NCBI RefSeq assembly: GCF_900105945.1
Contig: NZ_FNSO01000002.1
Location: forward strand, 682,001-746,000
DNA length: 64,000 bases
Direction of reading: 5' to 3'
From: Amycolatopsis tolypomycina
GTDB lineage: Bacteria > Actinomycetota > Actinomycetes > Mycobacteriales > Pseudonocardiaceae
Position numbers and translations under genes: made by a program
Shown here: positions 1-64,000 of the stretch, one piece after another
Position numbering within the stretch: the first letter of the stretch is position 1
Layout: each line of letters begins with the position of its first letter
The notes under the pieces: generated by a model
Databases searched by the model: none
Seen by the model: the letters and a program-made list of their open reading frames with translations, nothing else
What the model was told of the DNA's origin: nothing

Positions 1-1003
1 CGTCCGGGTAGAGCGTGCCCTGGACCAGGAACTTGTAGTCGCCCTGGGCCTTGAGGTCGCGCTCGGCCTGCTCGAAGACGCGGATGAACTCGCGGCCGAT
101 GATCTTGCGCTTCTGCTCCGGGTCGGTGACGCCGGCGAGCGCGTCGAGGAACCGCTCGCGGGCGTCGACGGTGACCAGGTTGACCCCGGTGGCGGAGACG
201 AAGTCCTGCTCGACCTGGGTGCGCTCGCCGGCCCGCAGCAGGCCGTGGTCGACGAACACGCAGGTCAGCCGGTCACCGATGGCGCGCTGCACCAAAGCCG
301 CGGCCACGGCGGAGTCGACGCCGCCGGACAGGCCGCAGATCGCGCGGCCGTCGCCGATCTGGTCGCTGATCCGCCTGACCTGCTCCTCGACGATCGACGA
401 CGTCGTCCACTGCGGCTCGATCCCGGCGATGTCGCGCAGGAACCGGCGCAGCACCTCCTGGCCGTGCGGCGAGTGCGCGACCTCCGGGTGGTACTGGACG
501 CCGGCGAAGCGGCGCTCGACGTCTTCGAAGCCGGCGACCGCGGCGCCGTCCGAGGAGGCGGTGACGACCGCGCCCTCGGGGGCCTTGGTGACGCTGTCGT
601 TGTGGCTCATCCAGGCGGGCTGGTGCGCGGGCAGGCCGGCGTGCAGGACACCGCCGTCGCCGGTGACGCGGACCTCGGTGCGGCCGAATTCGCGGACGCC
701 GGTCGGCTCGACGACCCCGCCGAGCGCGCTGGCCAGCAGCTGGTGGCCGTAGCAGATGCCGAACATCGGCACGCCGGCTTCGGTGAGCTTGGGGTCCATG
801 CCCGGCGCGCCTTCGGCGTACACGCTCGAAGGACCACCGGAAAGGATGATGGCCGCGGGGTTCTTCGCGAGGATCTCTTCGGTCGACGCCGTGTGCGGCA
901 CGACCTCCGAGTAAATCTGTGCCTCGCGGACGCGCCGGGCGATCAGCTGCGCGTACTGCGCCCCGAAGTCCACGACGAGAACCGGACCGGTGGGGTTGGG
1001 CAC
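1..1003 (-). CDS. guaA: GMP synthase (glutamine-hydrolysing), N-terminal part
   Basis: Converts XMP to GMP using glutamine and ATP in the cytoplasm, the last step of GMP synthesis. The GTG start is preceded by GGAGG six bases upstream. Residues 1 to about 200 are a class I glutamine amidotransferase domain with the nucleophile motif GICYGHQ and the HPE catalytic motif. The ATP-pyrophosphatase domain follows with the PP-loop SGGVDS. The gene runs off the left edge, so the dimerisation domain is not seen. Together with guaB3 and guaB further right it forms the purine part of the conserved block. No frameshift is visible. Confidence 0.97.
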
Positions 1004-1111
1004 CTGGCGCCTCCAGACGAGAAGTGGGTTCTGTCCCCATCGTCCCAGGTGGGCTGGGTCACCCGGGATTCAGGGCCGCTCCTGTCCGCGATCGCGCCTA
1101 CGGTCCCCGGT

Positions 1112-1657
1112 ATGGCTGTGAACTGGACGAAGGAACTGACCGACCAGCTCGACTTCCACTGGCAGGTGCACACGCGCCCGAAGCTCGCGGGCCTCACCGA
1201 CGAGGAATACCTCTGGGAGCCGGTCGCCGGGTGCTGGACCGTGCGGCCGCGGAAGTCCGACGACGAACCCGGCACGGGCCCGTTCACCATCGACTTCGCC
1301 TACCCGGAGCCGGCACCCCCGCCGGTCACGACGATCGCCTGGCGGCTCAACCACGTCCTCGTCGGCGTGCTGGGCGCGCGGATCGCGGCGCACTTCGGCG
1401 GCGCGCCGGCGGCCTACGACACCTACCCGTACCCGGGAACGGCCGCGGAAGCGCTGGAGCAGCTCGACGGGTTCTACGCGCAGTGGGTCGCCGGTGTGCG
1501 GTCACTCGACGAGGAGGCCATGGCCCGGCCGTGCGGCCCGGCGGAGGGGCCGTACGGGAAGTACCCGATGACGACGCTGGTGCTGCACATCAACCGGGAG
1601 ATGATCCACCACTGCGCCGAGGTGCTACTGCTGCGCGACCTGTACCGGAGCCGGTAG
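1112..1657 (+). CDS. DinB/DUF664-family protein
   Basis: The 181-residue product looks like a DinB or DUF664 four-helix bundle, a family that includes mycothiol- or bacillithiol-linked thiol transferases and many uncharacterised proteins. Histidines in LNHVLVG and in the C-terminal LHINREMIHH stretch are placed like the three-His metal site of the family. The N-terminal EYLWEPVAGCWTV pattern is also typical. A later ATG was chosen because the longer frame runs antisense through guaA. The last 33 bases overlap the 3' end of the opposing rhomboid gene. Substrate unknown. Confidence 0.8.
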   Translation: MAVNWTKELTDQLDFHWQVHTRPKLAGLTDEEYLWEPVAGCWTVRPRKSDDEPGTGPFTIDFAYPEPAPPPVTTIAWRLNHVLVGVLGARIAAHFGGAPAAYDTYPYPGTAAEALEQLDGFYAQWVAGVRSLDEEAMARPCGPAEGPYGKYPMTTLVLHINREMIHHCAEVLLLRDLYRSR

Positions 1658-2230
1658 CAGCAGGAAGCCCAGGCCGATGCCGAGCAGGGCGGGGAGGCCG
1701 TGGTTGTCGTGGACGACCGTGTCGGCGACGGCCAGCACGGGCACCGCGAAGGCCATGGTCCGGAACTGGACGGGCAGCACCACGCCGTAGCGGCGCGAAG
1801 CCACCATGACGACGGCAGCCAGGCCGCCGATCAGGCCGGTGGTGCACATCGAGTTGCCCGCGCCGACGGGGTTGAGCCAGAGGTAGCTCATGACCTGGCC
1901 GAACAGGCCGCAGCCGAAGTACAGGACGAGCCAGCGAGCACGGCCGAAGACGCGCTCGGCGAGCGTGCCGAACACCGCCAGCCAGACCAGGTTCGACGTC
2001 AGGCCGAACCCCCACCCGTCCTGGAAGAACATGCCGGTGAGCAACCGGTACCACTGGCCGGCGTCGATGCGGGCCGCGTCGCGGTGCATCGCGTCGTACA
2101 GGGGCGGGTGGACCAGCTGCGCGATCCCGCAGGCGAGCGTCACGGCGAACACCGCGGCGGTCAGGTACGGCCGGCGGCGCACCGGGGCGAGGGCCGCGAA
2201 CGGGTTGCGGGATGTGGCGCGCGTGGTCAT
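1625..2230 (-). CDS. Rhomboid-family intramembrane protease
   Basis: A 201-residue integral membrane protein with about six hydrophobic segments. The loop WGFGLTSNLVWL followed by a serine-bearing GNSM motif, and a late HGLPALLG segment, match the Asn, Ser and His positions of rhomboid intramembrane serine proteases. The serine motif is GNSM rather than the usual GxSG, so activity is plausible but not certain. The N-terminal 25 residues are basic and cytoplasmic. It converges with the DinB-like gene, sharing 33 bases, and is separated from the divergent aldehyde dehydrogenase gene by about 136 bases. Substrate unknown. Confidence 0.75.
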   Translation of the reverse strand: MTTRATSRNPFAALAPVRRRPYLTAAVFAVTLACGIAQLVHPPLYDAMHRDAARIDAGQWYRLLTGMFFQDGWGFGLTSNLVWLAVFGTLAERVFGRARWLVLYFGCGLFGQVMSYLWLNPVGAGNSMCTTGLIGGLAAVVMVASRRYGVVLPVQFRTMAFAVPVLAVADTVVHDNHGLPALLGIGLGFLLLPAPVQVAQQ

Positions 2231-2366
2231 GACCGGGAATCTAGGCGTGTCACCGCCGTCGCACCCCCGACGTTTGTCACGAACTCCCCGACGGCTGCCG
2301 CGAAGCCGTGACCCGACCGGGTGGGGGTGCGCCGGTCGGGCCGCCACCCGGATTACGTTGGTACGC

Positions 2367-3812
2367 ATGGACATGATCACCCCCGAGCCGCGCCCCGCCT
2401 GGATCGCCGGCCGCCCCGAAGCGGGCGCCACCACCCTCGTCGTGCACCACCCGTACGACGGCAGCGAGGTCGCCACGGTCGCCGTGCCCGGGCCTGACCA
2501 GGTCGAACGCGCGGTGGCCGCCGCGGCCGCGGTCGCCAAGGAGTTCCGGCGCAGTCCCGCCCACCTGCGTGCGGGCGCGCTCGAGCACGTCTCCCGCGGG
2601 ATCGCCGCGCGGGCCGAGGAGATCGCCGAGGTGATCACCGCCGAAAACGGCAAACCGCTCAAGTGGGCCGAAGCCGAGGTCAAGCGCGCGGTGTCGGTGT
2701 TCCGCATCGCCGCCGAGGAGGCCCGCCGCTTCACCGGCGACGTCCAGCGCCTCGACACCGACCCCGCGGGTGAGGCCCGCCTGGCGCTGACCCGCCGCGT
2801 CCCGCGCGGGCCGGTGCTCGGCATCGCGCCGTTCAACTTCCCGCTCAACCTGGTGGCGCACAAGGTCGCGCCGTCGCTGGCAATCGGCGCGCCGATCGTC
2901 GTCAAGCCCGCGCCGCGGACGCCGCTGGCCGCCCTGATCCTCGGCGAGATCCTGGCCGAGACGGACCTGCCGGAAGGCGCGTTTTCCGTGCTGCCGCTGG
3001 GAAACGAGGAGACACAGGCACTCGTCGCCGACCCGCGGCTGCCCGTGGTGTCGTTCACCGGCTCCGGCCCGGTCGGGTGGTCGCTCAAGGACGCCGCGCC
3101 GCGCAAGCACGTCGTGCTCGAACTCGGCGGCAACGCGGCGGCCGTCGTGCTGCGCGACTGGCCCGACCCCGAAGGCGCCGCGCACCGGATCGCCACCTTC
3201 GGCAACTACCAGGCCGGTCAGTCCTGCATCGCGGTGCAACGGGTGATCGTCGACGCCGCCGTGGCCGAGGAGTTCGTGCCCGCGCTGGTGGAGGCCGTCG
3301 AGTCCCAGCGCACCGGCGACCCGTACGACCGCAACACCGACGTCGGCCCGGTGGTCGACGAAGCCGCCGCCGAGCGGATCGTCGCGTGGATCGACGAGGC
3401 CGTCGCCGCGGGCGCGAAGGTGCTCACCGGCGGCACCCGCGAGGGCGCGACCGTCGCCCCGACGCTGCTCACCGACGTCCCGCCGGACACGAAGGCCTGG
3501 AACGAGGAGATCTTCGGCCCGGTCCTCGCGGTGTCCATTGTGGACGGCGTCGACGAGGCCTTCCGCTCGGTCAACGAATCGGCGTACGGGCTGCAGGCGG
3601 GTGTCTTCACCACCGACGTCCAGCTGGCCTTCCACGCGTCGGCCGAGCTGGAGGTCGGCGGCGTGATCATCGGCGACGTCCCGTCCTACCGCGCCGACCA
3701 GATGCCCTACGGCGGCGTCAAGGGCTCCGGCGTCGGCCGCGAAGGCGTGCTGGCGGCGATGCACGACCTGACCGAGGAACGCGTCACGGTGTTCACCGGC
3801 ATCGACCTTTAA
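2367..3812 (+). CDS. NAD(P)-dependent aldehyde dehydrogenase
   Basis: A cytoplasmic aldehyde dehydrogenase of 481 residues, the normal family length. The coenzyme-binding FTGSGPVG, the general-base glutamate in LELGGN and the nucleophilic cysteine in GQSC are all present, as is the EEIFGPV motif. Closest in style to NADP-type glyceraldehyde-3-phosphate or semialdehyde dehydrogenases; the real substrate cannot be read from sequence. The ATG at 2367 gives a natural N-terminus, while the longer frame upstream is antisense to the rhomboid gene. The stop codon overlaps that of the opposing oxidase gene by four bases. Confidence 0.93.
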   Translation: MDMITPEPRPAWIAGRPEAGATTLVVHHPYDGSEVATVAVPGPDQVERAVAAAAAVAKEFRRSPAHLRAGALEHVSRGIAARAEEIAEVITAENGKPLKWAEAEVKRAVSVFRIAAEEARRFTGDVQRLDTDPAGEARLALTRRVPRGPVLGIAPFNFPLNLVAHKVAPSLAIGAPIVVKPAPRTPLAALILGEILAETDLPEGAFSVLPLGNEETQALVADPRLPVVSFTGSGPVGWSLKDAAPRKHVVLELGGNAAAVVLRDWPDPEGAAHRIATFGNYQAGQSCIAVQRVIVDAAVAEEFVPALVEAVESQRTGDPYDRNTDVGPVVDEAAAERIVAWIDEAVAAGAKVLTGGTREGATVAPTLLTDVPPDTKAWNEEIFGPVLAVSIVDGVDEAFRSVNESAYGLQAGVFTTDVQLAFHASAELEVGGVIIGDVPSYRADQMPYGGVKGSGVGREGVLAAMHDLTEERVTVFTGIDL

Positions 3813-5305
3813 CTGACCACGCCCTGCCCGAACCGGAAGACGTTGAGCGGGTCGTACTTCTGCGCGACCTCCTGCAGCCGCTTCGCGTTGTCGCCGTAGT
3901 AGGCGGTCTTCCAGTCGGGCAGGGCCGGGTCGATGTAGTTGACGTACCCGCCGCCCGCGCCGGCCGCGGCGAGCCCGGTCACGACGTCGCCGACAGACTG
4001 CGTGACCTTCGCCCGGGTCTTGGCCGTCGCCGTCGCGTAGACCTGCACGCTGGCCAGCGCGTCGCGGTGCCAGAACGCGGTGGCGTCCTTGGCCGGCCCG
4101 GCCACCGCGCCGCCGAGCCCGTCGATCAGCAGGTCCATGCCCGGCCGGCCGTCGGCGACCGCGACGAGCTTCGCGGCGTCGACCGGGGTGGTGATGATCC
4201 GCGACGACGCGACGAACGACTGGCGGTTCGAGCTGCCCTCGAAGTACTTCATGGCACCCGGGTAGTCCAGGGTCTTCACCACGCGCTGCGTCGGCCGGGC
4301 GCCCGCGTTGGTGGTCAGGTTGTTGAGCAGCGTGGTCAGCCCGGCGGTGTCCCCGACGTAGCAGCCGCCGACGCGGCACTGCACCGGCGACCCGCCCGAG
4401 AGCACCAGGTTCGCCCAGAGCTCCGGCGGCATCGCGGCGATCCACTGCTGCCACGCGGCGAGCACGCCGGCGCCCGACCCGGCCGGGAAGTGCAGCGAGA
4501 ACACGGTCAGCTGCGGCGGCGCCGGCTCGGTGTCGAAGGTGAACTCGGTGACGACGCCGAAGTTGCCGCCACCCCCGCCGCGCAGGGCCCAGAACAGGTC
4601 CGGTTCGGAGCCGGCGGAGGCGGTGAGCATCCGGCCGTCGGCCGTGACGACCTGCGCGGAGCTCAGGTGGTCGCAGGTGAGGCCGTACTTGCGGGCGAGC
4701 ACGCCGATGCCGCCGCCGAGGGTCAGCCCGGCGATCCCGACGGTCGGGCAGGACCCGGCGGGCAGCGCGCGCCCGGCCCGCGCCAGGCCGGCGTACACGT
4801 CCTTCAGCTTCGCGCCCGCGCCGATCACGGCCTTGCCGCCCTGGACGTCGACCTTGTTCAGCGCGGCCACGTCGATGACCAGCCCGCCCTGGGGCACGGA
4901 GTAGCCGGCGTAGCTGTGGCCGCCGCTGCGCGCGGCGATGGTGACACGCCCGGCGGCCGCCTTCAGGCAGGCCTGGACGTCCTCGGGGGTGGCCACGGTC
5001 GCGACGGCCACCGGGTTGTTGCCGTCGAAGAGCTGGTTGAACCCGTGCTTGGCGGTCTCGTAGCCGTCGGCGCCCGGGCGCAGCAGGCTGCCGGTCAGCT
5101 GGGAGCGCAGGTCGTCCCAGTTCGGCGGCGCGGTGGGCAGCCGGCTGGTGGGCGGAGTGGACGTGGCGGGCGCCGGCGCGGTCGAGGCGACCGGGGCCGG
5201 GGGCGACTGCGGACCGCACGCGGCGACGACGGCACCGGCGGCCGAGACGCCGGCGATCCGCAGGAACGCCCGCCGGGGGACGCCCTGGTCGTGCTCACTG
5301 TCCAC
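3809..5305 (-). CDS. Exported FAD-linked oxidase with BBE domain
   Basis: Berberine-bridge-type (GOOX-like) flavin oxidase of 498 residues. The N-terminus has a twin-arginine motif (R11 R12 AFLR), a hydrophobic stretch and a lipobox ending at Cys30, so it is probably a Tat-exported lipoprotein. His130 in RSGGHSY and Cys186 in GSCPTVG occupy the two positions that bind FAD covalently in bicovalent members. The C-terminal YDPLNVFRFGQG segment is the BBE domain. The GTG start is backed by GAGGAG six bases upstream. Likely oxidises a sugar or alcohol outside the membrane; substrate unknown. Confidence 0.9.
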   Translation of the reverse strand: MDSEHDQGVPRRAFLRIAGVSAAGAVVAACGPQSPPAPVASTAPAPATSTPPTSRLPTAPPNWDDLRSQLTGSLLRPGADGYETAKHGFNQLFDGNNPVAVATVATPEDVQACLKAAAGRVTIAARSGGHSYAGYSVPQGGLVIDVAALNKVDVQGGKAVIGAGAKLKDVYAGLARAGRALPAGSCPTVGIAGLTLGGGIGVLARKYGLTCDHLSSAQVVTADGRMLTASAGSEPDLFWALRGGGGGNFGVVTEFTFDTEPAPPQLTVFSLHFPAGSGAGVLAAWQQWIAAMPPELWANLVLSGGSPVQCRVGGCYVGDTAGLTTLLNNLTTNAGARPTQRVVKTLDYPGAMKYFEGSSNRQSFVASSRIITTPVDAAKLVAVADGRPGMDLLIDGLGGAVAGPAKDATAFWHRDALASVQVYATATAKTRAKVTQSVGDVVTGLAAAGAGGGYVNYIDPALPDWKTAYYGDNAKRLQEVAQKYDPLNVFRFGQGVVS

Positions 5306-5377
5306 AGCGGACTCCTCGGTGCCGGGAACGCCCAGTGTAGAGCGGGCGCAAGCCGTTCACCGGGCGGAACGGACCGG

Positions 5378-6085
5378 TCACGCCCAGGCCGGGAGCCGGG
5401 GCACGGCGCCGTCGAGGGCCGCGCCGTCGGAGCGCCCGCTGAGCCAGGCGAGCAGCGCCCCGGCCGACCCGCGGACGGTCGCCTTCGGAGCGGTGCCCAT
5501 CGTCCACTCGAACCCGTCGGCGGCCAGGCGCAGGGCCGGCAGGTGGGCACCGCGCGAGACGACGGCGTGCTGCACGACGTCCTCGGTGAGCGGCCCGAGC
5601 AGCGCCAGCACGCGGTCGAGGTCGTAGCCCCGGTCGAGGTCGGCGAGGTGGATGGTGAGCTCGGACAGCCGCATCCGCGCCACGACGGCCCCGGTGACGG
5701 GCGCACCCTGGCGGTTGCGGGCTTCGCGCGCCCAGGCGTCGTCCGGCATCCCGGCGGCGTACTGCTCGAACCGCCCGGCGGCCGCGACGAAGTCGGCGAG
5801 CAGCGCACCGGCCGCTTGCCGCGAGCTGGTTTCGATGTCCTGCTCGCGCGCCTCGGCGCTGGGGTACATCGGGGTCTCGACACCGGTGTTCGCCCAGGTC
5901 AGCAGGTTGCGCAGACCATCGGCATTGCGGGCGACGTGCGCGAGCACGTGGGCACGCGACCAGCCGGGCAACGCACTGGGGGCGCGCAGTTCGGGTTCAC
6001 CGAGGGCGCCGATGGCCAGCGCCCATTCGTCGTCGAGCTTCCGGATGCCGTCGAGCAGTGCGTGTGCCTTCTCGCATGCCGTCAC
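5378..6085 (-). CDS. Maleylpyruvate isomerase family (mycothiol-dependent) enzyme
   Basis: The 235-residue product has the DinB-like N-terminal bundle of mycothiol-dependent maleylpyruvate isomerases, with GWSRAHVLAHVARNADG near residues 41-57 and RMRLSELTIHLADLDRG near 135-151, whose His and Glu residues form the metal site. The C-terminal part resembles the MDMPI C domain. Many actinobacterial members have no known substrate and may be thiol transferases or detoxifying enzymes. It lies 10 bases downstream of the GMC oxidoreductase on the same strand, so the two are probably cotranscribed. Confidence 0.85.
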   Translation of the reverse strand: MTACEKAHALLDGIRKLDDEWALAIGALGEPELRAPSALPGWSRAHVLAHVARNADGLRNLLTWANTGVETPMYPSAEAREQDIETSSRQAAGALLADFVAAAGRFEQYAAGMPDDAWAREARNRQGAPVTGAVVARMRLSELTIHLADLDRGYDLDRVLALLGPLTEDVVQHAVVSRGAHLPALRLAADGFEWTMGTAPKATVRGSAGALLAWLSGRSDGAALDGAVPRLPAWA

Positions 6086-6095
6086 GGCCCCGAGT

Positions 6096-7805
6096 CTAGG
6101 ACCGCCGGAGGGCCGCCGGGGCGTCCGCGGGGACCGCCGGGTTCTTCGGCGCGATCGGCTCCAGCCGCACGTACGGCGCCTCCTGCGCCGGCCGCTGGTC
6201 CGGCTCGCCCTTGTTCGGCCAGAACGAAAACGCGCGCTCCGCCTGGGCCGTGATCGTCAGCGACGGGTTCACGCCCAGGTTGGCCGTGATCGCCGCGCCG
6301 TCCACCACCGACAGGCCCGGGTAGCCGAACACTCGGTGGTACGGGTCGATGACGCCCTCCTCCGCGCTGGCCCCGATCGGGACGCCGCCGATGAAGTGGG
6401 CCGTCAGGGGGATGTCGAAGATCTCGCCCCACGTGCCGCCCGCCATGCCGCCGATGCGCTCGGCCGTGCGCTCGTTCGCCTCGTGGCCGGCCGGGATGAA
6501 GCTCGGGTTCGGCTCGCCGTGGCCCTGCTTGGACGTGTACTTGCGCCGCCCGAAGAGGCCCCGTTTCGTGTACGTCGTGATCGAGTTGTCCAGGCTCTGC
6601 ATCACCAGCAGGATCACCGTGCGCTCGCTCCAGCGGTAGCCGTTGAGCAGCTTCGCCGCCTGGACCGGGTGCTTGAGCATGAACGTGACGGCCTGCCGCC
6701 AGCGCGGCACCGGCGAGGCGCCGTCCGTCGCGATCGTCTGCAGCAGGCTCATCGCGTTGCTGCCCTTGCCGTACCGCACCGGCTCGATGTGGGTGTTCTC
6801 GTCCGGGTGGATCGACGACGTGATCGCGACGCCGCGGCTGAAGTTCCGGCTCTCGTCGACGTCGGTCCGGGCCGCGCCGATGATCGCTTCGGAGTTCGTG
6901 CGGGTCAGCTCGCCGAGCCGGCGCGAAAGCCGGGGCAGCGTGCCCGTGTCCTTCATCCTGTGCAGCAGGTTCTGGGTACCCCACGTCCCCGCCGCGAAGA
7001 CGACCTTCTCGGCCGTGATCGTCGTCCGGAACTTCTTCGAAGTCGTCCCGGTCTTCTTGAGGCCGACTTCGTAGCCGCCGTCGACCGGCCGCACCGAGGT
7101 CACCGTCGTCAGCGGGATGACCTGCGCGCCGTCCTGCTCGGCGAGGTAGAGGTAGTTCTTGACCAGCGTGTTCTTCGCCCCGACACGGCAGCCCGTCATG
7201 CACGAGCCGCACTCCGTGCAGCCGACGCGCGAAGGGCCGGCGCCGCCGAAGTACGGGTCCGCCGCCTTCTCCCCCGGCTTGCCGAAGTAGACACCCACCG
7301 GCGTCGGGTGGAACGAATCGGCGACGCCCATGTCCTTCGCGACCTCGCGCATCACGACGTCCGACGGCGTGATCGTCGGGTTCGTGACGACGCCCAGCAT
7401 CCGGCTCGCCTGGTCGTAGTGCGGCGCGAGCTCGGCTTCCCAGTCGGTGATGTGCGCCCACTGCCGGTCGCGGTAGAACGGCTTGAGCGGCCGGTACAGC
7501 GTGTTCGCGTAGACGAGCGAACCGCCGCCGACACCGGCGCCCGCCAGCACCATGACGTCGTTGAGCATGTGGATGCGCTGGATGCCGTAGCAGCCGACCT
7601 GCGGCGCCCACAGGTAGCGTTTGAGGTCCCACGACGTCTTCGCGAACTCGTCGTCGGCGAACCTGCGCCCGGCCTCGATGACGGCTACCCGGTAGCCCTT
7701 CTCGGTGAGCCGCAGCGCCGCGACGCTGCCGCCGAACCCCGACCCCACCACGACGACGTCGTAGTCGGGGCCACCCGCACTGGTGGTGGTGTTACTGGCA
7801 GTCAC
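6096..7805 (-). CDS. GMC-family flavin oxidoreductase (ChoD-like)
   Basis: A 569-residue GMC oxidoreductase with the dinucleotide-binding VVGSGFGGS at residues 19-27 and the family signature around GAGVGGGSLVYAN. It lies beside guaB3 as choD does in mycobacteria, so it is probably the ChoD-like enzyme often labelled cholesterol oxidase. It also carries a cysteine cluster, C196-x2-C199-x2-C202-x3-C206, like a 4Fe-4S binding motif, which simple oxygen-dependent GMC oxidases lack. This suggests an electron acceptor other than oxygen. No signal peptide is seen. The start is GTG. Sterol activity is not shown by the sequence. Confidence 0.88.
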   Translation of the reverse strand: MTASNTTTSAGGPDYDVVVVGSGFGGSVAALRLTEKGYRVAVIEAGRRFADDEFAKTSWDLKRYLWAPQVGCYGIQRIHMLNDVMVLAGAGVGGGSLVYANTLYRPLKPFYRDRQWAHITDWEAELAPHYDQASRMLGVVTNPTITPSDVVMREVAKDMGVADSFHPTPVGVYFGKPGEKAADPYFGGAGPSRVGCTECGSCMTGCRVGAKNTLVKNYLYLAEQDGAQVIPLTTVTSVRPVDGGYEVGLKKTGTTSKKFRTTITAEKVVFAAGTWGTQNLLHRMKDTGTLPRLSRRLGELTRTNSEAIIGAARTDVDESRNFSRGVAITSSIHPDENTHIEPVRYGKGSNAMSLLQTIATDGASPVPRWRQAVTFMLKHPVQAAKLLNGYRWSERTVILLVMQSLDNSITTYTKRGLFGRRKYTSKQGHGEPNPSFIPAGHEANERTAERIGGMAGGTWGEIFDIPLTAHFIGGVPIGASAEEGVIDPYHRVFGYPGLSVVDGAAITANLGVNPSLTITAQAERAFSFWPNKGEPDQRPAQEAPYVRLEPIAPKNPAVPADAPAALRRS

Positions 7806-7959
7806 AGGTGGAGCGTAACTCCGGCTCCGCGTTCTGACCAGAGGTAAGTTACTCGCCGGTCATGCTTGTCCGACGACAACAGTGGGTAATCTCAGTACTG
7901 GTCGATGTCCACGTCGGCGAATCACCGCCGGTCGGGACACAAGGGCGGCAGACACCACC

Positions 7960-8154
7960 ATGAGCCCACGAACGCTCACCGGTTGGCGCAAGTCGAGCCA
8001 CAGCCACTTCGAAGAGAACGCCTGCGTCGAGATCGGCACCGGACCCGGGATCGTCGGGATCCGGGACACCAAGCAAGCGGCGCCCCGGCCCGTCCTCGTC
8101 TGCTCCGCGGCCGCCTTCGCGGCGTTCCGCGAGCACCTCACCGCCGGACGGTGA
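7960..8154 (+). CDS. DUF397 domain protein
   Basis: A 64-residue DUF397 protein with the characteristic GWRKSSHS opening, a central CVEI and a C-terminal hydrophobic stretch ending FAAFREHLTAG. In Streptomyces and relatives such proteins usually sit next to a helix-turn-helix regulator and belong to regulator/antiregulator pairs. Here no such partner lies next to it, as both neighbours are metabolic genes. The ATG at 7960 gives the usual N-terminus; an upstream in-frame ATG would add 26 atypical residues. No strong ribosome-binding site is seen. The last 17 bases overlap the opposing guaB3 gene. Confidence 0.85.
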   Translation: MSPRTLTGWRKSSHSHFEENACVEIGTGPGIVGIRDTKQAAPRPVLVCSAAAFAAFREHLTAGR

Positions 8155-9271
8155 GGCCCACCCGCTGGAACTCCTTGAGGTCCGAGTAACCCGTCTTCGC
8201 CATCGCGCGGCGAAGCGCCCCGAAGAGGTTGACCACGCCTTCCGCGTCCGAGGACGGCCCGAACAGCAGGGTCTTGAGGTCCACGGCGTAGTCGGGGCCG
8301 GCCGCCACGCGCGAGCGCGGCAGTGACGGGTGCGCCGCGGCCGCCGTCCAGTACAGGCCCTGACCGGGCGCGTCCGAGGCGGCGGCCAGCGGGGAGCCGA
8401 GCATGACGGCGTCCGCGCCGCACGCGATGGCCTTGGCGATGTCGCCCGACACCGTCATGCCGCCGTCGGCGAGCACGTGCACGTACCGGCCGCCCGTCTC
8501 GTCGAGGTAGTCGCGGCGGGCGGCCGCGGCGTCGATGATCGCGGTGGCCATCGGGACGCCGATGCCGAGCACGCGGTCGGTGCTCGTCACGCCCGGCGTG
8601 TAGCCGTGGCCGACGATGACACCGGCCGCGCCGGTGCGCATGAGGTGCATCGCGGTGCGGTAGTCGCTGACCCCGCCGGCGATGACGGGGACGTCGAGGC
8701 GGCCGATGAACTCCTTGAGGTTCAGCGGCTCGGCGTCGCGCTGGACGTGCTCGGCGGAGATGATCGTGCCCTGCACGACGAGGATCTCGACGCCGGCCGC
8801 GATCAGGTCGGGCGTCAGCTCGGCGGCGTGCTGCGGGCTGACCCGCGCGGCCACCGTGACGCCGGATTCGCGGACGGTCTTGATGGCCTCGGTCAGCAGG
8901 TCGAGCCGGATCGGCGCGGCGTGCAGCTCCTGGAGGACACGCCCGACGGCGGTCGGGTCCTCGAGGTCCTCGGCCGCGCGGACGAGCTGGAAGATGGCGT
9001 CCTCGACGTTCGCGTGCCGCGCCCAGAGTCCTTCGGCGTTGAGCACGCCCAGGCCGCCGAGCTCACCGACGGCGACCGCGGTGCCGGGCGAGACGATCGC
9101 GTCGGTCGGGTGCGTGACGAGCGGCAGGTCGAACCGGTAGGCGTCGATCTGCCAGGCGGTGGACACCACCGAGGACGAGCGCGTCCGCCGCGAGGGCACG
9201 ATCTCGACGTCATCGAGGTCATACGCCCGCCGCGCGGTGCGGCCCATCCCGATCTCGACCAGGTCCCGCAC
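8138..9271 (-). CDS. guaB3: GuaB3 family IMP dehydrogenase-like protein
   Basis: A 377-residue TIM-barrel protein of the GuaB3 family (like Rv3410c). It has the family-style N-terminus with DLDDVEIVPSRRTRSS and glycine-rich phosphate-binding turns including VIAGGVSDY, but no CBS domains. Its active-site loop lacks the GSICTT cysteine seen in GuaB in this window, so ordinary IMP dehydrogenase chemistry is doubtful. GuaB3 proteins have been linked to GMP reductase activity in some bacteria. The GTG start has GGAGG about six bases upstream. It sits between the GMC oxidoreductase and guaB, as in mycobacteria. Confidence 0.92.
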   Translation of the reverse strand: MRDLVEIGMGRTARRAYDLDDVEIVPSRRTRSSSVVSTAWQIDAYRFDLPLVTHPTDAIVSPGTAVAVGELGGLGVLNAEGLWARHANVEDAIFQLVRAAEDLEDPTAVGRVLQELHAAPIRLDLLTEAIKTVRESGVTVAARVSPQHAAELTPDLIAAGVEILVVQGTIISAEHVQRDAEPLNLKEFIGRLDVPVIAGGVSDYRTAMHLMRTGAAGVIVGHGYTPGVTSTDRVLGIGVPMATAIIDAAAARRDYLDETGGRYVHVLADGGMTVSGDIAKAIACGADAVMLGSPLAAASDAPGQGLYWTAAAAHPSLPRSRVAAGPDYAVDLKTLLFGPSSDAEGVVNLFGALRRAMAKTGYSDLKEFQRVGLTVRR

Positions 9272-9348
9272 GTGAAGCCTCCTCCGACGACGACAATCTG
9301 CCGTGCCCCATTGTCGCTAGGCCGCGTGGGTGACCTGCGCACGGGGGT

Positions 9349-9858
9349 CTACACGCGGAGGAAAACGGCGACCGGCGCCAGCAACGCCCCCAGCGCCAGG
9401 GCCAGCCAGGTCGCCACCGGCGGGTAGACGTTGAGCCGGACCGCGCCGAAGTACACCGCGCCCAAGGCCAGGAGGCTGGCGACGATCAGCAGGACCGGGC
9501 GGACCACGCCCGGGCGCAGGTCGACCACGCTGCCGCCTGCGCGCAGGTACGCGATGGTGCCGTCGGCCGTGGAGACGTCGAGCGTCACCGGCTGGCCGAG
9601 CGGCAGGTCCAGGCCCGGCCCGACCGCCGTCACGTGGAACTGCCGCTCACCCGCGTCGACGGCGATCGTGTGGCTCTGCGTGTCCTCGTCGCCCGCCACC
9701 GGGAGGGCGCCGCGCTCGTGGGACACCACCTGGCCCTCGACGCGGTACGTCGGCGCGTCGCGGCCGGCCAGCACCTGGCACATCAGGCAGACCACGCCGC
9801 CGAGGAACAGCGACACCAGGGCGACGGCCGTGAAGAACACCCTGCGCAGGACCGTCAT
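9349..9858 (-). CDS. DUF3592-like membrane protein
   Basis: A 169-residue protein not recognised with certainty. It has one transmembrane segment near the N-terminus (about residues 8-30), an extracytoplasmic beta-rich domain of about 80 residues, and two further hydrophobic segments near the C-terminus (about 117-137 and 147-166). The layout is like DUF3592 proteins. It lies on the same strand as guaB3, about 77 bases upstream of it. No function can be assigned. Confidence 0.65.
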   Translation of the reverse strand: MTVLRRVFFTAVALVSLFLGGVVCLMCQVLAGRDAPTYRVEGQVVSHERGALPVAGDEDTQSHTIAVDAGERQFHVTAVGPGLDLPLGQPVTLDVSTADGTIAYLRAGGSVVDLRPGVVRPVLLIVASLLALGAVYFGAVRLNVYPPVATWLALALGALLAPVAVFLRV

Positions 9859-9932
9859 GCGTACTAGTGCACACCACGAGTCCCACGCAAGGCGATAGGC
9901 CGATCACCGTAAGCACGCTGGGTCACCGGGAC

Positions 9933-10379
9933 TCAGAACGAGACCTTCTCCACGGAGTCCGAACGCAGCACCGACTCCTGCTGGAACTGCTTCTTGTAGT
10001 CGGCGCGGAGCTCCTCGATCTCCCGTTCGGCGTCCCGGTTGCCGAACGGGTACAGCAGCACGATGACGTGCGTGTGCTCCCGCACGATCGCGCCCGACCC
10101 GCCCCGCCACTGGCCGCTGCCGTCGAGCCGGGTGAAGCCGTCCGGGAACGCCGGGGTGATCTCGCGGTCGGAGAACTCCGCGAACTCCTTGTCCGTCACC
10201 TCGGTGCCGTCCGGCTTGCCGGTGCCGAAGAACAGCTCGGTGCGCTTCCAGATCTCCCCCGGCGACTGCACCTGAGCCGTGTCGGCGGTGCTCGGAGCCG
10301 CCGAAGCCGCTACGCCGCCGCCGAGCCCGAGCACCGCCGACGCGGCCGCCACCGCCACCATCCGTCGCGAAACTGCCAT
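9933..10379 (-). CDS. Secreted DUF3574 family protein
   Basis: A 148-residue secreted protein. Residues 1-28 form a Sec-type signal peptide with Arg5-Arg6, a hydrophobic core and a SAA cleavage site. The mature part has TELFFGTG, EVTDKEF and FPDGFT, characteristic of DUF3574. The ATG is preceded by GGAGG about nine bases upstream, but this site lies inside the large hairpin that follows guaB (10381-10436). Function of the family is unknown. Confidence 0.82.
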   Translation of the reverse strand: MAVSRRMVAVAAASAVLGLGGGVAASAAPSTADTAQVQSPGEIWKRTELFFGTGKPDGTEVTDKEFAEFSDREITPAFPDGFTRLDGSGQWRGGSGAIVREHTHVIVLLYPFGNRDAEREIEELRADYKKQFQQESVLRSDSVEKVSF

Positions 10380-10380
10380 C

Positions 10381-10436
10381 CCGCTTCCCTCCCTGATCGC
10401 CGGAGACCCAGTCTCGCGATCCAGGCAGGGAAGCGG
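10381..10436 (-). terminator. Large hairpin after guaB, overlapping the DUF3574 ribosome-binding site
   Basis: The 10381-10400 arm pairs with 10416-10436 with one mismatch and one bulged base, and an inner stem (10403-10407 with 10411-10415) closes a three-base loop, giving an almost continuous hairpin of about 24 pairs. It lies 20 bases past the guaB stop and so is likely its terminator. The same sequence carries the Shine-Dalgarno of the next gene. Confidence 0.6.
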
Positions 10437-10455
10437 AATGTCCGATCGGGCGGAC

Positions 10456-12514
<2,059 letters not shown>

Positions 12515-12543
12515 GCGCTCCCCCGGAAAGAGACCCGGACAGA

Positions 12544-12579
12544 GAAAAGCCCTGGTGAGTTTCCTCACCAGGGCTTTTC
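12544..12579. terminator. Bidirectional terminator between the DUF5319 gene and rsdA
   Basis: A perfect 16-base stem (12544-12559 with 12564-12579) around a four-base loop, with A-rich and T-rich ends suited to termination in both directions. It lies between the convergent stops at 12514 and 12590. Confidence 0.85.
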
Positions 12580-12589
12580 CGTGTGTGTC

Positions 12590-13525
12590 CTACGGCGTCT
12601 CGCCGACGCCCTGCGACTGACCGCCCGCGGACTCGCTGCGCGGCGTGCCCGGCTCGTTGCCGCTGGCGACCGTGCTGGTCGGCGGCGGGGTGGGCGTCGG
12701 GGTCGGCGTCTCGGTGGTCGGCGGCGGAGGTGTCGGCGTCGGCGTGTTGCTGCCGGGCAGGCTGGTGGTGCCGCTGCCGCTGCCGGGGAGCGACGACGCC
12801 GAGCCGGCCGGCGGGGCCTGGCTCGTCGGCGCGCCCGGCGAGGGCGACGGGATCGAGGTCTGGATCGGGCCCTGGACCGGCGCTTCCGGGTTCTGCAGCT
12901 GGGCGGCGAGCTGCCGGTGCTGCTCCATCAGCTGGTCGCGGTTCTCCTCGTCGGTGACCTGCGACAGGGCGGCCTGGGCGTCCTGGAGGGCCTGGCGGGC
13001 GGCGTCGAGGTTGCCGCCGGCGATGGCGAGGTTGGCCTTCTCGAGGTCGAGCTTCGCTGTCGCGGCCGCCTCGACGGAACGGGTGTGGTCGGCGTAGAGG
13101 ACCTTGGCGAGACCCCACAGGGTGTCGCCGGGCTGCGCGGAGCGCGCGGCCAGCCCGGTGCCGGTGAACGCGATCGCCAGCACGGCGGCGGCGACGGCGA
13201 CCGGGACGAGCAGCCTGCGGCGGCGTCCGCTCGAAGCGTGCCGCTTCGCGAGAGCGGCGGTGCTGACGGTGCGCACGGCGGTGTCGACGTCGACGAGCTC
13301 GGCCAGTGGCTCGCTGTCGATGTCTCTTCGCCACGCCACCAGCAACGCGTTGAGCTCCTGGTCGCCGAGACCGTCGGCCAGCGCCGGGTCGGACCCGCCG
13401 AGCGCGTCGAGCAGCGCGTCGTCGGCCTGCACCGCCGACAGGTCGGCGGCGAACTCCGCCTCCGACGCCGTCAGGCCACTGCCGAAGACGTCATCCGGCT
13501 CGAATCTCTTCTCGTGACCGGTCAC
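12590..13525 (-). CDS. rsdA: Anti-sigma-D factor RsdA
   Basis: A 311-residue membrane-bound anti-sigma factor. The N-terminal cytoplasmic part ends with a segment around VAWRRDIDSEPL and VDVDTAVRTV, the style of the RsdA sigma-binding domain. A transmembrane helix lies near 106-126. The extracytoplasmic part begins with GDTLWGLAKVLYADHT and a helical region, then becomes a long Pro/Thr/Ser-rich tail, perhaps spanning the wall. The GTG start directly abuts the sigD stop, so the two are translationally coupled. It is expected to hold SigD inactive at the membrane until proteolysis, as in M. tuberculosis. Confidence 0.9.
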   Translation of the reverse strand: MTGHEKRFEPDDVFGSGLTASEAEFAADLSAVQADDALLDALGGSDPALADGLGDQELNALLVAWRRDIDSEPLAELVDVDTAVRTVSTAALAKRHASSGRRRRLLVPVAVAAAVLAIAFTGTGLAARSAQPGDTLWGLAKVLYADHTRSVEAAATAKLDLEKANLAIAGGNLDAARQALQDAQAALSQVTDEENRDQLMEQHRQLAAQLQNPEAPVQGPIQTSIPSPSPGAPTSQAPPAGSASSLPGSGSGTTSLPGSNTPTPTPPPPTTETPTPTPTPPPTSTVASGNEPGTPRSESAGGQSQGVGETP

Positions 13526-14098
13526 TCAGATCACCTCCTCCGCGGCCAGGACCTTTCTCAGCCGCGCGAGGGCGCGGTGCTGGGCGACGCGGACGGCGCC
13601 GGGGGTGGAACCGACCGCGTCCGCGGTCTCCTCCGCCGACAGGCCGACGACCACGCGCAACACCACGATCTCCCGCTGCTTGTCCGGCAGCACCTGCAAC
13701 AACTGGGACATCCGCTCGTTCAGCTCACCTTGCAGCGCCCGCTGCTCGGGGCCGACCCCGCCCTCGACCTCGTCGGGGATCTCGGCCACGGGCTCGGCCC
13801 GGTTGCGCGCCGCCGCGCGGTGCGCGTCGGCCACCTTGTGCTGGGCGATCCCGTAGACGAAGGCCAGAAATGGGCGGCCTTGATCGCGGTACGAGGGCAA
13901 TGCCGTTAGCACCGCGAGACACACCTCCTGCGCAACGTCGTCCGCCGAAGCGAACGATCGCTCCTGCCTGCCAACCCGGGCGCGGCAATACCGCACTACC
14001 AGTGGACGGATAGCAGCCAGCAGCCGCTCCACTGCCTGGGGATCTCCCTCGACAGCAGCGGCGACCGGCTCATCCAGTCCATCCCCCACATTGGCCAT
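13526..14098 (-). CDS. sigD: RNA polymerase sigma factor SigD (ECF)
   Basis: A 190-residue ECF sigma factor. Region 2 is at about residues 25-95, including DDVAQEVCLAVL and FVYGIAQHKVADAHR; region 4 near 135-185 has LPDKQREIVVLR and the helix-turn-helix GSTPGAVRVAQHRALARL. It is followed immediately by rsdA, the same pair as Rv3414c-Rv3413c, where SigD acts in stationary-phase and ribosomal gene control. The ATG at 14098 is preferred; a TTG nine bases upstream is possible and neither has a strong Shine-Dalgarno. Confidence 0.94.
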   Translation of the reverse strand: MANVGDGLDEPVAAAVEGDPQAVERLLAAIRPLVVRYCRARVGRQERSFASADDVAQEVCLAVLTALPSYRDQGRPFLAFVYGIAQHKVADAHRAAARNRAEPVAEIPDEVEGGVGPEQRALQGELNERMSQLLQVLPDKQREIVVLRVVVGLSAEETADAVGSTPGAVRVAQHRALARLRKVLAAEEVI

Positions 14099-14178
14099 CG
14101 CAGACAACAGTCCCAGTGTTACGTGTAGGTGTGCAAAGAACCCGGCCCGTGGTCGCCTCCACCGCGCACCGGTGACCG

Positions 14179-14364
14179 CTACCGTACCGTCGGCTCACTC
14201 CGGGCCGGCGGGCGCGGTGCGCCCGGGCGTGGCGTGGCTGGCAGAGCCGTGAAATACGGGTCGTCCTGCAGACCCGCGGTCGTGGTCGCCGGTTCAACGA
14301 GCGAGCCTGGCCGCGGGTACGAGATCCGCCGGAGGGGCGGGGTGGCGAGACGGGAATCCGCCAC
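14179..14364 (-). CDS. Possible small protein upstream of sigD
   Basis: A weak candidate of 61 residues starting with GTG, with moderately high GC at third positions and a protein-like central part (LVEPATTTAGLQDDPYFTAL). There is no Shine-Dalgarno and I do not recognise a family. It would lie 80 bases upstream of sigD on the same strand. It may be a chance open frame. Confidence 0.22.
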   Translation of the reverse strand: MADSRLATPPLRRISYPRPGSLVEPATTTAGLQDDPYFTALPATPRPGAPRPPARSEPTVR

Positions 14365-14400
14365 GTCGAACGCCGGAGTGTGATGGGGACCACATAGGTG

Positions 14401-14427
14401 CGGGCCAGGGCGGAACGCCCTGGCCCG
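14401..14427 (-). terminator. Terminator of the response-regulator gene
   Basis: A perfect 12-base stem (14401-14412 with 14416-14427) with a GAA loop, 46 bases past the stop of the leftward regulator gene. No strong T-tract, as is common in GC-rich actinomycetes. Confidence 0.8.
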
Positions 14428-14473
14428 TCGTCACCTGGGAACCGGCCGTGTCAGGAACGGGGAGAGCGGCAGG

Positions 14474-15070
14474 TCAGCTGACCAGGCCGCGGCGGAAGCC
14501 GTGGGCCACGGCCTGCGCGCGGTCGCGCACGCCGAGCTTGCGGAACAGCCGCCGGGCGTGGGTCTTGACCGTGTCCTCGGACAGGTAGAGCTCGCGGCCG
14601 ATCTGGCCGTTGCTCTTGCCCTGGCTCATCCCGCGGAGTACCTGGAGCTCGCGCTCGGTCAGCTGGACGCCCGGGTCGGACGGCTGACGGGGCGCGGGCA
14701 CCGAGGTGCTCGCGAGGGTGTGGGCCAGCGCGGCGACCAGCTCCGGCCGGGACGCGTCCCAGCGGAGGTAGCCGCGGGCACCGCCGGCGATCGCGGCGGC
14801 GATGCTGCCCGCGTCGTCCGGGGCGCCGAAGACGATGACGTTCGCCTGGGGGTTGGCCGAGACGAGCCGCCGGGTGGCTTCGACACCCGTCGGGACCGCG
14901 CGCTGCGTCCCGACCAGCACGACGTCGACGGGCTGACGGGAGTACCGGGCCAGCAGCTCGTCACCGTGCGCTACGCAGTCGATGCGACTGACCCCAGGGA
15001 CCGCGGACATCACTCGGGTGAGCCCTTCACGGACACTGCGTCGGTCGTCGCAGATCAAGACCGTCGTCAC
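14474..15070 (-). CDS. Atypical NarL/LuxR-type response regulator
   Basis: A 198-residue protein with an N-terminal receiver domain (residues 1-120) and a C-terminal LuxR helix-turn-helix (about 135-195: LTERELQVLRGMSQGKSNGQIG and SEDTVKTHARRLFRKLGV). The acidic pocket Asp8-Asp9 is present, but the phospho-acceptor position is Gly54 in VLVGTQ. It should therefore not be switched by classical phosphorylation and no kinase gene is adjacent. Start GTG with AAGGA upstream. Such atypical regulators in actinomycetes often act in development or antibiotic control by protein contacts; the target is unknown. Confidence 0.88.
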   Translation of the reverse strand: MTTVLICDDRRSVREGLTRVMSAVPGVSRIDCVAHGDELLARYSRQPVDVVLVGTQRAVPTGVEATRRLVSANPQANVIVFGAPDDAGSIAAAIAGGARGYLRWDASRPELVAALAHTLASTSVPAPRQPSDPGVQLTERELQVLRGMSQGKSNGQIGRELYLSEDTVKTHARRLFRKLGVRDRAQAVAHGFRRGLVS

Positions 15071-15201
15071 GGGGTTTCCTTCCTGCAGCCGGGTGACATT
15101 CCTCTTCCCCTATCGGACGCTTTAGCCCGAACCTTGACACGATCCGGTGGCTTTTTTTGAACTTTCTTAGCCCGGATGCCGGAACACCCCATTCCGACGG
15201 C

Positions 15202-16056
15202 TCAACCACCCGGGACGGGGACCCATGGTGATTCCCCCGCAACCCTCCTCCCGCAAGGATCTGCGCTTCGTAACACTGCGTGCAACACCTGCGCCACTCT
15301 GAATCGATACTCCTCGGCGTGTCCTGGGCGCAGGTCGGCCGCGACGAGGGCAGCCGGCCACGAAAGTGAAAGGAGTTCGCATTCCTCCGCCGTCGCCATT
15401 GCATTTCCGACAAGGTCGTCCGAAATCTTCCGGTGATCGGGAGCTCCGGCCGCCCGCAGGGCCACGGCCAGCACAATCCCGGATTTCACGGTGTGCCGCC
15501 GCGCACCCCGCGCGAGCGCGGTTTCCCAGGCGCGCTCGGCGTGCGGCACGGCATCGGCGCCCTGACCTGCGGCGAGCTCGATTTCGGCGCCGACCCAGCC
15601 CCCGCGGACCTCGGCCCGCCACCCGGCGTCCTCGGCCCGCGCGCGCCCGGCGAGCCGGCGGGCGGCGGTGAGCCTGCCCAGCGCGAGGTTGTCGGCGGCC
15701 AGGCCGAGCAGGGCGTCGGCGCGCGCGCCGGCGGCGTCCAGGCCGTCCGGGTCGGGCTCGGATTCGAGGGGGGCGGCGGTGGCGAAGGCCGCGCCGTCGA
15801 GCGGGCGGGCCCGGCGGTGCCCGCCCAGCTGCCGCAGGTGTGACGCGCGGGTGCTCGCGGCCAGCGAGGCCAGGAGCGGGTCACCGGCGCGGCGGAGTGC
15901 GTCGAGGAGGGTCGCCGCGGCGGCGTACCGCCCCTCCGCACCGAGGACGACGGCGGCGAGCAGGCGTTCCCGCAGGCTGACGGCCCCGCGCGTGACGGCG
16001 GGGGCGGGCAGCGGGCCGCTGCCGAACGCGGCGGCCCTCAGGGCGGGTTCGTGCAC
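15202..16056 (-). CDS. TPR-like helical protein (Rv3415c-like)
   Basis: A 284-residue alanine-rich, helical protein. It has repeated helix pairs (for example LLAAVVLGAEGRYAAAATLL and ALLGLAADNLALGRLTAARR) like tetratricopeptide repeats. Its place between sigD and whiB3 matches Rv3415c, and the size is similar, so I call it the counterpart; the homology is inferred. The GTG start has AAAGGA just upstream. No enzymatic motif is seen. It may be a scaffold or regulator. Confidence 0.65.
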   Translation of the reverse strand: MHEPALRAAAFGSGPLPAPAVTRGAVSLRERLLAAVVLGAEGRYAAAATLLDALRRAGDPLLASLAASTRASHLRQLGGHRRARPLDGAAFATAAPLESEPDPDGLDAAGARADALLGLAADNLALGRLTAARRLAGRARAEDAGWRAEVRGGWVGAEIELAAGQGADAVPHAERAWETALARGARRHTVKSGIVLAVALRAAGAPDHRKISDDLVGNAMATAEECELLSLSWPAALVAADLRPGHAEEYRFRVAQVLHAVLRSADPCGRRVAGESPWVPVPGG

Positions 16057-16098
16057 CCGTCCTTTCTAGTGGGTGGGACCGACAAAAACATGATCGTT

Positions 16099-17106
16099 CT
16101 ACCGACGGCCGCCGACCAGGACGTGTTCGATGCGGTCCGCCGCGCCCGGGAGGTCGGTCAGCAGCTCCACCTTGTCCGGCAGGGCCGCCGGGTCCCAGCC
16201 GGGGCCGCAGGCGAACAGCCGGCTGCGCTGGCGTCCGCGCGAGACCCGCGCGAACAGCCGCGTGTCCGCCACCCCGCGGCCGTGGGCCCACAGCACCACC
16301 GCGGCCGGCGCGCTCCGGCGCACCGCGACGGAGAGGACCTCGGCCGGCAGCGGCACGCCGAACAGCTGCGCGCCGATCCGGCGTCCGGCCAGCGACGCGG
16401 CGAGGGCGTACATCGGCATCGAGTCGCGCTCGTCGGGGACGCAGCCGAGGAGGACCGGGCGGGTGTTGCGCGGCTCGTCGAGCACCGGGGTGGCCCGGAC
16501 CAGCGCCGCGAACACGCACTCGGCCAGCAGGTACTCGACCTCGGCGCCCGCGCTCGCGCCGCGCCAGCGTGCCCCGAGCGCCGACAGCACGGGCTCGATC
16601 ACGCCGGTCCACGCGGGGAGCACGCCGAGTTCGGCGATGGTGTCGGCGAGCATCCGCTGGACCGCGCCGACGTCCATGGCGAGCGCCGCCGTGCTGAGGC
16701 GGCGGGCCAGGCGGGACCGGACCTCGTGGCCGTCGTCGACCGCTTCGGTCTCGGGCGGCTCACCGGGCTCCGCCGGCTGGGGCGGCCCGGATCGGGGCAT
16801 CTGCTCGAGGGCGTAGCGCGCCGCCTCGGCCGTCGACGCACCGCTGAGGAGGGCCCGCTGCATCAGTTCGAGGCGGCCGATGTCGGAGGTGCCGTAGCGG
16901 CGGTGGCGGCCGTCGGTGTGCCGGCTGGGTCCCAGTCCGTAGCGGCGGTCCCAGGTTCGGAGGGTGGACGGCGCGACCCCGAGCCGGCGGGCGACCGAGG
17001 CCACCGGCAGGGTGGGTTCTTCGGTGCCCGACCCAGCTCCCACGAGGCTCAATATCCAGGCACCCAGCGCAGTCGGCAACCGGAGGCGAAACCCCTGCTC
17101 ACACAT
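16099..17106 (-). CDS. MerR-family regulator with degenerate B12-binding domain
   Basis: A 335-residue regulator. An N-terminal MerR helix-turn-helix (about residues 32-100: VASVARRLGVAPSTLRTWDRR and HRRYGTSDI) is followed by a linker and a CarH-like helical bundle plus Rossmann domain. CarH photoreceptors bind adenosylcobalamin through W-x9-E-H and a second His 35 residues later. Here Trp181 and Glu191 are kept but the two histidine positions are Tyr192 and Arg227, so cobalamin binding is probably lost. It is divergent from whiB3. The ATG at 17106 was chosen; an upstream TTG and an internal GTG are alternatives. Target unknown. Confidence 0.82.
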   Translation of the reverse strand: MCEQGFRLRLPTALGAWILSLVGAGSGTEEPTLPVASVARRLGVAPSTLRTWDRRYGLGPSRHTDGRHRRYGTSDIGRLELMQRALLSGASTAEAARYALEQMPRSGPPQPAEPGEPPETEAVDDGHEVRSRLARRLSTAALAMDVGAVQRMLADTIAELGVLPAWTGVIEPVLSALGARWRGASAGAEVEYLLAECVFAALVRATPVLDEPRNTRPVLLGCVPDERDSMPMYALAASLAGRRIGAQLFGVPLPAEVLSVAVRRSAPAAVVLWAHGRGVADTRLFARVSRGRQRSRLFACGPGWDPAALPDKVELLTDLPGAADRIEHVLVGGRR

Positions 17107-17252
17107 CCGGGGGATGCCTAACGGCTGAATCGACCCGAATCGCTTGAACAACTATTGGCGCGCTTCTAACGTTACCGCCGTTGCACCGAATGGAGTATCG
17201 GCACCACAGCAGAGCAGCTAGCGGCATCGACCGAATGACGGAGGCGGTCAGG

Positions 17253-17555
17253 ATGGCAGACACGCGCAGGCTCCCAGGACCCAACGCCGACATGTGGGAC
17301 TGGCAGCTCGAAGGGTCGTGCCGGGGGATGGACAGCGCGTCCTTCTTTCACCCGGACGGCGAGCGCGGCCCGGCGCGGGCACGGCGAGAGGCCAGGGCGA
17401 AGGCCGTCTGCCTGAGCTGCCCGGTCTTGGAGATGTGCCGCAGCCACGCGCTGGCGGTGCACGAGCCGTACGGCATCTGGGGCGGGCTCTCGGAGTCCGA
17501 GCGGGAGCACATCATCAAATCGGACAAACGCGCGCTCAGCATGTCCCGCGGCTGA
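17253..17555 (+). CDS. whiB3: WhiB-family iron-sulfur regulator (WhiB3-like)
   Basis: A 100-residue Wbl protein with four cluster-binding cysteines (Cys23, Cys53, Cys56, Cys62) and the GIWGG turn at 74-78. The segments LPGPNADMW, CRGMDS, FFHPDGERG and GGLSESER closely match M. tuberculosis WhiB3, and the position beside groEL1 agrees. It should carry a redox- and NO-sensitive 4Fe-4S cluster and work with the primary sigma factor. The ATG at 17253 is chosen because GGAGG lies eight bases upstream; earlier in-frame ATGs lack this. Confidence 0.95.
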   Translation: MADTRRLPGPNADMWDWQLEGSCRGMDSASFFHPDGERGPARARREARAKAVCLSCPVLEMCRSHALAVHEPYGIWGGLSESEREHIIKSDKRALSMSRG

Positions 17556-17570
17556 GCACGCCACAAACAT

Positions 17571-17604
17571 CGGAGGGCGGCACCGGGTGGGGTGCCGCCC
17601 TCCG
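17571..17604 (+). terminator. Terminator after whiB3
   Basis: A perfect 14-base stem (17571-17584 with 17591-17604) and a six-base loop, 15 bases past the whiB3 stop. Confidence 0.85.
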
Positions 17605-17619
17605 TGCCGTTCAAGGACA

Positions 17620-17643
17620 GGGCACTTTCACGTGAAAGTGCCC
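17620..17643. repeat. 24-base perfect palindrome between whiB3 and groEL
   Basis: A loop-free 24-base self-complementary sequence centred at 17631/17632 with core CTTTCACGTGAAAG. It lies between two separate terminator hairpins, so it is not needed as a terminator. It could be an operator or a dispersed intergenic palindrome. Confidence 0.7.
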
Positions 17644-17661
17644 CTTGGGCGGGGACGAGAA

Positions 17662-17693
17662 CGGGGCGGCACCCCTGGTGGGATGCCGCCCCG
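17662..17693 (-). terminator. Terminator after groEL
   Basis: A 10-base perfect stem (17662-17671 with 17684-17693) and a 12-base loop, 14 bases past the groEL stop on the leftward strand. Confidence 0.75.
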
Positions 17694-17707
17694 CTTCGCG
17701 TACTGCG

Positions 17708-19333
<1,626 letters not shown>

Positions 19334-19410
19334 TTACCTTTCGTTGAACGCAAGAACGCCCCGCTCCCCGGTCTTGCGGGGCCCGGGGCGTCATGCGCTG
19401 CGAGCGGACG

Positions 19411-19704
19411 TCAGTTGATGACGGCCAGCACGTCGCGGGCGGACAGGATGAGGTAGTCCTCGCCGTTGTACTTGACCTCGGTGCCGCCGTACTTGGAGTA
19501 GATGACGACGTCGCCGACGTTCACGTCGAGCGGGACGCGGTTGCCCTTGTCGTCGATCCGGCCCGGGCCCACGGCCAGAACCTTGCCCTCCTGGGGCTTC
19601 TCCTTGGCGGTGTCGGGGATGACGAGGCCGGAAGCGGTCGTCTCCTCGGCCTCGCTCGTCTGGACAACGATCTTGTCCTCGAGCGGCTTGATGTTCACGC
19701 TCAC
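19411..19704 (-). CDS. groES: 10-kDa co-chaperonin GroES
   Basis: The lid of the GroEL chamber. The 97 residues include [11 protein letters not shown], the mobile loop with [18 protein letters not shown] and the C-terminal [13 protein letters not shown]. The GTG at 19704 was chosen because GGAGG lies eight bases upstream and the resulting length is standard; a GTG five codons earlier would place the ribosome-binding site inside the coding region. First gene of the groES-groEL1 operon. Confidence 0.96.
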
Positions 19705-19801
19705 CGGGTTGACCTCCACGGTCGTCGAAAGCGTTGGCAGGATGTGGTTACGGCTCTACCACCCCCGCCGTCGCGGGTGCCGGGGCTGTCGGGCCGTGCA
19801 T

Positions 19802-19828
19802 TTAGCACTCTAGCCACGTGAGTGCCAG
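19802..19828 (-). promoter_or_regulatory. CIRCE operator (HrcA site) for groES-groEL1
   Basis: Read leftward: CTGGCACTC, nine bases, GAGTGCTAA, the actinobacterial form of the CIRCE inverted repeat bound by the heat-shock repressor HrcA. It lies about 100 bases upstream of the groES start. Confidence 0.93.
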
Positions 19829-19903
19829 TCGTGCAAGGAGGGTCCACCCGACGTGCGACACAGCCGCCGGACGGGCCCTGACCGGCCTCTTTGGGGTCAC
19901 CCC

Positions 19904-19957
19904 TGTCATGAAAGAGTCGTTCATGACATCCAGCGTCATGAACGACTCGTTCATGAC
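19904..19957. repeat. Tandem pair of TCATGAACGA-type palindromes
   Basis: The first copy (19904-19928) has 12-base arms with one mismatch around a single central base. The second (19935-19957) has perfect 11-base arms around a single base. They share the arm GTCATGAA and the core GACTCGTTCATGAC, separated by six bases. A related core occurs at 33023-33037. Confidence 0.75.
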
Positions 19958-20052
19958 ATCGCCGCGAGCCGACCCGGGCAGCCCTTACCCCGAACGTGAG
20001 TTTCTGGTTAGGTTCTCACCTCTGGCACCTGCACCCTGGGGGTTCATTGCCC

Positions 20053-21924
20053 ATGTCCCACCCCATTCCGAGAACGGCGGCCGCAGTCGCGGCCGTAGCC
20101 CTCCTCACCGGCCTCGCCACCCCGGCGTACGCCGACACCACCGCCCAACGCCAACGCGACTTCGCGACGGCAGCGGCCGAGTTCGGCGTCCCGGAGAACA
20201 TCCTCCTCGGCGTCTCCTACCTCGAGTCCCGCTGGGACACGAACGCCGGCACCCCGAGCACCTCGGCCGGCTACGGCCCCATGCACCTCACCGACCTCCG
20301 CGAGGCCGGCGTGGCGGGCACCCACCACGACGAGGGCACCGAAGACGCCCGGGGCGACGACGCCCGCCCCGCGGTCCACCCGCAGGCCGGCCCCGCGGCC
20401 CCGCCGCCCACGCTGCAGACCGTCGACGAGGCCGCGCGGCTGCTGAAAACCGACGCACGAACGCTGCGCACCGACCCCAGGCAGAACATCCGCGGCGGCG
20501 CGGCCCTCCTCGCGAAGTACAACACCGACGACAACTGGTACAACGCCGTCGCCCGCTACAGCGGCTCGGCCGACCAGGCCGCCGCGCGGACCTTCGCCGA
20601 CGAGGTCTTCGACACGATCAAGACCGGCATCACCCGGACCACGGACGACGGCCAGCAGGTCACCCTGAGCCCGACCCCAGGCCTGGCCGTCCCCCAGCAC
20701 GCCGAGACGACGCCGAAGAACGTCGAATGCCCGCGCAAGGTGACCTGCGAGTCCGTCCCCGCGCCGTACCAGGAGCTGCCGAACAACGACTACGGCAACC
20801 ACGACCTCGCGGACCGGCCGGACAGCCAGAAGATCGACCACATCGTCATCCACGACACGGAGGGCTACTGGGCCAACGTCCTCGACCTCGTCCAGGACCC
20901 GACGTACGTCAGCTGGCACTACAGCATCCGCTCGGCCGACGGCCTGATCGCGCAGCACGTGCCGACCAAGGACGTCGCCTGGCACGCCGGCAACTGGTAC
21001 GTCAACGCGAAGTCCATCGGCATCGAGCACGAGGGCTTCGCCGCGAAGGGCACCTGGTACACCGAGGCCATGTACCGCACGAGCGCGAAGCTCGTCGGCC
21101 ACCTCGCGCGCAAGTACGGCATCCCGCTCGACCGCGCGCACATCATCGGCCACGACAACGTGCCGGGCACGACGCCGGCGACCATCGCGGGCATGCACTG
21201 GGACCCGGGTCCCTACTGGGACTGGGCGCACTACTTCGACCTGATGGGCGCGCCGCTCGGCGGGTTCGGGCTGCCCGGCTCGTCGCTGGTCACCATCGAC
21301 CCGGACTTCGCGAAGAACCAGCCCGCGTTCACCGGCTGCGACAAGTCCGGCAGCGGCACGCCCTGCACGCTGCGGGGCTCGGAGGCCGTGGTGCTGCACT
21401 CGGAGCCGAGTGAGTCCTCGCCGCTGCTGGTCGACGTCGGCCTGCACCCGAAGGGGACGCCGTCCACGATGGACGTCGCCGACGTCGGCAGCCGGGTCGC
21501 CACCGGGCAGCGGTACGCCGTCGCCGAAGTCCGCGGTGACTGGACGGCCATCTGGTACCTCGGCCAGAAGGGCTGGTTCCACAACCCGCGCAACGCCCGG
21601 GTCGCGAAGCCCGCGTTCGGCTGGGTCGTGACGCCGAAGCCCGGCCTCGCAACCGTGCCGGTCTACGGCCGCGCCTACCCCGAACCGGAGGCCTACCCGG
21701 CCGGCGTCACCGTGCAGGCCATCACGCCGCTGCCGTACACGCTCTCCGCCGGCCAGAAGTACTCCTCGGGCGGGACGGTCGGCTCCGAGTACTACTGGGC
21801 GACCACGTTCGACCCGGCGAACCACGTCGTGGTGAAGGGCAAGCTCAAGTACGTCCAGATCCAGTTCGGGCACCGGATCGCCTTCGTCAAGGCCGACGAC
21901 GTCCGGATCGTCCCGGCGTTCTGA
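20053..21924 (+). CDS. Exported N-acetylmuramoyl-L-alanine amidase with lytic-transglycosylase-like N-terminus
   Basis: A 623-residue secreted wall hydrolase. A signal peptide ends near ATPAYA (about residue 26). Residues about 35-190 resemble a transglycosylase-type lysozyme fold with a Glu in GVSYLESRW and a GYGPMHL motif. Residues about 255-400 are an amidase_2/PGRP domain with HIVIHDTEG, WHAGNWYVN and IGHDNVPG, whose histidines fit the zinc site. The C-terminal 200 residues are SH3-like. It would cut muropeptides between MurNAc and L-Ala, and perhaps glycan strands. The ATG at 20053 gives a clean signal peptide. It faces the glycosyltransferase gene tail to tail. Confidence 0.9.
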   Translation: MSHPIPRTAAAVAAVALLTGLATPAYADTTAQRQRDFATAAAEFGVPENILLGVSYLESRWDTNAGTPSTSAGYGPMHLTDLREAGVAGTHHDEGTEDARGDDARPAVHPQAGPAAPPPTLQTVDEAARLLKTDARTLRTDPRQNIRGGAALLAKYNTDDNWYNAVARYSGSADQAAARTFADEVFDTIKTGITRTTDDGQQVTLSPTPGLAVPQHAETTPKNVECPRKVTCESVPAPYQELPNNDYGNHDLADRPDSQKIDHIVIHDTEGYWANVLDLVQDPTYVSWHYSIRSADGLIAQHVPTKDVAWHAGNWYVNAKSIGIEHEGFAAKGTWYTEAMYRTSAKLVGHLARKYGIPLDRAHIIGHDNVPGTTPATIAGMHWDPGPYWDWAHYFDLMGAPLGGFGLPGSSLVTIDPDFAKNQPAFTGCDKSGSGTPCTLRGSEAVVLHSEPSESSPLLVDVGLHPKGTPSTMDVADVGSRVATGQRYAVAEVRGDWTAIWYLGQKGWFHNPRNARVAKPAFGWVVTPKPGLATVPVYGRAYPEPEAYPAGVTVQAITPLPYTLSAGQKYSSGGTVGSEYYWATTFDPANHVVVKGKLKYVQIQFGHRIAFVKADDVRIVPAF

Positions 21925-21945
21925 CCCACCGGGTGGAGGTCGCGC

Positions 21946-23322
21946 TCACGCGTCGAGCGCGACCTTCACCCCGGCCGCCTGCTCGGTGTTGCGGCGCGTC
22001 TTCGCCCAGCCGTTGCGCCCGCGGACGAGCCGGAACAGCGCGCGCCACGACGTCACGTAGAACGTGTAGATGTACGCCGCGTACGCGAAGCCCATGCCCA
22101 GGCCGCGCAGGATGTTCTTGCTGCGCAGGCACTTCAGCTGGTAGATCGGGCCCCAGACGAGGAACGGCAGCAGCCCGAACGAGCCGTAGATGGCGAACAG
22201 GATCCAGGCTCCGTCGGTGAACCACGTCCACATCTGCGCCGGATCGCCCGCGGTGCCGATCACCAGCAGGACGAACGGGATCGGGTACAGCAGCGAGCCG
22301 AGCAGCTGCAGCCACGGCTGGGCCAGGTAGTACATCATCTCGGCCGCGCCGAGCGTGCTGACGTGCGGCGAGTCCCAGATCCGGCGCAGGTACCGGGCGC
22401 ACTGCATGGTGCCCTGGCCCCACCGCGTGCGCTGCACGAGGAACCGGCGCAGGCTGTACAGACCTTCCTGCGACACATGGGAATCCGGGGTGAACCCGGT
22501 GCGCCAGCCCGCGGTGAGCAGGTGGACGCCGAGTTCGAAGTCCTCCAGCAGCGAACCGCGCCACGGCTCTTCGTCGTCGCCCGCGATCGAATCCAGCGCG
22601 GTGAGCCGGGTGAACTGGCCGTTGCCGCCCATGGAGATCGTGCCGGTGAAGCCGCGGGACGTCTGGATCGCCGCGATCGCCGTGCGGAACTCCAGGTCCT
22701 GCAGCTGAGCGAGCTTGAGCCCGAACCAGCGGCCGACCGGGTTGCGGCTCGGCGGCGGGGTGCCGGCGTTGCCCATCCACACGTCGAGCTGCACCGCGCC
22801 GATCTCCGGGTCGCCGAAGAGGTGGCCCGCCGCGCAGACCTCGAGGCAGTTCGGGGCCGGGCGGCCGTCGGCGTCGACGACCACCACGACGACGTCGTCG
22901 CGGCTCGCGTCCGGGCCCATCCAGTCGTTCAGGGCGCGGTAGGCCGCGTTCAGCGCGTCGCCTTTGCCGGTGCGGGCTTCGGGCCGCACGCGCGGCACCA
23001 GGTGCAGGTACGGGTCGTAGCCGCCGTGCCGCCGCCACAGCATCCGGACGACCCGGGCGGTGCGGTCCTCCGAGTCGTCGTCGACGACCCAGACGTGCGC
23101 CTTGCGGAACGTCGTGCGCAGGTAGCGGATGGTCTCGCGGATGACCGTCTGCTCGTCGCGGCACGGCACGAAGAAGTGCCACGTGAAGTCCGCCGGGTCA
23201 CCGACCGGGGCGGGCTTGCGGCGCAGGTAGGGCACCACGATCACCACGACGTAGACGAGGAACGCCACGCTCATGGTGAGCGCGAACGCCTGCGTGATCG
23301 CGAGCAGGACCTTGACGCTCAT
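21946..23322 (-). CDS. Membrane-bound GT2 family glycosyltransferase
   Basis: A 458-residue processive-type family 2 glycosyltransferase. An N-terminal transmembrane helix (about 7-30) is followed by the GT-A domain with VVDDDSED, DADGRP, EDFELG and QRTRWGQG (the QxxRW motif of cellulose- and hyaluronan-synthase-like enzymes), then several membrane helices from about residue 310. It probably extrudes or lipid-links a polysaccharide from nucleotide sugars. Its ATG overlaps the stop of the exosortase gene (ATGA), so the two are translationally coupled. Product unknown; a WecB epimerase encoded nearby suggests an N-acetyl sugar. Confidence 0.9.
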   Translation of the reverse strand: MSVKVLLAITQAFALTMSVAFLVYVVVIVVPYLRRKPAPVGDPADFTWHFFVPCRDEQTVIRETIRYLRTTFRKAHVWVVDDDSEDRTARVVRMLWRRHGGYDPYLHLVPRVRPEARTGKGDALNAAYRALNDWMGPDASRDDVVVVVVDADGRPAPNCLEVCAAGHLFGDPEIGAVQLDVWMGNAGTPPPSRNPVGRWFGLKLAQLQDLEFRTAIAAIQTSRGFTGTISMGGNGQFTRLTALDSIAGDDEEPWRGSLLEDFELGVHLLTAGWRTGFTPDSHVSQEGLYSLRRFLVQRTRWGQGTMQCARYLRRIWDSPHVSTLGAAEMMYYLAQPWLQLLGSLLYPIPFVLLVIGTAGDPAQMWTWFTDGAWILFAIYGSFGLLPFLVWGPIYQLKCLRSKNILRGLGMGFAYAAYIYTFYVTSWRALFRLVRGRNGWAKTRRNTEQAAGVKVALDA

Positions 23323-23858
23323 GCCTTCTTCTTCCGCGTGGCGAGCCAGACGAACAGGACGATCGAGACGGCCCCGCCGAATACGCTGACCATCGAGCCG
23401 AGCAGCGTGTGACCCCAGTAGTAGCCCTCGTCCGTGCCGAACCCGTGCACGAGCCCGACGATCGTCAGAATGCGCAGCTGGTTCACCAGTACGACGACGG
23501 CCGCGGAAATGCCGAGCGAAAAGAAGAGCCGCCGCGCATTCGACGGCCGGAAGTAGAGCATGACCATGGTCACAACGAGCAGCGGGAGCAAAAGGAACGC
23601 CGAAGAACATTCCGGCGTCATTCTCAACCCGAACGGAGCAGCACTGGTCAACCCAAAGTAAACGGACTCCCGATCGGGGGCGACATAAACACCCGATGTA
23701 GTGAACAGATCGAGGATGACGCCGGCGAGCCGCACTTCCAGTTCGCGGTAGAACCGCTCGGCCAGCACCACCACGACACCCGCCGCGGCCAGCGCACTCA
23801 GCGCCAGTACCAGCGGAAACCTTGTCATTCCTGAGTTCGGAGCGCTCGCTACCGCCAC
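23319..23858 (-). CDS. Exosortase/archaeosortase-family protein
   Basis: A 179-residue polytopic membrane protein with about five hydrophobic segments. Cys84 in TPECSSAF, Arg129 in VNQLRI and His150 in YWGHTLLG match the Cys-Arg-His triad of exosortases and archaeosortases, transpeptidase-like enzymes that remove C-terminal sorting tails and transfer proteins to a membrane or wall anchor. The GTG start has AGGA five bases upstream. It is coupled to the GT2 gene and divergent from two genes whose products end in sorting-tail-like segments. The exact subfamily was not determined. Confidence 0.83.
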   Translation of the reverse strand: MAVASAPNSGMTRFPLVLALSALAAAGVVVVLAERFYRELEVRLAGVILDLFTTSGVYVAPDRESVYFGLTSAAPFGLRMTPECSSAFLLLPLLVVTMVMLYFRPSNARRLFFSLGISAAVVVLVNQLRILTIVGLVHGFGTDEGYYWGHTLLGSMVSVFGGAVSIVLFVWLATRKKKA

Positions 23859-24189
23859 GACGTTCCTCTCGGTGCCGATTTCCCGATCAAGCTGCGGACC
23901 CCTGGCGAGCGTAGGACATGTGTGCCGCGCGTTTCCACTCGGAGGGGTGGAAACGCCGCCCCAATCGGCTGGTCCTTCAGGGAACTTGTTACGCCATCCG
24001 AGTGATATCGAAAACGACCAGCGGAAACGGCGCCGAGCGATACCCGATCCGGTGATTCGGGAAATTTTGTGTGCTATTCGGCGCGGTCTTCGCGATAGTC
24101 GATCCGCGTGCCGAGTCGAGGCAAGCCGGTTCGATCCGCGCCGCCGTCACGCACCCCGGATAAATCCAGCGAATTCGGAGGACCACTTG
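23859..24189. other. Divergent promoter region of the exosortase locus
   Basis: About 330 bases between the leftward exosortase and rightward anchor-protein genes. It is noticeably more AT-rich than the rest around 24000-24100. GGAGG at 24177-24181 is the ribosome-binding site of the anchor gene. No inverted repeat or clear promoter boxes were identified. Confidence 0.55.
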
Positions 24190-24957
24190 ATGAAGAGCTC
24201 CCTCGTGCGCCGCGGCGGCCTGCTCGCCGCGGTCGTGGCGAGCGTCGTGCTCGCCGGCGCGGCCCCCGCTTCGGCGGCCCCCGGCGACGGGTCCGCGTAC
24301 GGCGTCAAGGTCGACGTCAAGCTGCTCGGCCAGGACGCGGTGAAGGCGGGCCCGTTCGCCGCCGCGAACACCGAAGGCCCGACGAGCAGCAGCCTGGCGA
24401 AGGTCGACCTCACCGGCATCCTCACCGCCGGCGCGATCAACACCGAGGCCAAGCGCGACGAGAACTCCGGTGCGGTGACGGCGAAGGCGAGCACCGCCGA
24501 CGTCACGCTGCCGCTGCTCAAGGCGGCGCTCGGCAACGTCGGCATCAAGCTCGTCGAGGCCGTCTGCACCGCGACGCAGAAGGGCGTCGAAGGCAGCACG
24601 AAGCTGGTCGGCGCGAACCTCGGCAGCGTCGGCGCGGTCGACGCCGCCCCGGCCGCGAACACGCAGATCAAGGTCGGTCTCGGCGCGCTCAACGTCGCGA
24701 CGATCATCCTCAACGAGCAGATCAAGAACAAGGACGGCAGCCTCACGGTGAACGCCGTCCACGTGAAGCTGCTCGGCGAAGGGCTCAAGGCGCTCGGCTC
24801 GGGTGACGTGATCGTGTCGTCGGCGACGTGCGGCCCGGCCGCGCCGCCGATGCCGCTGGCGTCCGGCGCCGGCCTCTGGATCGGGCTCGGCCTGCTCGGC
24901 GCCGTCGCGGTGCCGGTCGGCACCCGCATCTTCCGCCGCCGTTCCGCGCAAGCCTGA
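24190..24957 (+). CDS. Exported choice-of-anchor P-like surface protein
   Basis: A 255-residue secreted protein. The signal peptide ends at PASAAP (about residue 32). The mature part has regular Ala/Val/Gly-rich segments with GSAYGVKVDVKLLGQ and a symmetrical pair of cysteine-containing strands (AVCTATQKG, SSATCGP), resembling choice-of-anchor P or SCO1860-type proteins of actinomycetes. The C-terminus is a tripartite sorting-like tail: PMPLASGAG, a hydrophobic helix, then RIFRRRSAQA. The motif lacks the threonine of an LPxTG-like site, so it may be handled by the exosortase rather than a sortase (inference). GGAGG precedes the ATG. Confidence 0.8.
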   Translation: MKSSLVRRGGLLAAVVASVVLAGAAPASAAPGDGSAYGVKVDVKLLGQDAVKAGPFAAANTEGPTSSSLAKVDLTGILTAGAINTEAKRDENSGAVTAKASTADVTLPLLKAALGNVGIKLVEAVCTATQKGVEGSTKLVGANLGSVGAVDAAPAANTQIKVGLGALNVATIILNEQIKNKDGSLTVNAVHVKLLGEGLKALGSGDVIVSSATCGPAAPPMPLASGAGLWIGLGLLGAVAVPVGTRIFRRRSAQA

Positions 24958-24969
24958 GTGAGGTCGGAG

Positions 24970-25149
24970 ATGTACAAGATGCCGGGCGCCGGGGTCGGCG
25001 TGGCCGGTGGCGGGGTGGGCACCCTCGCCGCCACCGGCGCCGACATCGGGTGGTGGCTGGCCCTCGGCGTGCTGCTGGTCCTGCTCGGGACCGTCGCGCT
25101 GATCGCCGTCCACCGCCGCAACCGCCGTCTTTCCCCGGCGCGGGATTGA
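24970..25149 (+). CDS. Small protein consisting of an LAATG-type sorting tail
   Basis: A 59-residue protein with a short Gly-rich N-terminus, the pentapeptide LAATG (similar to the LAxTG site of class E sortases), a strongly hydrophobic helix of about 20 residues and a basic end (HRRNRRL). It has no signal peptide, so the whole protein is essentially a cell-wall sorting signal. It lies 12 bases after the anchor-protein gene and is surely cotranscribed. An alternative start 12 bases upstream exists. It may be a tiny wall-anchored or membrane accessory protein; function unknown. Confidence 0.7.
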   Translation: MYKMPGAGVGVAGGGVGTLAATGADIGWWLALGVLLVLLGTVALIAVHRRNRRLSPARD

Positions 25150-25213
25150 GCAGGCGGCCGCCGGCGTGCGCCCCTCGCACGCCGGCGGCCCGCCGGGTGG
25201 AAATTGCCGGACA

Positions 25214-26383
25214 ATGGACGATGTGGAGAAGGGGCGGCACGGGGTGGACGTGATGTTGCTGGCCGGGACGCGGCCGGAAGCCGTCAAGCTCGCGCCGCTG
25301 GCCCTGGCGCTGGCGGCGCACCCGGTGCTGCGCCCGGTCGTGGTCCACAGCGGCCAGCACCCGGGCATGGTCGAGCAGGCACTGGAGCCGTTCGGGCTGG
25401 CCGTGGACGTGTGGCTGAACGTGCCACCGCGGGTCACCGGCGGCCAGGCCGAGCTGGTGGCGGGCCTGCTCCCGGCGCTCGACGACGTCCTGCGCAGGCA
25501 CACCCCGGCGGCACTGGTGGTCCAGGGCGACACGACGACGACACTCGCCGGCGCGCTGGCGGCGTTCTGGCTCGGCATCCCGGTGGTCCACCTGGAGGCG
25601 GGGCTGCGCACCCACGACCTCGCGGCACCGTTCCCGGAGGAGGGCGCCCGTCAGATGGTGTCCCGCATCGCGGCACTGCACCTGACACCGACCCCGAGCG
25701 CGGCGGCGGCGTTGCGTTCGGAAGGCGTTGCGCGGCAACAGATAGCGGTGACGGGCAACACGGTGGTCGACGCGGTCCTGACGATCGCGGCCCGCGACCT
25801 GCCCGCCCGCGACACGGCACTGGCGTTGCTGGAGATGGAGATCGCGGAGGCGGGCGAGCGGCTGGTGCTGGTGACATCCCACCGCCGCGAGTCGTGGGGC
25901 GAACCCCTGGAGCGAACCCTGGCGGCGGTGCAGCTGATCGTGGCCGAGCACCCGGACGTCCAGGTGCTGTTCCCAGCGCACCCGAACCCCCAGGTCCGCA
26001 CCCAGGTCGAGGCGGCACTGGGCGGCCTGCCCCGAGTGACGGTGACGGACCCGCTGGAGTACCCGGACCTGGTCCGCGCGTTGCGCCTGGCCTCCCTGGT
26101 CTTGACGGATTCGGGCGGAATCCAGGAGGAAGCCCCGACGTTCGGCACCCCGGTGGTGGTCCTGCGCGACGTGACAGAGCGCGCAGAGGTGGTGGAGGCG
26201 GGCTGCGCCTGGCTGGCGGGAACGGACACGGCCCGCATCGTGGACCTCGCGGCGCGGTTGCTGAGCGGGGAACTGCGGCCGGCCCAGGTAGGGAACCCGT
26301 ACGGAGAGGGAAACGCGGCAGCCCTGGCGGTGGCGGCGATCGAGGAGCTACTGGCGGTGCGCACGGCGGCGACGGCGTCCTAA
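25214..26383 (+). CDS. wecB: UDP-N-acetylglucosamine 2-epimerase (non-hydrolysing)
   Basis: Interconverts UDP-GlcNAc and UDP-ManNAc in the cytoplasm. The 389-residue product has the family motifs GTRPEAVKLAPL at the N-terminus, VVHSGQH, VQGDTTTTLAGALAA, VHLEAGLRT, VTSHRRESWG and the UDP-binding LTDSGGIQEEAPTFGTPVVVLR. It follows the LAATG gene on the same strand by 64 bases and probably supplies ManNAc for a surface glycan made by the coupled GT2 enzyme. The ATG at 25214 is used; a GTG ten codons on has an AAGGGG eight bases upstream and is an equally good start. Confidence 0.94.
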   Translation: MDDVEKGRHGVDVMLLAGTRPEAVKLAPLALALAAHPVLRPVVVHSGQHPGMVEQALEPFGLAVDVWLNVPPRVTGGQAELVAGLLPALDDVLRRHTPAALVVQGDTTTTLAGALAAFWLGIPVVHLEAGLRTHDLAAPFPEEGARQMVSRIAALHLTPTPSAAAALRSEGVARQQIAVTGNTVVDAVLTIAARDLPARDTALALLEMEIAEAGERLVLVTSHRRESWGEPLERTLAAVQLIVAEHPDVQVLFPAHPNPQVRTQVEAALGGLPRVTVTDPLEYPDLVRALRLASLVLTDSGGIQEEAPTFGTPVVVLRDVTERAEVVEAGCAWLAGTDTARIVDLAARLLSGELRPAQVGNPYGEGNAAALAVAAIEELLAVRTAATAS

Positions 26384-26424
26384 ATCGGTCGCGGGCACGC
26401 ACGGGGTCGACGACACTGACGCGG

Positions 26425-26906
26425 GTGGAGGTCGAACTCGCGGCAGTGGCCGAGGCGGACAAACCGGTGCTGGCGAACCTGCTCCAGCTGTACCAGTACG
26501 ACTTCTCCGAGATCCGCGAGCTGGACCTGACCCCCCCCACGGCACGTTCACGTACAGCTACCTGGACGCGTACTTCACCGAGCCCGGCCGCGAGGCGTAC
26601 TTCGTCACGGTCGACGGCAAGCTCGCCGGCTTCACCCTGCTACGCAGCGACGTCGACAGCACCGGTTCGTGGAACATCGCAGAGTTCTTCGTGGTCCGCC
26701 GCTACCGCAGGCGGGGCATCGCCCGGCGCGCGGCAAAACTCGTGTTCGCCCGCCACCCGGGCAAGTGGACGTTGTCGTTCGACCACAACAACGCACCGGC
26801 GGAGGCGTTGTGGCGAGCGGTCGTCACGGAGGTGGCAACGGGAGGCATCACCGAGACCGAGCGCCCACCCCCCATCCCGGGAACCAGGCTGGGATTCACG
26901 GCGTAA
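26425..26906 (+). pseudogene. GNAT acetyltransferase, frameshifted in a C8 run
   Basis: Residues encoded from the GTG at 26425 (VEVELAAVAEADKPVLANLL, then LYQYDFSEI) and those encoded from 26541 in another frame (TFTYSYLDAY, RRYRRRGIARRAA) form one GNAT acetyltransferase of about 160 residues. The break falls in a run of eight C at 26531-26538; nine C would restore one frame and give the typical DLTPPHGTF junction. The acetyl-CoA loop is RRRGIARRA. The change could be a homopolymer sequencing error, a real inactivation or a phase switch. Substrate unknown. Confidence 0.85.
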
Positions 26907-26937
26907 TGAAGGCTTCGGGGTGGCGGGAAAACCACAG

Positions 26938-27984
26938 CTACAGCGAGACCACCTGAACCGGCAAAGCTGGATTGGCACTGAACTCCAACGGCGCGGTCGG
27001 CCGCTTAGCCGCCACAACATGCGCACCCAAGGCGGCGATCATCGCCCCGTTATCAGTGCACAACCGAGGCCGAGGAACCCGCAACTCGATCCCCGCCGCA
27101 GCACAACGCTCGGCCGCCAGCTCCTTGAGCCGCGAATTCGCCGCCACCCCACCGGAGATCACCATGGTGTCGATCCCCTGCTCCTTGGCAGCACGAATCG
27201 CCTTGGCGGTCAACACATCCGCAACAGCCTCCTGGAACGACGCCGCAACATCGTCCACCGGGATCTCCTCACCACGCCGAGCAGCTCCCTCAACCCAACG
27301 CGCCACCGCAGTCTTCAAACCAGAGAAGGAAAAATCAAAGGCAGCATCCCGCGGCCCGGTCATCCCCCGAGGAAAAGCAATCGCCGACGGATCACCGTTC
27401 TTGGCCGCCTTGTCGATCGGCGGCCCGCCCGGGTACGGCAGGCCGAGCACCCGCGCGACCTTGTCATAAGCCTCACCAGCAGCGTCGTCCACAGTGGACC
27501 CCAGCTCGGTGATCGACGACGCGATGTCGTCCACCCGCAGCAGCTGCGTGTGCCCACCGGAAACCAGCAACGCCAGGCACGGCGTGGGCAGCGGCCCGTG
27601 CTGCAGCGTATCCACCGCAATATGCCCAGCCAGATGATTGACGCCGTACAGCGGCACATCCAAAGCGGTCGCATACGCCTTCGCCGCCGAGACACCGACG
27701 AGCAGCGCGCCCGCCAGCCCCGGCCCGGCCGTCACGGCAATCGCGTCCACATCGGACATCGAAAGCCCAGCCGTGGCAAACGCCCGAGACGTGGTCGGGA
27801 CCATCGCTTCAAGGTGCGCCCGGCTGGCGACCTCGGGCACCACACCACCGAACCGCGCATGCTGCTCCACACTGGAGGCCACCTCGTCGGCCAGCAGCTC
27901 AACAGTGCCGTCGTCATGCAGCCGGACCAGGCCGACACCAGTCTCGTCGCACGAGCTCTCGATACCCATGATGATGCGTGCCAT
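26938..27984 (-). CDS. tsaD: tRNA N6-threonylcarbamoyladenosine transferase TsaD
   Basis: Catalytic subunit of the t6A complex, which transfers threonylcarbamoyl to A37 of ANN-decoding tRNAs. The 348-residue length is normal. The ASKHA-fold motifs are [14 protein letters not shown] at the N-terminus, the metal-binding [14 protein letters not shown], and the C-terminal [11 protein letters not shown] with TDNGAMIA. The ATG overlaps the rimI stop by one base, so translation is coupled in tsaB-rimI-tsaD. Its partner TsaE lies about 5 kb away, the matB block having been inserted between. Third-position GC is a little lower than that of its neighbours over its 3' half. Confidence 0.97.
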
Positions 27985-28463
27985 CAGCCCGCCACCCCGT
28001 CTCGCGTCCGCGCCGGGCGGACCATCGTGTACGCGTCGGCGCCGGAAGGCTGGTAGTAGCGCTTCCGGATGCCGAGCCGTTCGAAGCCGTGGCGCTCGTA
28101 CAGGGCGAGCGCCGTCGTGTTGTCCGTGCGGACCTCGAGGAAGACCGGCGCCTCGAACTCGTCGGCCCGCGCCAGCAGCGCCTGCAGCAGCGCCTTGCCG
28201 ATGCCCTGGCCCTGGTACTCCGGCGCGACGCCGATCGTGTGCACGGTCGCCTCGTACTCGCCGCGGCGGCGCCCGACGACGGCCAGCCCGGCGTAGCCGA
28301 GCAGCTCGTCGCCCTCGTCCGGGCGCGCGGCCAGGTAGAAGTTGCCCGCGTCCAGCTCGGAATGGAACGCGCGGGCGCTCCACGGGTCGTCGCCGGGGAA
28401 CAGGATCTGCTCGATCTCCACGCACCGGGCGATGTCCATGCGGCGCAGGGGGCCGAGTCTCAC
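27984..28463 (-). CDS. rimI: RimI-type protein N-alpha-acetyltransferase
   Basis: A 159-residue GNAT enzyme that acetylates protein N-termini (ribosomal S18 in E. coli). Family features are [10 protein letters not shown] near the N-terminus, the acetyl-CoA loop [29 protein letters not shown] and the C-terminal [15 protein letters not shown]. The GTG start overlaps the tsaB stop (GTGA) and the stop overlaps the tsaD start, so all three are translated as a unit. This order is the same as Rv3421c-Rv3419c. Confidence 0.94.
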
Positions 28464-29125
28464 GGGACGGTCACCCGTTTCGGCGCGGCGGGCTCGGCGG
28501 CGTCCGGACGACGCAGGTACAACGGCGTCAGCGGCGCCGGCGGTTCCTTCCCCAAAAGAGCACTCCGCGCGACCTTCACCAGGCCGGCGGGCGACGGGAA
28601 GCGCGGCTCGATGGGCCGGACGCCGAGCGCGTCGGCGTACAGCAGCGCGCCGTCGCCTGCCGCCACCTTGACGTCGGTCTCGAGGTCGGCCGGGCGCTGG
28701 ACGTGCGGGCCGTCGGTGCGCCGGCCCGCGGCGTCGTAGGCGGCCCAGTAGACCTCGCGGCGACGGGCGTCGGTCAGCACGAGGAAGGCGTGGTCGCCCG
28801 GGGCGACGTCGGCGGCCAGCGCGTCGAGGCTGCAGACCGGGTACACCGGGATGCCGAGGGCGTGGCCGAGCGCCGCGGCGGTGGCCATCCCGGCGCGCAG
28901 GCCGGTGAACGGCCCGGGGCCGACACCGGCGACGATCGCGTCGAGGTCCTTGAGGGTGACGCCCGCGGCTTCGGCGGCGGCCAGCGCGTGCGGCGTGATC
29001 AGCTCCCCGTGGGCGCGGGGGTCGACCGTGACGCGCTCACCGCGGGTCTCGACCAGGCCGCCGTCCAGCGCGACGACGCCCGCTGTCACCGCCGGGGTCG
29101 AGGTATCGATCGCCAGTACCAACAC
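28460..29125 (-). CDS. tsaB: tRNA t6A synthesis protein TsaB
   Basis: Partner of TsaD that scaffolds the t6A complex. The 221 residues begin [15 protein letters not shown], contain the signature [14 protein letters not shown] (about residues 68-81) and CSLDALA, and end with a variable Pro-rich tail. The GTG at 29125 was chosen because the phosphate-binding AIDTST must lie at the N-terminus; longer frames run antisense to matB. First gene of the tsaB-rimI-tsaD unit; it is divergent from matB with a 99-base spacer. Confidence 0.94.
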
Positions 29126-29224
29126 GGTGTCCCAGCCTACGACCAGCGCCTTCGGCCGCTTGCTGCAGGGGACGGATCCGCGCGGTAACGTGCTGATCGA
29201 GTCCGACACTGGGAGGTCCCCGCG

Positions 29225-30649
29225 GTGCCCGACCCCTTGTTCCCCACGCTCGTCGCCGGCGCCGCCAAAGAAGCCCTGCGCTTCGGCGACCACGTCCTGA
29301 CCTACGACGACCTCGCCGCGGTGGCCGGCGGGCTCGCCCGCGAGCTGCCGTCCGGCCGGGTCGCGGTGTGGGCGACGCCGACCGTGCACACGAGCGTCGC
29401 GGTCGTCGCCGCGCTGCTCGCCGGCGTGCCGGCGGTGCCGCTCAACCCGAAGATCGGCGAACGCGAGCTCGCCCACATCCTCGCCGACAGCGAACCCGCG
29501 CTCGTCCTGGCCGAACCCGGCGCCGAGCTGCCGTCCGGCCTGGCCGCGCTCCCCCGCCGGGACATCCCGCTGACCGGCGGGAAAGCGCCGCTCCCTGACG
29601 AACCGGACGCCGAATCCCCCGCGCTGATCGTCTACACCTCGGGCACCACCGGGCCGCCGAAGGGCGTCGTGCTCCCCCGCCGCGCGCTCGCGACCACACT
29701 GGACGCCCTGGAGGACGCCTGGGGCTGGACGGACGCGGACACCCTGGTGCACGCGCTCCCCCTGTTCCACGTGCACGGGCTGATCCTCGGCATCCTCGGC
29801 CCGCTGCGCCGCGGCGGTTCGGTGCGGCACCTCGGCCGGTTCTCGACCGAGGGCGTCGCGCGGGAACTCGCGCACGGCGCCACGATGCTGTTCGGCGTCC
29901 CGACGATGTACCACCGGATCGCCGGCGAGGTCGGCTCCGACCCGGCGCTGGCCGAGGCGCTGGGCAAGGCGCGGCTGCTGGTCTCCGGGTCCGCGGCGCT
30001 GCCGGTGCACGACCACCAGCGGATCACCGCGGCGACCGGCCGGCAGGTCGTCGAGCGCTACGGCATGACCGAGACGCTGATGAACACGAGCGTCCGCGCG
30101 GACGGCGAACGCAAACCCGGCACGGTCGGCGTCCCGCTGCGGGGCGTCGAACTGCGGCTGGTCGGTGACGCCGGCGAGGTGATCGAGGACGTCGAGACGG
30201 TCGGCGAGATCCAGGTGCGCGGCCCGAACCTGTTCACCGAGTACCTCAACCGCCCGGACGCGACCGCGGCCGCGTTCGACGGCGGCTGGTTCCGCACCGG
30301 CGACATGGCCACGCGAGACGCCGACGGGTACGTCAAGATCGTCGGGCGCAAGGCGACCGACCTGATCAAGAGCGGCGGGTACAAGATCGGCGCGGGTGAG
30401 ATCGAGAACGCGCTGCTCGAACACCCCGGCGTCGCCGAGGCGGCCGTCACCGGCGAACCGGACGACGACCTCGGCGAGCGGATCGTCGCGTGGATCGTGC
30501 CGGACGGGGAACCGCCGAGTGCCGACGAACTCGCCGACCACGTCGCGAAACTGCTCGCACCGCACAAGCGCCCGCGGGTCGTCCGGTACCTGGACGCGTT
30601 GCCCCGCAACGACATGGGCAAGGTCATGAAGCGGGCGCTCGGTGCCTAG
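29225..30649 (+). CDS. matB: Malonyl-CoA synthetase MatB
   Basis: An ANL-family ligase of 474 residues that makes malonyl-CoA from malonate, CoA and ATP. The AMP-binding P-loop YTSGTTGPPKG, ERYGMTET and the C-terminal hinge GRKATDLIKSGGYKIG with catalytic Lys in NDMGKVMKRAL are present. The segments RRALATTLDAL, PLFHVHGL and RRGGSVRHLGRFSTEG agree with the Streptomyces coelicolor malonyl-CoA synthetase as I recall it, which supports the MatB call over a generic acyl-CoA synthetase. The GTG start has GGAGG eight bases upstream. It overlaps the carboxyltransferase gene by eight bases. Confidence 0.92.
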   Translation: MPDPLFPTLVAGAAKEALRFGDHVLTYDDLAAVAGGLARELPSGRVAVWATPTVHTSVAVVAALLAGVPAVPLNPKIGERELAHILADSEPALVLAEPGAELPSGLAALPRRDIPLTGGKAPLPDEPDAESPALIVYTSGTTGPPKGVVLPRRALATTLDALEDAWGWTDADTLVHALPLFHVHGLILGILGPLRRGGSVRHLGRFSTEGVARELAHGATMLFGVPTMYHRIAGEVGSDPALAEALGKARLLVSGSAALPVHDHQRITAATGRQVVERYGMTETLMNTSVRADGERKPGTVGVPLRGVELRLVGDAGEVIEDVETVGEIQVRGPNLFTEYLNRPDATAAAFDGGWFRTGDMATRDADGYVKIVGRKATDLIKSGGYKIGAGEIENALLEHPGVAEAAVTGEPDDDLGERIVAWIVPDGEPPSADELADHVAKLLAPHKRPRVVRYLDALPRNDMGKVMKRALGA

Positions 30650-31970
30650 GCTGCCGGCGCGCGAGGTCGTCGGCGCGATCGCGAACGGGTTCACCGAGTT
30701 CCCGACGCCGCTGCGCGAGGAGCCCGCCGACGGCCCGATCGGCTGGCCGGGCTACCGGGAAGCGCGTTCCGCGGCGGAAGCGCGCACCGGCGAGAAGGAG
30801 TCGGTCGTCTGCGGGACGGCGAAGATCGGCGACTTCGAAGCCGTGCTGATCGCCTTCGAATTCGGGTTCCTCGGCGGGTCGCTCGGGCAGCGCACCGGCG
30901 ACCGGATCGAGGCGGCGTTCGCGCACGCCCGCGACGTGCGGCTGCCGGTGGTGTCGCTGATCGCGACCGGCGGCAGCCGCATGCAGCAGGGCATGCGCGC
31001 GTTGATGCAGCTGCAGCGGGTGGCGCGGGCGTCGGCGTTGACGCGGTCGGTCGGCATCCCGCAGATCTCGGTGCTGCGCGACCCGACGACCGGCGGCGGC
31101 TGGGCGACGCTCGGCGCGGGCGCCGATGTCATCCTCGCGCTGCCGGACGCGCAGGTCGGGTTCGCGGGCTCGCGGGTGCGGCCGCCCGGCTCGCCGGAGG
31201 CCTACACGGCGGAGGCGAAGCTCGAGTGGGGCCAGGTCGACGCCGTCGTCGCCCCGGACGACCTCGGCGCGGCCCTGGAGCGGTGGCTGCGGCTGCTGAC
31301 CGCGCGCTCGACGGCCGCCGCGCCGCCACCTGCCGCGCTGCGGGCGGCTTCGCTGCCTTCGACGGGCTGGGAAGCGGTCCAGGCGGCGCGTGCCGCGGAG
31401 CGGGCCCGGGCGGCGGAGTACCTCGACGCGTACTTCGACTGGCGCCAGGACATCAGCGGCGACCGCGTCGGCGGCGCGGACCCGGGTGTCGCGTGCGGCT
31501 TCGGCTGGCGCGACGGCCGGACGATCGCTTACGCGGCCCAGTGCGGCACGCCGACGTTGCCGTCGGGCTTCCGCACGGCGGCGCGCCTGGTGCGGCTGGC
31601 GTCCCGGCTGGGGATTCCGGTCCTGACGCTGGTCGACACCCCGGGCGCGGCGAACGACGCGGCGGCGGAGCAGGCGGGCGCGGGCGGCGCGATCGCGGAG
31701 CTGTTCGAGGCGGTGGCCACGGCTTCGGTTCCGGTGACGACGCTGGTGATCGGCGAAGGCGGCTCGGGCGGCGCGCTGGCGTTCGCCGCGGCGGGGTCGA
31801 CGTGGGTCGCACCGGACGCGTATTTCTCGGTGACGTCACCGGAAGCCGCGGCGGCGATCCTCAAGCGGCCGGCTTCGGAGGTGCCGGACATCGCCAACCA
31901 GCTGCACCTGCGGCCGCAGGACCTGGTGGACCTGGGCGTCGCGCGGGCGGTCGTGAGTCCGGCCGGATGA
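30642..31970 (+). CDS. Acetyl-CoA carboxylase-type carboxyltransferase (fused beta and alpha halves)
   Basis: A 442-residue protein with two crotonase-like carboxyltransferase halves. The N-terminal half (AccD-like) includes GGSRMQQGM and DPTTGGGWATLG; the C-terminal half (AccA-like) includes LVDTPGAAND and IGEGGSGGALAF, which form the oxyanion holes for the acyl-CoA and biotin sites. No zinc-finger Cys cluster is seen at the N-terminus. It overlaps matB by eight bases and is surely co-expressed. It may act on malonyl-CoA or acetyl-CoA with a biotin carrier encoded elsewhere; the direction in vivo is unclear. Confidence 0.85.
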   Translation: MPRLPAREVVGAIANGFTEFPTPLREEPADGPIGWPGYREARSAAEARTGEKESVVCGTAKIGDFEAVLIAFEFGFLGGSLGQRTGDRIEAAFAHARDVRLPVVSLIATGGSRMQQGMRALMQLQRVARASALTRSVGIPQISVLRDPTTGGGWATLGAGADVILALPDAQVGFAGSRVRPPGSPEAYTAEAKLEWGQVDAVVAPDDLGAALERWLRLLTARSTAAAPPPAALRAASLPSTGWEAVQAARAAERARAAEYLDAYFDWRQDISGDRVGGADPGVACGFGWRDGRTIAYAAQCGTPTLPSGFRTAARLVRLASRLGIPVLTLVDTPGAANDAAAEQAGAGGAIAELFEAVATASVPVTTLVIGEGGSGGALAFAAAGSTWVAPDAYFSVTSPEAAAAILKRPASEVPDIANQLHLRPQDLVDLGVARAVVSPAG

Positions 31971-32006
31971 TCGACGTCGTTGCTCCATCCGTGGTTGGAT
32001 CTCGCG

Positions 32007-33005
32007 ATGGGGTATCGACTCAACAGGCGAGCGGCGTTCGGCTTGGGAACCGCCGTCGCCGCCGGAAGCATTCTGGCCGGCTCTCCCGCGTCCGCGCAGG
32101 AAGCAGACATCGAGGCCAGCCCGGCCACACCGGACCGGGCCAGGCAGAAGGTGAAGCGCGTCTACGACACCGCGGCCGCCGAGGCAGGCGGAACCTGGAA
32201 CTCCTACATCAGCGTGGCCGACGGGGTGGCCGTCGACGTGGCGTCCGACGAGGTCGTCGAGGCGTACAGCGTCAACAAGGTGGCCGTCGCGGTCACCTTG
32301 ATGGACAAGATCGACCGGGGCCTGCTCACCCTGGACCAGCAGGTGCAGGTGCCGGCGAGCATCGTCGTGCCGGGTGGTGACGGCATCATCATCCTGGACA
32401 AGGCGTACCCGAGCGCGTTCACGCTGGGCCACGTCCTGTCGCTGTTCCTCACGGTTTCGGACGACACGTGCGTCCGCCTGGTGGGGCTCGTGGTGCCGGC
32501 GGCCGAGATCAACCAGATCCTGGTGGCCAAGGGCTTCCCGAAGACCCAGGTCACGCCGGTGGCCAACCCGAACCGCTACTTCCTCGGCCAGACCACTCCG
32601 CGCGAGACCCACGACCTGCTGAAGGCGCTGGTCGCAGGTACCTTGCTGAGCCCGGCGTCGACGGAGTACCTGCTGTCCATCCTGCGCTCGCAGGTGGCGT
32701 TCACCGACGGCATCCGGCGGGAGATGTCGTCCGTCGACCGGGCGAGGATCGCCACGAAGGCGGGCTGGCTGAACGACGGCCGCAACGAGGCGGGCATCAT
32801 GTTCGACGCCGCGGGCAAGCCGGTGCTGATCTACTCGATGTTCGCGCACGGCCAGGCGAACCCGGAGGACTTCGGAGCCACGCACCCGGTCCGGCAGGCC
32901 ACCGCGAAGATGGGCCCGAAGTTCCTGCGCGCGGTCGACAAGATCGCGGGCGCCGGCGCCCGGACCTTCCGGGCCCCGGCCTACCAGCAGTACAACGGCG
33001 GCTGA
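32007..33005 (+). CDS. Exported class A beta-lactamase-fold serine hydrolase
   Basis: A 332-residue protein with a Tat-type signal (N6 RR AAF, cleavage near SPASAQ). The Ser-x-x-Lys motif is Ser88-Val-Asn-Lys91. The second motif is SDD (residues 151-153) instead of SDN, and the third is KAG instead of KTG, so classical penicillin hydrolysis is uncertain. Such proteins can be weak beta-lactamases, esterases or DD-peptidase-like wall enzymes. The ATG at 32007 gives the twin-arginine signal. It is probably read from its own promoter and ends at a hairpin shared with tsaE. Confidence 0.85.
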   Translation: MGYRLNRRAAFGLGTAVAAGSILAGSPASAQEADIEASPATPDRARQKVKRVYDTAAAEAGGTWNSYISVADGVAVDVASDEVVEAYSVNKVAVAVTLMDKIDRGLLTLDQQVQVPASIVVPGGDGIIILDKAYPSAFTLGHVLSLFLTVSDDTCVRLVGLVVPAAEINQILVAKGFPKTQVTPVANPNRYFLGQTTPRETHDLLKALVAGTLLSPASTEYLLSILRSQVAFTDGIRREMSSVDRARIATKAGWLNDGRNEAGIMFDAAGKPVLIYSMFAHGQANPEDFGATHPVRQATAKMGPKFLRAVDKIAGAGARTFRAPAYQQYNGG

Positions 33006-33027
33006 TGCTGGTCCGACCGCAGTGAAT

Positions 33028-33062
33028 GACTCATTCCTGGCGTCGGATGCCAGGAATGAGTC
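33028..33062. terminator. Bidirectional hairpin between the beta-lactamase-like gene and tsaE
   Basis: A perfect 14-base stem (33028-33041 with 33049-33062) with a seven-base loop between two convergent genes. Its left arm contains the self-complementary core AATGACTCATT, related to the palindromes at 19904-19957. Confidence 0.8.
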
Positions 33063-33063
33063 T

Positions 33064-33528
33064 TCAGTGCGCCGGGGTGAGCTCCGGGACGCGGTCGGTC
33101 CAGGTGCCGTGCGGTTCCAGCGTCACCTCGCGGACGTCGTCCTCGCGGCGGTCCAGCCGGACCACGAGGTAGTCCTCCGACAGCCGCTCCGCCGAGCCCT
33201 CGCCCCACTCGACCACGATCGCCGAGCGCTCCAGGTCCGTGTCCAGGTCCAGGTCGTCCAGCTGGGACAGGTCGCCGCCCAGGCGGTACGCGTCCACGTG
33301 CACCAGCGGGACGCCCGCGGCGCCCGCCGGGTGGACGCGGGCCAGGACGAACGTCGGGCTGCTGACCCGGCCGCCGACGCCGAGGCCGTCCGCGATGCCG
33401 CGGGTCAGCGTCGTCTTGCCCGCGCCGAGCGGGCCGGCCAGGAGGACCAGGTCGCCCGCGCGCAGGACGCGGCCGAGCGCGCGCCCGAAGTCCATGGTCT
33501 CTTCGGGGGTCGGGAACACGAAACTCAA
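33064..33528 (-). CDS. tsaE: t6A complex ATPase TsaE
   Basis: Small P-loop ATPase that drives the t6A modification cycle with TsaB and TsaD. The 154 residues carry Walker A GPLGAGKTTLT near residue 35, SSPTFVL, HVDAYRL and VVEWGEG, all family hallmarks. The start is uncertain: the TTG at 33528 overlaps the stop of the hydrolase gene (TTGA), favouring coupling, while GTG codons at 33537 and 33540 are alternatives. It is the last gene of the alr-hydrolase-tsaE unit. Confidence 0.93.
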   Translation of the reverse strand: MSFVFPTPEETMDFGRALGRVLRAGDLVLLAGPLGAGKTTLTRGIADGLGVGGRVSSPTFVLARVHPAGAAGVPLVHVDAYRLGGDLSQLDDLDLDTDLERSAIVVEWGEGSAERLSEDYLVVRLDRREDDVREVTLEPHGTWTDRVPELTPAH

Positions 33529-34622
33529 CGCTGCCACCACCAGGTTCGCCGGGACGAGGTCACGCCGTCCGCACCGGAACAGCGTTGCAGGAGATCGATT
33601 AGATGGCTGTTCACCAGCTCGGGCTGCTCGAGCTGGACCATGTGGCCGGCGCCGCGGACGCGGACCAGCTCCGCGTCGGGCAGCTCGGCCGCGATCCGCT
33701 CGGCGTGCGCGAACGGCGTGAACCGGTCCGAGTCGCCGCCGATGACCAGCACTTCCGCGTGCTTCAGGCCGGCCAGCGCCGCGTAGCGGTTGTGGCTGCC
33801 GAGGGTGTCGACGAAGTTGACGAGCCCGCGCACCGGCGTCACTTCCAGCATCTCGAGCATGAAGTCGACGAGCCGCGGCGCGACGTCGCGGCTGCCGAAC
33901 GCCAGCCGGCGCACCGCCTGCCGCGTCAGCTGCCCGCCCGCCGCGCGGACGAACTCGACCAGCCCGGGCTGCCACCCGGCGAGCCCGCCGGCCGCGCGCG
34001 TCAGCGGGTTGTACTTCGAGAGCAGCGAACGCGGCAACCCGCGTGCGCCCACTTCGCCCGCCGCGGTCGCGATGAAGGCGACCCCGCACACGCGGTCTTC
34101 GAACAGCTCGGGGAACTCGGCGGCCAGCTCCATGATGACCATGCCGCCCATCGAGTGCCCCATCAGCACGATCGGCCCGTCCGGCACCACCGACCGCAGC
34201 ACGCAGTCCAGGTCCCGCGCCAGCTGTTCGATGGTCGACGTCTCGGCGGACGCCGCGCCGGACAGGCCGTGGCTGCGGTGGTCGTAGTACACCTGACGCA
34301 CGCGCGGCAGGCTCAGCTTCGCCAGGTCACGCCGCTGGAAGTGCCAGCAGCGCCGCGAAAGCGCGAAGCCGTGCACTCCCACGACGGTCAGTTCCGGTTC
34401 GCCGCCGTCTTCCGGGTCGATCTCCTCGACCGAAAGCGGCGTGCCGTCCTCGGCCGCGACCGTCGAAGTGCGGTCGGGCTTCAGCTCCCCCAGTGGCTCG
34501 TCCACGTACGGATCCTCACTGTGCCGCCGCTGCTGCGCGGCGACGGCGATGGCGGCGGCGGTGCCGGTGGCCAGTGCCCCGACCCCGCCGGCGATGGCCA
34601 GCAGTCGTCGTGAAGGTGTCAC
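33525..34622 (-). CDS. Alpha/beta hydrolase with N-terminal membrane anchor
   Basis: A 365-residue hydrolase. An N-terminal hydrophobic segment (about residues 7-27) anchors or exports it. The hydrolase core has the oxyanion motif VGVHGFALS, DHRSHGLSG, nucleophile elbow GHSMGG, an acid in GGDSDRFTP and a His in GAGHMVQLEQPE, so the catalytic triad is complete. Genes of this kind commonly lie between alr and tsaE in actinomycetes. Its GTG overlaps the alr stop (GTGA). Substrate unknown; lipid or ester hydrolysis is likely. Confidence 0.9.
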   Translation of the reverse strand: MTPSRRLLAIAGGVGALATGTAAAIAVAAQQRRHSEDPYVDEPLGELKPDRTSTVAAEDGTPLSVEEIDPEDGGEPELTVVGVHGFALSRRCWHFQRRDLAKLSLPRVRQVYYDHRSHGLSGAASAETSTIEQLARDLDCVLRSVVPDGPIVLMGHSMGGMVIMELAAEFPELFEDRVCGVAFIATAAGEVGARGLPRSLLSKYNPLTRAAGGLAGWQPGLVEFVRAAGGQLTRQAVRRLAFGSRDVAPRLVDFMLEMLEVTPVRGLVNFVDTLGSHNRYAALAGLKHAEVLVIGGDSDRFTPFAHAERIAAELPDAELVRVRGAGHMVQLEQPELVNSHLIDLLQRCSGADGVTSSRRTWWWQR

Positions 34623-35749
34623 GCGCTCATCCCCAGATACCGGCGGCGGACCCGCGGCCGGTACATCGAGGTGACGACCTCGTAGTCGATGGTGCCGAGC
34701 TTGTCGGCCCATTCGCGGGCGGTCGGCTCACCGTGCGTCCCCGCGCCGAACAGGACGACCTCGGCGCCGACGGCGGGCACGTAGTCACCGCAGTCGACCA
34801 CGAGCTGGTCCATGCAGACCCGCCCGGCGACCGGCCGCCGCTCTCCGCCGAGCCAGACGTCCATCCGGCCGGAAAGAGACCGCGGGACACCGTCGGCGTA
34901 CCCGGCCGGGACGAGCGCGAGGTTCGTGTCGCGCTGCGCGGTCCAGGTGTGCCCGTAGGAGACCGATTCGCCGGCTTCGATGTGCTTGACCAGGACTACC
35001 GCGGACCGGAACGTCATGGCCGGACGCAGGTCTTCCGCCTGCGGCACGGGATTCAGCCCGTACATGGCGATGCCGGGCCGGACGACGTCGAAGTGCAGGT
35101 CGGGCCGGGTGAGCAGGGCCGCGGAGTTCGCCAGGTGCCGCTTCGGGTCGAGCCCGGCGGCGCGGGCGGCGTCGTAGGCCTCGGCGAAGCGCTTGGCCTG
35201 CAGGTCGGTGGCCGGGTGGTCCGGCTCGTCGGCGCACGCGAGGTGGGACCAGATCGCGACGACCTCGACCCGCGGTTCGGCGGCCGCCGCTTCGACCAGC
35301 TCGGCCCACGCGGCGGGCGGGCAGCCGTTGCGTGAGAGCCCGGTGTCGATTTTGAGGTGCACACGAGCTCGGGTACCCGGTTTCGCGGCGGCGGCGATGC
35401 GGCGAAGCTCACCCAGCGAGCTGGCGGCGATGTCGATGTCGGCTTCGATGCCTGCCGCGAAGTCGACGTCCGGGGTGTCCAGCCAGCTGAACAGCTTCGT
35501 GGTGATCCCGGCCTCACGAAGGGCGAGGGCTTCGCCGAGCGAGCAGGTGCCCAGCCAGGTGGCCCCGGCCTCGACCGCGGCGCGCGCCACCGGCAGCGCG
35601 CCGTGGCCGTAGGCATCGGCCTTCACCACGGCCATCACCTCGGCGCCGGGCGCGCGGGCGCCCAGCAGGGTGAGGTTGTGGCGGATCGCGTCGAGGTCGA
35701 TGTCGACCTGCGCCCTGGGGCTGCGTTCATGGGAAAAACTGGAGGTCAT
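34619..35749 (-). CDS. alr: Alanine racemase
   Basis: PLP enzyme that makes D-alanine for peptidoglycan. The 376-residue product has the PLP lysine at Lys43 (VVKADAYGHG), the phosphate-binding region around HLANSAALL, VRPGIAMYGL, and the catalytic tyrosine region SYGHTWTA with GYADGVPRSLS and CMDQLVVD. The ATG is preceded by GGAGG five bases upstream; both lie in a long hairpin (35728-35770). Translation of the hydrolase and TsaE follows by overlapping codons, linking D-Ala supply with t6A synthesis as in mycobacteria. Confidence 0.97.
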   Translation of the reverse strand: MTSSFSHERSPRAQVDIDLDAIRHNLTLLGARAPGAEVMAVVKADAYGHGALPVARAAVEAGATWLGTCSLGEALALREAGITTKLFSWLDTPDVDFAAGIEADIDIAASSLGELRRIAAAAKPGTRARVHLKIDTGLSRNGCPPAAWAELVEAAAAEPRVEVVAIWSHLACADEPDHPATDLQAKRFAEAYDAARAAGLDPKRHLANSAALLTRPDLHFDVVRPGIAMYGLNPVPQAEDLRPAMTFRSAVVLVKHIEAGESVSYGHTWTAQRDTNLALVPAGYADGVPRSLSGRMDVWLGGERRPVAGRVCMDQLVVDCGDYVPAVGAEVVLFGAGTHGEPTAREWADKLGTIDYEVVTSMYRPRVRRRYLGMSA

Positions 35750-35770
35750 GGCGTCCTCCAGTTTCCCATG
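35728..35770 (-). promoter_or_regulatory. Hairpin enclosing the alr ribosome-binding site and start codon
   Basis: The 35755-35770 arm pairs fully with 35728-35745, apart from two extra A residues in the latter. In the mRNA, GGAGG lies in the 5' arm, the ATG lies in the nine-base loop and the 3' arm lies within codons 2-8. Such a structure should limit ribosome access. Confidence 0.7.
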
Positions 35771-35778
35771 ACCCGAGG

Positions 35779-36870
<1,092 letters not shown>

Positions 36871-36873
36871 CGG

Positions 36874-38304
36874 TCAGTCCTCTCGGTTCTCTCGCCGGAC
36901 CCCGTAAGCCGCTTCGCGGGCTTCGAGGTGGCGCTGCTGGATCCGGTGGCCCGCGGCGCGCTGCGCCTCGGTCGGCTCGTCCAGCTCGAGCCGAAGCTTC
37001 TGGTTCTCCTGCCAGGACGGGGGTTCCGCACTGGAAGCGAGGGCCCACGCCGCCTGCCGCGCCGCGCCCAGCGCGACGTACTCGGCGACTTCGGGCAGCT
37101 GCACGGGCACGCCGAACACCAGCGGCGCGACCGCGCGGACGGCCCGCGACTGCGCGCCCCCGCCGATCAGCAGCACGCGCTGGACGTCGAGGCCGTGCGC
37201 GCGCACCGCGTCGAGGCCGGCGGCCAAGCCGCAGAGCATGCCTTCGACGGCGCTGCGCGCGAGGTTCTCCGGGGTCATGTTGTCCCTGGTCAGCCCGGTC
37301 AGCGAGCCGGTGGCGCCGGGCAGGTTCGGGGTGCGCTCGCCGTCGAGGTACGGCAGGAACGTCAGCCCGCCGGCACCGGGCTCGGCGGCCAGGGCGAGCC
37401 GGTCGAACTCGCTGAGCGTCGCGCCGAGCATCGCGGCCGTCGCGGTGAGGACGCGGGCGGCGTTGAGGGTGCAGGCGAGCGGGAGGAAGCGGCCGGTGGC
37501 GTCGGCGAACCCGGCGACCTCGCCGCTGACGTCGGCCGCGCCGGTCTCGGCGACGCCGAACACCGTGCCGCTGGTGCCGAGCGAGACGACGGCGTCACCG
37601 GGCTTGAGCTCCAGCCCGAGCGCCGCGGCCATGTTGTCGCCGGTGCCGGCCGAGACGAGCACGCCGTCCGGCGTGTGGCCCGCGGCGTCGGCCGGGCCGA
37701 GCACAGTGGGCAGCTCCGGCGTGCGGCCGCCGAAGGCGTGGCTCAGGACGTCGAGGCGGTAGGCGTTGTCGGACGGCGAGAAGTAGCCCGTGCCCGAGGC
37801 GTCACCGCGGTCGGTGACCGGGTCGCCGCCGGTGAGCTTCCAGGTCAGCCAGTCGTGCGGGAGCAGCACGCGCGTGACGCGGTCGGCGAGTTCGGGCTCG
37901 TTTTCGGCCAGCCAGCGCAGCTTCGTGACGGTGAAGCTCGCGACCGGCACCGAGCCGACGGACTTCGCCCAGGCCGACGGCCCGCCGAGCTCTTCGATCA
38001 GGTCGAGCGCCGCCTGCGCGGAACGGGTGTCGTTCCACAACAGCGCGGGCCGGACGACGTCGTTGTTCTCGTCGAGGGTGACCATGCCGTGCTGCTGGCC
38101 GCCGACGCCGATGGCCTGGACGCCGTCGAGCACGCCATTGGTCGCCTCCTGGAAGGCGTCCCACCAGGCGTCGGGGTGCACCTCGGTGCCGTCGGGGTGC
38201 GGCGCGCGGCCGGTGCGGACGATCTCGCCGGTGGCGGCGTCGCACACGACGACCTTGGTCGACTGGGTGGACGAGTCGATGCCGGCGACCAGTTCAGCTG
38301 TCAT
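36874..38304 (-). CDS. xylB: Xylulokinase
   Basis: A FGGY-family sugar kinase of 476 residues that phosphorylates D-xylulose. The N-terminal phosphate loop [45 protein letters not shown] and the C-terminal [12 protein letters not shown] are family motifs and specifically xylulokinase-like. The ATG at 38304 overlaps the end of the DeoR gene by 11 bases. Together with the regulator and the ABC ATPase it forms a small xylose or xylitol utilisation operon. No xylose isomerase is present in the window. Confidence 0.92.
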
Positions 38305-39127
38305 AGGGCTGCCCCTCTGCGACGTGTTCGACGATCTCGATCGCGGTGCCCGCGTTGAGCGCGGCCTCGATCTCCTCGGTGGGCGTGGCTTGGCCGGTGA
38401 TCAGCAGGTCGTAGTCGCCGACGTCGCCGTGCGCGTAGGTGGCGGTGCGGCCGAACTTCGAGTGGTCGACGACGAGGACGCTGTGGTTCGCGACCTTCAG
38501 CGCGGCCTTCTTGAGCTCGGCGTAGTCGCGGTCGGGGTGGAAGAGCCGCCCGACGGCGACGGCGGTGACCGAGACGAACGAGACGTCGGCGCGGATCGAG
38601 TCGAGCAGGTTGAGCACCTCGGGGCCGGCGCAGGAGTCGTACTCGTGGCTGTAGCGGCCGCCGGCGAGGACGACGTCGACCTTCGGGCCGAGCAGGCGGG
38701 CGGCGTGCAGCGAGTTGGTGATGACGGTCAGCGCGTCGATCTCGGCGAGCCGCTTGACCAGTGGGAGCAGGGTGGTGGAGTCGTCGACGAAGACGGTCTG
38801 GCCGGGCTGGACGTGCTTCGCGGCGGCCGCGCCGAGCGCGTCCTTCTCGCCGTGGTGGAGCGTGTCGCGGAAGCGGGCGGCGCTCTCGATGGTGAGCGCC
38901 GGGTACGCCTCGACCTTGCCGCGGAGCTTGCGGAGAAGACGGCGTTCGGCCAGGTCGTCGAGGTCGCGGTGCATGGTCATCAGGCTGACCTTGAACCTCG
39001 ACGTCAGGTCGTCGATGCGAGCTTCGCCCTGCTCGATGACGTGGTCGAGGATGTCCTGCCGCCGCTGTTCGACGACGGCATCGGACGGCCGGGTCTTCCG
39101 GTCTCCGGGTACTGTGCCGCCGCTCAC
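38294..39127 (-). CDS. DeoR-family transcriptional regulator
   Basis: A 277-residue sugar-sensing repressor. The DeoR helix-turn-helix lies at residues about 20-75 ([20 protein letters not shown] and [19 protein letters not shown]). The C-terminal DeoRC effector domain has [23 protein letters not shown] and a VAGxx-like [17 protein letters not shown]. It heads the operon with xylB and the ABC ATPase and probably represses it until a phosphorylated sugar is present. The GTG start has only a weak ribosome-binding site. Confidence 0.9.
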
Positions 39128-39183
39128 ACGGCATTCTTACCAGATTTGCCGCGCGAAGTTAACAGAGAACTCGATAAGTCTTC

Positions 39184-40623
39184 TCAGGACGTTAGCGAGC
39201 GGATCGAGCGGATGGCCTCCGGGATGGCGTGGACCAGGCCGGACGCCGAGGTCGGGGCGTTCTGGGCGGCGATCGCGCCCGCGAGGGAGTGGACGTGGGC
39301 CGCCATGCCCGCGGCCAGCCAGGGGTCGCGGCCCGCTGCCAGGAGCGCGCCGACCAGGCCTGACAGGACGTCACCCGAGCCCGCCGTCGCCAGCCAGGCG
39401 CCGCGCGGGGTGTTGACCGCGACTCGGCCGTCGGGGGCCGCGATGACCGTGCAGTGCCCCTTCAGCAGCACCACCGCGTCGTACTTCTTCGCCGCTTCGC
39501 GCGCCGCCGTCACGCGGTCCGGGCCGGGCTTGTGGCCCATCAGGCGCTCGTACTCGCCCGCGTGCGGCGTCAGGACCAGCGGGGTGTCGGGGTCGCGGGC
39601 GTCGAGGACGTCCGGGGTCTTCGCGATGATCGTCGTGGCGTCGGCGTCCGCGCAGACCGGGACGCCCTGGCCGAGGACGTGCCGCAGCACTTCGCGGCCC
39701 TCCGCGCCGGTGCCGATGCCGGGGCCGACCGCCCAGGCCTGGACGCGGCCGGCGTCCGCGACCGTGCCCGTCGCGATGATCTCCGGCCACTGCCCGCGGA
39801 CGACGTCGGCCGCGTGGCCCGCGTAGCGCACGAGGCCCGAGGTGGCGCGGACCGCCGAGCCCGCGGCCAGCACCGCCGCGCCCGGGTACGTCGCCGAGCC
39901 CGCCGCGATGCCGACGACGCCCTGGCTGTACTTGTCGTCCGCCGAGCCGGGGATGGGCCAGGCCGCGGCGACGTCGACGATGTCGAGGCGCTGCAGGTCG
40001 GGCTTGTCCAGCTCGAGGCCGATGTCGACGAGGACGACCTCGCCGCAGTGGGTGGGCGCGAGCGCGTGGACCGGCTTGAGCGCGCCGAACGTCACCGTCC
40101 GGGTGGCTTCGACAGCCGGCCCGTCGACCGCGCCGGTGTCCGGGTCGACGCCGCTGGGCAGGTCGACCGCCACGATCGGCGCCTCGATCAGGGCCACGAG
40201 ACGCGCGGCGTCGGGGCGCAGCGAGCCACGGGCGGAGATGCCGACGATGCCGTCGACCACGACGTCGGCCTTGGCGATCCACTGTGGACCGTCCTCGGCG
40301 GACACTGCGCGACCGCCGGCCCGCTTCAGCGCTTTCAGCCCCTTGGCGTGGGCTTTTTCGGGCTTGAGCAGGATTGCCGTGACGGCCACCCCGCGGCGGC
40401 GCAGGAACGCCCCGGCCCAGAGCGCGTCGCCGCCGTTGTCGCCGGAGCCCACTAGGAGGACGACCCGGCGGCCGGCAACGCCGCCGGTGTGGTCGTCCAG
40501 GAGGTCCGCGATCTGCACTGTGAGCCCGAAGGACGCCCGCCGCATCAGCTCGCCCTCGGGCGTGACGGCGAACGCCCGCCCCTCCGCCTCGCGAATCCGT
40601 TCCGTGGTCCAGATTCCCTGCAC
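39184..40623 (-). CDS. nnr: Bifunctional NAD(P)H-hydrate epimerase / dehydratase
   Basis: Repairs hydrated NADH and NADPH. The 479 residues contain an N-terminal epimerase domain (YjeF_N, GSGDNGGDALWAG at about 60, AVDLPSGVDPDTG at about 155) and a C-terminal ADP-dependent dehydratase (ribokinase-like; LTPHAGEYERLMG, VLLKGHCTVI and TAGSGDVLSGLVGALLA). Both catalytic modules look complete. The GTG has GGGAGG upstream. It lies 26 bases downstream of glmS on the other side of the glmS start direction, with both leftward, matching the nnr-glmS neighbourhood in mycobacteria. Confidence 0.95.
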   Translation of the reverse strand: MQGIWTTERIREAEGRAFAVTPEGELMRRASFGLTVQIADLLDDHTGGVAGRRVVLLVGSGDNGGDALWAGAFLRRRGVAVTAILLKPEKAHAKGLKALKRAGGRAVSAEDGPQWIAKADVVVDGIVGISARGSLRPDAARLVALIEAPIVAVDLPSGVDPDTGAVDGPAVEATRTVTFGALKPVHALAPTHCGEVVLVDIGLELDKPDLQRLDIVDVAAAWPIPGSADDKYSQGVVGIAAGSATYPGAAVLAAGSAVRATSGLVRYAGHAADVVRGQWPEIIATGTVADAGRVQAWAVGPGIGTGAEGREVLRHVLGQGVPVCADADATTIIAKTPDVLDARDPDTPLVLTPHAGEYERLMGHKPGPDRVTAAREAAKKYDAVVLLKGHCTVIAAPDGRVAVNTPRGAWLATAGSGDVLSGLVGALLAAGRDPWLAAGMAAHVHSLAGAIAAQNAPTSASGLVHAIPEAIRSIRSLTS

Positions 40624-40649
40624 GGCGAAGGCCTCCCTCTTACGCGGTG

Positions 40650-42512
40650 TTATTCCACGGTGACGGACTTCGCCAGGTTACGCGGCTTGTCGACGTCGTA
40701 CCCGCGGGCGCGGGCGATCTCCGCGGCCAGCACCTGCAGCGGCACGGTGGAGACCAGCGGCTGCAGCAGCGTCGGCACCGCGGGGACCTCGATGAGCTCG
40801 TCGGCGAACGGCCGGACGGTCTCATCGCCCTCTTCGGCGATGACGATCGTGCGGGCACCGCGGGCCTGGATCTCGCTGATGTTCGACACGAGCTTCGAGT
40901 GCAGCACCGCGCGGCCCTTGGGCGACGGCATCACGACGACGACCGGCAGGCCGTCTTCGATCAGCGCGATCGGGCCGTGCTTGAGCTCGCCGGCGGCGAA
41001 GCCCTCGGCGTGCATGTACGCGAGTTCCTTGAGCTTCAGCGCGCCTTCGAGGGCGACCGGGAAGCCGACGTGGCGGCCGAGGAACAGGATCGCCTTCGAG
41101 TCGGCGATCCGGCGGCCGAGGTCCCGCACCTGCTCCACAGTGGACAGTACCTTTTGGACGGCCGCGGGCATGGCCTCCAGCTCGGCGAACTCGCGCGCGA
41201 CCTCGTCCGGGTACTTCGTGCCGCGGGCCTGCGCCAGCGCCAGGCCGACCAGGTAGTTCGCCGCGATCTGGGCGAGGAACGCCTTCGTCGAGGCGACGCC
41301 GATCTCGGGCCCGGCGTGCGTGTAGAGGACGGCGTCGGACTCACGCGGGATCTGCGCACCGTTGGTGTTGCAGACGGCGAGGACGCGGGCCTTCTGCTCG
41401 CGCGCGTGCCGGACGGCTTCCAGGGTGTCCGCCGTCTCGCCGGACTGGGACACGGCGACGACGAGCGTGTCGCGGTCGAGGACCGGGTCGCGGTAGCGGA
41501 ACTCGCTTGCCAGCTCGACCTCGACCGGCAGCCGCGTCCAGTGCTCGATGGCGTACTTGGCGACCAGGCCGGAGTGGTAGGCCGACCCGCAGGCGACGAC
41601 GAAGACCTTGTCGACGTCGCGGAGGTCCTGGTCGGAGATGCGCTGCTCGTCGAGGATGATCCGGCCGGACTCGAAGTGCCCGCGCAGCGTGTTCGCCAGC
41701 GCCTCGGGCTGCTCCTCGATCTCCTTGAGCATGAAGTACTCGTGGCCGCCCTTCTCGGCGGCGGAGAGGTCCCAGTCGACGGTGAACGGCTTGGCCTGGG
41801 CGGCGTCGCCGTGGAAGTCCAGGACGTCGTAGCCCTCCCGGGTGATGACGACGAGCTGGTCCTGCCCGAGCTCGACGGCCTCCCGGGTGTGCTCGATGAA
41901 GGCGGCGACGTCGGAGGCGACGAAGTGCTCACCGTCCCCGACCCCGACGACCAACGGCGACGACCGGCGCGCGGCCACGATCGTGTCCGGGTGGTCGGCG
42001 TGCGTCACGACCAGCGTGAACGCGCCTTCGAGACGGCGGCAGACGGCGGCGACGCTGGCCGTGAGGTCGCCCTTGGTGTCGCCTTCGGTGTACGCGCGGG
42101 CGACCAGGTGGGCGGCGGTCTCGGTGTCGGTGTCGCTGGCCATCTCGACACCGTCGGCCTCGAGCTCGGCCCGGAGGGCGGCGAAGTTCTCGATGATGCC
42201 GTTGTGCACGACGGCGACGCGCTGCGAGGCGTCCCGGTGCGGGTGCGAGTTGCGGTCGATCGGCGCGCCGTGGGTGGCCCAGCGGGTGTGCCCCATGCCG
42301 GCGGTCCCGCCGAAGCGCTCACGGCCGACCTCGTCGAGCCGGGTTTCCAGGTTGGCCAGCCGGCCCGCCTTGCGCTCGACGGTCAGCGCACCGGCGCCGT
42401 CGAGGACCGCGACACCGGCGGAGTCGTAACCGCGGTACTCCATGCGCCGGAGCCCACCGAGGACGACGTCCAGAGCCGGGCGGTGCCCGACATATCCCAC
42501 GATTCCACACAC
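40650..42512 (-). CDS. glmS: Glutamine-fructose-6-phosphate aminotransferase (isomerizing)
   Basis: First enzyme of UDP-GlcNAc synthesis, making glucosamine-6-phosphate. The GTG start places Cys at position 2, where it becomes the N-terminal nucleophile (CGIVGYVG), which decides the start over a GTG two codons earlier. The Ntn glutaminase domain fills residues 1-240 (YRGYDSAG, GHTRWATHG, HNGIIENF) and two SIS domains follow (ACGSAYHSG, VSQSGETADTLEA). 620 residues is standard. It supplies precursors for peptidoglycan with GlmM further right. Confidence 0.97.
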   Translation of the reverse strand: MCGIVGYVGHRPALDVVLGGLRRMEYRGYDSAGVAVLDGAGALTVERKAGRLANLETRLDEVGRERFGGTAGMGHTRWATHGAPIDRNSHPHRDASQRVAVVHNGIIENFAALRAELEADGVEMASDTDTETAAHLVARAYTEGDTKGDLTASVAAVCRRLEGAFTLVVTHADHPDTIVAARRSSPLVVGVGDGEHFVASDVAAFIEHTREAVELGQDQLVVITREGYDVLDFHGDAAQAKPFTVDWDLSAAEKGGHEYFMLKEIEEQPEALANTLRGHFESGRIILDEQRISDQDLRDVDKVFVVACGSAYHSGLVAKYAIEHWTRLPVEVELASEFRYRDPVLDRDTLVVAVSQSGETADTLEAVRHAREQKARVLAVCNTNGAQIPRESDAVLYTHAGPEIGVASTKAFLAQIAANYLVGLALAQARGTKYPDEVAREFAELEAMPAAVQKVLSTVEQVRDLGRRIADSKAILFLGRHVGFPVALEGALKLKELAYMHAEGFAAGELKHGPIALIEDGLPVVVVMPSPKGRAVLHSKLVSNISEIQARGARTIVIAEEGDETVRPFADELIEVPAVPTLLQPLVSTVPLQVLAAEIARARGYDVDKPRNLAKSVTVE

Positions 42513-42856
42513 GGACACCAGCCTAACGAGGGACATTCTGTGGGTTGACGGGGTGGGCGAACCGCTGCCGACCTGCACTGATGTGGTCCCGGTGGTTCGA
42601 ACCAATGCGGCGTGCGCGGGCGCTTGGGCGGCCGGAAGTGTCGGTGCCGACCGGTAGAGTGGAAAACGGGGGGCGCCCCCGCGGCAGGTGGCTTCGAGCG
42701 CCCCAATGTGGCGTTGGTTGCGTCCAACGCACCGAACGCCACATTGGGGCGCTGGGACCGGGGCCGAGGCGAACGGCACGCCGACCGACCGGCCGTGTAC
42801 GGCGCGCCGGGGCGGCGGGCGAGCCGCGGACTGGCTCGCACAGTAGGGTTCGGCCC
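42513..42856. other. Divergent region glmS / hydrolase with a long inverted repeat
   Basis: 344 bases. Apart from presumed promoters it holds a 19-base inverted repeat (42697-42753). No riboswitch or glmS-ribozyme-like structure was recognised. Confidence 0.6.
42697..42753. repeat. 19-base perfect inverted repeat with structured loop
   Basis: Arms 42697-42715 and 42735-42753 are perfectly complementary. The 19-base loop has its own small stem (GTTG/CAAC). Arms contain GCCACATTGGGGCGC. It lies between divergent genes rather than after a gene, so a simple terminator role is unlikely. Confidence 0.8.
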
Positions 42857-43678
42857 ATGGCCAGCAAGCCCAAGCAGCTGCTCGCGGAGTTGACGCATCC
42901 GGGTCCGCACGAGGTCCTGCGGGGCAACCTCGCCCTGGTCGGGCTGCCCGGCGTGGTCTACACGCCGCGCGCCGGGCTCGGGTTGCCCGCCGTTGCCTTC
43001 GGGCACGGCTGGCTGCAGCCGCCCGATCGGTACCGAGGGCTGCTGCGGCACCTCGCGAGCTGGGGCATCGTCGCCGCCGCACCGGCCACGCAAAAAGGCC
43101 CCTTGCCCTCGCACCGGTTGCTCGCCGCCGATTTGCTGACCACCCTCGATGTCGTCACCACCGTGCGGCTGGGGCCGGACGGGATCAGCGTCGACCCGGC
43201 CAAGCTCGGCCTTGCCGGGCACTCGACCGGTGGTGGGTCCGCCGTTCTCGCCGCGGCTCAGGACGCCCAGAGCACCAAGCGGATCAAGGCCGTCGCCACC
43301 ATCACCGCCGCGCAGACGCTTCCGCCCGCCAGCGAGTCGGCGAAGGCGATCACCGTGCCCGGGTTGCACCTCGCCGCCGATGGTGACCTCGTTGCCCCGG
43401 CCGTTGCGCACGCCGAGGCGATCGCCGGTGCCTGGGGTGGCGATGACGTCCAGTTGCGGTTCCTCGGCAAGGCGTCCCACCTGGGCGTCACCGAAGGCAG
43501 GCACTGGTCGCAGCTGATCATGCACGGCAAGCCGCACCGGAAGACGCAGCAGCTCACGCGGGCGCTGTTCACCGCGTTCTTCCTGACCCACCTGACCGGC
43601 AGCGACAAGTACCGGCCGCTGCTCGAGGCGGACGTCAAGCGCGCCCCCATCGAACGCGAAGAAGAGCCCGCCCACTGA
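42857..43678 (+). CDS. Alpha/beta hydrolase (dienelactone hydrolase/cutinase-like)
   Basis: A 273-residue cytoplasmic hydrolase. It has an oxyanion-type AFGHGWLQPP, the nucleophile elbow GHSTGGGSA at about residue 120, an acidic residue in HLAADGDLVAP and the His in KASHLGVTEG, so the triad Ser-Asp-His appears complete. The overall layout resembles small PET-hydrolase/cutinase-like or PAF-acetylhydrolase-like enzymes, but it has no signal peptide. The ATG at 42857 is chosen by homology-like start; no strong Shine-Dalgarno is seen. Substrate unknown. Confidence 0.85.
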   Translation: MASKPKQLLAELTHPGPHEVLRGNLALVGLPGVVYTPRAGLGLPAVAFGHGWLQPPDRYRGLLRHLASWGIVAAAPATQKGPLPSHRLLAADLLTTLDVVTTVRLGPDGISVDPAKLGLAGHSTGGGSAVLAAAQDAQSTKRIKAVATITAAQTLPPASESAKAITVPGLHLAADGDLVAPAVAHAEAIAGAWGGDDVQLRFLGKASHLGVTEGRHWSQLIMHGKPHRKTQQLTRALFTAFFLTHLTGSDKYRPLLEADVKRAPIEREEEPAH

Positions 43679-43694
43679 CGCGGACGGGCTCTTC
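43661..43694. terminator. Bidirectional terminator overlapping the hydrolase 3' end
   Basis: A 10-base perfect stem (43661-43670 with 43685-43694) around a 14-base loop. The left arm is in the last codons of the hydrolase; the element also follows the leftward coiled-coil gene, which ends at 43701. Confidence 0.7.
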
Positions 43695-43700
43695 GGAGGC

Positions 43701-44168
43701 TCAGACCAGCCAGCTGGTGCTGGAGAAGTCGTCCTCGTCGTCCGGCTGACGCGCGTGCCGTCCCCGCCGCTGCGGCTCGGGCGCCGCGGCCGGTGGGGGC
43801 TCGGGTGCCGGCCCCGGACGCGGCGGGGCCGCCGCGGCCGGGGTTCCGTAACTCGGCGTCGGGTAGTTCGTGTAGCCGGTGTCCGCCTCTTCGTCGTGGA
43901 CGCCGAACTCCATCAGCGATTCGCGGGACTTGTCGGCCAGCGTCTTCTCCGTCGCCCAGCCGCCCGCGCTCTGCTTGCGCTTCGCGAGCTCGTCCATGTG
44001 CTCGGCGTACTTCTGCGCGGCGGCCAGCTCCTGCCGCATGCCCTCGCGGACCTGCTGCTGGGCCTCGGCGAGCCGGCGTTCGCGCAGCCCGCGCTGCTCG
44101 TCCTGCTCGCGCGCCGCCGCGTCCATCGTCGAAATCGCCGCCCGGTAACGGTCCTCAGCGCTGCTCAT
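43701..44168 (-). CDS. Coiled-coil protein of the putative type VII cassette
   Basis: A 155-residue protein I do not recognise. Residues 1-75 form a charged coiled coil rich in Glu, Arg and Gln; the rest is Pro/Ala-rich and disordered, ending in an acidic patch and SSTSWLV. There is no signal peptide. It lies 19 bases after the 843-residue protein gene on the same strand, so it belongs to that operon. A chaperone-like or adaptor role for a secreted partner is possible but only inferred. Confidence 0.65.
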   Translation of the reverse strand: MSSAEDRYRAAISTMDAAAREQDEQRGLRERRLAEAQQQVREGMRQELAAAQKYAEHMDELAKRKQSAGGWATEKTLADKSRESLMEFGVHDEEADTGYTNYPTPSYGTPAAAAPPRPGPAPEPPPAAAPEPQRRGRHARQPDDEDDFSSTSWLV

Positions 44169-44187
44169 CGGCCCTCCTCAGCCTTCG

Positions 44188-46719
44188 TCACCGGTCGTAC
44201 CGGATCGAACGGTCACCCTCGTCGTCCAGCGAGCCGCTGATGCGGCCCTTCGCGCCGCTCGTCTCGAACACGCCGCCCTCGATGCGGTACTGGCTGGGCC
44301 CGCGCTGCTGGTCGCCGCCGCCGCCACCCGGTGCGCCGCCCATGCCGCCCATCATCCCCATGCCGCCCATGCCGGACATCCCGCTCATGCTCGACGAGCT
44401 CGCCGCGGCCTGGTGCACCCCGGCGTCGACCGGGGTGGCGCCGAGGCCGCCGCCGCCGTCGGACATCGGCAGCGACGCGTCGCTGCCCGTCTGGGCGCCC
44501 GCGTCGAGCGAGACGGCGCCGGCGAAGTCCGGCGAGCCGCCGCCGGTGATGGCCGAGCCGAAGTTGCTCGCGCCGGCCGTCGTCGTCGCGTCACCGGCAG
44601 CCGCGCCGGCCCCGGCACCCGCGTCGGCCGTCGCCACCGCGGGCTCGGCTCCGACGCTGCCACCGCCGAGGTCACCGTCGAAGCCGCCGGGCGCGGTGAA
44701 CCCGCCGCCGGCCGAGGCCGCTTCGCTGCGAGTGAAGCCCGGGTCGGGGTTGGCCGGTGACGGGTCCTTCGTCAGCGGGGACTCGGCGTTCGCGTCGTGC
44801 GGGATGTCCGCTCCGACAGCCACCGGCTTGACGTCCGCCTTGAGGCCGTCGGCCTTGAGGTCGCCCGCCTTCGGGTCGTCCTTCTCGTCCAGGGTGTAGG
44901 TGGTCGGCTCGCCCTTGCCGTCGTCGACCGTCACGATCGTCGGGCCGTCCGGGCCCTCCGGCCGCTCCGCGGTGATCTTGAGGTTGCCGTCCTGGATGTG
45001 GATCTTGCCGTCCGGGCCCGGCTTGTAGGAGCCGTCGGCCGACGGCTGCCCCTCCTTGACCGCGCCCTGCGGGCTGCCCTGCGGCCCGAAGGACGCCTTG
45101 TCGTCGGCGGCGCCGTCCTTGCCGGCACCGTCCTTGGCCTTGTCGTCGTCACCCCAGTCGAGGTGGTAGTCCTTCTTGTGGCCTTGGCCGTCGTCCACGG
45201 AGATGTCCTGCTTGCCCTGCGCGTCGGGCTCGGACATCGTGATCGTGTTGTCGCCCTTCTTGACCGACACCGTGTCCGTGTCGCCGGAGTCCTTGATGGC
45301 TTCGCCGGTCTTCGGGTCGATCGGGTACGGCTCGCCGGTGGCCGGGTCGACCTCCAGGGGCTTCCCGGTGATCGGGTTCTTGCCCTCCTCGGGCTTCGCG
45401 GGCTCCTCGGCCTTCGGGGGCTCGACCGCCGACGGCGTCGTGGAGCCGCTGCCGGTGCTCCCGGTGCTGCCGCTGCCGGTGCTCCCCGTGCTGCCGCTGC
45501 CGGTGTTGCCCGTGTTCCCGGTGTTCCCCGTGTTGCCGGTGTTCCCGTTGTTGCCGGTCTTGTCGCCGCCGCCCTCGTTCTTGGCCTCGGTCAGCTGGTT
45601 GCGGTAGCCGTCCATGTACTGCGCGAGCGCACCGAACTGCTGGTCGATGGTCTGCTTGGCCGCCTTGCAGGACCCGTCGAACGCGGCGATCAGGCTCCGG
45701 TACTCGGTCGAGAACGCGCCGTCGCGCCAGTAGCGGCAGACGTTCCGGCCGTACTCCTTGTTCTCGTCGTTGAAGCCGCAGTCGTCGTTCTGCAGGCGCT
45801 CGGCCAGGTTCGAGTTGTTGCCGTGCTTGGCGTTGACGGCGTCGACCCAGCCCGCGACCTTCATGAAGTCGTCGAACTCCTCGGTCTCGCCGTTGGCGAC
45901 CTTGAGGACGTTCTTCGCCATCGGGATGTCGGCCTCGGCGATCACCGGGCGGTGCAGCTGCAGGACTTCGTCGACCTTCTTCTTGACCGCGTTGAAGACC
46001 TGCGTCACGGTCTGCGGGATCAGCTTCGCCGCCCCGTCGATCTGCTGCGACAGCTCCTTGGCGTGCGGCTTGATCGACTCGTCGTACTTGATCTCCGCGG
46101 CGTTGGCGCCCTTGCCCTTCCACGCGTCGAAGAGGGTCTGGAGCTCGGTGTCGCTCTTGGTGAGCGCCTCCTCGACGACCTTGTGCGCCTTGCTCAGGTC
46201 GTCGGCGTCGGTGAGGAACTTCTGGTATTGGATCCCGCGGTTCTCGTGGAACTTGTCCTTGAGCTCCGTCTGGGAGTTCTTCTTGTTGCTCTCGCCGCCC
46301 TTGATCTGGTTCCAGACCTCGTCGGTCCACTTCGCGAGCAGGTCGACCGCGACGTTGCCCTGGTCGAGCTGCTCGTCGGAACTCTTCGCGCCGGCCCCCA
46401 GCGTCGGCGCGGCGATGCCGTCGAGGTTCTTCTTCGCCTGGTCGCGCTGGGCGGTGTCGCGGTCGTGTTCCTGCTTCTTGGCCGCGGCTTCCTGCTGCGC
46501 TTCCTTCAGCGCTTCGTCGACATCGGACGACGAACCCGGCAGCCAGTCGTTGCCCCAGAAGTCATCGGAGTAACCCTCGATGTACTTCTTCGCATACTCT
46601 TCTTCTTCATCGCTGAAGTTGAAGGTGTCCTCGCTGTACTCCTCCATGAGCTTGGTTTTTGCTTCCATGGAGACGTTCGGGTCGTCGAGGACCTTCTTGA
46701 TCTCAGCCCATTCGGCCAT
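44188..46719 (-). CDS. Large helical/low-complexity protein, putative type VII substrate
   Basis: An 843-residue acidic protein of unknown family. Residues 1-400 are helical with WKGKGANAAE near 195, which resembles the WxG bend of ESX proteins, and three cysteines near 300-350. A Gly-Asn-Thr/Gly-Ser-Thr repeat tract lies near 390-425, followed by a Pro/Glu-rich linker, a beta-like domain (480-630) and a Gly/Met-rich tail. There is no signal peptide. It overlaps the EspC-like gene by one base (TGATG), so they are coupled. Secretion by ESX-4 or another ESX system is inferred. Confidence 0.7.
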   Translation of the reverse strand: MAEWAEIKKVLDDPNVSMEAKTKLMEEYSEDTFNFSDEEEEYAKKYIEGYSDDFWGNDWLPGSSSDVDEALKEAQQEAAAKKQEHDRDTAQRDQAKKNLDGIAAPTLGAGAKSSDEQLDQGNVAVDLLAKWTDEVWNQIKGGESNKKNSQTELKDKFHENRGIQYQKFLTDADDLSKAHKVVEEALTKSDTELQTLFDAWKGKGANAAEIKYDESIKPHAKELSQQIDGAAKLIPQTVTQVFNAVKKKVDEVLQLHRPVIAEADIPMAKNVLKVANGETEEFDDFMKVAGWVDAVNAKHGNNSNLAERLQNDDCGFNDENKEYGRNVCRYWRDGAFSTEYRSLIAAFDGSCKAAKQTIDQQFGALAQYMDGYRNQLTEAKNEGGGDKTGNNGNTGNTGNTGNTGNTGSGSTGSTGSGSTGSTGSGSTTPSAVEPPKAEEPAKPEEGKNPITGKPLEVDPATGEPYPIDPKTGEAIKDSGDTDTVSVKKGDNTITMSEPDAQGKQDISVDDGQGHKKDYHLDWGDDDKAKDGAGKDGAADDKASFGPQGSPQGAVKEGQPSADGSYKPGPDGKIHIQDGNLKITAERPEGPDGPTIVTVDDGKGEPTTYTLDEKDDPKAGDLKADGLKADVKPVAVGADIPHDANAESPLTKDPSPANPDPGFTRSEAASAGGGFTAPGGFDGDLGGGSVGAEPAVATADAGAGAGAAAGDATTTAGASNFGSAITGGGSPDFAGAVSLDAGAQTGSDASLPMSDGGGGLGATPVDAGVHQAAASSSSMSGMSGMGGMGMMGGMGGAPGGGGGDQQRGPSQYRIEGGVFETSGAKGRISGSLDDEGDRSIRYDR
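45440..45560. repeat. Short tandem repeats in the large protein gene
   Basis: About 120 bases of imperfect 9-base and larger units that encode the alternating Gly-Asn-Thr and Gly-Ser-Thr repeats. Such tracts can change length between strains. Confidence 0.75.
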
Positions 46720-47033
46720 CAGCGGTTACCCCCCGCCTGGTTCGCCTGCGCGCCGGCGTTCGCTTCCTGCGCGGTGTACTTCGCGCCGGCCGAGCCGATC
46801 CCGCTGCCCAGGTTCAGCAGGGCGTTCGACAGCCCGGTCATGCCCGCGCCGATCTCGTCGATCCCGGCCTTGTACTTGCCGAAGCCCTCCTGGTGCACGC
46901 GACCGAAGTCGATGGCGACGATCGCGGTCGGCGCGACCTTCTTCGCTTCGCTCGCCGGGTCGTCGGCGACGTCCGCCAGGCGCACCTGCGCCCGCATCAT
47001 CGCCTCCGAACTCGCTTCGTAGCCGTTCGGCAT
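46719..47033 (-). CDS. EspC-like (DUF2580-type) ESX-associated protein
   Basis: A 104-residue helical protein. The segment AIVAIDFGRVHQEGFGKY followed by a second amphipathic helix and a C-terminal GAKYTAQEANA matches the layout of EspC/DUF2580 proteins, whose members are secreted by type VII systems or help dock substrates. It lacks a classical WxG. The ATG is preceded by a GGGGG stretch eight bases upstream. It heads a three-gene operon with the 843-residue protein and a coiled-coil protein. Confidence 0.72.
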   Translation of the reverse strand: MPNGYEASSEAMMRAQVRLADVADDPASEAKKVAPTAIVAIDFGRVHQEGFGKYKAGIDEIGAGMTGLSNALLNLGSGIGSAGAKYTAQEANAGAQANQAGGNR

Positions 47034-47185
47034 GGTCGCTGCCCCCTTCGATCCCACAGGTCCCTCTTGCGTTCCGGGACTGTGACGCGCCCGGACACCG
47101 TTCGGTGCCGTCGCAGATGCACACAGAGTCTAGCGTTCACCCGGGCGCCTCACCTGGGCTTCCGCCAAGTGCACCCGGCCGGGAC

Positions 47186-47446
47186 CTACTCGTGCGCGTG
47201 CTGCGCCGCGACCGCCTCGGAGATCACCTCGGCGACGCCGCGGATGTCCACCAGCCGGTCGAGCTCGTCGATGTCGACCGAGACGCCGTAGGTCACCTCG
47301 ACCCGCGACAGCAGCTGGATCCGCTGCCGGGACGTCATGCCGAGGTCGTCGAACGGCGTGGTCTCGGTGAGCCGCTCGGGCGGGATCTCCAGCGCGAAGC
47401 TGATGATCCGGCGGATCTCGTCGACGTAGGTGCCCGGCTCAGCCAT
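47186..47446 (-). CDS. Acyl carrier protein
   Basis: An 86-residue ACP. The phosphopantetheine serine is Ser39 in DDLGMTSRQRIQLL, with a typical four-helix layout and acidic helix 2 end. It overlaps the FAAL gene by eight bases on the same strand, so the ligase probably loads a fatty acyl group onto it as acyl-AMP. An ATG three codons upstream is an alternative. It is not the housekeeping fatty-acid ACP, judging by context. Confidence 0.88.
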   Translation of the reverse strand: MAEPGTYVDEIRRIISFALEIPPERLTETTPFDDLGMTSRQRIQLLSRVEVTYGVSVDIDELDRLVDIRGVAEVISEAVAAQHAHE

Positions 47447-48977
47447 GCCGCTCATTCTCGCCCCACCAACGCTCGCGGGCCGCGGCGCGGGCGACCTTGC
47501 CGCTGGAGGTCCGCGGCACCTCGCCCGGCCGCACCAGCCACAGGGCACGCAGCGGCAGGTCGTGGGCCGCGGAGACGGCCCGCCGCACGGCCGTCTCGAC
47601 CGCAGTGTTCGCCTTGCCCGGCGCGGTGCACCCGGCGACGACCGCGACGCCTTCGCCGTGGCCGTCCCGCACCGCGAAGGCGGCCACGTGCCGGATGCCC
47701 GGGTGCGCGGCCTCGACGGTCGCTTCGATGTCCTGGGGGTGGTGGTTGCGGCCGTCGACGATGATCAGGTCCTTCAGCCGCCCGGTGACGTACAGCTCGC
47801 CGTCGTGGACGAAGCCGAGGTCGCCGGTGCGCAGCCAGCCGTCCGGGGCGAGCACGTCGGGCCGGCCCCAGTAGCCGTCGGCGACGTTCGGGCCGGACAC
47901 CTGGATCTCTTTGTCGACAATGCGGATCCGCTGGCCGAACGGCCGCCCCACCGACACGCGCGGCTCGCCGTCGAACGCCGTGACCGTCGGCCCCTCGTCA
48001 CCCGCACTGGTGACGAACACGGTGGCCTCGGCCAGCCCGTAGCACGGCTTGTGCGCGGCCCGCGGCAGCCCGAAGGGGGCGAAGGCCCGCTCGAAGGCCT
48101 CGACGGTGGCCGCGCGGACCGGCTCGCTGCCGTTGAGCAGCGCGTTCACCCGCGAGAGGTCGACGGCTTCGAGGTCGCCCGCCGCCTCGGCGGCCAGGTC
48201 GAACGCGAAGTTCGGGGCGGCGCTGACGACGCCCGGCAGCTCCGCCAGCAGCCGGATCCAGCGCAGCGGGTCGCGCACGAACTCCATCGGCGTGCAGAAG
48301 ACCGACCGCGAGCCGAGGAAGACGGGCGTGCCGATGAGCAGGACCAGGCCCATGTCGTGGAAGAAGGGCACCCAGCCGGCCAGCGGGGTCGACGCGTCGG
48401 CGTGGTAGCACCGCGTGGTCTGCCAGCAGGCAGCCACCAGCGCGCGGTGCGAGATGACCGCGCCGGCCGGGCGGCGCGTCGAACCGGACGTGTACTGCAG
48501 GTACGCGGGATCGGTCATCGCCACGGCGGCGGGTGGCTCGGCGTCCCCGTCGGCGATGTCTTCGATGACCAGCGCGGTGACCGGCGGAATCTTGTCCACG
48601 AGGTTCTTCGAGGTCAGGCAAGCCGCGGGAGTGGCGTCCGCGAAGGCCGACTCGACCCGGGCGCGGCCGGTGCGGCCGGTCGGGACGGACAGCGGCACTG
48701 CGACGCGGCCCGCGTAGAGCGTCCCGAGGAAGGCGGTGACGTAGCCGAGGTCCTGCCGGGCGACGATCGCCACGCGATCACCCGGCCGGGTGACGCGCCG
48801 CAGCTCGCGGGCGACCCCGCGGACGCGGGCGAGCACCTGCGGCCAGGTCAGTGTGTGGTCGGTGGGGCCGGGGAAGGTGCGGCAGGTGAACGCGGGCCGG
48901 TCTTCGCGCGCGTTGCGCAGCAGGTAGTCCGTGAACGGCGTGGCCAGGACGTCATCCGGGACTGCTGCGGGCGGCAC
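47439..48977 (-). CDS. Fatty-acid AMP ligase (FAAL-like)
   Basis: A 512-residue ANL enzyme that activates a carboxylic acid as the adenylate. The motifs are YTSGSTRRPAG (P-loop), PFFHDMGLVL and CTPMEFVRDPLRW (both typical of FAALs), NGSEPVRAATVEAF, GLAEATVFVTSAG, GWLRTGDLGFVHDGELYVTGRLKDLIIVDGRNHHPQDIE and C-terminal SSGKVAR. The companion ACP supports transfer to a carrier rather than CoA. The GTG has AGGA eight bases upstream. Only 30 bases separate it from the divergent P450-like gene. Confidence 0.9.
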   Translation of the reverse strand: MPPAAVPDDVLATPFTDYLLRNAREDRPAFTCRTFPGPTDHTLTWPQVLARVRGVARELRRVTRPGDRVAIVARQDLGYVTAFLGTLYAGRVAVPLSVPTGRTGRARVESAFADATPAACLTSKNLVDKIPPVTALVIEDIADGDAEPPAAVAMTDPAYLQYTSGSTRRPAGAVISHRALVAACWQTTRCYHADASTPLAGWVPFFHDMGLVLLIGTPVFLGSRSVFCTPMEFVRDPLRWIRLLAELPGVVSAAPNFAFDLAAEAAGDLEAVDLSRVNALLNGSEPVRAATVEAFERAFAPFGLPRAAHKPCYGLAEATVFVTSAGDEGPTVTAFDGEPRVSVGRPFGQRIRIVDKEIQVSGPNVADGYWGRPDVLAPDGWLRTGDLGFVHDGELYVTGRLKDLIIVDGRNHHPQDIEATVEAAHPGIRHVAAFAVRDGHGEGVAVVAGCTAPGKANTAVETAVRRAVSAAHDLPLRALWLVRPGEVPRTSSGKVARAAARERWWGENERHG

Positions 48978-49007
48978 GCGCCCATCCTGCCCTACGGTGT
49001 CGAAGCG

Positions 49008-49895
49008 ATGGACGAGTTCGAACGGCACGGCATCGGCGTGGTCTCCGGCCGGGACGCGTGCGCGCGGGCCCTGCGGTCGCCCGAGCTGACGTCGGACCCC
49101 GGCGCGGGCTCGCCGAGCGTGCTCCTGCGAGACGGCGAAGATCACACCCGCGTGCGCGCGGTGCTCCGGGAGATCATCGCCGGGCTGGAGCCGTTCCCGG
49201 CGGCCCTGCGGGCGTCGATCGAGGACGTGGTGGCCGGGCTGGGGACGACGTTCGACCTGGTGCGCGACTTCGCGCGGCCGGTGGCAGGGCTGGTGACGTC
49301 GGCGGTGCTCGGGGTCGACCTGGACGACGTCTTCCTCGACCACCTGGAGGCGACGACGGCGAACCTCGACGTCTTCGGCGGCGACGGCCGGGCCGGGCAG
49401 GCGTCGGCGTTCCGGCTGGCGGTGCAGCTCAGCCGGACGACGGCCGGGCCGGGCGGCCTGACGGCGCTGCGGGCGGCCCACGCGGCCGGCCGGCTCGACG
49501 AGGACGAGCTGGTGATCAACGCCGTGGTGCTGGCGCACGCGGCCTACGAGAACTCGCTGAACTTCCTGGCGGGCGCCGGGCTGGAGCTGGCTTCGGCGCC
49601 CGCTTCACGGAGCGTGCGGGAGCTGGTGACGGCGATCTGCCCGGCCCGGTACGTCCTGCGCTTCGGCCCCGACGGCCCGGTGGCGATCTCCCTGACCGAC
49701 GGCCTGCCGTTCGGCCTGGGCCGGCACGCGTGCCCGGGCTCCGGGGTGGCGGTGGCCGAAGGGGAGATCGCGCTGGGCGCGTTGGCGAAGCTGCTCGACG
49801 GCGGGTACCGGGTGGGCGAAGTCCGCTGGAAGACCCACCCGGTGTTCCACGGCCTCAGTAGGGCCGTGGTCACCCTCGCGTCAGGAAACCGCTGA
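49008..49895 (+). CDS. Shortened cytochrome P450-like protein
   Basis: A 295-residue P450 relative, about 100 residues shorter than normal. The C-helix [12 protein letters not shown] and the haem loop [10 protein letters not shown] with Cys242 are intact. But the I-helix oxygen-activation motif is AHAAYENSL without the usual Thr, the ExxR position reads E205-x-x-T208, and the strand and meander region between the K helix and haem loop is missing. It may bind haem yet not act as a normal monooxygenase. It faces the ACP-FAAL pair with a 30-base gap, suggesting a shared pathway on an acyl-ACP. Confidence 0.85.
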
Positions 49896-51215
49896 AACGA
49901 CCCCGGCGAGCCGGTCGGCCGCGGCCTGGGCGGTGGACTGGGCCGGTGCCTCGACCATCACGCGGACCAGCTGCTCGGTGCCGGACGGGCGCAGCAGGAC
50001 CCGGCCTTCCTCGCCCAGCTCGGCCTCGACCTCGCCGACGGCGGTGCGGACCTCGGACGAGTCCGCCACGGCCGCCTTGTCGGCCACCGGGACGTTGACC
50101 AGGACCTGGGGCAGGCGGTTCATCACGGCCGCCAGGTCGGCCAAGGACTTGCCCGTCTCGGCCATGCGGCTCATCAGGCGCAGCGCCGTCAGCAGGCCGT
50201 CGCCGGTGGTGGCGTGGGCCGGGAGCACCACGTGGCCCGACTGCTCGCCGCCGAGGGCGAAGCCGCCCGAGCGCAGCTCCTCGAGGACGTACCGGTCGCC
50301 CACCGCCGCCGTGACGACCGTGATGCCGTGCGCCTTCATCGCCAGGTGCAGGCCGAGGTTGCTCATCACCGTCGCGACCAGGGTGTCCTTGATCAGCTCG
50401 CCGGCCTCGGCCAGCGCGAGCGCCAGGACCGCCATGATCTGGTCGCCGTCCACCAGCTCGCCCGCGGAGTCGACGGCCACGCAGCGGTCGGCGTCGCCGT
50501 CGTGCGCGATGCCCAGGTCGGCGCCGTGGGCGACGACCGCCTCGCGCAGCTTCTCCGGGTGGTTGGAGCCGCAGTGCTGGTTGATGTTGACGCCGTCCGG
50601 CTCGGCGAACAGCGCGACGACCTCGGCGCCCGCCCGGCGGTAGATCTCGGGCGCGGCCGCCGACGACGCTCCGTTCGCGCAGTCGACGACGACCCTCAGC
50701 CCGGCCAGCGGGTGGGGGGTGGCGTCGAGCAGGTGGGCGGCGTAGCGGTCGAGGGCGTCTTCGACGTCGGTGACGCGCCCCACACCGGCCCCGGTCGGGC
50801 GGACCTTGCCGTCCGCGAGGCCGGCCTCGATCTCGTCTTCGATGCCGTCGGGGAGCTTGTGCCCGCCCGCGGCGAAGAGCTTGATGCCGTTGTCGGGCAT
50901 CGGGTTGTGCGACGCGGAGATCATCACGCCCAGGTCGGCCTCGAGCGAGCCGACCAGGTAGGCGACGGCCGGCGTCGGCAGGACCCCGACGCGCAGGACG
51001 TCGGCCCCGGCGGACGTGAGGCCCGCGACGACCGCGGCTTCGAGCATCTCGCCGCTGGCTCGCGGGTCACGGCCGACGACCGCGACCGGCCGGTGCGAGC
51101 GGTCGTGCGCGGCCAGCACGCGGGCGGCGCTGGCCGCCAGCGCCAAGGCCAGCTCGGGCGTCAGCTCGGCGTTGGCCAGGCCACGGACCCCGTCGGTCCC
51201 GAACAGGCGTGCCAT
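49881..51215 (-). CDS. glmM: Phosphoglucosamine mutase
   Basis: Converts glucosamine-6-phosphate to glucosamine-1-phosphate for UDP-GlcNAc. The 444 residues begin [10 protein letters not shown]; the active-site phosphoserine is in [12 protein letters not shown] near residue 100, metal binding is DGDADRC near 245, sugar binding GGEQSGHV near 325 and phosphate binding [12 protein letters not shown] at the end. The ATG is preceded by a strong AGGAGG. It overlaps the shortened P450 gene tail to tail by 15 bases. Confidence 0.97.
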
Positions 51216-51325
51216 CGATCGACCTCCTTGTGGATGACCACGACAACCTAGCGACGTGGGCGGACCGTCTTCCCCCACCCCTGAGTGTCGCTCCCGGCGA
51301 CGGAAACGACACACCCCTGAAAACA

Positions 51326-51362
51326 CGGGAGCGCCCATCCGATGGACGGATGGGCGCTCCCG
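51326..51362 (-). terminator. Terminator of the rplM-rpsI operon
   Basis: A perfect 16-base stem (51326-51341 with 51347-51362) and a five-base loop, 21 bases past the rpsI stop. Confidence 0.88.
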
Positions 51363-51383
51363 TGGGTTGCGCCTGGGGCGCGA

Positions 51384-51902
51384 TCAGCGCTTGCTGTACT
51401 GCGGGGCCTTGCGGGCCTTCTTGAGGCCGTACTTCTTCCGCTCCGTGGCGCGGGCGTCACGGGTGAGGAAGCCGGCCTTCTTGAGGGCCGGGCGGTCGTC
51501 GGCGTCGACCTCGACGAGCGCGCGGGCGATCGCCAGGCGCAGCGCGCCGGCCTGACCCGAGACGCCGCCGCCCTTGAGGTTGGCGAAGATGTCGAACGAG
51601 TCCGGCTTCTCGACCGTGACCAGCGGCTCGCGGATGAGCTGCTGGTGCACCTTGTTCGGGAAGTACTCCTCGAGGGTGCGGCCGTTGAGCTTGAACTCAC
51701 CGGTGCCCGGGACGACCCGCACGCGGACGACGGCCTCCTTGCGGCGGCCGACGGTCTGCGCGTTGCCGCCGGCGGCACGCGACGGACGCGGCGCGGCGGG
51801 GGTCTCGCTGGTCGCGACGGCGCCGGTCTCGGTCGCCTCGGTGGTCTCGACGACCTCGGGGGCCTCGGTCTCGGTGCTGGTCACAGACTGTTCCTCACTC
51901 AC
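51384..51902 (-). CDS. rpsI: 30S ribosomal protein S9
   Basis: The 172 residues comprise an acidic Glu/Thr/Ala-rich N-terminal extension of about 45 residues and the conserved S9 core with [45 protein letters not shown] and the C-terminal [17 protein letters not shown] that reaches the P-site. Such extensions are common in actinobacteria. The GTG start overlaps the rplM stop (GTGA), so translation is coupled. Confidence 0.97.
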
Positions 51903-52351
51903 TGCGCGACCTGCGCGATCTTGGTGATCTCGCGCGCCTGCGGCTGCTGCGCGGCGTGCGGGTGCTGCGGGCCGGCGTACACCTTCAGCTTCTTCGCCTG
52001 GGCGCGGCCGAGCTTGTTCTTCGGCAGCATGCCCTTGACGACCTTCTCGACAAGGTGCTCGGGCTTGGTGTCCAGCAGCTCGCCGAACGAGCGCTTCCGC
52101 AGACCGCCCGGGTAACCGCTGTGCCGGTACGCGAACTTCTGCTCGCGCTTGTTACCGGTGAGCGCGACCTTCTCGGCGTTGACGATGATGACGAAGTCAC
52201 CGGTGTCCACGTGCGGGGCGTAGGTCGGCTTGTGCTTGCCGCGCAGCAGCGTGGCGACCTCGGTCGCCAGCCGTCCGAGCACGACATCCTCGGCGTCGAT
52301 CACGTGCCAGGCACGAGTGACGTCGCCGGGCTTGGGGCTGTACGTGGGCAA
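51899..52351 (-). CDS. rplM: 50S ribosomal protein L13
   Basis: A 150-residue L13 with [53 protein letters not shown] and [12 protein letters not shown] motifs. The start is TTG, with GAGGTAG about eight bases upstream, giving the usual N-terminus. The 260-base upstream region separates it from the divergent lipoprotein gene and should contain the promoter of the ribosomal operon. The order glmM-rpsI-rplM-ESX genes is the same as in mycobacteria. Confidence 0.96.
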
Positions 52352-52612
52352 GGGTCTACCTCGTCGTCAACATTGCGTGTGGGTTCTGTGCGGGCCTAGC
52401 GCTTACGCGCCGCAGCGCACAACGACATATGAAGATACCCCCACGGTCACCGCACCCGCGCATCGGGGGTGGTGGAAGCGCCCATACTAGGCTCCGGGCG
52501 GCCCGGACGCAGCCGGGATACTACCGGAGTTTTCCCGCCGAAGCGCCTGCACGCGCCACCGCGACACGCGAGGATGGGGCCATCCGGGCGACACAGGCGA
52601 GCAGGGGACGGC

Positions 52613-53512
52613 ATGAGGAAACGACCGACGGCGATCTTCGTCATGGGCGCCCTGCTGGCACTGGTGGTCAGCGCGTGCGGCCAGGCGAAGGCGGGCACCG
52701 CGCTGCCGAAGGGCGACGACGCGGCCGACTACGTCGGGGCCAAGTTCGAGCAGGTGATCGGCAAGCTCGGTGACGCCATCACCGACTCGCGCGACGTCAC
52801 CAACTCGCTGGACGCCTACTTCAAGTTCGACGACAAGTGGATCCACAGCACGGTGACGTCCGCGCGCACCGGCAGCCCGGAGAGCCGGGTGGTGCGGCAC
52901 CGGTCGCAGAAGAACCCGGACGAGATCATCGACACGTACACGCCCGCGGACGGCACGGTCGAGTACACCTACCTCGGCCCGCTGTACGTGCAGAAGGGCG
53001 TCTCGCCGACGGCGTGGGTGTCGATGGCGAAGCCGGAGGGCGGCGGCCTGCTCGTGCCGTGCGCCTGGGGTGGCGTGCTGACGCCGTGCCGGATGGCGGA
53101 CTCGACCGTGGACGCGTACAAGGCCGACAAGCGGGCCGTCCGCGGGGCGAAGAGCCTCGGCGACGGCAAGACCGCGCTGACCGTGAACGTGCCGTTCGGG
53201 GTCTTCGTCGAGAACCGGGTCGAGATCCTGCCGCCGAGCCTGACGAGCCAGATCGGGCCGGAGCTGAAGAAGGCCGCGGTCCCGGCCACGATCACCCTGA
53301 ACCCGGACGGCAACCTCGCCTCCTTCGTGATGGAGGCCAAGTTCGCCGGCGACGGCCACCAGCTCGAGCTCAAGTACGACTTCCGGTTCACCGGCAAGGC
53401 GAGCCTGCAGGACATGCCGAAGCTGCCGGACGCGAACCAGATCACGGCGCTGCCGGACCAAGCCGCGAAGGACGCGTTCTACCAGCGTCTCGGCGAAGCG
53501 CAGGGCAGTTGA
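52613..53512 (+). CDS. Lipoprotein of unknown function
   Basis: A 299-residue exported lipoprotein with a 21-residue signal and lipobox VVSAC. The mature part is a beta-rich domain of about 270 residues reminiscent of LppX/LprG-like or LolA-like lipid-binding proteins (repeated strands such as DGTVEYTYLGPLYVQKG), with a Cys pair near 145-153; this resemblance is inferred from secondary structure only. The ATG has AGGGGA upstream. It is followed by the DUF4333 gene after 28 bases. Confidence 0.75.
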   Translation: MRKRPTAIFVMGALLALVVSACGQAKAGTALPKGDDAADYVGAKFEQVIGKLGDAITDSRDVTNSLDAYFKFDDKWIHSTVTSARTGSPESRVVRHRSQKNPDEIIDTYTPADGTVEYTYLGPLYVQKGVSPTAWVSMAKPEGGGLLVPCAWGGVLTPCRMADSTVDAYKADKRAVRGAKSLGDGKTALTVNVPFGVFVENRVEILPPSLTSQIGPELKKAAVPATITLNPDGNLASFVMEAKFAGDGHQLELKYDFRFTGKASLQDMPKLPDANQITALPDQAAKDAFYQRLGEAQGS

Positions 53513-53540
53513 GCGTGACCACGACCCGAGGTGATCTCCG

Positions 53541-54398
53541 ATGACAGCACCGTCTCAGCCGCCTGACCCGCAGCAGCAGCCGCAGCAGCCGCAGTGGTGG
53601 CAGCCGCCTGCTGCCGGGGCCGCGCCGCAGCCCGGCGCAACACAGCCCGGCGCAACACAGCCCGGAGCGGCCCAGCCCGGTGCGTGGCAGCCCGAGCAGC
53701 AGGCGACCGGCCCGCACTCCGGGCAGTGGCAGCAGCAGCACGCCGACCCGGGCGCGGTGTCGGGCTCCTACACCGGCCAGTGGCAGCCGGGGCAGCCGTC
53801 GGGCTCGTTCTCCGGGCCGTGGCAGCCGGGCCAGCAGAGCGGACCGTGGCAGCCGGGGCAGCAAAGCGAGCCGTGGCAGCCGGGGCAGCAAACCGAGCCG
53901 GGGCAGCAGAGCGGGCCGGGGCAGCAGAGCGCGCCGTGGCAGGCCACTCCGTCGCAGCCGACGCCTGCCCAGCCGATGGCCGCTCCCGGCCAGGGGGCGC
54001 CGCCGCAATCGCAGTACGGGGGCGGCTTCCAGCCGTCGCAGTACGGCGGCCTGGGCGCTTTCCCAGCCGAGCCGGCGAAGAAGCCGAAGTCGAAGAAGCC
54101 GGTGCTGATCGCCGGCGCGGCTGTCCTCGTGCTCGCCCTCGGTGGCGGTGCGGCGTGGCTGCTGGGCGCGTTCCGCGGGGACGTGCTGGACCAACAGTCC
54201 CTTCAGGACGGTGTGGTCAAGGTCCTCAACGAGAACTACGGCGAGCCCGACGTGAAGAACGCGCAGTGCCCGGCGAACCAGGCCGCGCAGAACGGCACGA
54301 CGTTCGACTGCACGGTGACCATCGGCGGGCAGCAGAAGAAGGTGACCGTGCGGGTGCTCAACGACCGGCCGGACTACGAGGTCGGCGCCCCGCACTGA
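53541..54398 (+). CDS. DUF4333 protein with Gln/Pro-rich N-terminal repeats
   Basis: A 285-residue membrane protein. Residues 1-175 are a Gln/Pro/Gly/Trp-rich repeat region with units such as PGATQ and WQPGQQS. A transmembrane helix follows a Lys-rich patch near 185-210 and the C-terminal extracytoplasmic domain is DUF4333, recognised by two cysteines (QCPAN and FDCTV) and the closing GGQQKKVTVRVLNDRPDYEVG. The long tail is on the cytoplasmic side. GAGGTGAT precedes the ATG. Possibly a surface or wall-stress protein; function unknown. Confidence 0.82.
   Translation: MTAPSQPPDPQQQPQQPQWWQPPAAGAAPQPGATQPGATQPGAAQPGAWQPEQQATGPHSGQWQQQHADPGAVSGSYTGQWQPGQPSGSFSGPWQPGQQSGPWQPGQQSEPWQPGQQTEPGQQSGPGQQSAPWQATPSQPTPAQPMAAPGQGAPPQSQYGGGFQPSQYGGLGAFPAEPAKKPKSKKPVLIAGAAVLVLALGGGAAWLLGAFRGDVLDQQSLQDGVVKVLNENYGEPDVKNAQCPANQAAQNGTTFDCTVTIGGQQKKVTVRVLNDRPDYEVGAPH
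53631..53941. repeat. Tandem repeats in the DUF4333 gene
   Basis: About four copies of a 15-base unit (53631-53690, encoding PGATQ-like units), then several copies of a roughly 24-base unit (53818-53941, encoding GPWQPGQQ-like units). Confidence 0.75.
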
Positions 54399-54437
54399 GT
54401 TTTCCCTGCCCCAAAGGGCCCTGCTGCTCAAAAGAAA

Positions 54438-54472
54438 ACGGCGGGCCCCGCACCGGAGTGCGGGCCCGCCGT
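54438..54472. terminator. Bidirectional terminator between the DUF4333 and WXG100 genes
   Basis: A 14-base stem with one bulged C (54438-54452 with 54459-54472) lying between the convergent stops at 54398 and 54492, flanked by A-rich and T-rich bases. Confidence 0.8.
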
Positions 54473-54491
54473 GGTTTCCGGGGTTACCGGC

Positions 54492-54785
54492 TCAGAACAG
54501 GCCTTCGACGGCGCTGTCCGTGGCCTGGTAACCGTCGGCGATCGACGGCAGGGCGGACGCGATCTGCGCCAGAACCTGCTTCAGGTCCTCGAACTTCTGG
54601 TCCCAGGTGCGCTGGGCCTGGTCGTACTGCTCCTTCGCGGAACCGGTCCACGTGGTGGTCAGCGGACGCAGGTCGTCCTTGAGGCGGTCGAACGCCGCCT
54701 GCAGCTCGCCCCCCGTCGCGGTGCAGTCATCCGCGGCCTGGCGGATGGTGGCGTAATTGACGACAATGCCGGCGCCATCAGGCAT
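54492..54785 (-). CDS. WXG100 protein (ESX-4 EsxT/EsxU-like)
   Basis: A 97-residue helical hairpin protein with the turn motif TTTWTGSAKEQYDQAQRTWDQ, the WxG pattern of ESX substrates. It lies 56 bases downstream of a second WXG100 gene on the same strand, and the two probably form a heterodimer secreted by ESX-4. Position beside rplM matches esxT in mycobacteria. It starts with ATG. The C-terminus lacks an obvious YxxxD/E secretion motif except for YQATD. Confidence 0.93.
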   Translation of the reverse strand: MPDGAGIVVNYATIRQAADDCTATGGELQAAFDRLKDDLRPLTTTWTGSAKEQYDQAQRTWDQKFEDLKQVLAQIASALPSIADGYQATDSAVEGLF

Positions 54786-54841
54786 GGCTTACTCCTTTTG
54801 AGCTGAAGATGAGAGGTGGTGGGAAAGGATTCGGGAGGTGC

Positions 54842-55168
54842 TCAGCCGAGGGCGTCGAAGCCGCGGTTCACGGCGCCGAGGATCTCCTGCTGCTGCTGCT
54901 CGGAACGCTCGTACTTGGAGCCGGCCTCGCGGAGCAGCTCACCGATGCGCTGCAGCGCCTGGTTCATGCCGCGGGCGTCCTCGTCGAACCGCAACATCAC
55001 GTTGTCGAACGCCTTCTGCGCCTCACCCTGCCAACCGGCGCGGGTGGCCTCGATGCGGTCGCGCAGCGTCGAGAGGTTCTGGTCCATCTGGGCGCGAACC
55101 TCGGTCACCCGGCCTTCGGCCTCGGTGAACTGGGCGACTGTCCCTTGGAATCCCTGTCCGGCGCTCAT
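54842..55168 (-). CDS. WXG100 protein (ESX-4 EsxU/EsxT-like)
   Basis: A 108-residue protein with long helices and the turn motif RAGWQGEAQKAFDNVM. The C-terminal segment YERSEQQ contains a YxxxE-like signal of type VII substrates. A GGGGG stretch lies seven bases before the ATG. It is upstream of the partner WXG100 gene and forms the start of that pair. The 255 bases upstream presumably hold its promoter. Confidence 0.93.
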   Translation of the reverse strand: MSAGQGFQGTVAQFTEAEGRVTEVRAQMDQNLSTLRDRIEATRAGWQGEAQKAFDNVMLRFDEDARGMNQALQRIGELLREAGSKYERSEQQQQEILGAVNRGFDALG

Positions 55169-55423
55169 ACCGGAACCCCCTTCATAAGAGTGGTGGTTGT
55201 CCGTACCAAGCTTGTTCGTTCGTACGGCCCTACGACGCAGACACTGCCACGTCCGGTTCCCTCGTGTCGTGGTTTGCCCGGAAGTAGTTGCTTGCGTTAA
55301 CGCTCCCCGCGGGAACCGGTCGCCACCGGTATCCGGGAAGCTCCCCGAACCGGTGGCGCGTCACCCGGAAAAGCGTTCCCCACCAGGGGGATTAGCACGC
55401 GCACAGCAACCGGCGACCGGATT

Positions 55424-55783
55424 TCACTGATCGCGCTGCATGATTCGCATCTGGGAAAAGTCCTCATCCTCATCACCCGATCGAGGGGTTCGCGCGGCAG
55501 GTTGCGAACGCGAAGGAACCGGATCGGGAACCGCGGGAACCGGATCGGGAACCGCCAGTCCCCGGGCGCGGCGGAACCGTTCGGCGGCCGCGCGCAGCGT
55601 GCCCGGCGTCGGGTCGCCGGACTTCGTGCCGCGCCCGCTCTGCTTCAGCAGTTCGGCGTTCTCGCTGTGCCGCCGGTGGCTGCGCGCGAGGGCGTTCCCG
55701 GCGACGCGCCGCGAATGCGTCACCGCGTCCTGGCCGATCCGCTTGAAGGACGCTGCAGCGCTCTCGAATTCTTCGGACGGCAC
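55424..55783 (-). CDS. Small basic protein of the ESX-4 locus
   Basis: A 119-residue hydrophilic protein not recognised. Residues 1-75 look helical and basic (SFKRIGQDAV, ARSHRRHSENAELLKQ); the C-terminal part is Pro-rich with PDPVPAVPDPVP and an acidic patch. GTG start, with GAGGAGGG upstream. It lies 14 bases after the Hsp70-like/Rv3446c gene on the same strand and is therefore linked to the secretion locus. No catalytic motif is seen. Confidence 0.7.
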   Translation of the reverse strand: MPSEEFESAAASFKRIGQDAVTHSRRVAGNALARSHRRHSENAELLKQSGRGTKSGDPTPGTLRAAAERFRRARGLAVPDPVPAVPDPVPSRSQPAARTPRSGDEDEDFSQMRIMQRDQ

Positions 55784-55797
55784 CGCGTGCCCTCCTC

Positions 55798-57816
55798 TCA
55801 GTTGAGGATTTCGACCGTGCGCACAGCCTGCTCGCAAGCCGCGGCAACCCGCGCCCGCAGCGGGGCCGTGGCGTACTGGCAGCCGACGTGGACGCGGATC
55901 CGGCCCTTCGCCACGACGTACCAGTCGACCTGGAGGTCGGGCCGGTCCGGCTTGCTCTCGTGGTACCCGATCACCGTCTTCCCGGCGTAGGACAGGCTCG
56001 GGTTGAACGCGCTCCAGCGCTCCGGTTTGCCGGCGGCGAGCCGCCGGAGCTCCTCGACGAGCTTCTGCGGGTCGGCCGTCGCGTCGTAGTCCATGACGTA
56101 CTCCTGCACGACCACGAGGTCGTTGCCGTCACGGGACTCCTGCGGGTGGATCACGACCTGCTTCTCGGCGACCCGGTCGTCGGTCTGGACCCAGTCCTCC
56201 GGGGCGACGAACTTGAAGTCGTACGCCGAGAGCGTCCGGCCGCTCTCGGCCCCGGAGCCGCGGAACACCGCGAACCCGGCGACGACGAGCGCGGCCACGA
56301 CGACCACCGCGACCGCGACGATCCCCGCGAGCTTCCGGCGGCTCTTCGCGGCAGGCTCGGGCGCGGGCCGGGCGCCGGTGGCCGGGCCCGGCGGGTTCGG
56401 CCGGCCGGGCGGCCCGGCGGGCGGGGACCACGGCCGGGCCACCGGCTGGCCGGACGGCGGTGACGGCGGGGGCACCGGGCGGTTCGGGAACCCGGCCGGC
56501 GCGGGCGCCGGGGTGTGGGGCGGCCCCGGACGCCGGCCGGCGTCACCGGGGCGCGGGGCGACGTCGCCGGGGCGGACGACCTCCGTGCGCTGCGCCGCCG
56601 GGTTGTGGGCCCCCGGGCCGGGCGCGGCACCCAGCCGCGCCATGGCTTCGCCGGGCAGCGCGCCGGTGCGGTCCGGGTCCACCAGCACCGCCCGCAGCGC
56701 GCCGCGCGCGACGACCGTCTCGGGCTGGTCGAGGCTCGTCGGCACGACCCCGGTGCGTTCGTGGACCAGCCGCGAAATCATCGGGATCCGGCTCGAACCG
56801 CCGACCAGGAAGATCGCCGTGAGCTGCTTCGGCCGCAGGCCGGCGTCGCCGATCGCGGCGACGGTGAGCTCGACGGCCCGGCCCAGCGGCGCCGCGATCA
56901 GCCGTTCGAGGTCCTCGCGCGTGACGTGCGCGTCGGCGAACGGCGGCGGCATCGGCACGTCGGTGTAGGCGTGCCGCGACAACGTCTCCTTCGCGCCCCG
57001 CACGTCTTGCCGCAGCACGCGGCGACGGCGCCGGTCGGCCAGCTCGCGGCCTTCGACGAGCTCGCGCCAGGCGTCCGGGTCGGCGGCGCCGACCAGGGAG
57101 CCGACGTGCTCCAGCAGCGCCTGGTCGATGTCCGCGCCACCGAAGCCGGGGTCGCCCCGGGTGGCGAGCACCTGGAAACCGCCGCGCTGCGGACGGCCGG
57201 CCCGGTCGCGCGCGGTGTCCGGCGGCAGCCGCCGCACCACGCTGACGTCGACCGTGCCGCCGCCGAGGTCGAGCACCGCGAGCGCGTCGCCGGGGCGGCC
57301 GCTGAACTCGACGGTGCGGTCGTTCGTCACGTCCTGCGGCGCGAACGTCGCCGCGTGGTACACCGCCGCCGCGACCGGCTCCGGCACGAGCGCGACCTCG
57401 CGCGCCAGCCCGCCCGCGGCCTGCCGCAGCAGCCGGGTGCGGATCGCGCCCCAGTCCGCGGGGTGGGTCAGCACGAGCAGGTCGACCTCGGCGTCGCCGG
57501 CCAGGCGGCGTGCTTCGGACACCGCACGCCCCAGCACGGCGTGCACGACGTCGGTGACCCGCAGGACGTTCTCGCCGAGCAGCAGCTCGCCCTCGTCGAT
57601 CCGCCGCTTCGGGTTCGGCTCGTACCGCGACGGGTCGACGGCCGCCTGCCGCTCGGCCTCTTGGCCTACGAACAGCGTGCCGTCCGCGGCCGCGTACACC
57701 GCCGAGGACATCAGCGGCTGGCCGTCGATCACCACGACCTGCGGTTCGCGCCCGTTGACCGAGGCGACGACGCAGGTGCTCGATGTCCCGAAGTCCACCG
57801 CAACCCGGACCGTCAC
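55798..57816 (-). CDS. Hsp70-like ATPase fused to a type VII secretion-associated (Rv3446c-family) domain
   Basis: A 672-residue membrane protein. Residues 1-370 form an Hsp70/MreB-like actin-fold ATPase with phosphate 1 motif DFGTSST, phosphate 2 LDLGGGTVDVSV and adenosine motif FLVGGSSRIPMI. A Pro-rich linker follows, then a transmembrane helix at about 500-520 and an extracytoplasmic domain of about 150 residues (APEDWVQTDD, GYHESKPDRPD, ACEQAVRTVEIL) like the Rv3446c family. The GTG has GGGAG six bases upstream. It lies between eccC and the WXG100 genes, as Rv3446c does, so it probably assists ESX-4 assembly or energy use. Confidence 0.88.
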   Translation of the reverse strand: MTVRVAVDFGTSSTCVVASVNGREPQVVVIDGQPLMSSAVYAAADGTLFVGQEAERQAAVDPSRYEPNPKRRIDEGELLLGENVLRVTDVVHAVLGRAVSEARRLAGDAEVDLLVLTHPADWGAIRTRLLRQAAGGLAREVALVPEPVAAAVYHAATFAPQDVTNDRTVEFSGRPGDALAVLDLGGGTVDVSVVRRLPPDTARDRAGRPQRGGFQVLATRGDPGFGGADIDQALLEHVGSLVGAADPDAWRELVEGRELADRRRRRVLRQDVRGAKETLSRHAYTDVPMPPPFADAHVTREDLERLIAAPLGRAVELTVAAIGDAGLRPKQLTAIFLVGGSSRIPMISRLVHERTGVVPTSLDQPETVVARGALRAVLVDPDRTGALPGEAMARLGAAPGPGAHNPAAQRTEVVRPGDVAPRPGDAGRRPGPPHTPAPAPAGFPNRPVPPPSPPSGQPVARPWSPPAGPPGRPNPPGPATGARPAPEPAAKSRRKLAGIVAVAVVVVAALVVAGFAVFRGSGAESGRTLSAYDFKFVAPEDWVQTDDRVAEKQVVIHPQESRDGNDLVVVQEYVMDYDATADPQKLVEELRRLAAGKPERWSAFNPSLSYAGKTVIGYHESKPDRPDLQVDWYVVAKGRIRVHVGCQYATAPLRARVAAACEQAVRTVEILN

Positions 57817-57919
57817 CAGCAGCTCCCGAAAACAACACAGTCGATGTTCGCGCTCCACCGGGACGCGCCCTCGGGGAGGAACCTACCCACCTCGCCGAGA
57901 GCGCGTCCGGCCGACGTCG

Positions 57920-60900
57920 TCAGTCGGGCTGGATCCACGACACCTGGATCAGCTGCTTGCCGTTCTTCCGGGTCAGCAGGTTGCCCCGGCCCGGCGGCAT
58001 CGCGCTCGCCTTGATGTTGCCGACCAGCGCGCCTTCGTCGCGCGAGCCGTTCATCACCATGCCCGGGGCCGCGATCTCCTTGAGCTTGCCGATGATCGGG
58101 TCGTACATCGCCTTGCTCGCGCCACCGGTGCGCCGCACGACGACCAGGTGCAGGCCGACGTCCTTGGCCTGCGGCAGGAAGTCGGAGATCTTGCGCAGCG
58201 GGTTGTTCGTCGACGTGGCGACCAGGTCGTAGTCGTCGACGAGGATGAACAGCTCCGGCCCCTTCCACCAGGACCGCGTCTTCAGCTGCTCCTGCGTGAC
58301 GTCCGGGCCCGGCAGGCGGCGCGTCATCGAGTTGAAGACGTCGCCGACCATGCTCTCCAGCTGCGCGGACGAAACCGCGTACCCGAGGAGCGAGTCGCCC
58401 TGGATGAAGCCGAGCATCGTGCGCCGGTAGTCGACCAGCAGGATGAGCGCTTCCTTGGCGGTGTAGCGCTCCGAGATGCCCCGGGCGATCTGCCGCAGCA
58501 GGTTCGTCTTGCCCGACTCGCCGTCCGCGAAGGCGTAGAAGTGCGGCTCGGCGTTGAAGTCGATGTAGATCGGCTGCAGGTCTTCCTCGTTGACGCCGAT
58601 CGGGATCAGCTTCGAGTCCCGCGCGGTGTCGAGCTTGAGCACGTCCTCGTAGGTGATCAGCTCCGGCAGCAGGCGGACCTGCGGCGCGACGCGGCCGCGC
58701 CAGGCGCCCTTGATCTTCGCCACCGCGTCGGCCACGCCGGCCGCGATCGTCTCCGGGTCGCTGGAGCCGTCGATCCGCGGGAGGCCGCCCAGCATGTGCA
58801 GCTTCTCGCGGGTCAGGCCGCGGCCCGGCCGCCCGGCCGGGATGTTGACCGCGACGCGCCGGTCGATGTCGGACTCGGTCGGGTCACCGAGGCGCAGCTC
58901 GAACCGGGTGCCCAGCATGTCCTTGATCGCCGGGCGGATGTCGGCCCACCGGTTGGCGGCGATGATGACGTGCACGCCGTAGGACAGACCCTGCGTGGCG
59001 AGCCGGGTGATCGTGGTTTCCAGCTCTTCGAAGTCGTCGCGCAGGGCGCGCCAGTTGTCGACGATCAGGAAGGCGTCGCCGAACGGGTCCTGGTCCGGCC
59101 GGATCTCCCCGCGGCGCTTGCGGTTGCGGAACTCGGTCATCGAGTCGATGCCCATCGCCCCGAACCGGCCTTCGCGCTCGGTGAGCAGGGTGGTCAGCTC
59201 GGCCACGATCCGGCGGGCCTTGTCCGGCTCGCGCCGGGCCACGGCCACGCCACCGACGTGCGGCAGGTCGGCCAGACCGGCCAACGTGCCACCACCGAGG
59301 TCGAGGCAGTAGAACTGCGCCTCTTCCGGCGTGTGGGTCAGCGCCATCGACATGATCAGCGTCCGCAGCATGGTGGACTTGCCGGTCTGCGGGCCGCCGA
59401 CGATCACGCCGTGGCCCGCCGCACCGGAGAAGTCCGCCCACAGCGGGTCGCGCCGCTGCTCGTACGGCCGGTCGATGATGCCCAGCGGCACCTGCAGCCG
59501 CCCGTTGCCGAAGTAGCCCACCGGGGACAGGCCCCGGTCGTCGGTCGGGTTCAGGTTGGGCAGCAGGGTGTCGAGCGAGTTCGGGTCCTTCAGCGGCGGC
59601 AGCCACACCTCGTGCGCCGGCGGGCCCTGGCCGACCAGGCGCGAGACGATGACGTCGAGCTCGCTGGGTTCGACCGCCTCTTCCGACTGCCGCTGCTGTT
59701 CCTGGACCGGCGCCTCGATCTGCTGCGGCTCCGGCTCCTTCGGCAGCTCGACGAAGTCGGGGACGAACAGCTGCGGCCGCTTGTCCGCGCGGACGACGGT
59801 TGCCGCCGGGCCCGCCACCTTGAGGCCGGCCGGCCGGTACGGGCCCGAGACGTAGGACGCCTTGAACCGCACCAGCGTCGAGGTGTCGTACTTGAGGTAG
59901 CCACCACCGGGGACCGACGGCAGCTCGAACGCGTCCGGCACGCCGATCGCGGCGCGGGATTCCGCCGCCGAGAACGTCTTCAGGCCGATCCGGTACGACA
60001 GGTGCGAATCGAGGCCGCGCAGCTTGCCCTCTTCGAGGCGCTGCGAGGCGAGCAGCATGTGCATCTGCAGCGACCGGCCCAGCCGGCCGATGGCGACGAA
60101 CAGGTCGATGAAGTCCGGCTTCGCCGACAGCAGCTCGGAGAACTCGTCACAGACGATGAAGAGCGCGGGCAGCGGGTCGAGGTCCGCGCCGTTTTCGCGC
60201 GCCTTCTCGTATTCCCAGACGTTCTTGAAGTTGCCGCCGTTCTTCAGCGCTTCCTGCCGCCGGTTCATCTCGCCGGCCAGCGCGTCCTTCATGCGGTCGA
60301 CCAGGGTGACCTCGTCCGCGAGGTTGGTGATGACCGCGGAGACGTGCGGGGCCTTGTCGAGGCCGAGGAACGTCGCGCCACCCTTGAAGTCGACGAGCAC
60401 GAAGTTCAACGTCGAAGACGAGTGCGTGGCCAGCAGGCCCAGCACCAGCGTGCGGAGGAACTCCGACTTACCGGAACCGGTGGCGCCGATGCACAGGCCG
60501 TGCGGGCCCATGCCCTCGGCGGCGGCTTCCTTGATGTCGAGCTCGACCGGCTGCCCGTACTCGCCGACGCCGAACGGCACGCGGTAGCGGTCGCGGATCG
60601 GGCGGGGCCGCCACGCCTGCTGGACGTCGAAGGTCATCGGGTCGCCGGGGATGCCGAGCAGCTCCAGCAGCGACGGGTTGGACAGCAGCGGCTCTTCGTC
60701 ACCGACGTCCTGTCCCCCGGCACCGCCGACGCGGTACGGCGAGATGAGCCGGGCCAGGGACTCGGTCTCGACCAGGCTGAGGGTGTCCGGCCTGCCGAAC
60801 CACTCGACGCCGCCGGCACTGCGCGCGCCGAGCCTGTCGGCCTCGACGACCAGCCGCAGGCCGCGGCGGGCGGCGAGGTTGCCGAGGGAGTCGGACAGGT

Positions 60901-61933
60901 CGATCAGCGTGACGCCGACCAGCCCCTCCTCCAGGACGATCTGCTCTTCGCGGGTGACCTCGGCGTCGTCGATGATGATGACGACGTGCGGCTGGTCCGG
61001 CGCCGGCGTGGCGTTGCGGGAGAAGCGCTGGCGGTCACGGAGTTCTTCGTCGAGCCAGTCTTCGATCTGGGCCAGCGAGCCTGCCATCATGCGGAGCTGG
61101 CCGATGCCGTCGGACAGCGTGGGGTGCTGGACGTGCGGGAGCCACTTCGCCCACTCCCACTCCTCCTTCGCCCGGCCCGCGGTGGCGACCGCGATCAGGA
61201 CGTCGTCGGGGCTGTGGAAGGAAACCAGCTGCGCGAGCATGGCGCGGGTGAGTCCGCGGGTCAGCGTGCGGTCGCCCTGCATGCTGACCGCGGCGAACCC
61301 GCGGAGGGTGATCTGCGTGGGCAGGTCGGGGACGATCGAGTGCGCGCGCACGAACCGGCGCAGCGCGAGGGTGGCGATCGGTTCCAGCTCGTCGACGGGC
61401 CCGGTCTGGGGCGGGACCAGCCGCGTGGCGAGCCGGTGCGAGCTGCGCCCGACGCGCAGGTGCAGGAAGTCCTGGTCGTTCTGCCGTCGTTCCCACATCC
61501 GGCGGCTGGCGGCCAGCGACCAGAGCGACTGCGGGTCGGGGTGCACCCATTCCAGGGCGGCGCGCTGGTCGACCATCGCCTCGCGGGCGCGGTCGCGCAT
61601 CTGGCCCAGGTAGCGCAGGTAGTCCTTGCGGTCCTCGTCCATCTCGGCGCGCTTGGCGCCGCCGCCCTTGCCGCCACCGCCCGCCATCATCCCGAGCGTC
61701 CCGACGACCATCATGCCGCCCATGGCCATCATCATCGGGTTCCGGTTGCTGGCCTGGAACATGAAGACCATCATCCCGAGCGACGCGACGATCATGACGA
61801 CCGGAAGCGCCTTCATCACGATGTTCCCGGGGATGACCCGGGGCACCTCGGGCGGCGGCTCGAGGTGCACCTCACCGCCCGGCGGCCGCGGTGCCGCCAG
61901 CCGCGGCGACTTCTTGAACTGCAGCGTGCTCAT
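57920..61933 (-). CDS. eccC: Type VII secretion ATPase EccC (ESX-4)
   Basis: The motor of the ESX-4 system, 1337 residues, undivided. Two transmembrane helices (about 42-80) precede three FtsK/SpoIIIE ATPase domains with Walker A GATGSGKSE near 483, GGPQTGKST near 848 and DGESGKTN near 1139. The first domain has the usual DEFSELL motif. GAGGGG precedes the ATG. It is divergent from eccD with a 275-base spacer, as eccC4/eccD4 in mycobacteria. It should recognise the C-terminal tails of the adjacent WXG100 pair. Confidence 0.97.
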   Translation of the reverse strand: MSTLQFKKSPRLAAPRPPGGEVHLEPPPEVPRVIPGNIVMKALPVVMIVASLGMMVFMFQASNRNPMMMAMGGMMVVGTLGMMAGGGGKGGGAKRAEMDEDRKDYLRYLGQMRDRAREAMVDQRAALEWVHPDPQSLWSLAASRRMWERRQNDQDFLHLRVGRSSHRLATRLVPPQTGPVDELEPIATLALRRFVRAHSIVPDLPTQITLRGFAAVSMQGDRTLTRGLTRAMLAQLVSFHSPDDVLIAVATAGRAKEEWEWAKWLPHVQHPTLSDGIGQLRMMAGSLAQIEDWLDEELRDRQRFSRNATPAPDQPHVVIIIDDAEVTREEQIVLEEGLVGVTLIDLSDSLGNLAARRGLRLVVEADRLGARSAGGVEWFGRPDTLSLVETESLARLISPYRVGGAGGQDVGDEEPLLSNPSLLELLGIPGDPMTFDVQQAWRPRPIRDRYRVPFGVGEYGQPVELDIKEAAAEGMGPHGLCIGATGSGKSEFLRTLVLGLLATHSSSTLNFVLVDFKGGATFLGLDKAPHVSAVITNLADEVTLVDRMKDALAGEMNRRQEALKNGGNFKNVWEYEKARENGADLDPLPALFIVCDEFSELLSAKPDFIDLFVAIGRLGRSLQMHMLLASQRLEEGKLRGLDSHLSYRIGLKTFSAAESRAAIGVPDAFELPSVPGGGYLKYDTSTLVRFKASYVSGPYRPAGLKVAGPAATVVRADKRPQLFVPDFVELPKEPEPQQIEAPVQEQQRQSEEAVEPSELDVIVSRLVGQGPPAHEVWLPPLKDPNSLDTLLPNLNPTDDRGLSPVGYFGNGRLQVPLGIIDRPYEQRRDPLWADFSGAAGHGVIVGGPQTGKSTMLRTLIMSMALTHTPEEAQFYCLDLGGGTLAGLADLPHVGGVAVARREPDKARRIVAELTTLLTEREGRFGAMGIDSMTEFRNRKRRGEIRPDQDPFGDAFLIVDNWRALRDDFEELETTITRLATQGLSYGVHVIIAANRWADIRPAIKDMLGTRFELRLGDPTESDIDRRVAVNIPAGRPGRGLTREKLHMLGGLPRIDGSSDPETIAAGVADAVAKIKGAWRGRVAPQVRLLPELITYEDVLKLDTARDSKLIPIGVNEEDLQPIYIDFNAEPHFYAFADGESGKTNLLRQIARGISERYTAKEALILLVDYRRTMLGFIQGDSLLGYAVSSAQLESMVGDVFNSMTRRLPGPDVTQEQLKTRSWWKGPELFILVDDYDLVATSTNNPLRKISDFLPQAKDVGLHLVVVRRTGGASKAMYDPIIGKLKEIAAPGMVMNGSRDEGALVGNIKASAMPPGRGNLLTRKNGKQLIQVSWIQPD

Positions 61934-62208
61934 CGAAGGACCCCTCATTCAAACTCGACGATGGCGGCCACCGCTTGGTGCGCGACCAACCTATCGAACG
62001 CCTCCGTGGAATTCCGCCGGATGCCGGAACCGCCCGGTAACGCTGTCTCATCGTCGTGGAGCGAGTGTACGGCCCGGCACCGACAGTAATCCCCGGTTCG
62101 TGCCTCTGAGCTGCTGTTGCCGGTGATTTTCGGACGTTCGATGATGTCGGCACCGGGGTTCGGTATAAGTTCCCCCGGGAGCAGTCTCATCAGAGCGGGG
62201 GCAGTGCA

Positions 62209-63603
62209 GTGGCTACGGGCACGACAGTATTCAGCAGGGTGACGGTCGTCGCGCCGTCCACCCGGATCGACGTGGCGCTGCCCGCCGACGTCGCGGTGGC
62301 CGATCTGCTGCCGATGCTGCTGGACATGGCCAAGGAGACCTCGCCCGACGGAGGCGCCCGGCACGGCGGCTGGGCGCTGGCGAAGCTCGGCGACGCCCCG
62401 CTCGACCCGAGCCGCACCCTGGCCTCGCTCGGCGTGGTCGACGGCGAGCTGCTCCAGCTGCGCAAGCGCAACGAAAACCCGCCGCCGCCGCTGTACGACG
62501 ACGTCGTCGACGCCATCGCCGAATCCTCGCCGGACAGCTTCCGGCCGTGGACGAAGGAGACGGCGAACCGGTTCGGGCACGTCGCGGGCGGGCTGGCGCT
62601 GTTCGCCGCCGCCGTCGCGCTGTTCATGAGCGGCTCCTTCTACGGCGGCAGCGCGCTCGGCGCGGCCATCGCCGGCGGCATCGGCGCGATCGCCTGCGTC
62701 GCGGTCGGCGCGACCCTCGCCAAGGGCTACCAGGCCGAGCCGACCGGGGTGCTGATCGCCGCGGCCGGCGGCCTGCCGCTGGCCTTCGTCAGCGGCTTCT
62801 ACATCGTGCCGGGCCTTTCCCTGCGGGCGAACCTGCTGCTCGGCGCGGTCCTGGTGATCATCGTCGCCTCGGTCTGCATCATGGTCATCGGCGCCGGCAT
62901 CACGACGTTCATCGCCGCGGCCACCGCCGGCACCTTCGGCGCGCTGGCCTTCCTGTTCGGCACGCTCGTCGCGCACCCGGCCGCCGGCATCGCGGCCGGC
63001 ACGGTCGCCGTCGCCCTCGCCTGCATCTCGATCCTGCCGCGCGCCACGATCTGGCTCGCGAAGCTGCCGCTGCCGCACGTCCCGAGCAACGCCGAAGAGC
63101 TGAAGGAAGACTCCGGCTTCCCCGACTACCGGGCGATCGAGCGCCGCACGGCGATCGCGCACAACTACATGACCGGCCTGATGGTCGGCTGCGGTGCCAC
63201 GGTGGCGATCTCGGCGATCATCGCGGCGACCGCGCCCGGCGCGTTCGGCATCATCCTCGGCGTCGTCGCGACGCTCGTCCTGCTGCTGCGCGCCCGCGCG
63301 TACGCCAACGGCAGCCAGGCGATCGCCCTGCTCACCACCGGCCTGGTCTCGGCCACCGGGATCGCGGTCGGCTGGCTCGTCTCGGCGAGCGCGCAGAACC
63401 GCCTGCTCTACGTCTTCGGGCTGCTGATCCTGCTCGCCGCGGGCGCGCTCGTGGTCGGCGTGATCTTCCCGAACCAGCGGTTCTCGCCGCCGCTGCGGCG
63501 CACGGTGGAGATCATCGAAGCGATCTGCATCGCCTCCGTGCTGCCGCTGGCCCTCGGGGTGATGGACCTTTACACCACCCTGCGGCACCTGAACTTCAAG
63601 TGA
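62209..63603 (+). CDS. eccD: Type VII secretion membrane channel protein EccD (ESX-4)
   Basis: A 464-residue membrane protein with an N-terminal ubiquitin-like YukD domain (about 1-90, TVVAPSTRIDVALP) and then eleven hydrophobic helices from about residue 125. EccD forms the central membrane core of ESX machines with EccB, EccC and EccE. GTG start with GGGGG seven bases upstream. It is followed by mycP after 20 bases, the same order as eccD4-mycP4. Confidence 0.96.
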   Translation: MATGTTVFSRVTVVAPSTRIDVALPADVAVADLLPMLLDMAKETSPDGGARHGGWALAKLGDAPLDPSRTLASLGVVDGELLQLRKRNENPPPPLYDDVVDAIAESSPDSFRPWTKETANRFGHVAGGLALFAAAVALFMSGSFYGGSALGAAIAGGIGAIACVAVGATLAKGYQAEPTGVLIAAAGGLPLAFVSGFYIVPGLSLRANLLLGAVLVIIVASVCIMVIGAGITTFIAAATAGTFGALAFLFGTLVAHPAAGIAAGTVAVALACISILPRATIWLAKLPLPHVPSNAEELKEDSGFPDYRAIERRTAIAHNYMTGLMVGCGATVAISAIIAATAPGAFGIILGVVATLVLLLRARAYANGSQAIALLTTGLVSATGIAVGWLVSASAQNRLLYVFGLLILLAAGALVVGVIFPNQRFSPPLRRTVEIIEAICIASVLPLALGVMDLYTTLRHLNFK

Positions 63604-63623
63604 CCGGATCGGGTGAATCTCGG

Positions 63624-64000
63624 ATGGCAGCAGGACGCCGTTTCGGCGCGACCCGGCGAACCACGACGGCCCTGATCGCCGGCACGCTCGGCGTCCTGGC
63701 CCCGCTGGGCGCGACGATCCCGGCGCAGGCCCAGACCGCCCCGGCCGACGGCTACTTCGCGACGCCGCCCCCGGTCGACATGGGCAAGCTGATCCCGGAT
63801 TCCCGGCAGCCGGACAAGAAGTACAAGAAGTCGAAGGCCTGCGTCCAGCGCAGCACCCTCGGCCAGAACATCGTGCTGAAGAACCGGCCGTGGGGCCAGG
63901 ACTACCTGCAGATCGCGAAGGCGCAGGAGATCGTCAAGGCGGCCACGGGAAGCGCCGGGGGCGGCGTCCGGGTCGCGGTCGTCGACACCGGCGTCACCCA
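63624..64000 (+). CDS. mycP: Mycosin (ESX-4 subtilisin-like protease MycP), N-terminal part
   Basis: The window shows 125 codons. A signal peptide (RRFGATRRTT, hydrophobic core, PAQAQ cleavage) is followed by the mycosin N-terminal extension, with a cysteine in SKACVQRS and WGQDYLQI, and the catalytic Asp in VAVVDTGV at the edge. Mycosins cap and stabilise ESX machines at the outside of the membrane. The gene continues beyond the window; eccB is expected nearby. Confidence 0.95.
   Translation, partial: MAAGRRFGATRRTTTALIAGTLGVLAPLGATIPAQAQTAPADGYFATPPPVDMGKLIPDSRQPDKKYKKSKACVQRSTLGQNIVLKNRPWGQDYLQIAKAQEIVKAATGSAGGGVRVAVVDTGVT

What the first reader, a model, noticed from the sequence alone, without database searches (positions are those of the whole stretch)
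21946..26383. Exosortase locus with GT2, an anchor-P-like protein, an LAATG-tail peptide and WecB
Two divergent units face each other: exosortase-GT2 (overlapping ATGA) and anchor protein-LAATG peptide-WecB. The exosortase has a clear Cys84-Arg129-His150 triad. The neighbours supply candidate substrates with sorting-like tails and sugar-nucleotide and polymer enzymes. This suggests a system that attaches surface proteins to a glycan or glycolipid in an actinomycete, which is poorly described.
Basis: partly seen in the sequence, partly recalled or inferred. Interest (0 to 1): 0.85.

Follow-up and report, generated by a model that had tools for sequence, protein, structure and literature searches.

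The report
Exosortase cluster with tyrosine-tipped wall peptide
A soil actinomycete carries a five-gene cluster in which a membrane enzyme probably trims and re-anchors a surface protein, beside a sugar-polymer enzyme and a tiny tyrosine-tipped peptide that looks built to be fastened to the cell wall.

Summary
The window holds exosortase P (XrtP) and a GT2 sharing ATGA, divergent from CoaP, a 59-aa LAATG peptide and WecB. NCBIfam already has models for all five, so the XrtP locus is catalogued; seven paper searches with capped lists showed no paper on it. All 70 named XrtP loci keep the same order and orientation, and Cys84/Arg129/His150 is invariant in 70 of 70. CoaP, with an invariant PxP[LM]ASGxG[LM]W tail, is the likely substrate.

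The LAATG peptide is the surprise. It has no evident signal peptide, a tyrosine at position 2, and a class-E sortase motif. Relatives below the NCBIfam cut-off sit beside other exosortases, are fused to the exosortase N-terminus in 29 proteins, and also occur without exosortase. There they lie next to a GT2 gene in 13 of 13 loci fetched, against 0 of 39 hits in longer frames. So the peptide is best read as regular partner of a GT2 and wall anchor of its product, with the exosortase as an add-on for CoaP. Not every such GT2 has the peptide (L131). Nothing was tested at the bench.

The parts
23319..23858 (-). xrtP, exosortase P, 179 aa; Cys84 (23607-23609), Arg129 (23472-23474), His150 (23409-23411)
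   Evidence: NF012139 268 bits, cut-off 200; C/R/H invariant in 70 of 70
21946..23322 (-). membrane GT2, 458 aa, with D81-D82, D150-A-D152, E260-D261 and QRTRW (297-301)
   Evidence: NF053846 'XrtP-associated glycosyltransferase' 725 bits, cut-off 520; these residues are invariant across 70 loci
23859..24189 (.). divergent intergenic region between the two units
   Evidence: sequence; no sigma-70-like site found in 23600-24400
24190..24957 (+). coaP, choice-of-anchor P protein, 255 aa: signal-peptide-like N-terminus, beta-rich domain, C-terminal helix and basic end
   Evidence: NF040603 and NF053845; AlphaFold2 mean pLDDT 84
24844..24948 (+). CoaP C-terminal sorting signal PMPLASGAGLW + TM + RRR
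   Evidence: CoaP_CTERM match; PxP[LM]ASGxG[LM]W in 69 of 69 readable loci, 1 further locus masked
24970..25149 (+). small peptide, 59 aa: Met-Tyr start, Gly-rich stretch, LAATG, TM helix, basic tail; no evident signal peptide
   Evidence: NF058583 94 bits, cut-off 65; start codon + Tyr in 70 of 70 and LAxTG in 70 of 70 XrtP loci
25024..25038 (+). LAATG motif (class E sortase-type signal)
   Evidence: translation; LAXTG is the class E signal (PMC5148588 passages)
25214..26383 (+). wecB, non-hydrolysing UDP-GlcNAc 2-epimerase, 389 aa
   Evidence: TIGR00236 366 bits, cut-off 210; best of 4 matches in the genome

Best explanation
Two linked surface-assembly modules share one locus. Module 1 (XrtP + CoaP): CoaP is secreted and held by its C-terminal helix; XrtP cuts at the PxP[LM]ASGxG[LM]W signal with Cys84 and moves CoaP to a new anchor (an aminolipid, or the product of the GT2). 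Module 2 (GT2 + WecB + Met-Tyr-LAATG peptide): WecB makes UDP-ManNAc, the membrane GT2 builds a glycan from a UDP-amino sugar, and the peptide, inserted N-out/C-in without a signal peptide, is the regular partner of that GT2. A class E sortase encoded elsewhere joins the peptide through LAAT to peptidoglycan, so that its Tyr-tipped head tethers the GT2 product (or the synthase) to the wall. Shown: gene content, synteny, conserved residues, fusion, adjacency to GT2. Inferred: topology, cleavage, sortase use, polymer identity, and any glycan-peptide link.
For: Synteny in 70 of 70 named loci. In 100 Pseudonocardiaceae genomes, 16 have XrtP over cut-off and in 16 of 16 the GT, CoaP_CTERM and small-peptide matches lie within about 2 kb (the peptide of G275 is below its cut-off). 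CoaP_CTERM is over cut-off in 18 genomes: those 16, G251 (two XrtP copies below cut-off) and G271. Where the exosortase lacks Cys and His (G303/L124), CoaP is absent but GT, peptide and WecB remain. Exosortase-free peptides with Tyr at position 2-4: 13 of 13 fetched are beside a GT2 gene, 5 of them found after the idea was formed; controls 0 of 39. The window's own genome has a GT + VY..LATTG pair without exosortase beside it. Peptide and exosortase fused in 29 proteins. One class E sortase over cut-off among the 4 of 9 sortase matches that I classified.
Against: No bench data. Nothing shows that the peptide is cut by a sortase or carries a glycan; the GT2 active site is expected on the cytoplasmic side, so glycosylation of an extracellular Tyr would need an unproven step. 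The fusion of peptide to exosortase argues for a direct exosortase link too. The link is one-way: L131 (G290) has GT, WecB and a tailless CoaP paralogue but neither exosortase nor peptide. 11 of 11 GT-WecB loci without exosortase beside them (L172-L182) have a small TM peptide without LAxTG (homology not proven; no hit with my two peptide profiles). G271 has CoaP without XrtP, with another exosortase elsewhere. In L123 the peptide lost its MYK start where GT and XrtP are gone, which fits dependence on either. The exosortase-free GT2s tested are distant from the XrtP-associated GT (22-41 bits for five proteins).
Confidence: 0.48

Rival explanations
1. One reading: XrtP processes both CoaP and the LAATG peptide and moves both to a glycan or glycolipid made by GT2 and WecB.
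For: Both tails share an LA..[ST]G core, a following Trp in nearly all XrtP loci and a basic end. Peptides are close to or fused with exosortases.
Against: N-Tyr LAxTG peptides occur beside GT2 with no exosortase match in the fetched stretches and beside a pseudo-exosortase. LAXTG is the known class E sortase signal (PMC5148588 passages) and the genome has such a sortase.
Confidence: 0.2
2. The peptide is an uncut accessory subunit of the GT2 synthase, working like IcaD/PgaD; its LAxTG is incidental or used only for turnover.
For: Gene adjacency to GT2; invariant Gly40 inside the TM helix in 21 sequences; GT-WecB pairs without exosortase have TM peptides without LAxTG.
Against: L[AP]x[TS]G is in 95 of 96 homologues, though the profile that found them contains the motif. 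L131 has the GT without a peptide.
Confidence: 0.2
3. Relay: XrtP joins CoaP to the free N-terminus (Met-Tyr) of the peptide, and sortase then fixes the peptide, and so CoaP, to the wall.
For: Invariant N-terminus without signal peptide; 29 fusions put this N-terminus on the exosortase itself; explains why one locus has both kinds of signal.
Against: Peptides occur at exosortase-free loci and in a CoaP-free locus; the head varies to MPY and MANY.
Confidence: 0.08
4. The genes are neighbours by general chromosomal synteny and not a functional unit.
For: In the window the locus sits between tsaD and groES-groEL, genes that also flank about half of the full-flank loci.
Against: Cluster intact in 70 of 70 loci, while those flanks are found in only 30-31 of 63.
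Confidence: 0.02

Closest known systems
NCBIfam XrtP set (NF012139, NF053846, NF053845, NF058583)
   Same: The window's proteins score over the curated cut-offs; the GT model is named for its association with XrtP.
   Different: I saw model names only, no published account. The two fused exosortases tested and the nine non-XrtP peptides tested miss every XrtP/R/S and NF058583 cut-off.
PEP-CTERM / XrtA exopolysaccharide-linked exosortase systems
   Same: Exosortase beside polysaccharide genes, substrate with motif + TM + basic end (PMC1569441 abstract; PMC12188702 passages).
   Different: No PEP motif, one CoaP_CTERM match in the genome, no outer membrane of the Gram-negative kind, and an added LAxTG peptide.
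XrtG with its GT2 (TIGR03110/TIGR03111), Gram-positive
   Same: Exosortase family with an associated GT2 (model names).
   Different: Scores far below the cut-off (23 bits against 102.75 for XrtG).
Class E sortase and LAXTG proteins (chaplins of Streptomyces)
   Same: LAXTG + TM + basic tail; class E sortase in the genome.
   Different: The peptide is 59 aa with no evident signal peptide, 18 residues before the motif, and an invariant Tyr2.
PgaC/IcaA-type GT2 with small PgaD/IcaD partner
   Same: Membrane GT2 plus small membrane protein; the five exosortase-free GT2s scanned match PgaC/IcaA best (PgaD/IcaD from recall).
   Different: 70-98 bits against a cut-off of 422; the partner carries a wall-sorting motif.

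Membership tests
Exosortase P | Score over the curated NCBIfam cut-off | tested here: met
   268 bits, cut-off 200
Exosortase P | Cys-Arg-His catalytic residues aligned with other exosortases | tested here: met
   invariant in 70 of 70 XrtP loci; the matching residues are invariant in 34 distant exosortases and align with XrtP
Exosortase P | Cuts and re-anchors a C-terminally tagged protein | not testable with these tools
   needs a mutant or purified enzyme
PEP-CTERM/XrtA system | Pro-Glu-Pro motif | tested here: not met
   tail is PxP[LM]ASGxG[LM]W with M, I or V in the middle of PxP
PEP-CTERM/XrtA system | Several substrates per genome | tested here: inconclusive
   one CoaP_CTERM match in the genome, with 68 of 145 first-look candidates scored; other tail types were not sought
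Class E sortase substrate (the small peptide) | LAXTG, then TM helix, then basic residues | tested here: met
   window translation; LAxTG in 70 of 70 XrtP loci
Class E sortase substrate (the small peptide) | N-terminal signal peptide | tested here: not met
   Met-Tyr start followed by a Gly-rich stretch, judged by eye; no signal-peptide program was run
Class E sortase substrate (the small peptide) | Class E sortase in the same genome | tested here: met
   NF033747 237.6 bits, cut-off 160, on L136 from G000:C3; 4 of 9 sortase matches classified
Class E sortase substrate (the small peptide) | Covalent attachment to peptidoglycan | not testable with these tools
   needs wall analysis
Non-hydrolysing UDP-GlcNAc 2-epimerase | Score over TIGR00236 cut-off | tested here: met
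   366 bits, cut-off 210
PgaC/IcaA poly-GlcNAc synthase (the GT2) | Score over TIGR03937 cut-off | tested here: not met
   36.6 bits, cut-off 422.3

The most novel reading that the evidence does not exclude
Actinomycetota have a widespread, unnamed device for fixing a GT2-made glycan to the wall: a ~50-60-aa tyrosine-tipped micro-peptide, encoded beside the GT2, whose Tyr is the glycan attachment point and whose LAxTG end is joined to peptidoglycan by sortase. Exosortase systems such as XrtP are one elaboration of it, some with the peptide fused to the exosortase, some with a catalytically dead exosortase.
Probability: 0.17. Interest if true: 0.88.

Novelty: new variant of a known kind. Interest (0 to 1): 0.62.

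Why it matters
Exosortases are best known from Gram-negatives and archaea; what they do in actinomycetes is open in the papers I searched. This locus pairs one enzyme with one detected substrate, which makes it testable. The wider pattern, a tyrosine-tipped LAxTG micro-peptide beside a GT2 and at times fused to an exosortase, ties three things together (sortase, exosortase, glycan synthesis) and suggests how such glycans might be held on a wall. The natural variants (fusion, dead exosortase, exosortase-free pairs) act as ready-made controls.

Tried and rejected

Limits. The MY search demands Tyr as second codon, so Tyr2 in L126, L164 and L168 is by construction; L125, L130, L163, L166, L167 and L169 also scored with the profile. 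In the 70 XrtP loci the start was taken as the nearest start codon followed by Tyr; the frames show the same start. The 8 hits were chosen by eye (small open frames or start at model position 1) from a cut list; the 8 are all hits on the cut list that start at model position 1-2 outside known loci. L215, L216 and L221 are one genus, so the 13 loci are not all independent. The 70 loci were drawn by XrtP similarity. Homologue searches scored only the 7988-7999 best-sharing candidates. Paper lists were capped (40 of 71, 40 of 69, 10 of 395, 25 of 42).
Full report
What is there. The minus strand carries xrtP (23319-23858) and a GT2 (21946-23322) that share ATGA; the plus strand carries coaP (24190-24957), a small gene for 59 residues (24970-25149) and wecB (25214-26383). 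The two units diverge from a 331-bp gap. NCBIfam models exist for all five and each is passed over its cut-off: exosortase P, XrtP-associated glycosyltransferase, choice-of-anchor P with CoaP_CTERM, LAXTG small protein, WecB. So the XrtP locus as such is catalogued, though I saw only the model names. Seven searches of open papers listed no paper on XrtP, CoaP, the small peptide or a peptide-exosortase fusion; several lists were capped, and preprints and most subscription papers are not in that library.

Is it conserved. A scan with XrtP gave 70 named loci, labelled Amycolatopsis, Lentzea, Saccharothrix, Actinokineospora, Actinosynnema, Umezawaea, Solihabitans and, once, Nocardia sp.. All 70 hold all five genes in the same order and orientation. 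These loci were drawn by XrtP, so the count speaks for the other four genes. The flanks differ: amidase, groES, groEL and tsaD are found in 31, 30, 30 and 31 of 63 loci with full flanks, so the cluster is held together at different sites. In a draw of 100 genomes of the family, 16 have XrtP over cut-off; in 16 of 16 the GT, CoaP_CTERM and small-peptide matches lie within about 2 kb (in G275 the peptide is below its cut-off). In 246 genomes drawn across the phylum only the window's own passes the XrtP cut-off.

The exosortase and CoaP. Cys84, Arg129 and His150 are invariant in 70 of 70. The CoaP tail fits PxP[LM]ASGxG[LM]W in 69 of 69 readable loci; one (L078) is masked. 30 loci have a second choice-of-anchor P protein, none with an ASG tail; those printed end right after the domain. 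CoaP_CTERM is over cut-off in 18 of 100 genomes: the 16, G251 (two XrtP copies at 191 and 177 bits, below cut-off) and G271, which has CoaP apart from any XrtP and another kind of exosortase elsewhere. In G303 (L124) the exosortase-like protein lacks Cys and His and CoaP is absent, while GT, peptide and WecB remain; a 49%-identical homologue, P0137, lacks Cys and His too. This ties CoaP to an active exosortase, with G271 as the loose end. AlphaFold2 gives CoaP a beta-rich domain (34-214) and a C-terminal helix (226-254), mean pLDDT 84, without a convincing PDB match.

The small peptide. In 70 of 70 XrtP loci a start codon (ATG 60, GTG 10) is followed by Tyr, position 3 is Lys (57) or Arg (13), and LAxTG is present (LAATG 44, LAVTG 21, others 5). 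Against 13 close relatives of equal length (a fourteenth, L060, was skipped), codon differences are 62 synonymous and 42 non-synonymous, which fits a selected protein. It has no evident signal peptide (by eye) and a basic C-terminal end, so N-out/C-in is expected from the positive-inside rule. LAXTG is the class E sortase signal (PMC5148588, passages); the genome has 9 sortase-domain matches, of which I classified 4: one class E over cut-off, two class F over cut-off, one class F match below cut-off.

Beyond XrtP. Searches with the XrtS and XrtR models in 296 class genomes found no genome over their cut-offs, but 10 and 8 genomes (the window's own included) with weaker matches. Of the nine other regions fetched, six have a separate Met-Tyr peptide near the exosortase and GT (L163, L164, L166-L169; in L163 the aligned motif is LLFNG, with an LPQTG further up), one (L165) has it fused, and two (L170, L171) have none nearby and are weak matches of another kind. 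Three family loci (L125, L126, L130) also have it. In 21 aligned peptides M1, Y2, L19, G23 and G40 are invariant; L164 and L168 among them were found by a search that demands Tyr2. Of 96 homologues, 91 have Tyr2 and 95 have L[AP]x[TS]G. As a background, the same search criteria over 1.39 Mb of the 70 loci gave 32 other Met-Tyr TM candidates, 0 of them with the motif.

Fusion. The L165 reading frame is one protein. A search with it gave 34 proteins; 29 (P0006-P0034) carry the peptide domain in front of the exosortase, 27 of them starting [MV]Y, and C131, R176 and H196 are invariant in all 34. The model of P0006 shows a disordered head (1-25), one helix (27-51), then the exosortase (mean pLDDT 78), with no PDB match. 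Neither P0006 nor P0030, the two scanned, passes the XrtP, XrtR or XrtS cut-off.

Without exosortase. A profile of the 21 peptides in 296 class genomes gave further small frames. Of 8 that I chose by eye and fetched, six start MY and two MPY; all 8 are next to a GT2 gene, one also next to WecB (L217). I then made a prospective test: a new profile of 26 peptides in 396 phylum genomes; the 8 hits on its cut list that start at model position 1-2 outside known loci were fetched. Six are stand-alone peptides, five starting MY and one MANY; 6 of 6 are next to a GT2 gene, and one of these (L251, outside the class) also has an exosortase. The other two (L256, L257) lie in longer frames and show no GT2. 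So exosortase-free peptides next to a GT2 number 13 of 13 (8 + 5), three of them from one genus. As a control, a GT2 profile built from the first eight found no GT2 in the 39 stretches of 2.2-3.2 kb returned where the hit lies in an open frame over 120 aa (L199 and L241, where a Met-Tyr start lies inside a longer frame, were counted as peptides); two further small frames without an N-terminal Tyr (L228, L245) have none either. Absence of exosortase was judged with my XrtP profile in the fetched stretches, also at E <= 1. The shift of Tyr from position 2 to 3 or 4 speaks for a need for Tyr itself rather than for a start-codon context.

Against a strict rule. L131 (G290) has a GT of the XrtP-associated kind (394 bits, below cut-off), WecB and a tailless CoaP paralogue, but no exosortase and no peptide by search or profile. 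The eroded locus L183 has no peptide either. Eleven GT-WecB pairs without exosortase beside them (L172-L182) each have a 50-61-aa TM peptide upstream of the GT, without LAxTG; I picked these by eye, and their homology to the Tyr peptides is not proven (hhalign probability 22-57%; no profile hit). So the peptide predicts a GT2, but a GT2 does not predict the peptide.

Reading. CoaP follows the active exosortase; the Tyr peptide follows a GT2 with or without exosortase. I therefore favour two modules at one site: exosortase for CoaP, and GT2 + WecB + sortase-type peptide for a wall-held glycan. That exosortases go with polysaccharide genes and help hold polymers on cells is known elsewhere (PMC1569441, abstract; PMC12188702, passages; PMC11980579, passages). 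The glycan-on-Tyr idea is the boldest version and rests on adjacency and conservation alone. QxxRW as a mark of processive GT2s, PgaD/IcaD as small partners, and Cys/Arg/His as exosortase residues are from recall, apart from the alignments made here.

Noticed in passing
L122 (window's own genome, G000:C3:948000-964000), GT 6517-7875, peptide near 8218-8361: A second GT2 + VY..LATTG peptide pair in the same genome without XrtP, CoaP or WecB beside it.
   Followed up: partly
L124:8640-9209 and P0137: Exosortase-like proteins without the catalytic Cys and His, in two sequences 49% identical; a possible pseudo-exosortase, in L124 kept beside GT2 and peptide.
   Followed up: partly
L183 (G302): Eroded XrtP locus: exosortase and GT in separate broken frames, WecB and the tailless CoaP paralogue apparently whole.
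   Followed up: no
L131 (G290:C236): GT, WecB and tailless CoaP paralogue without exosortase or peptide.
   Followed up: partly
L084-L120, e.g. L085:6685-7371: Second choice-of-anchor P protein in 30 of 70 XrtP loci, none with the ASG tail; those printed end right after the domain.
   Followed up: no
L172-L182: Divergent GT-WecB pairs without exosortase beside them, each with a small TM peptide starting MS, MA or MY and lacking LAxTG.
   Followed up: partly
L128 and L129 (G251): One genome with two complete XrtP-type loci whose XrtP scores fall below the cut-off.
   Followed up: no
L127:7393-8118 (G271): CoaP with an XrtP-type tail but no XrtP nearby; the genome has another type of exosortase on a different contig.
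   Followed up: no
L165 near 5999-6600: Secreted protein with a TM and basic tail just upstream of the fused exosortase; candidate substrate.
   Followed up: no
window 17708-21924 and 26938-28425: groEL, groES, an amidase/SLT-domain protein and tsaD flank the cluster in the window, and about half of the related loci.
   Followed up: partly
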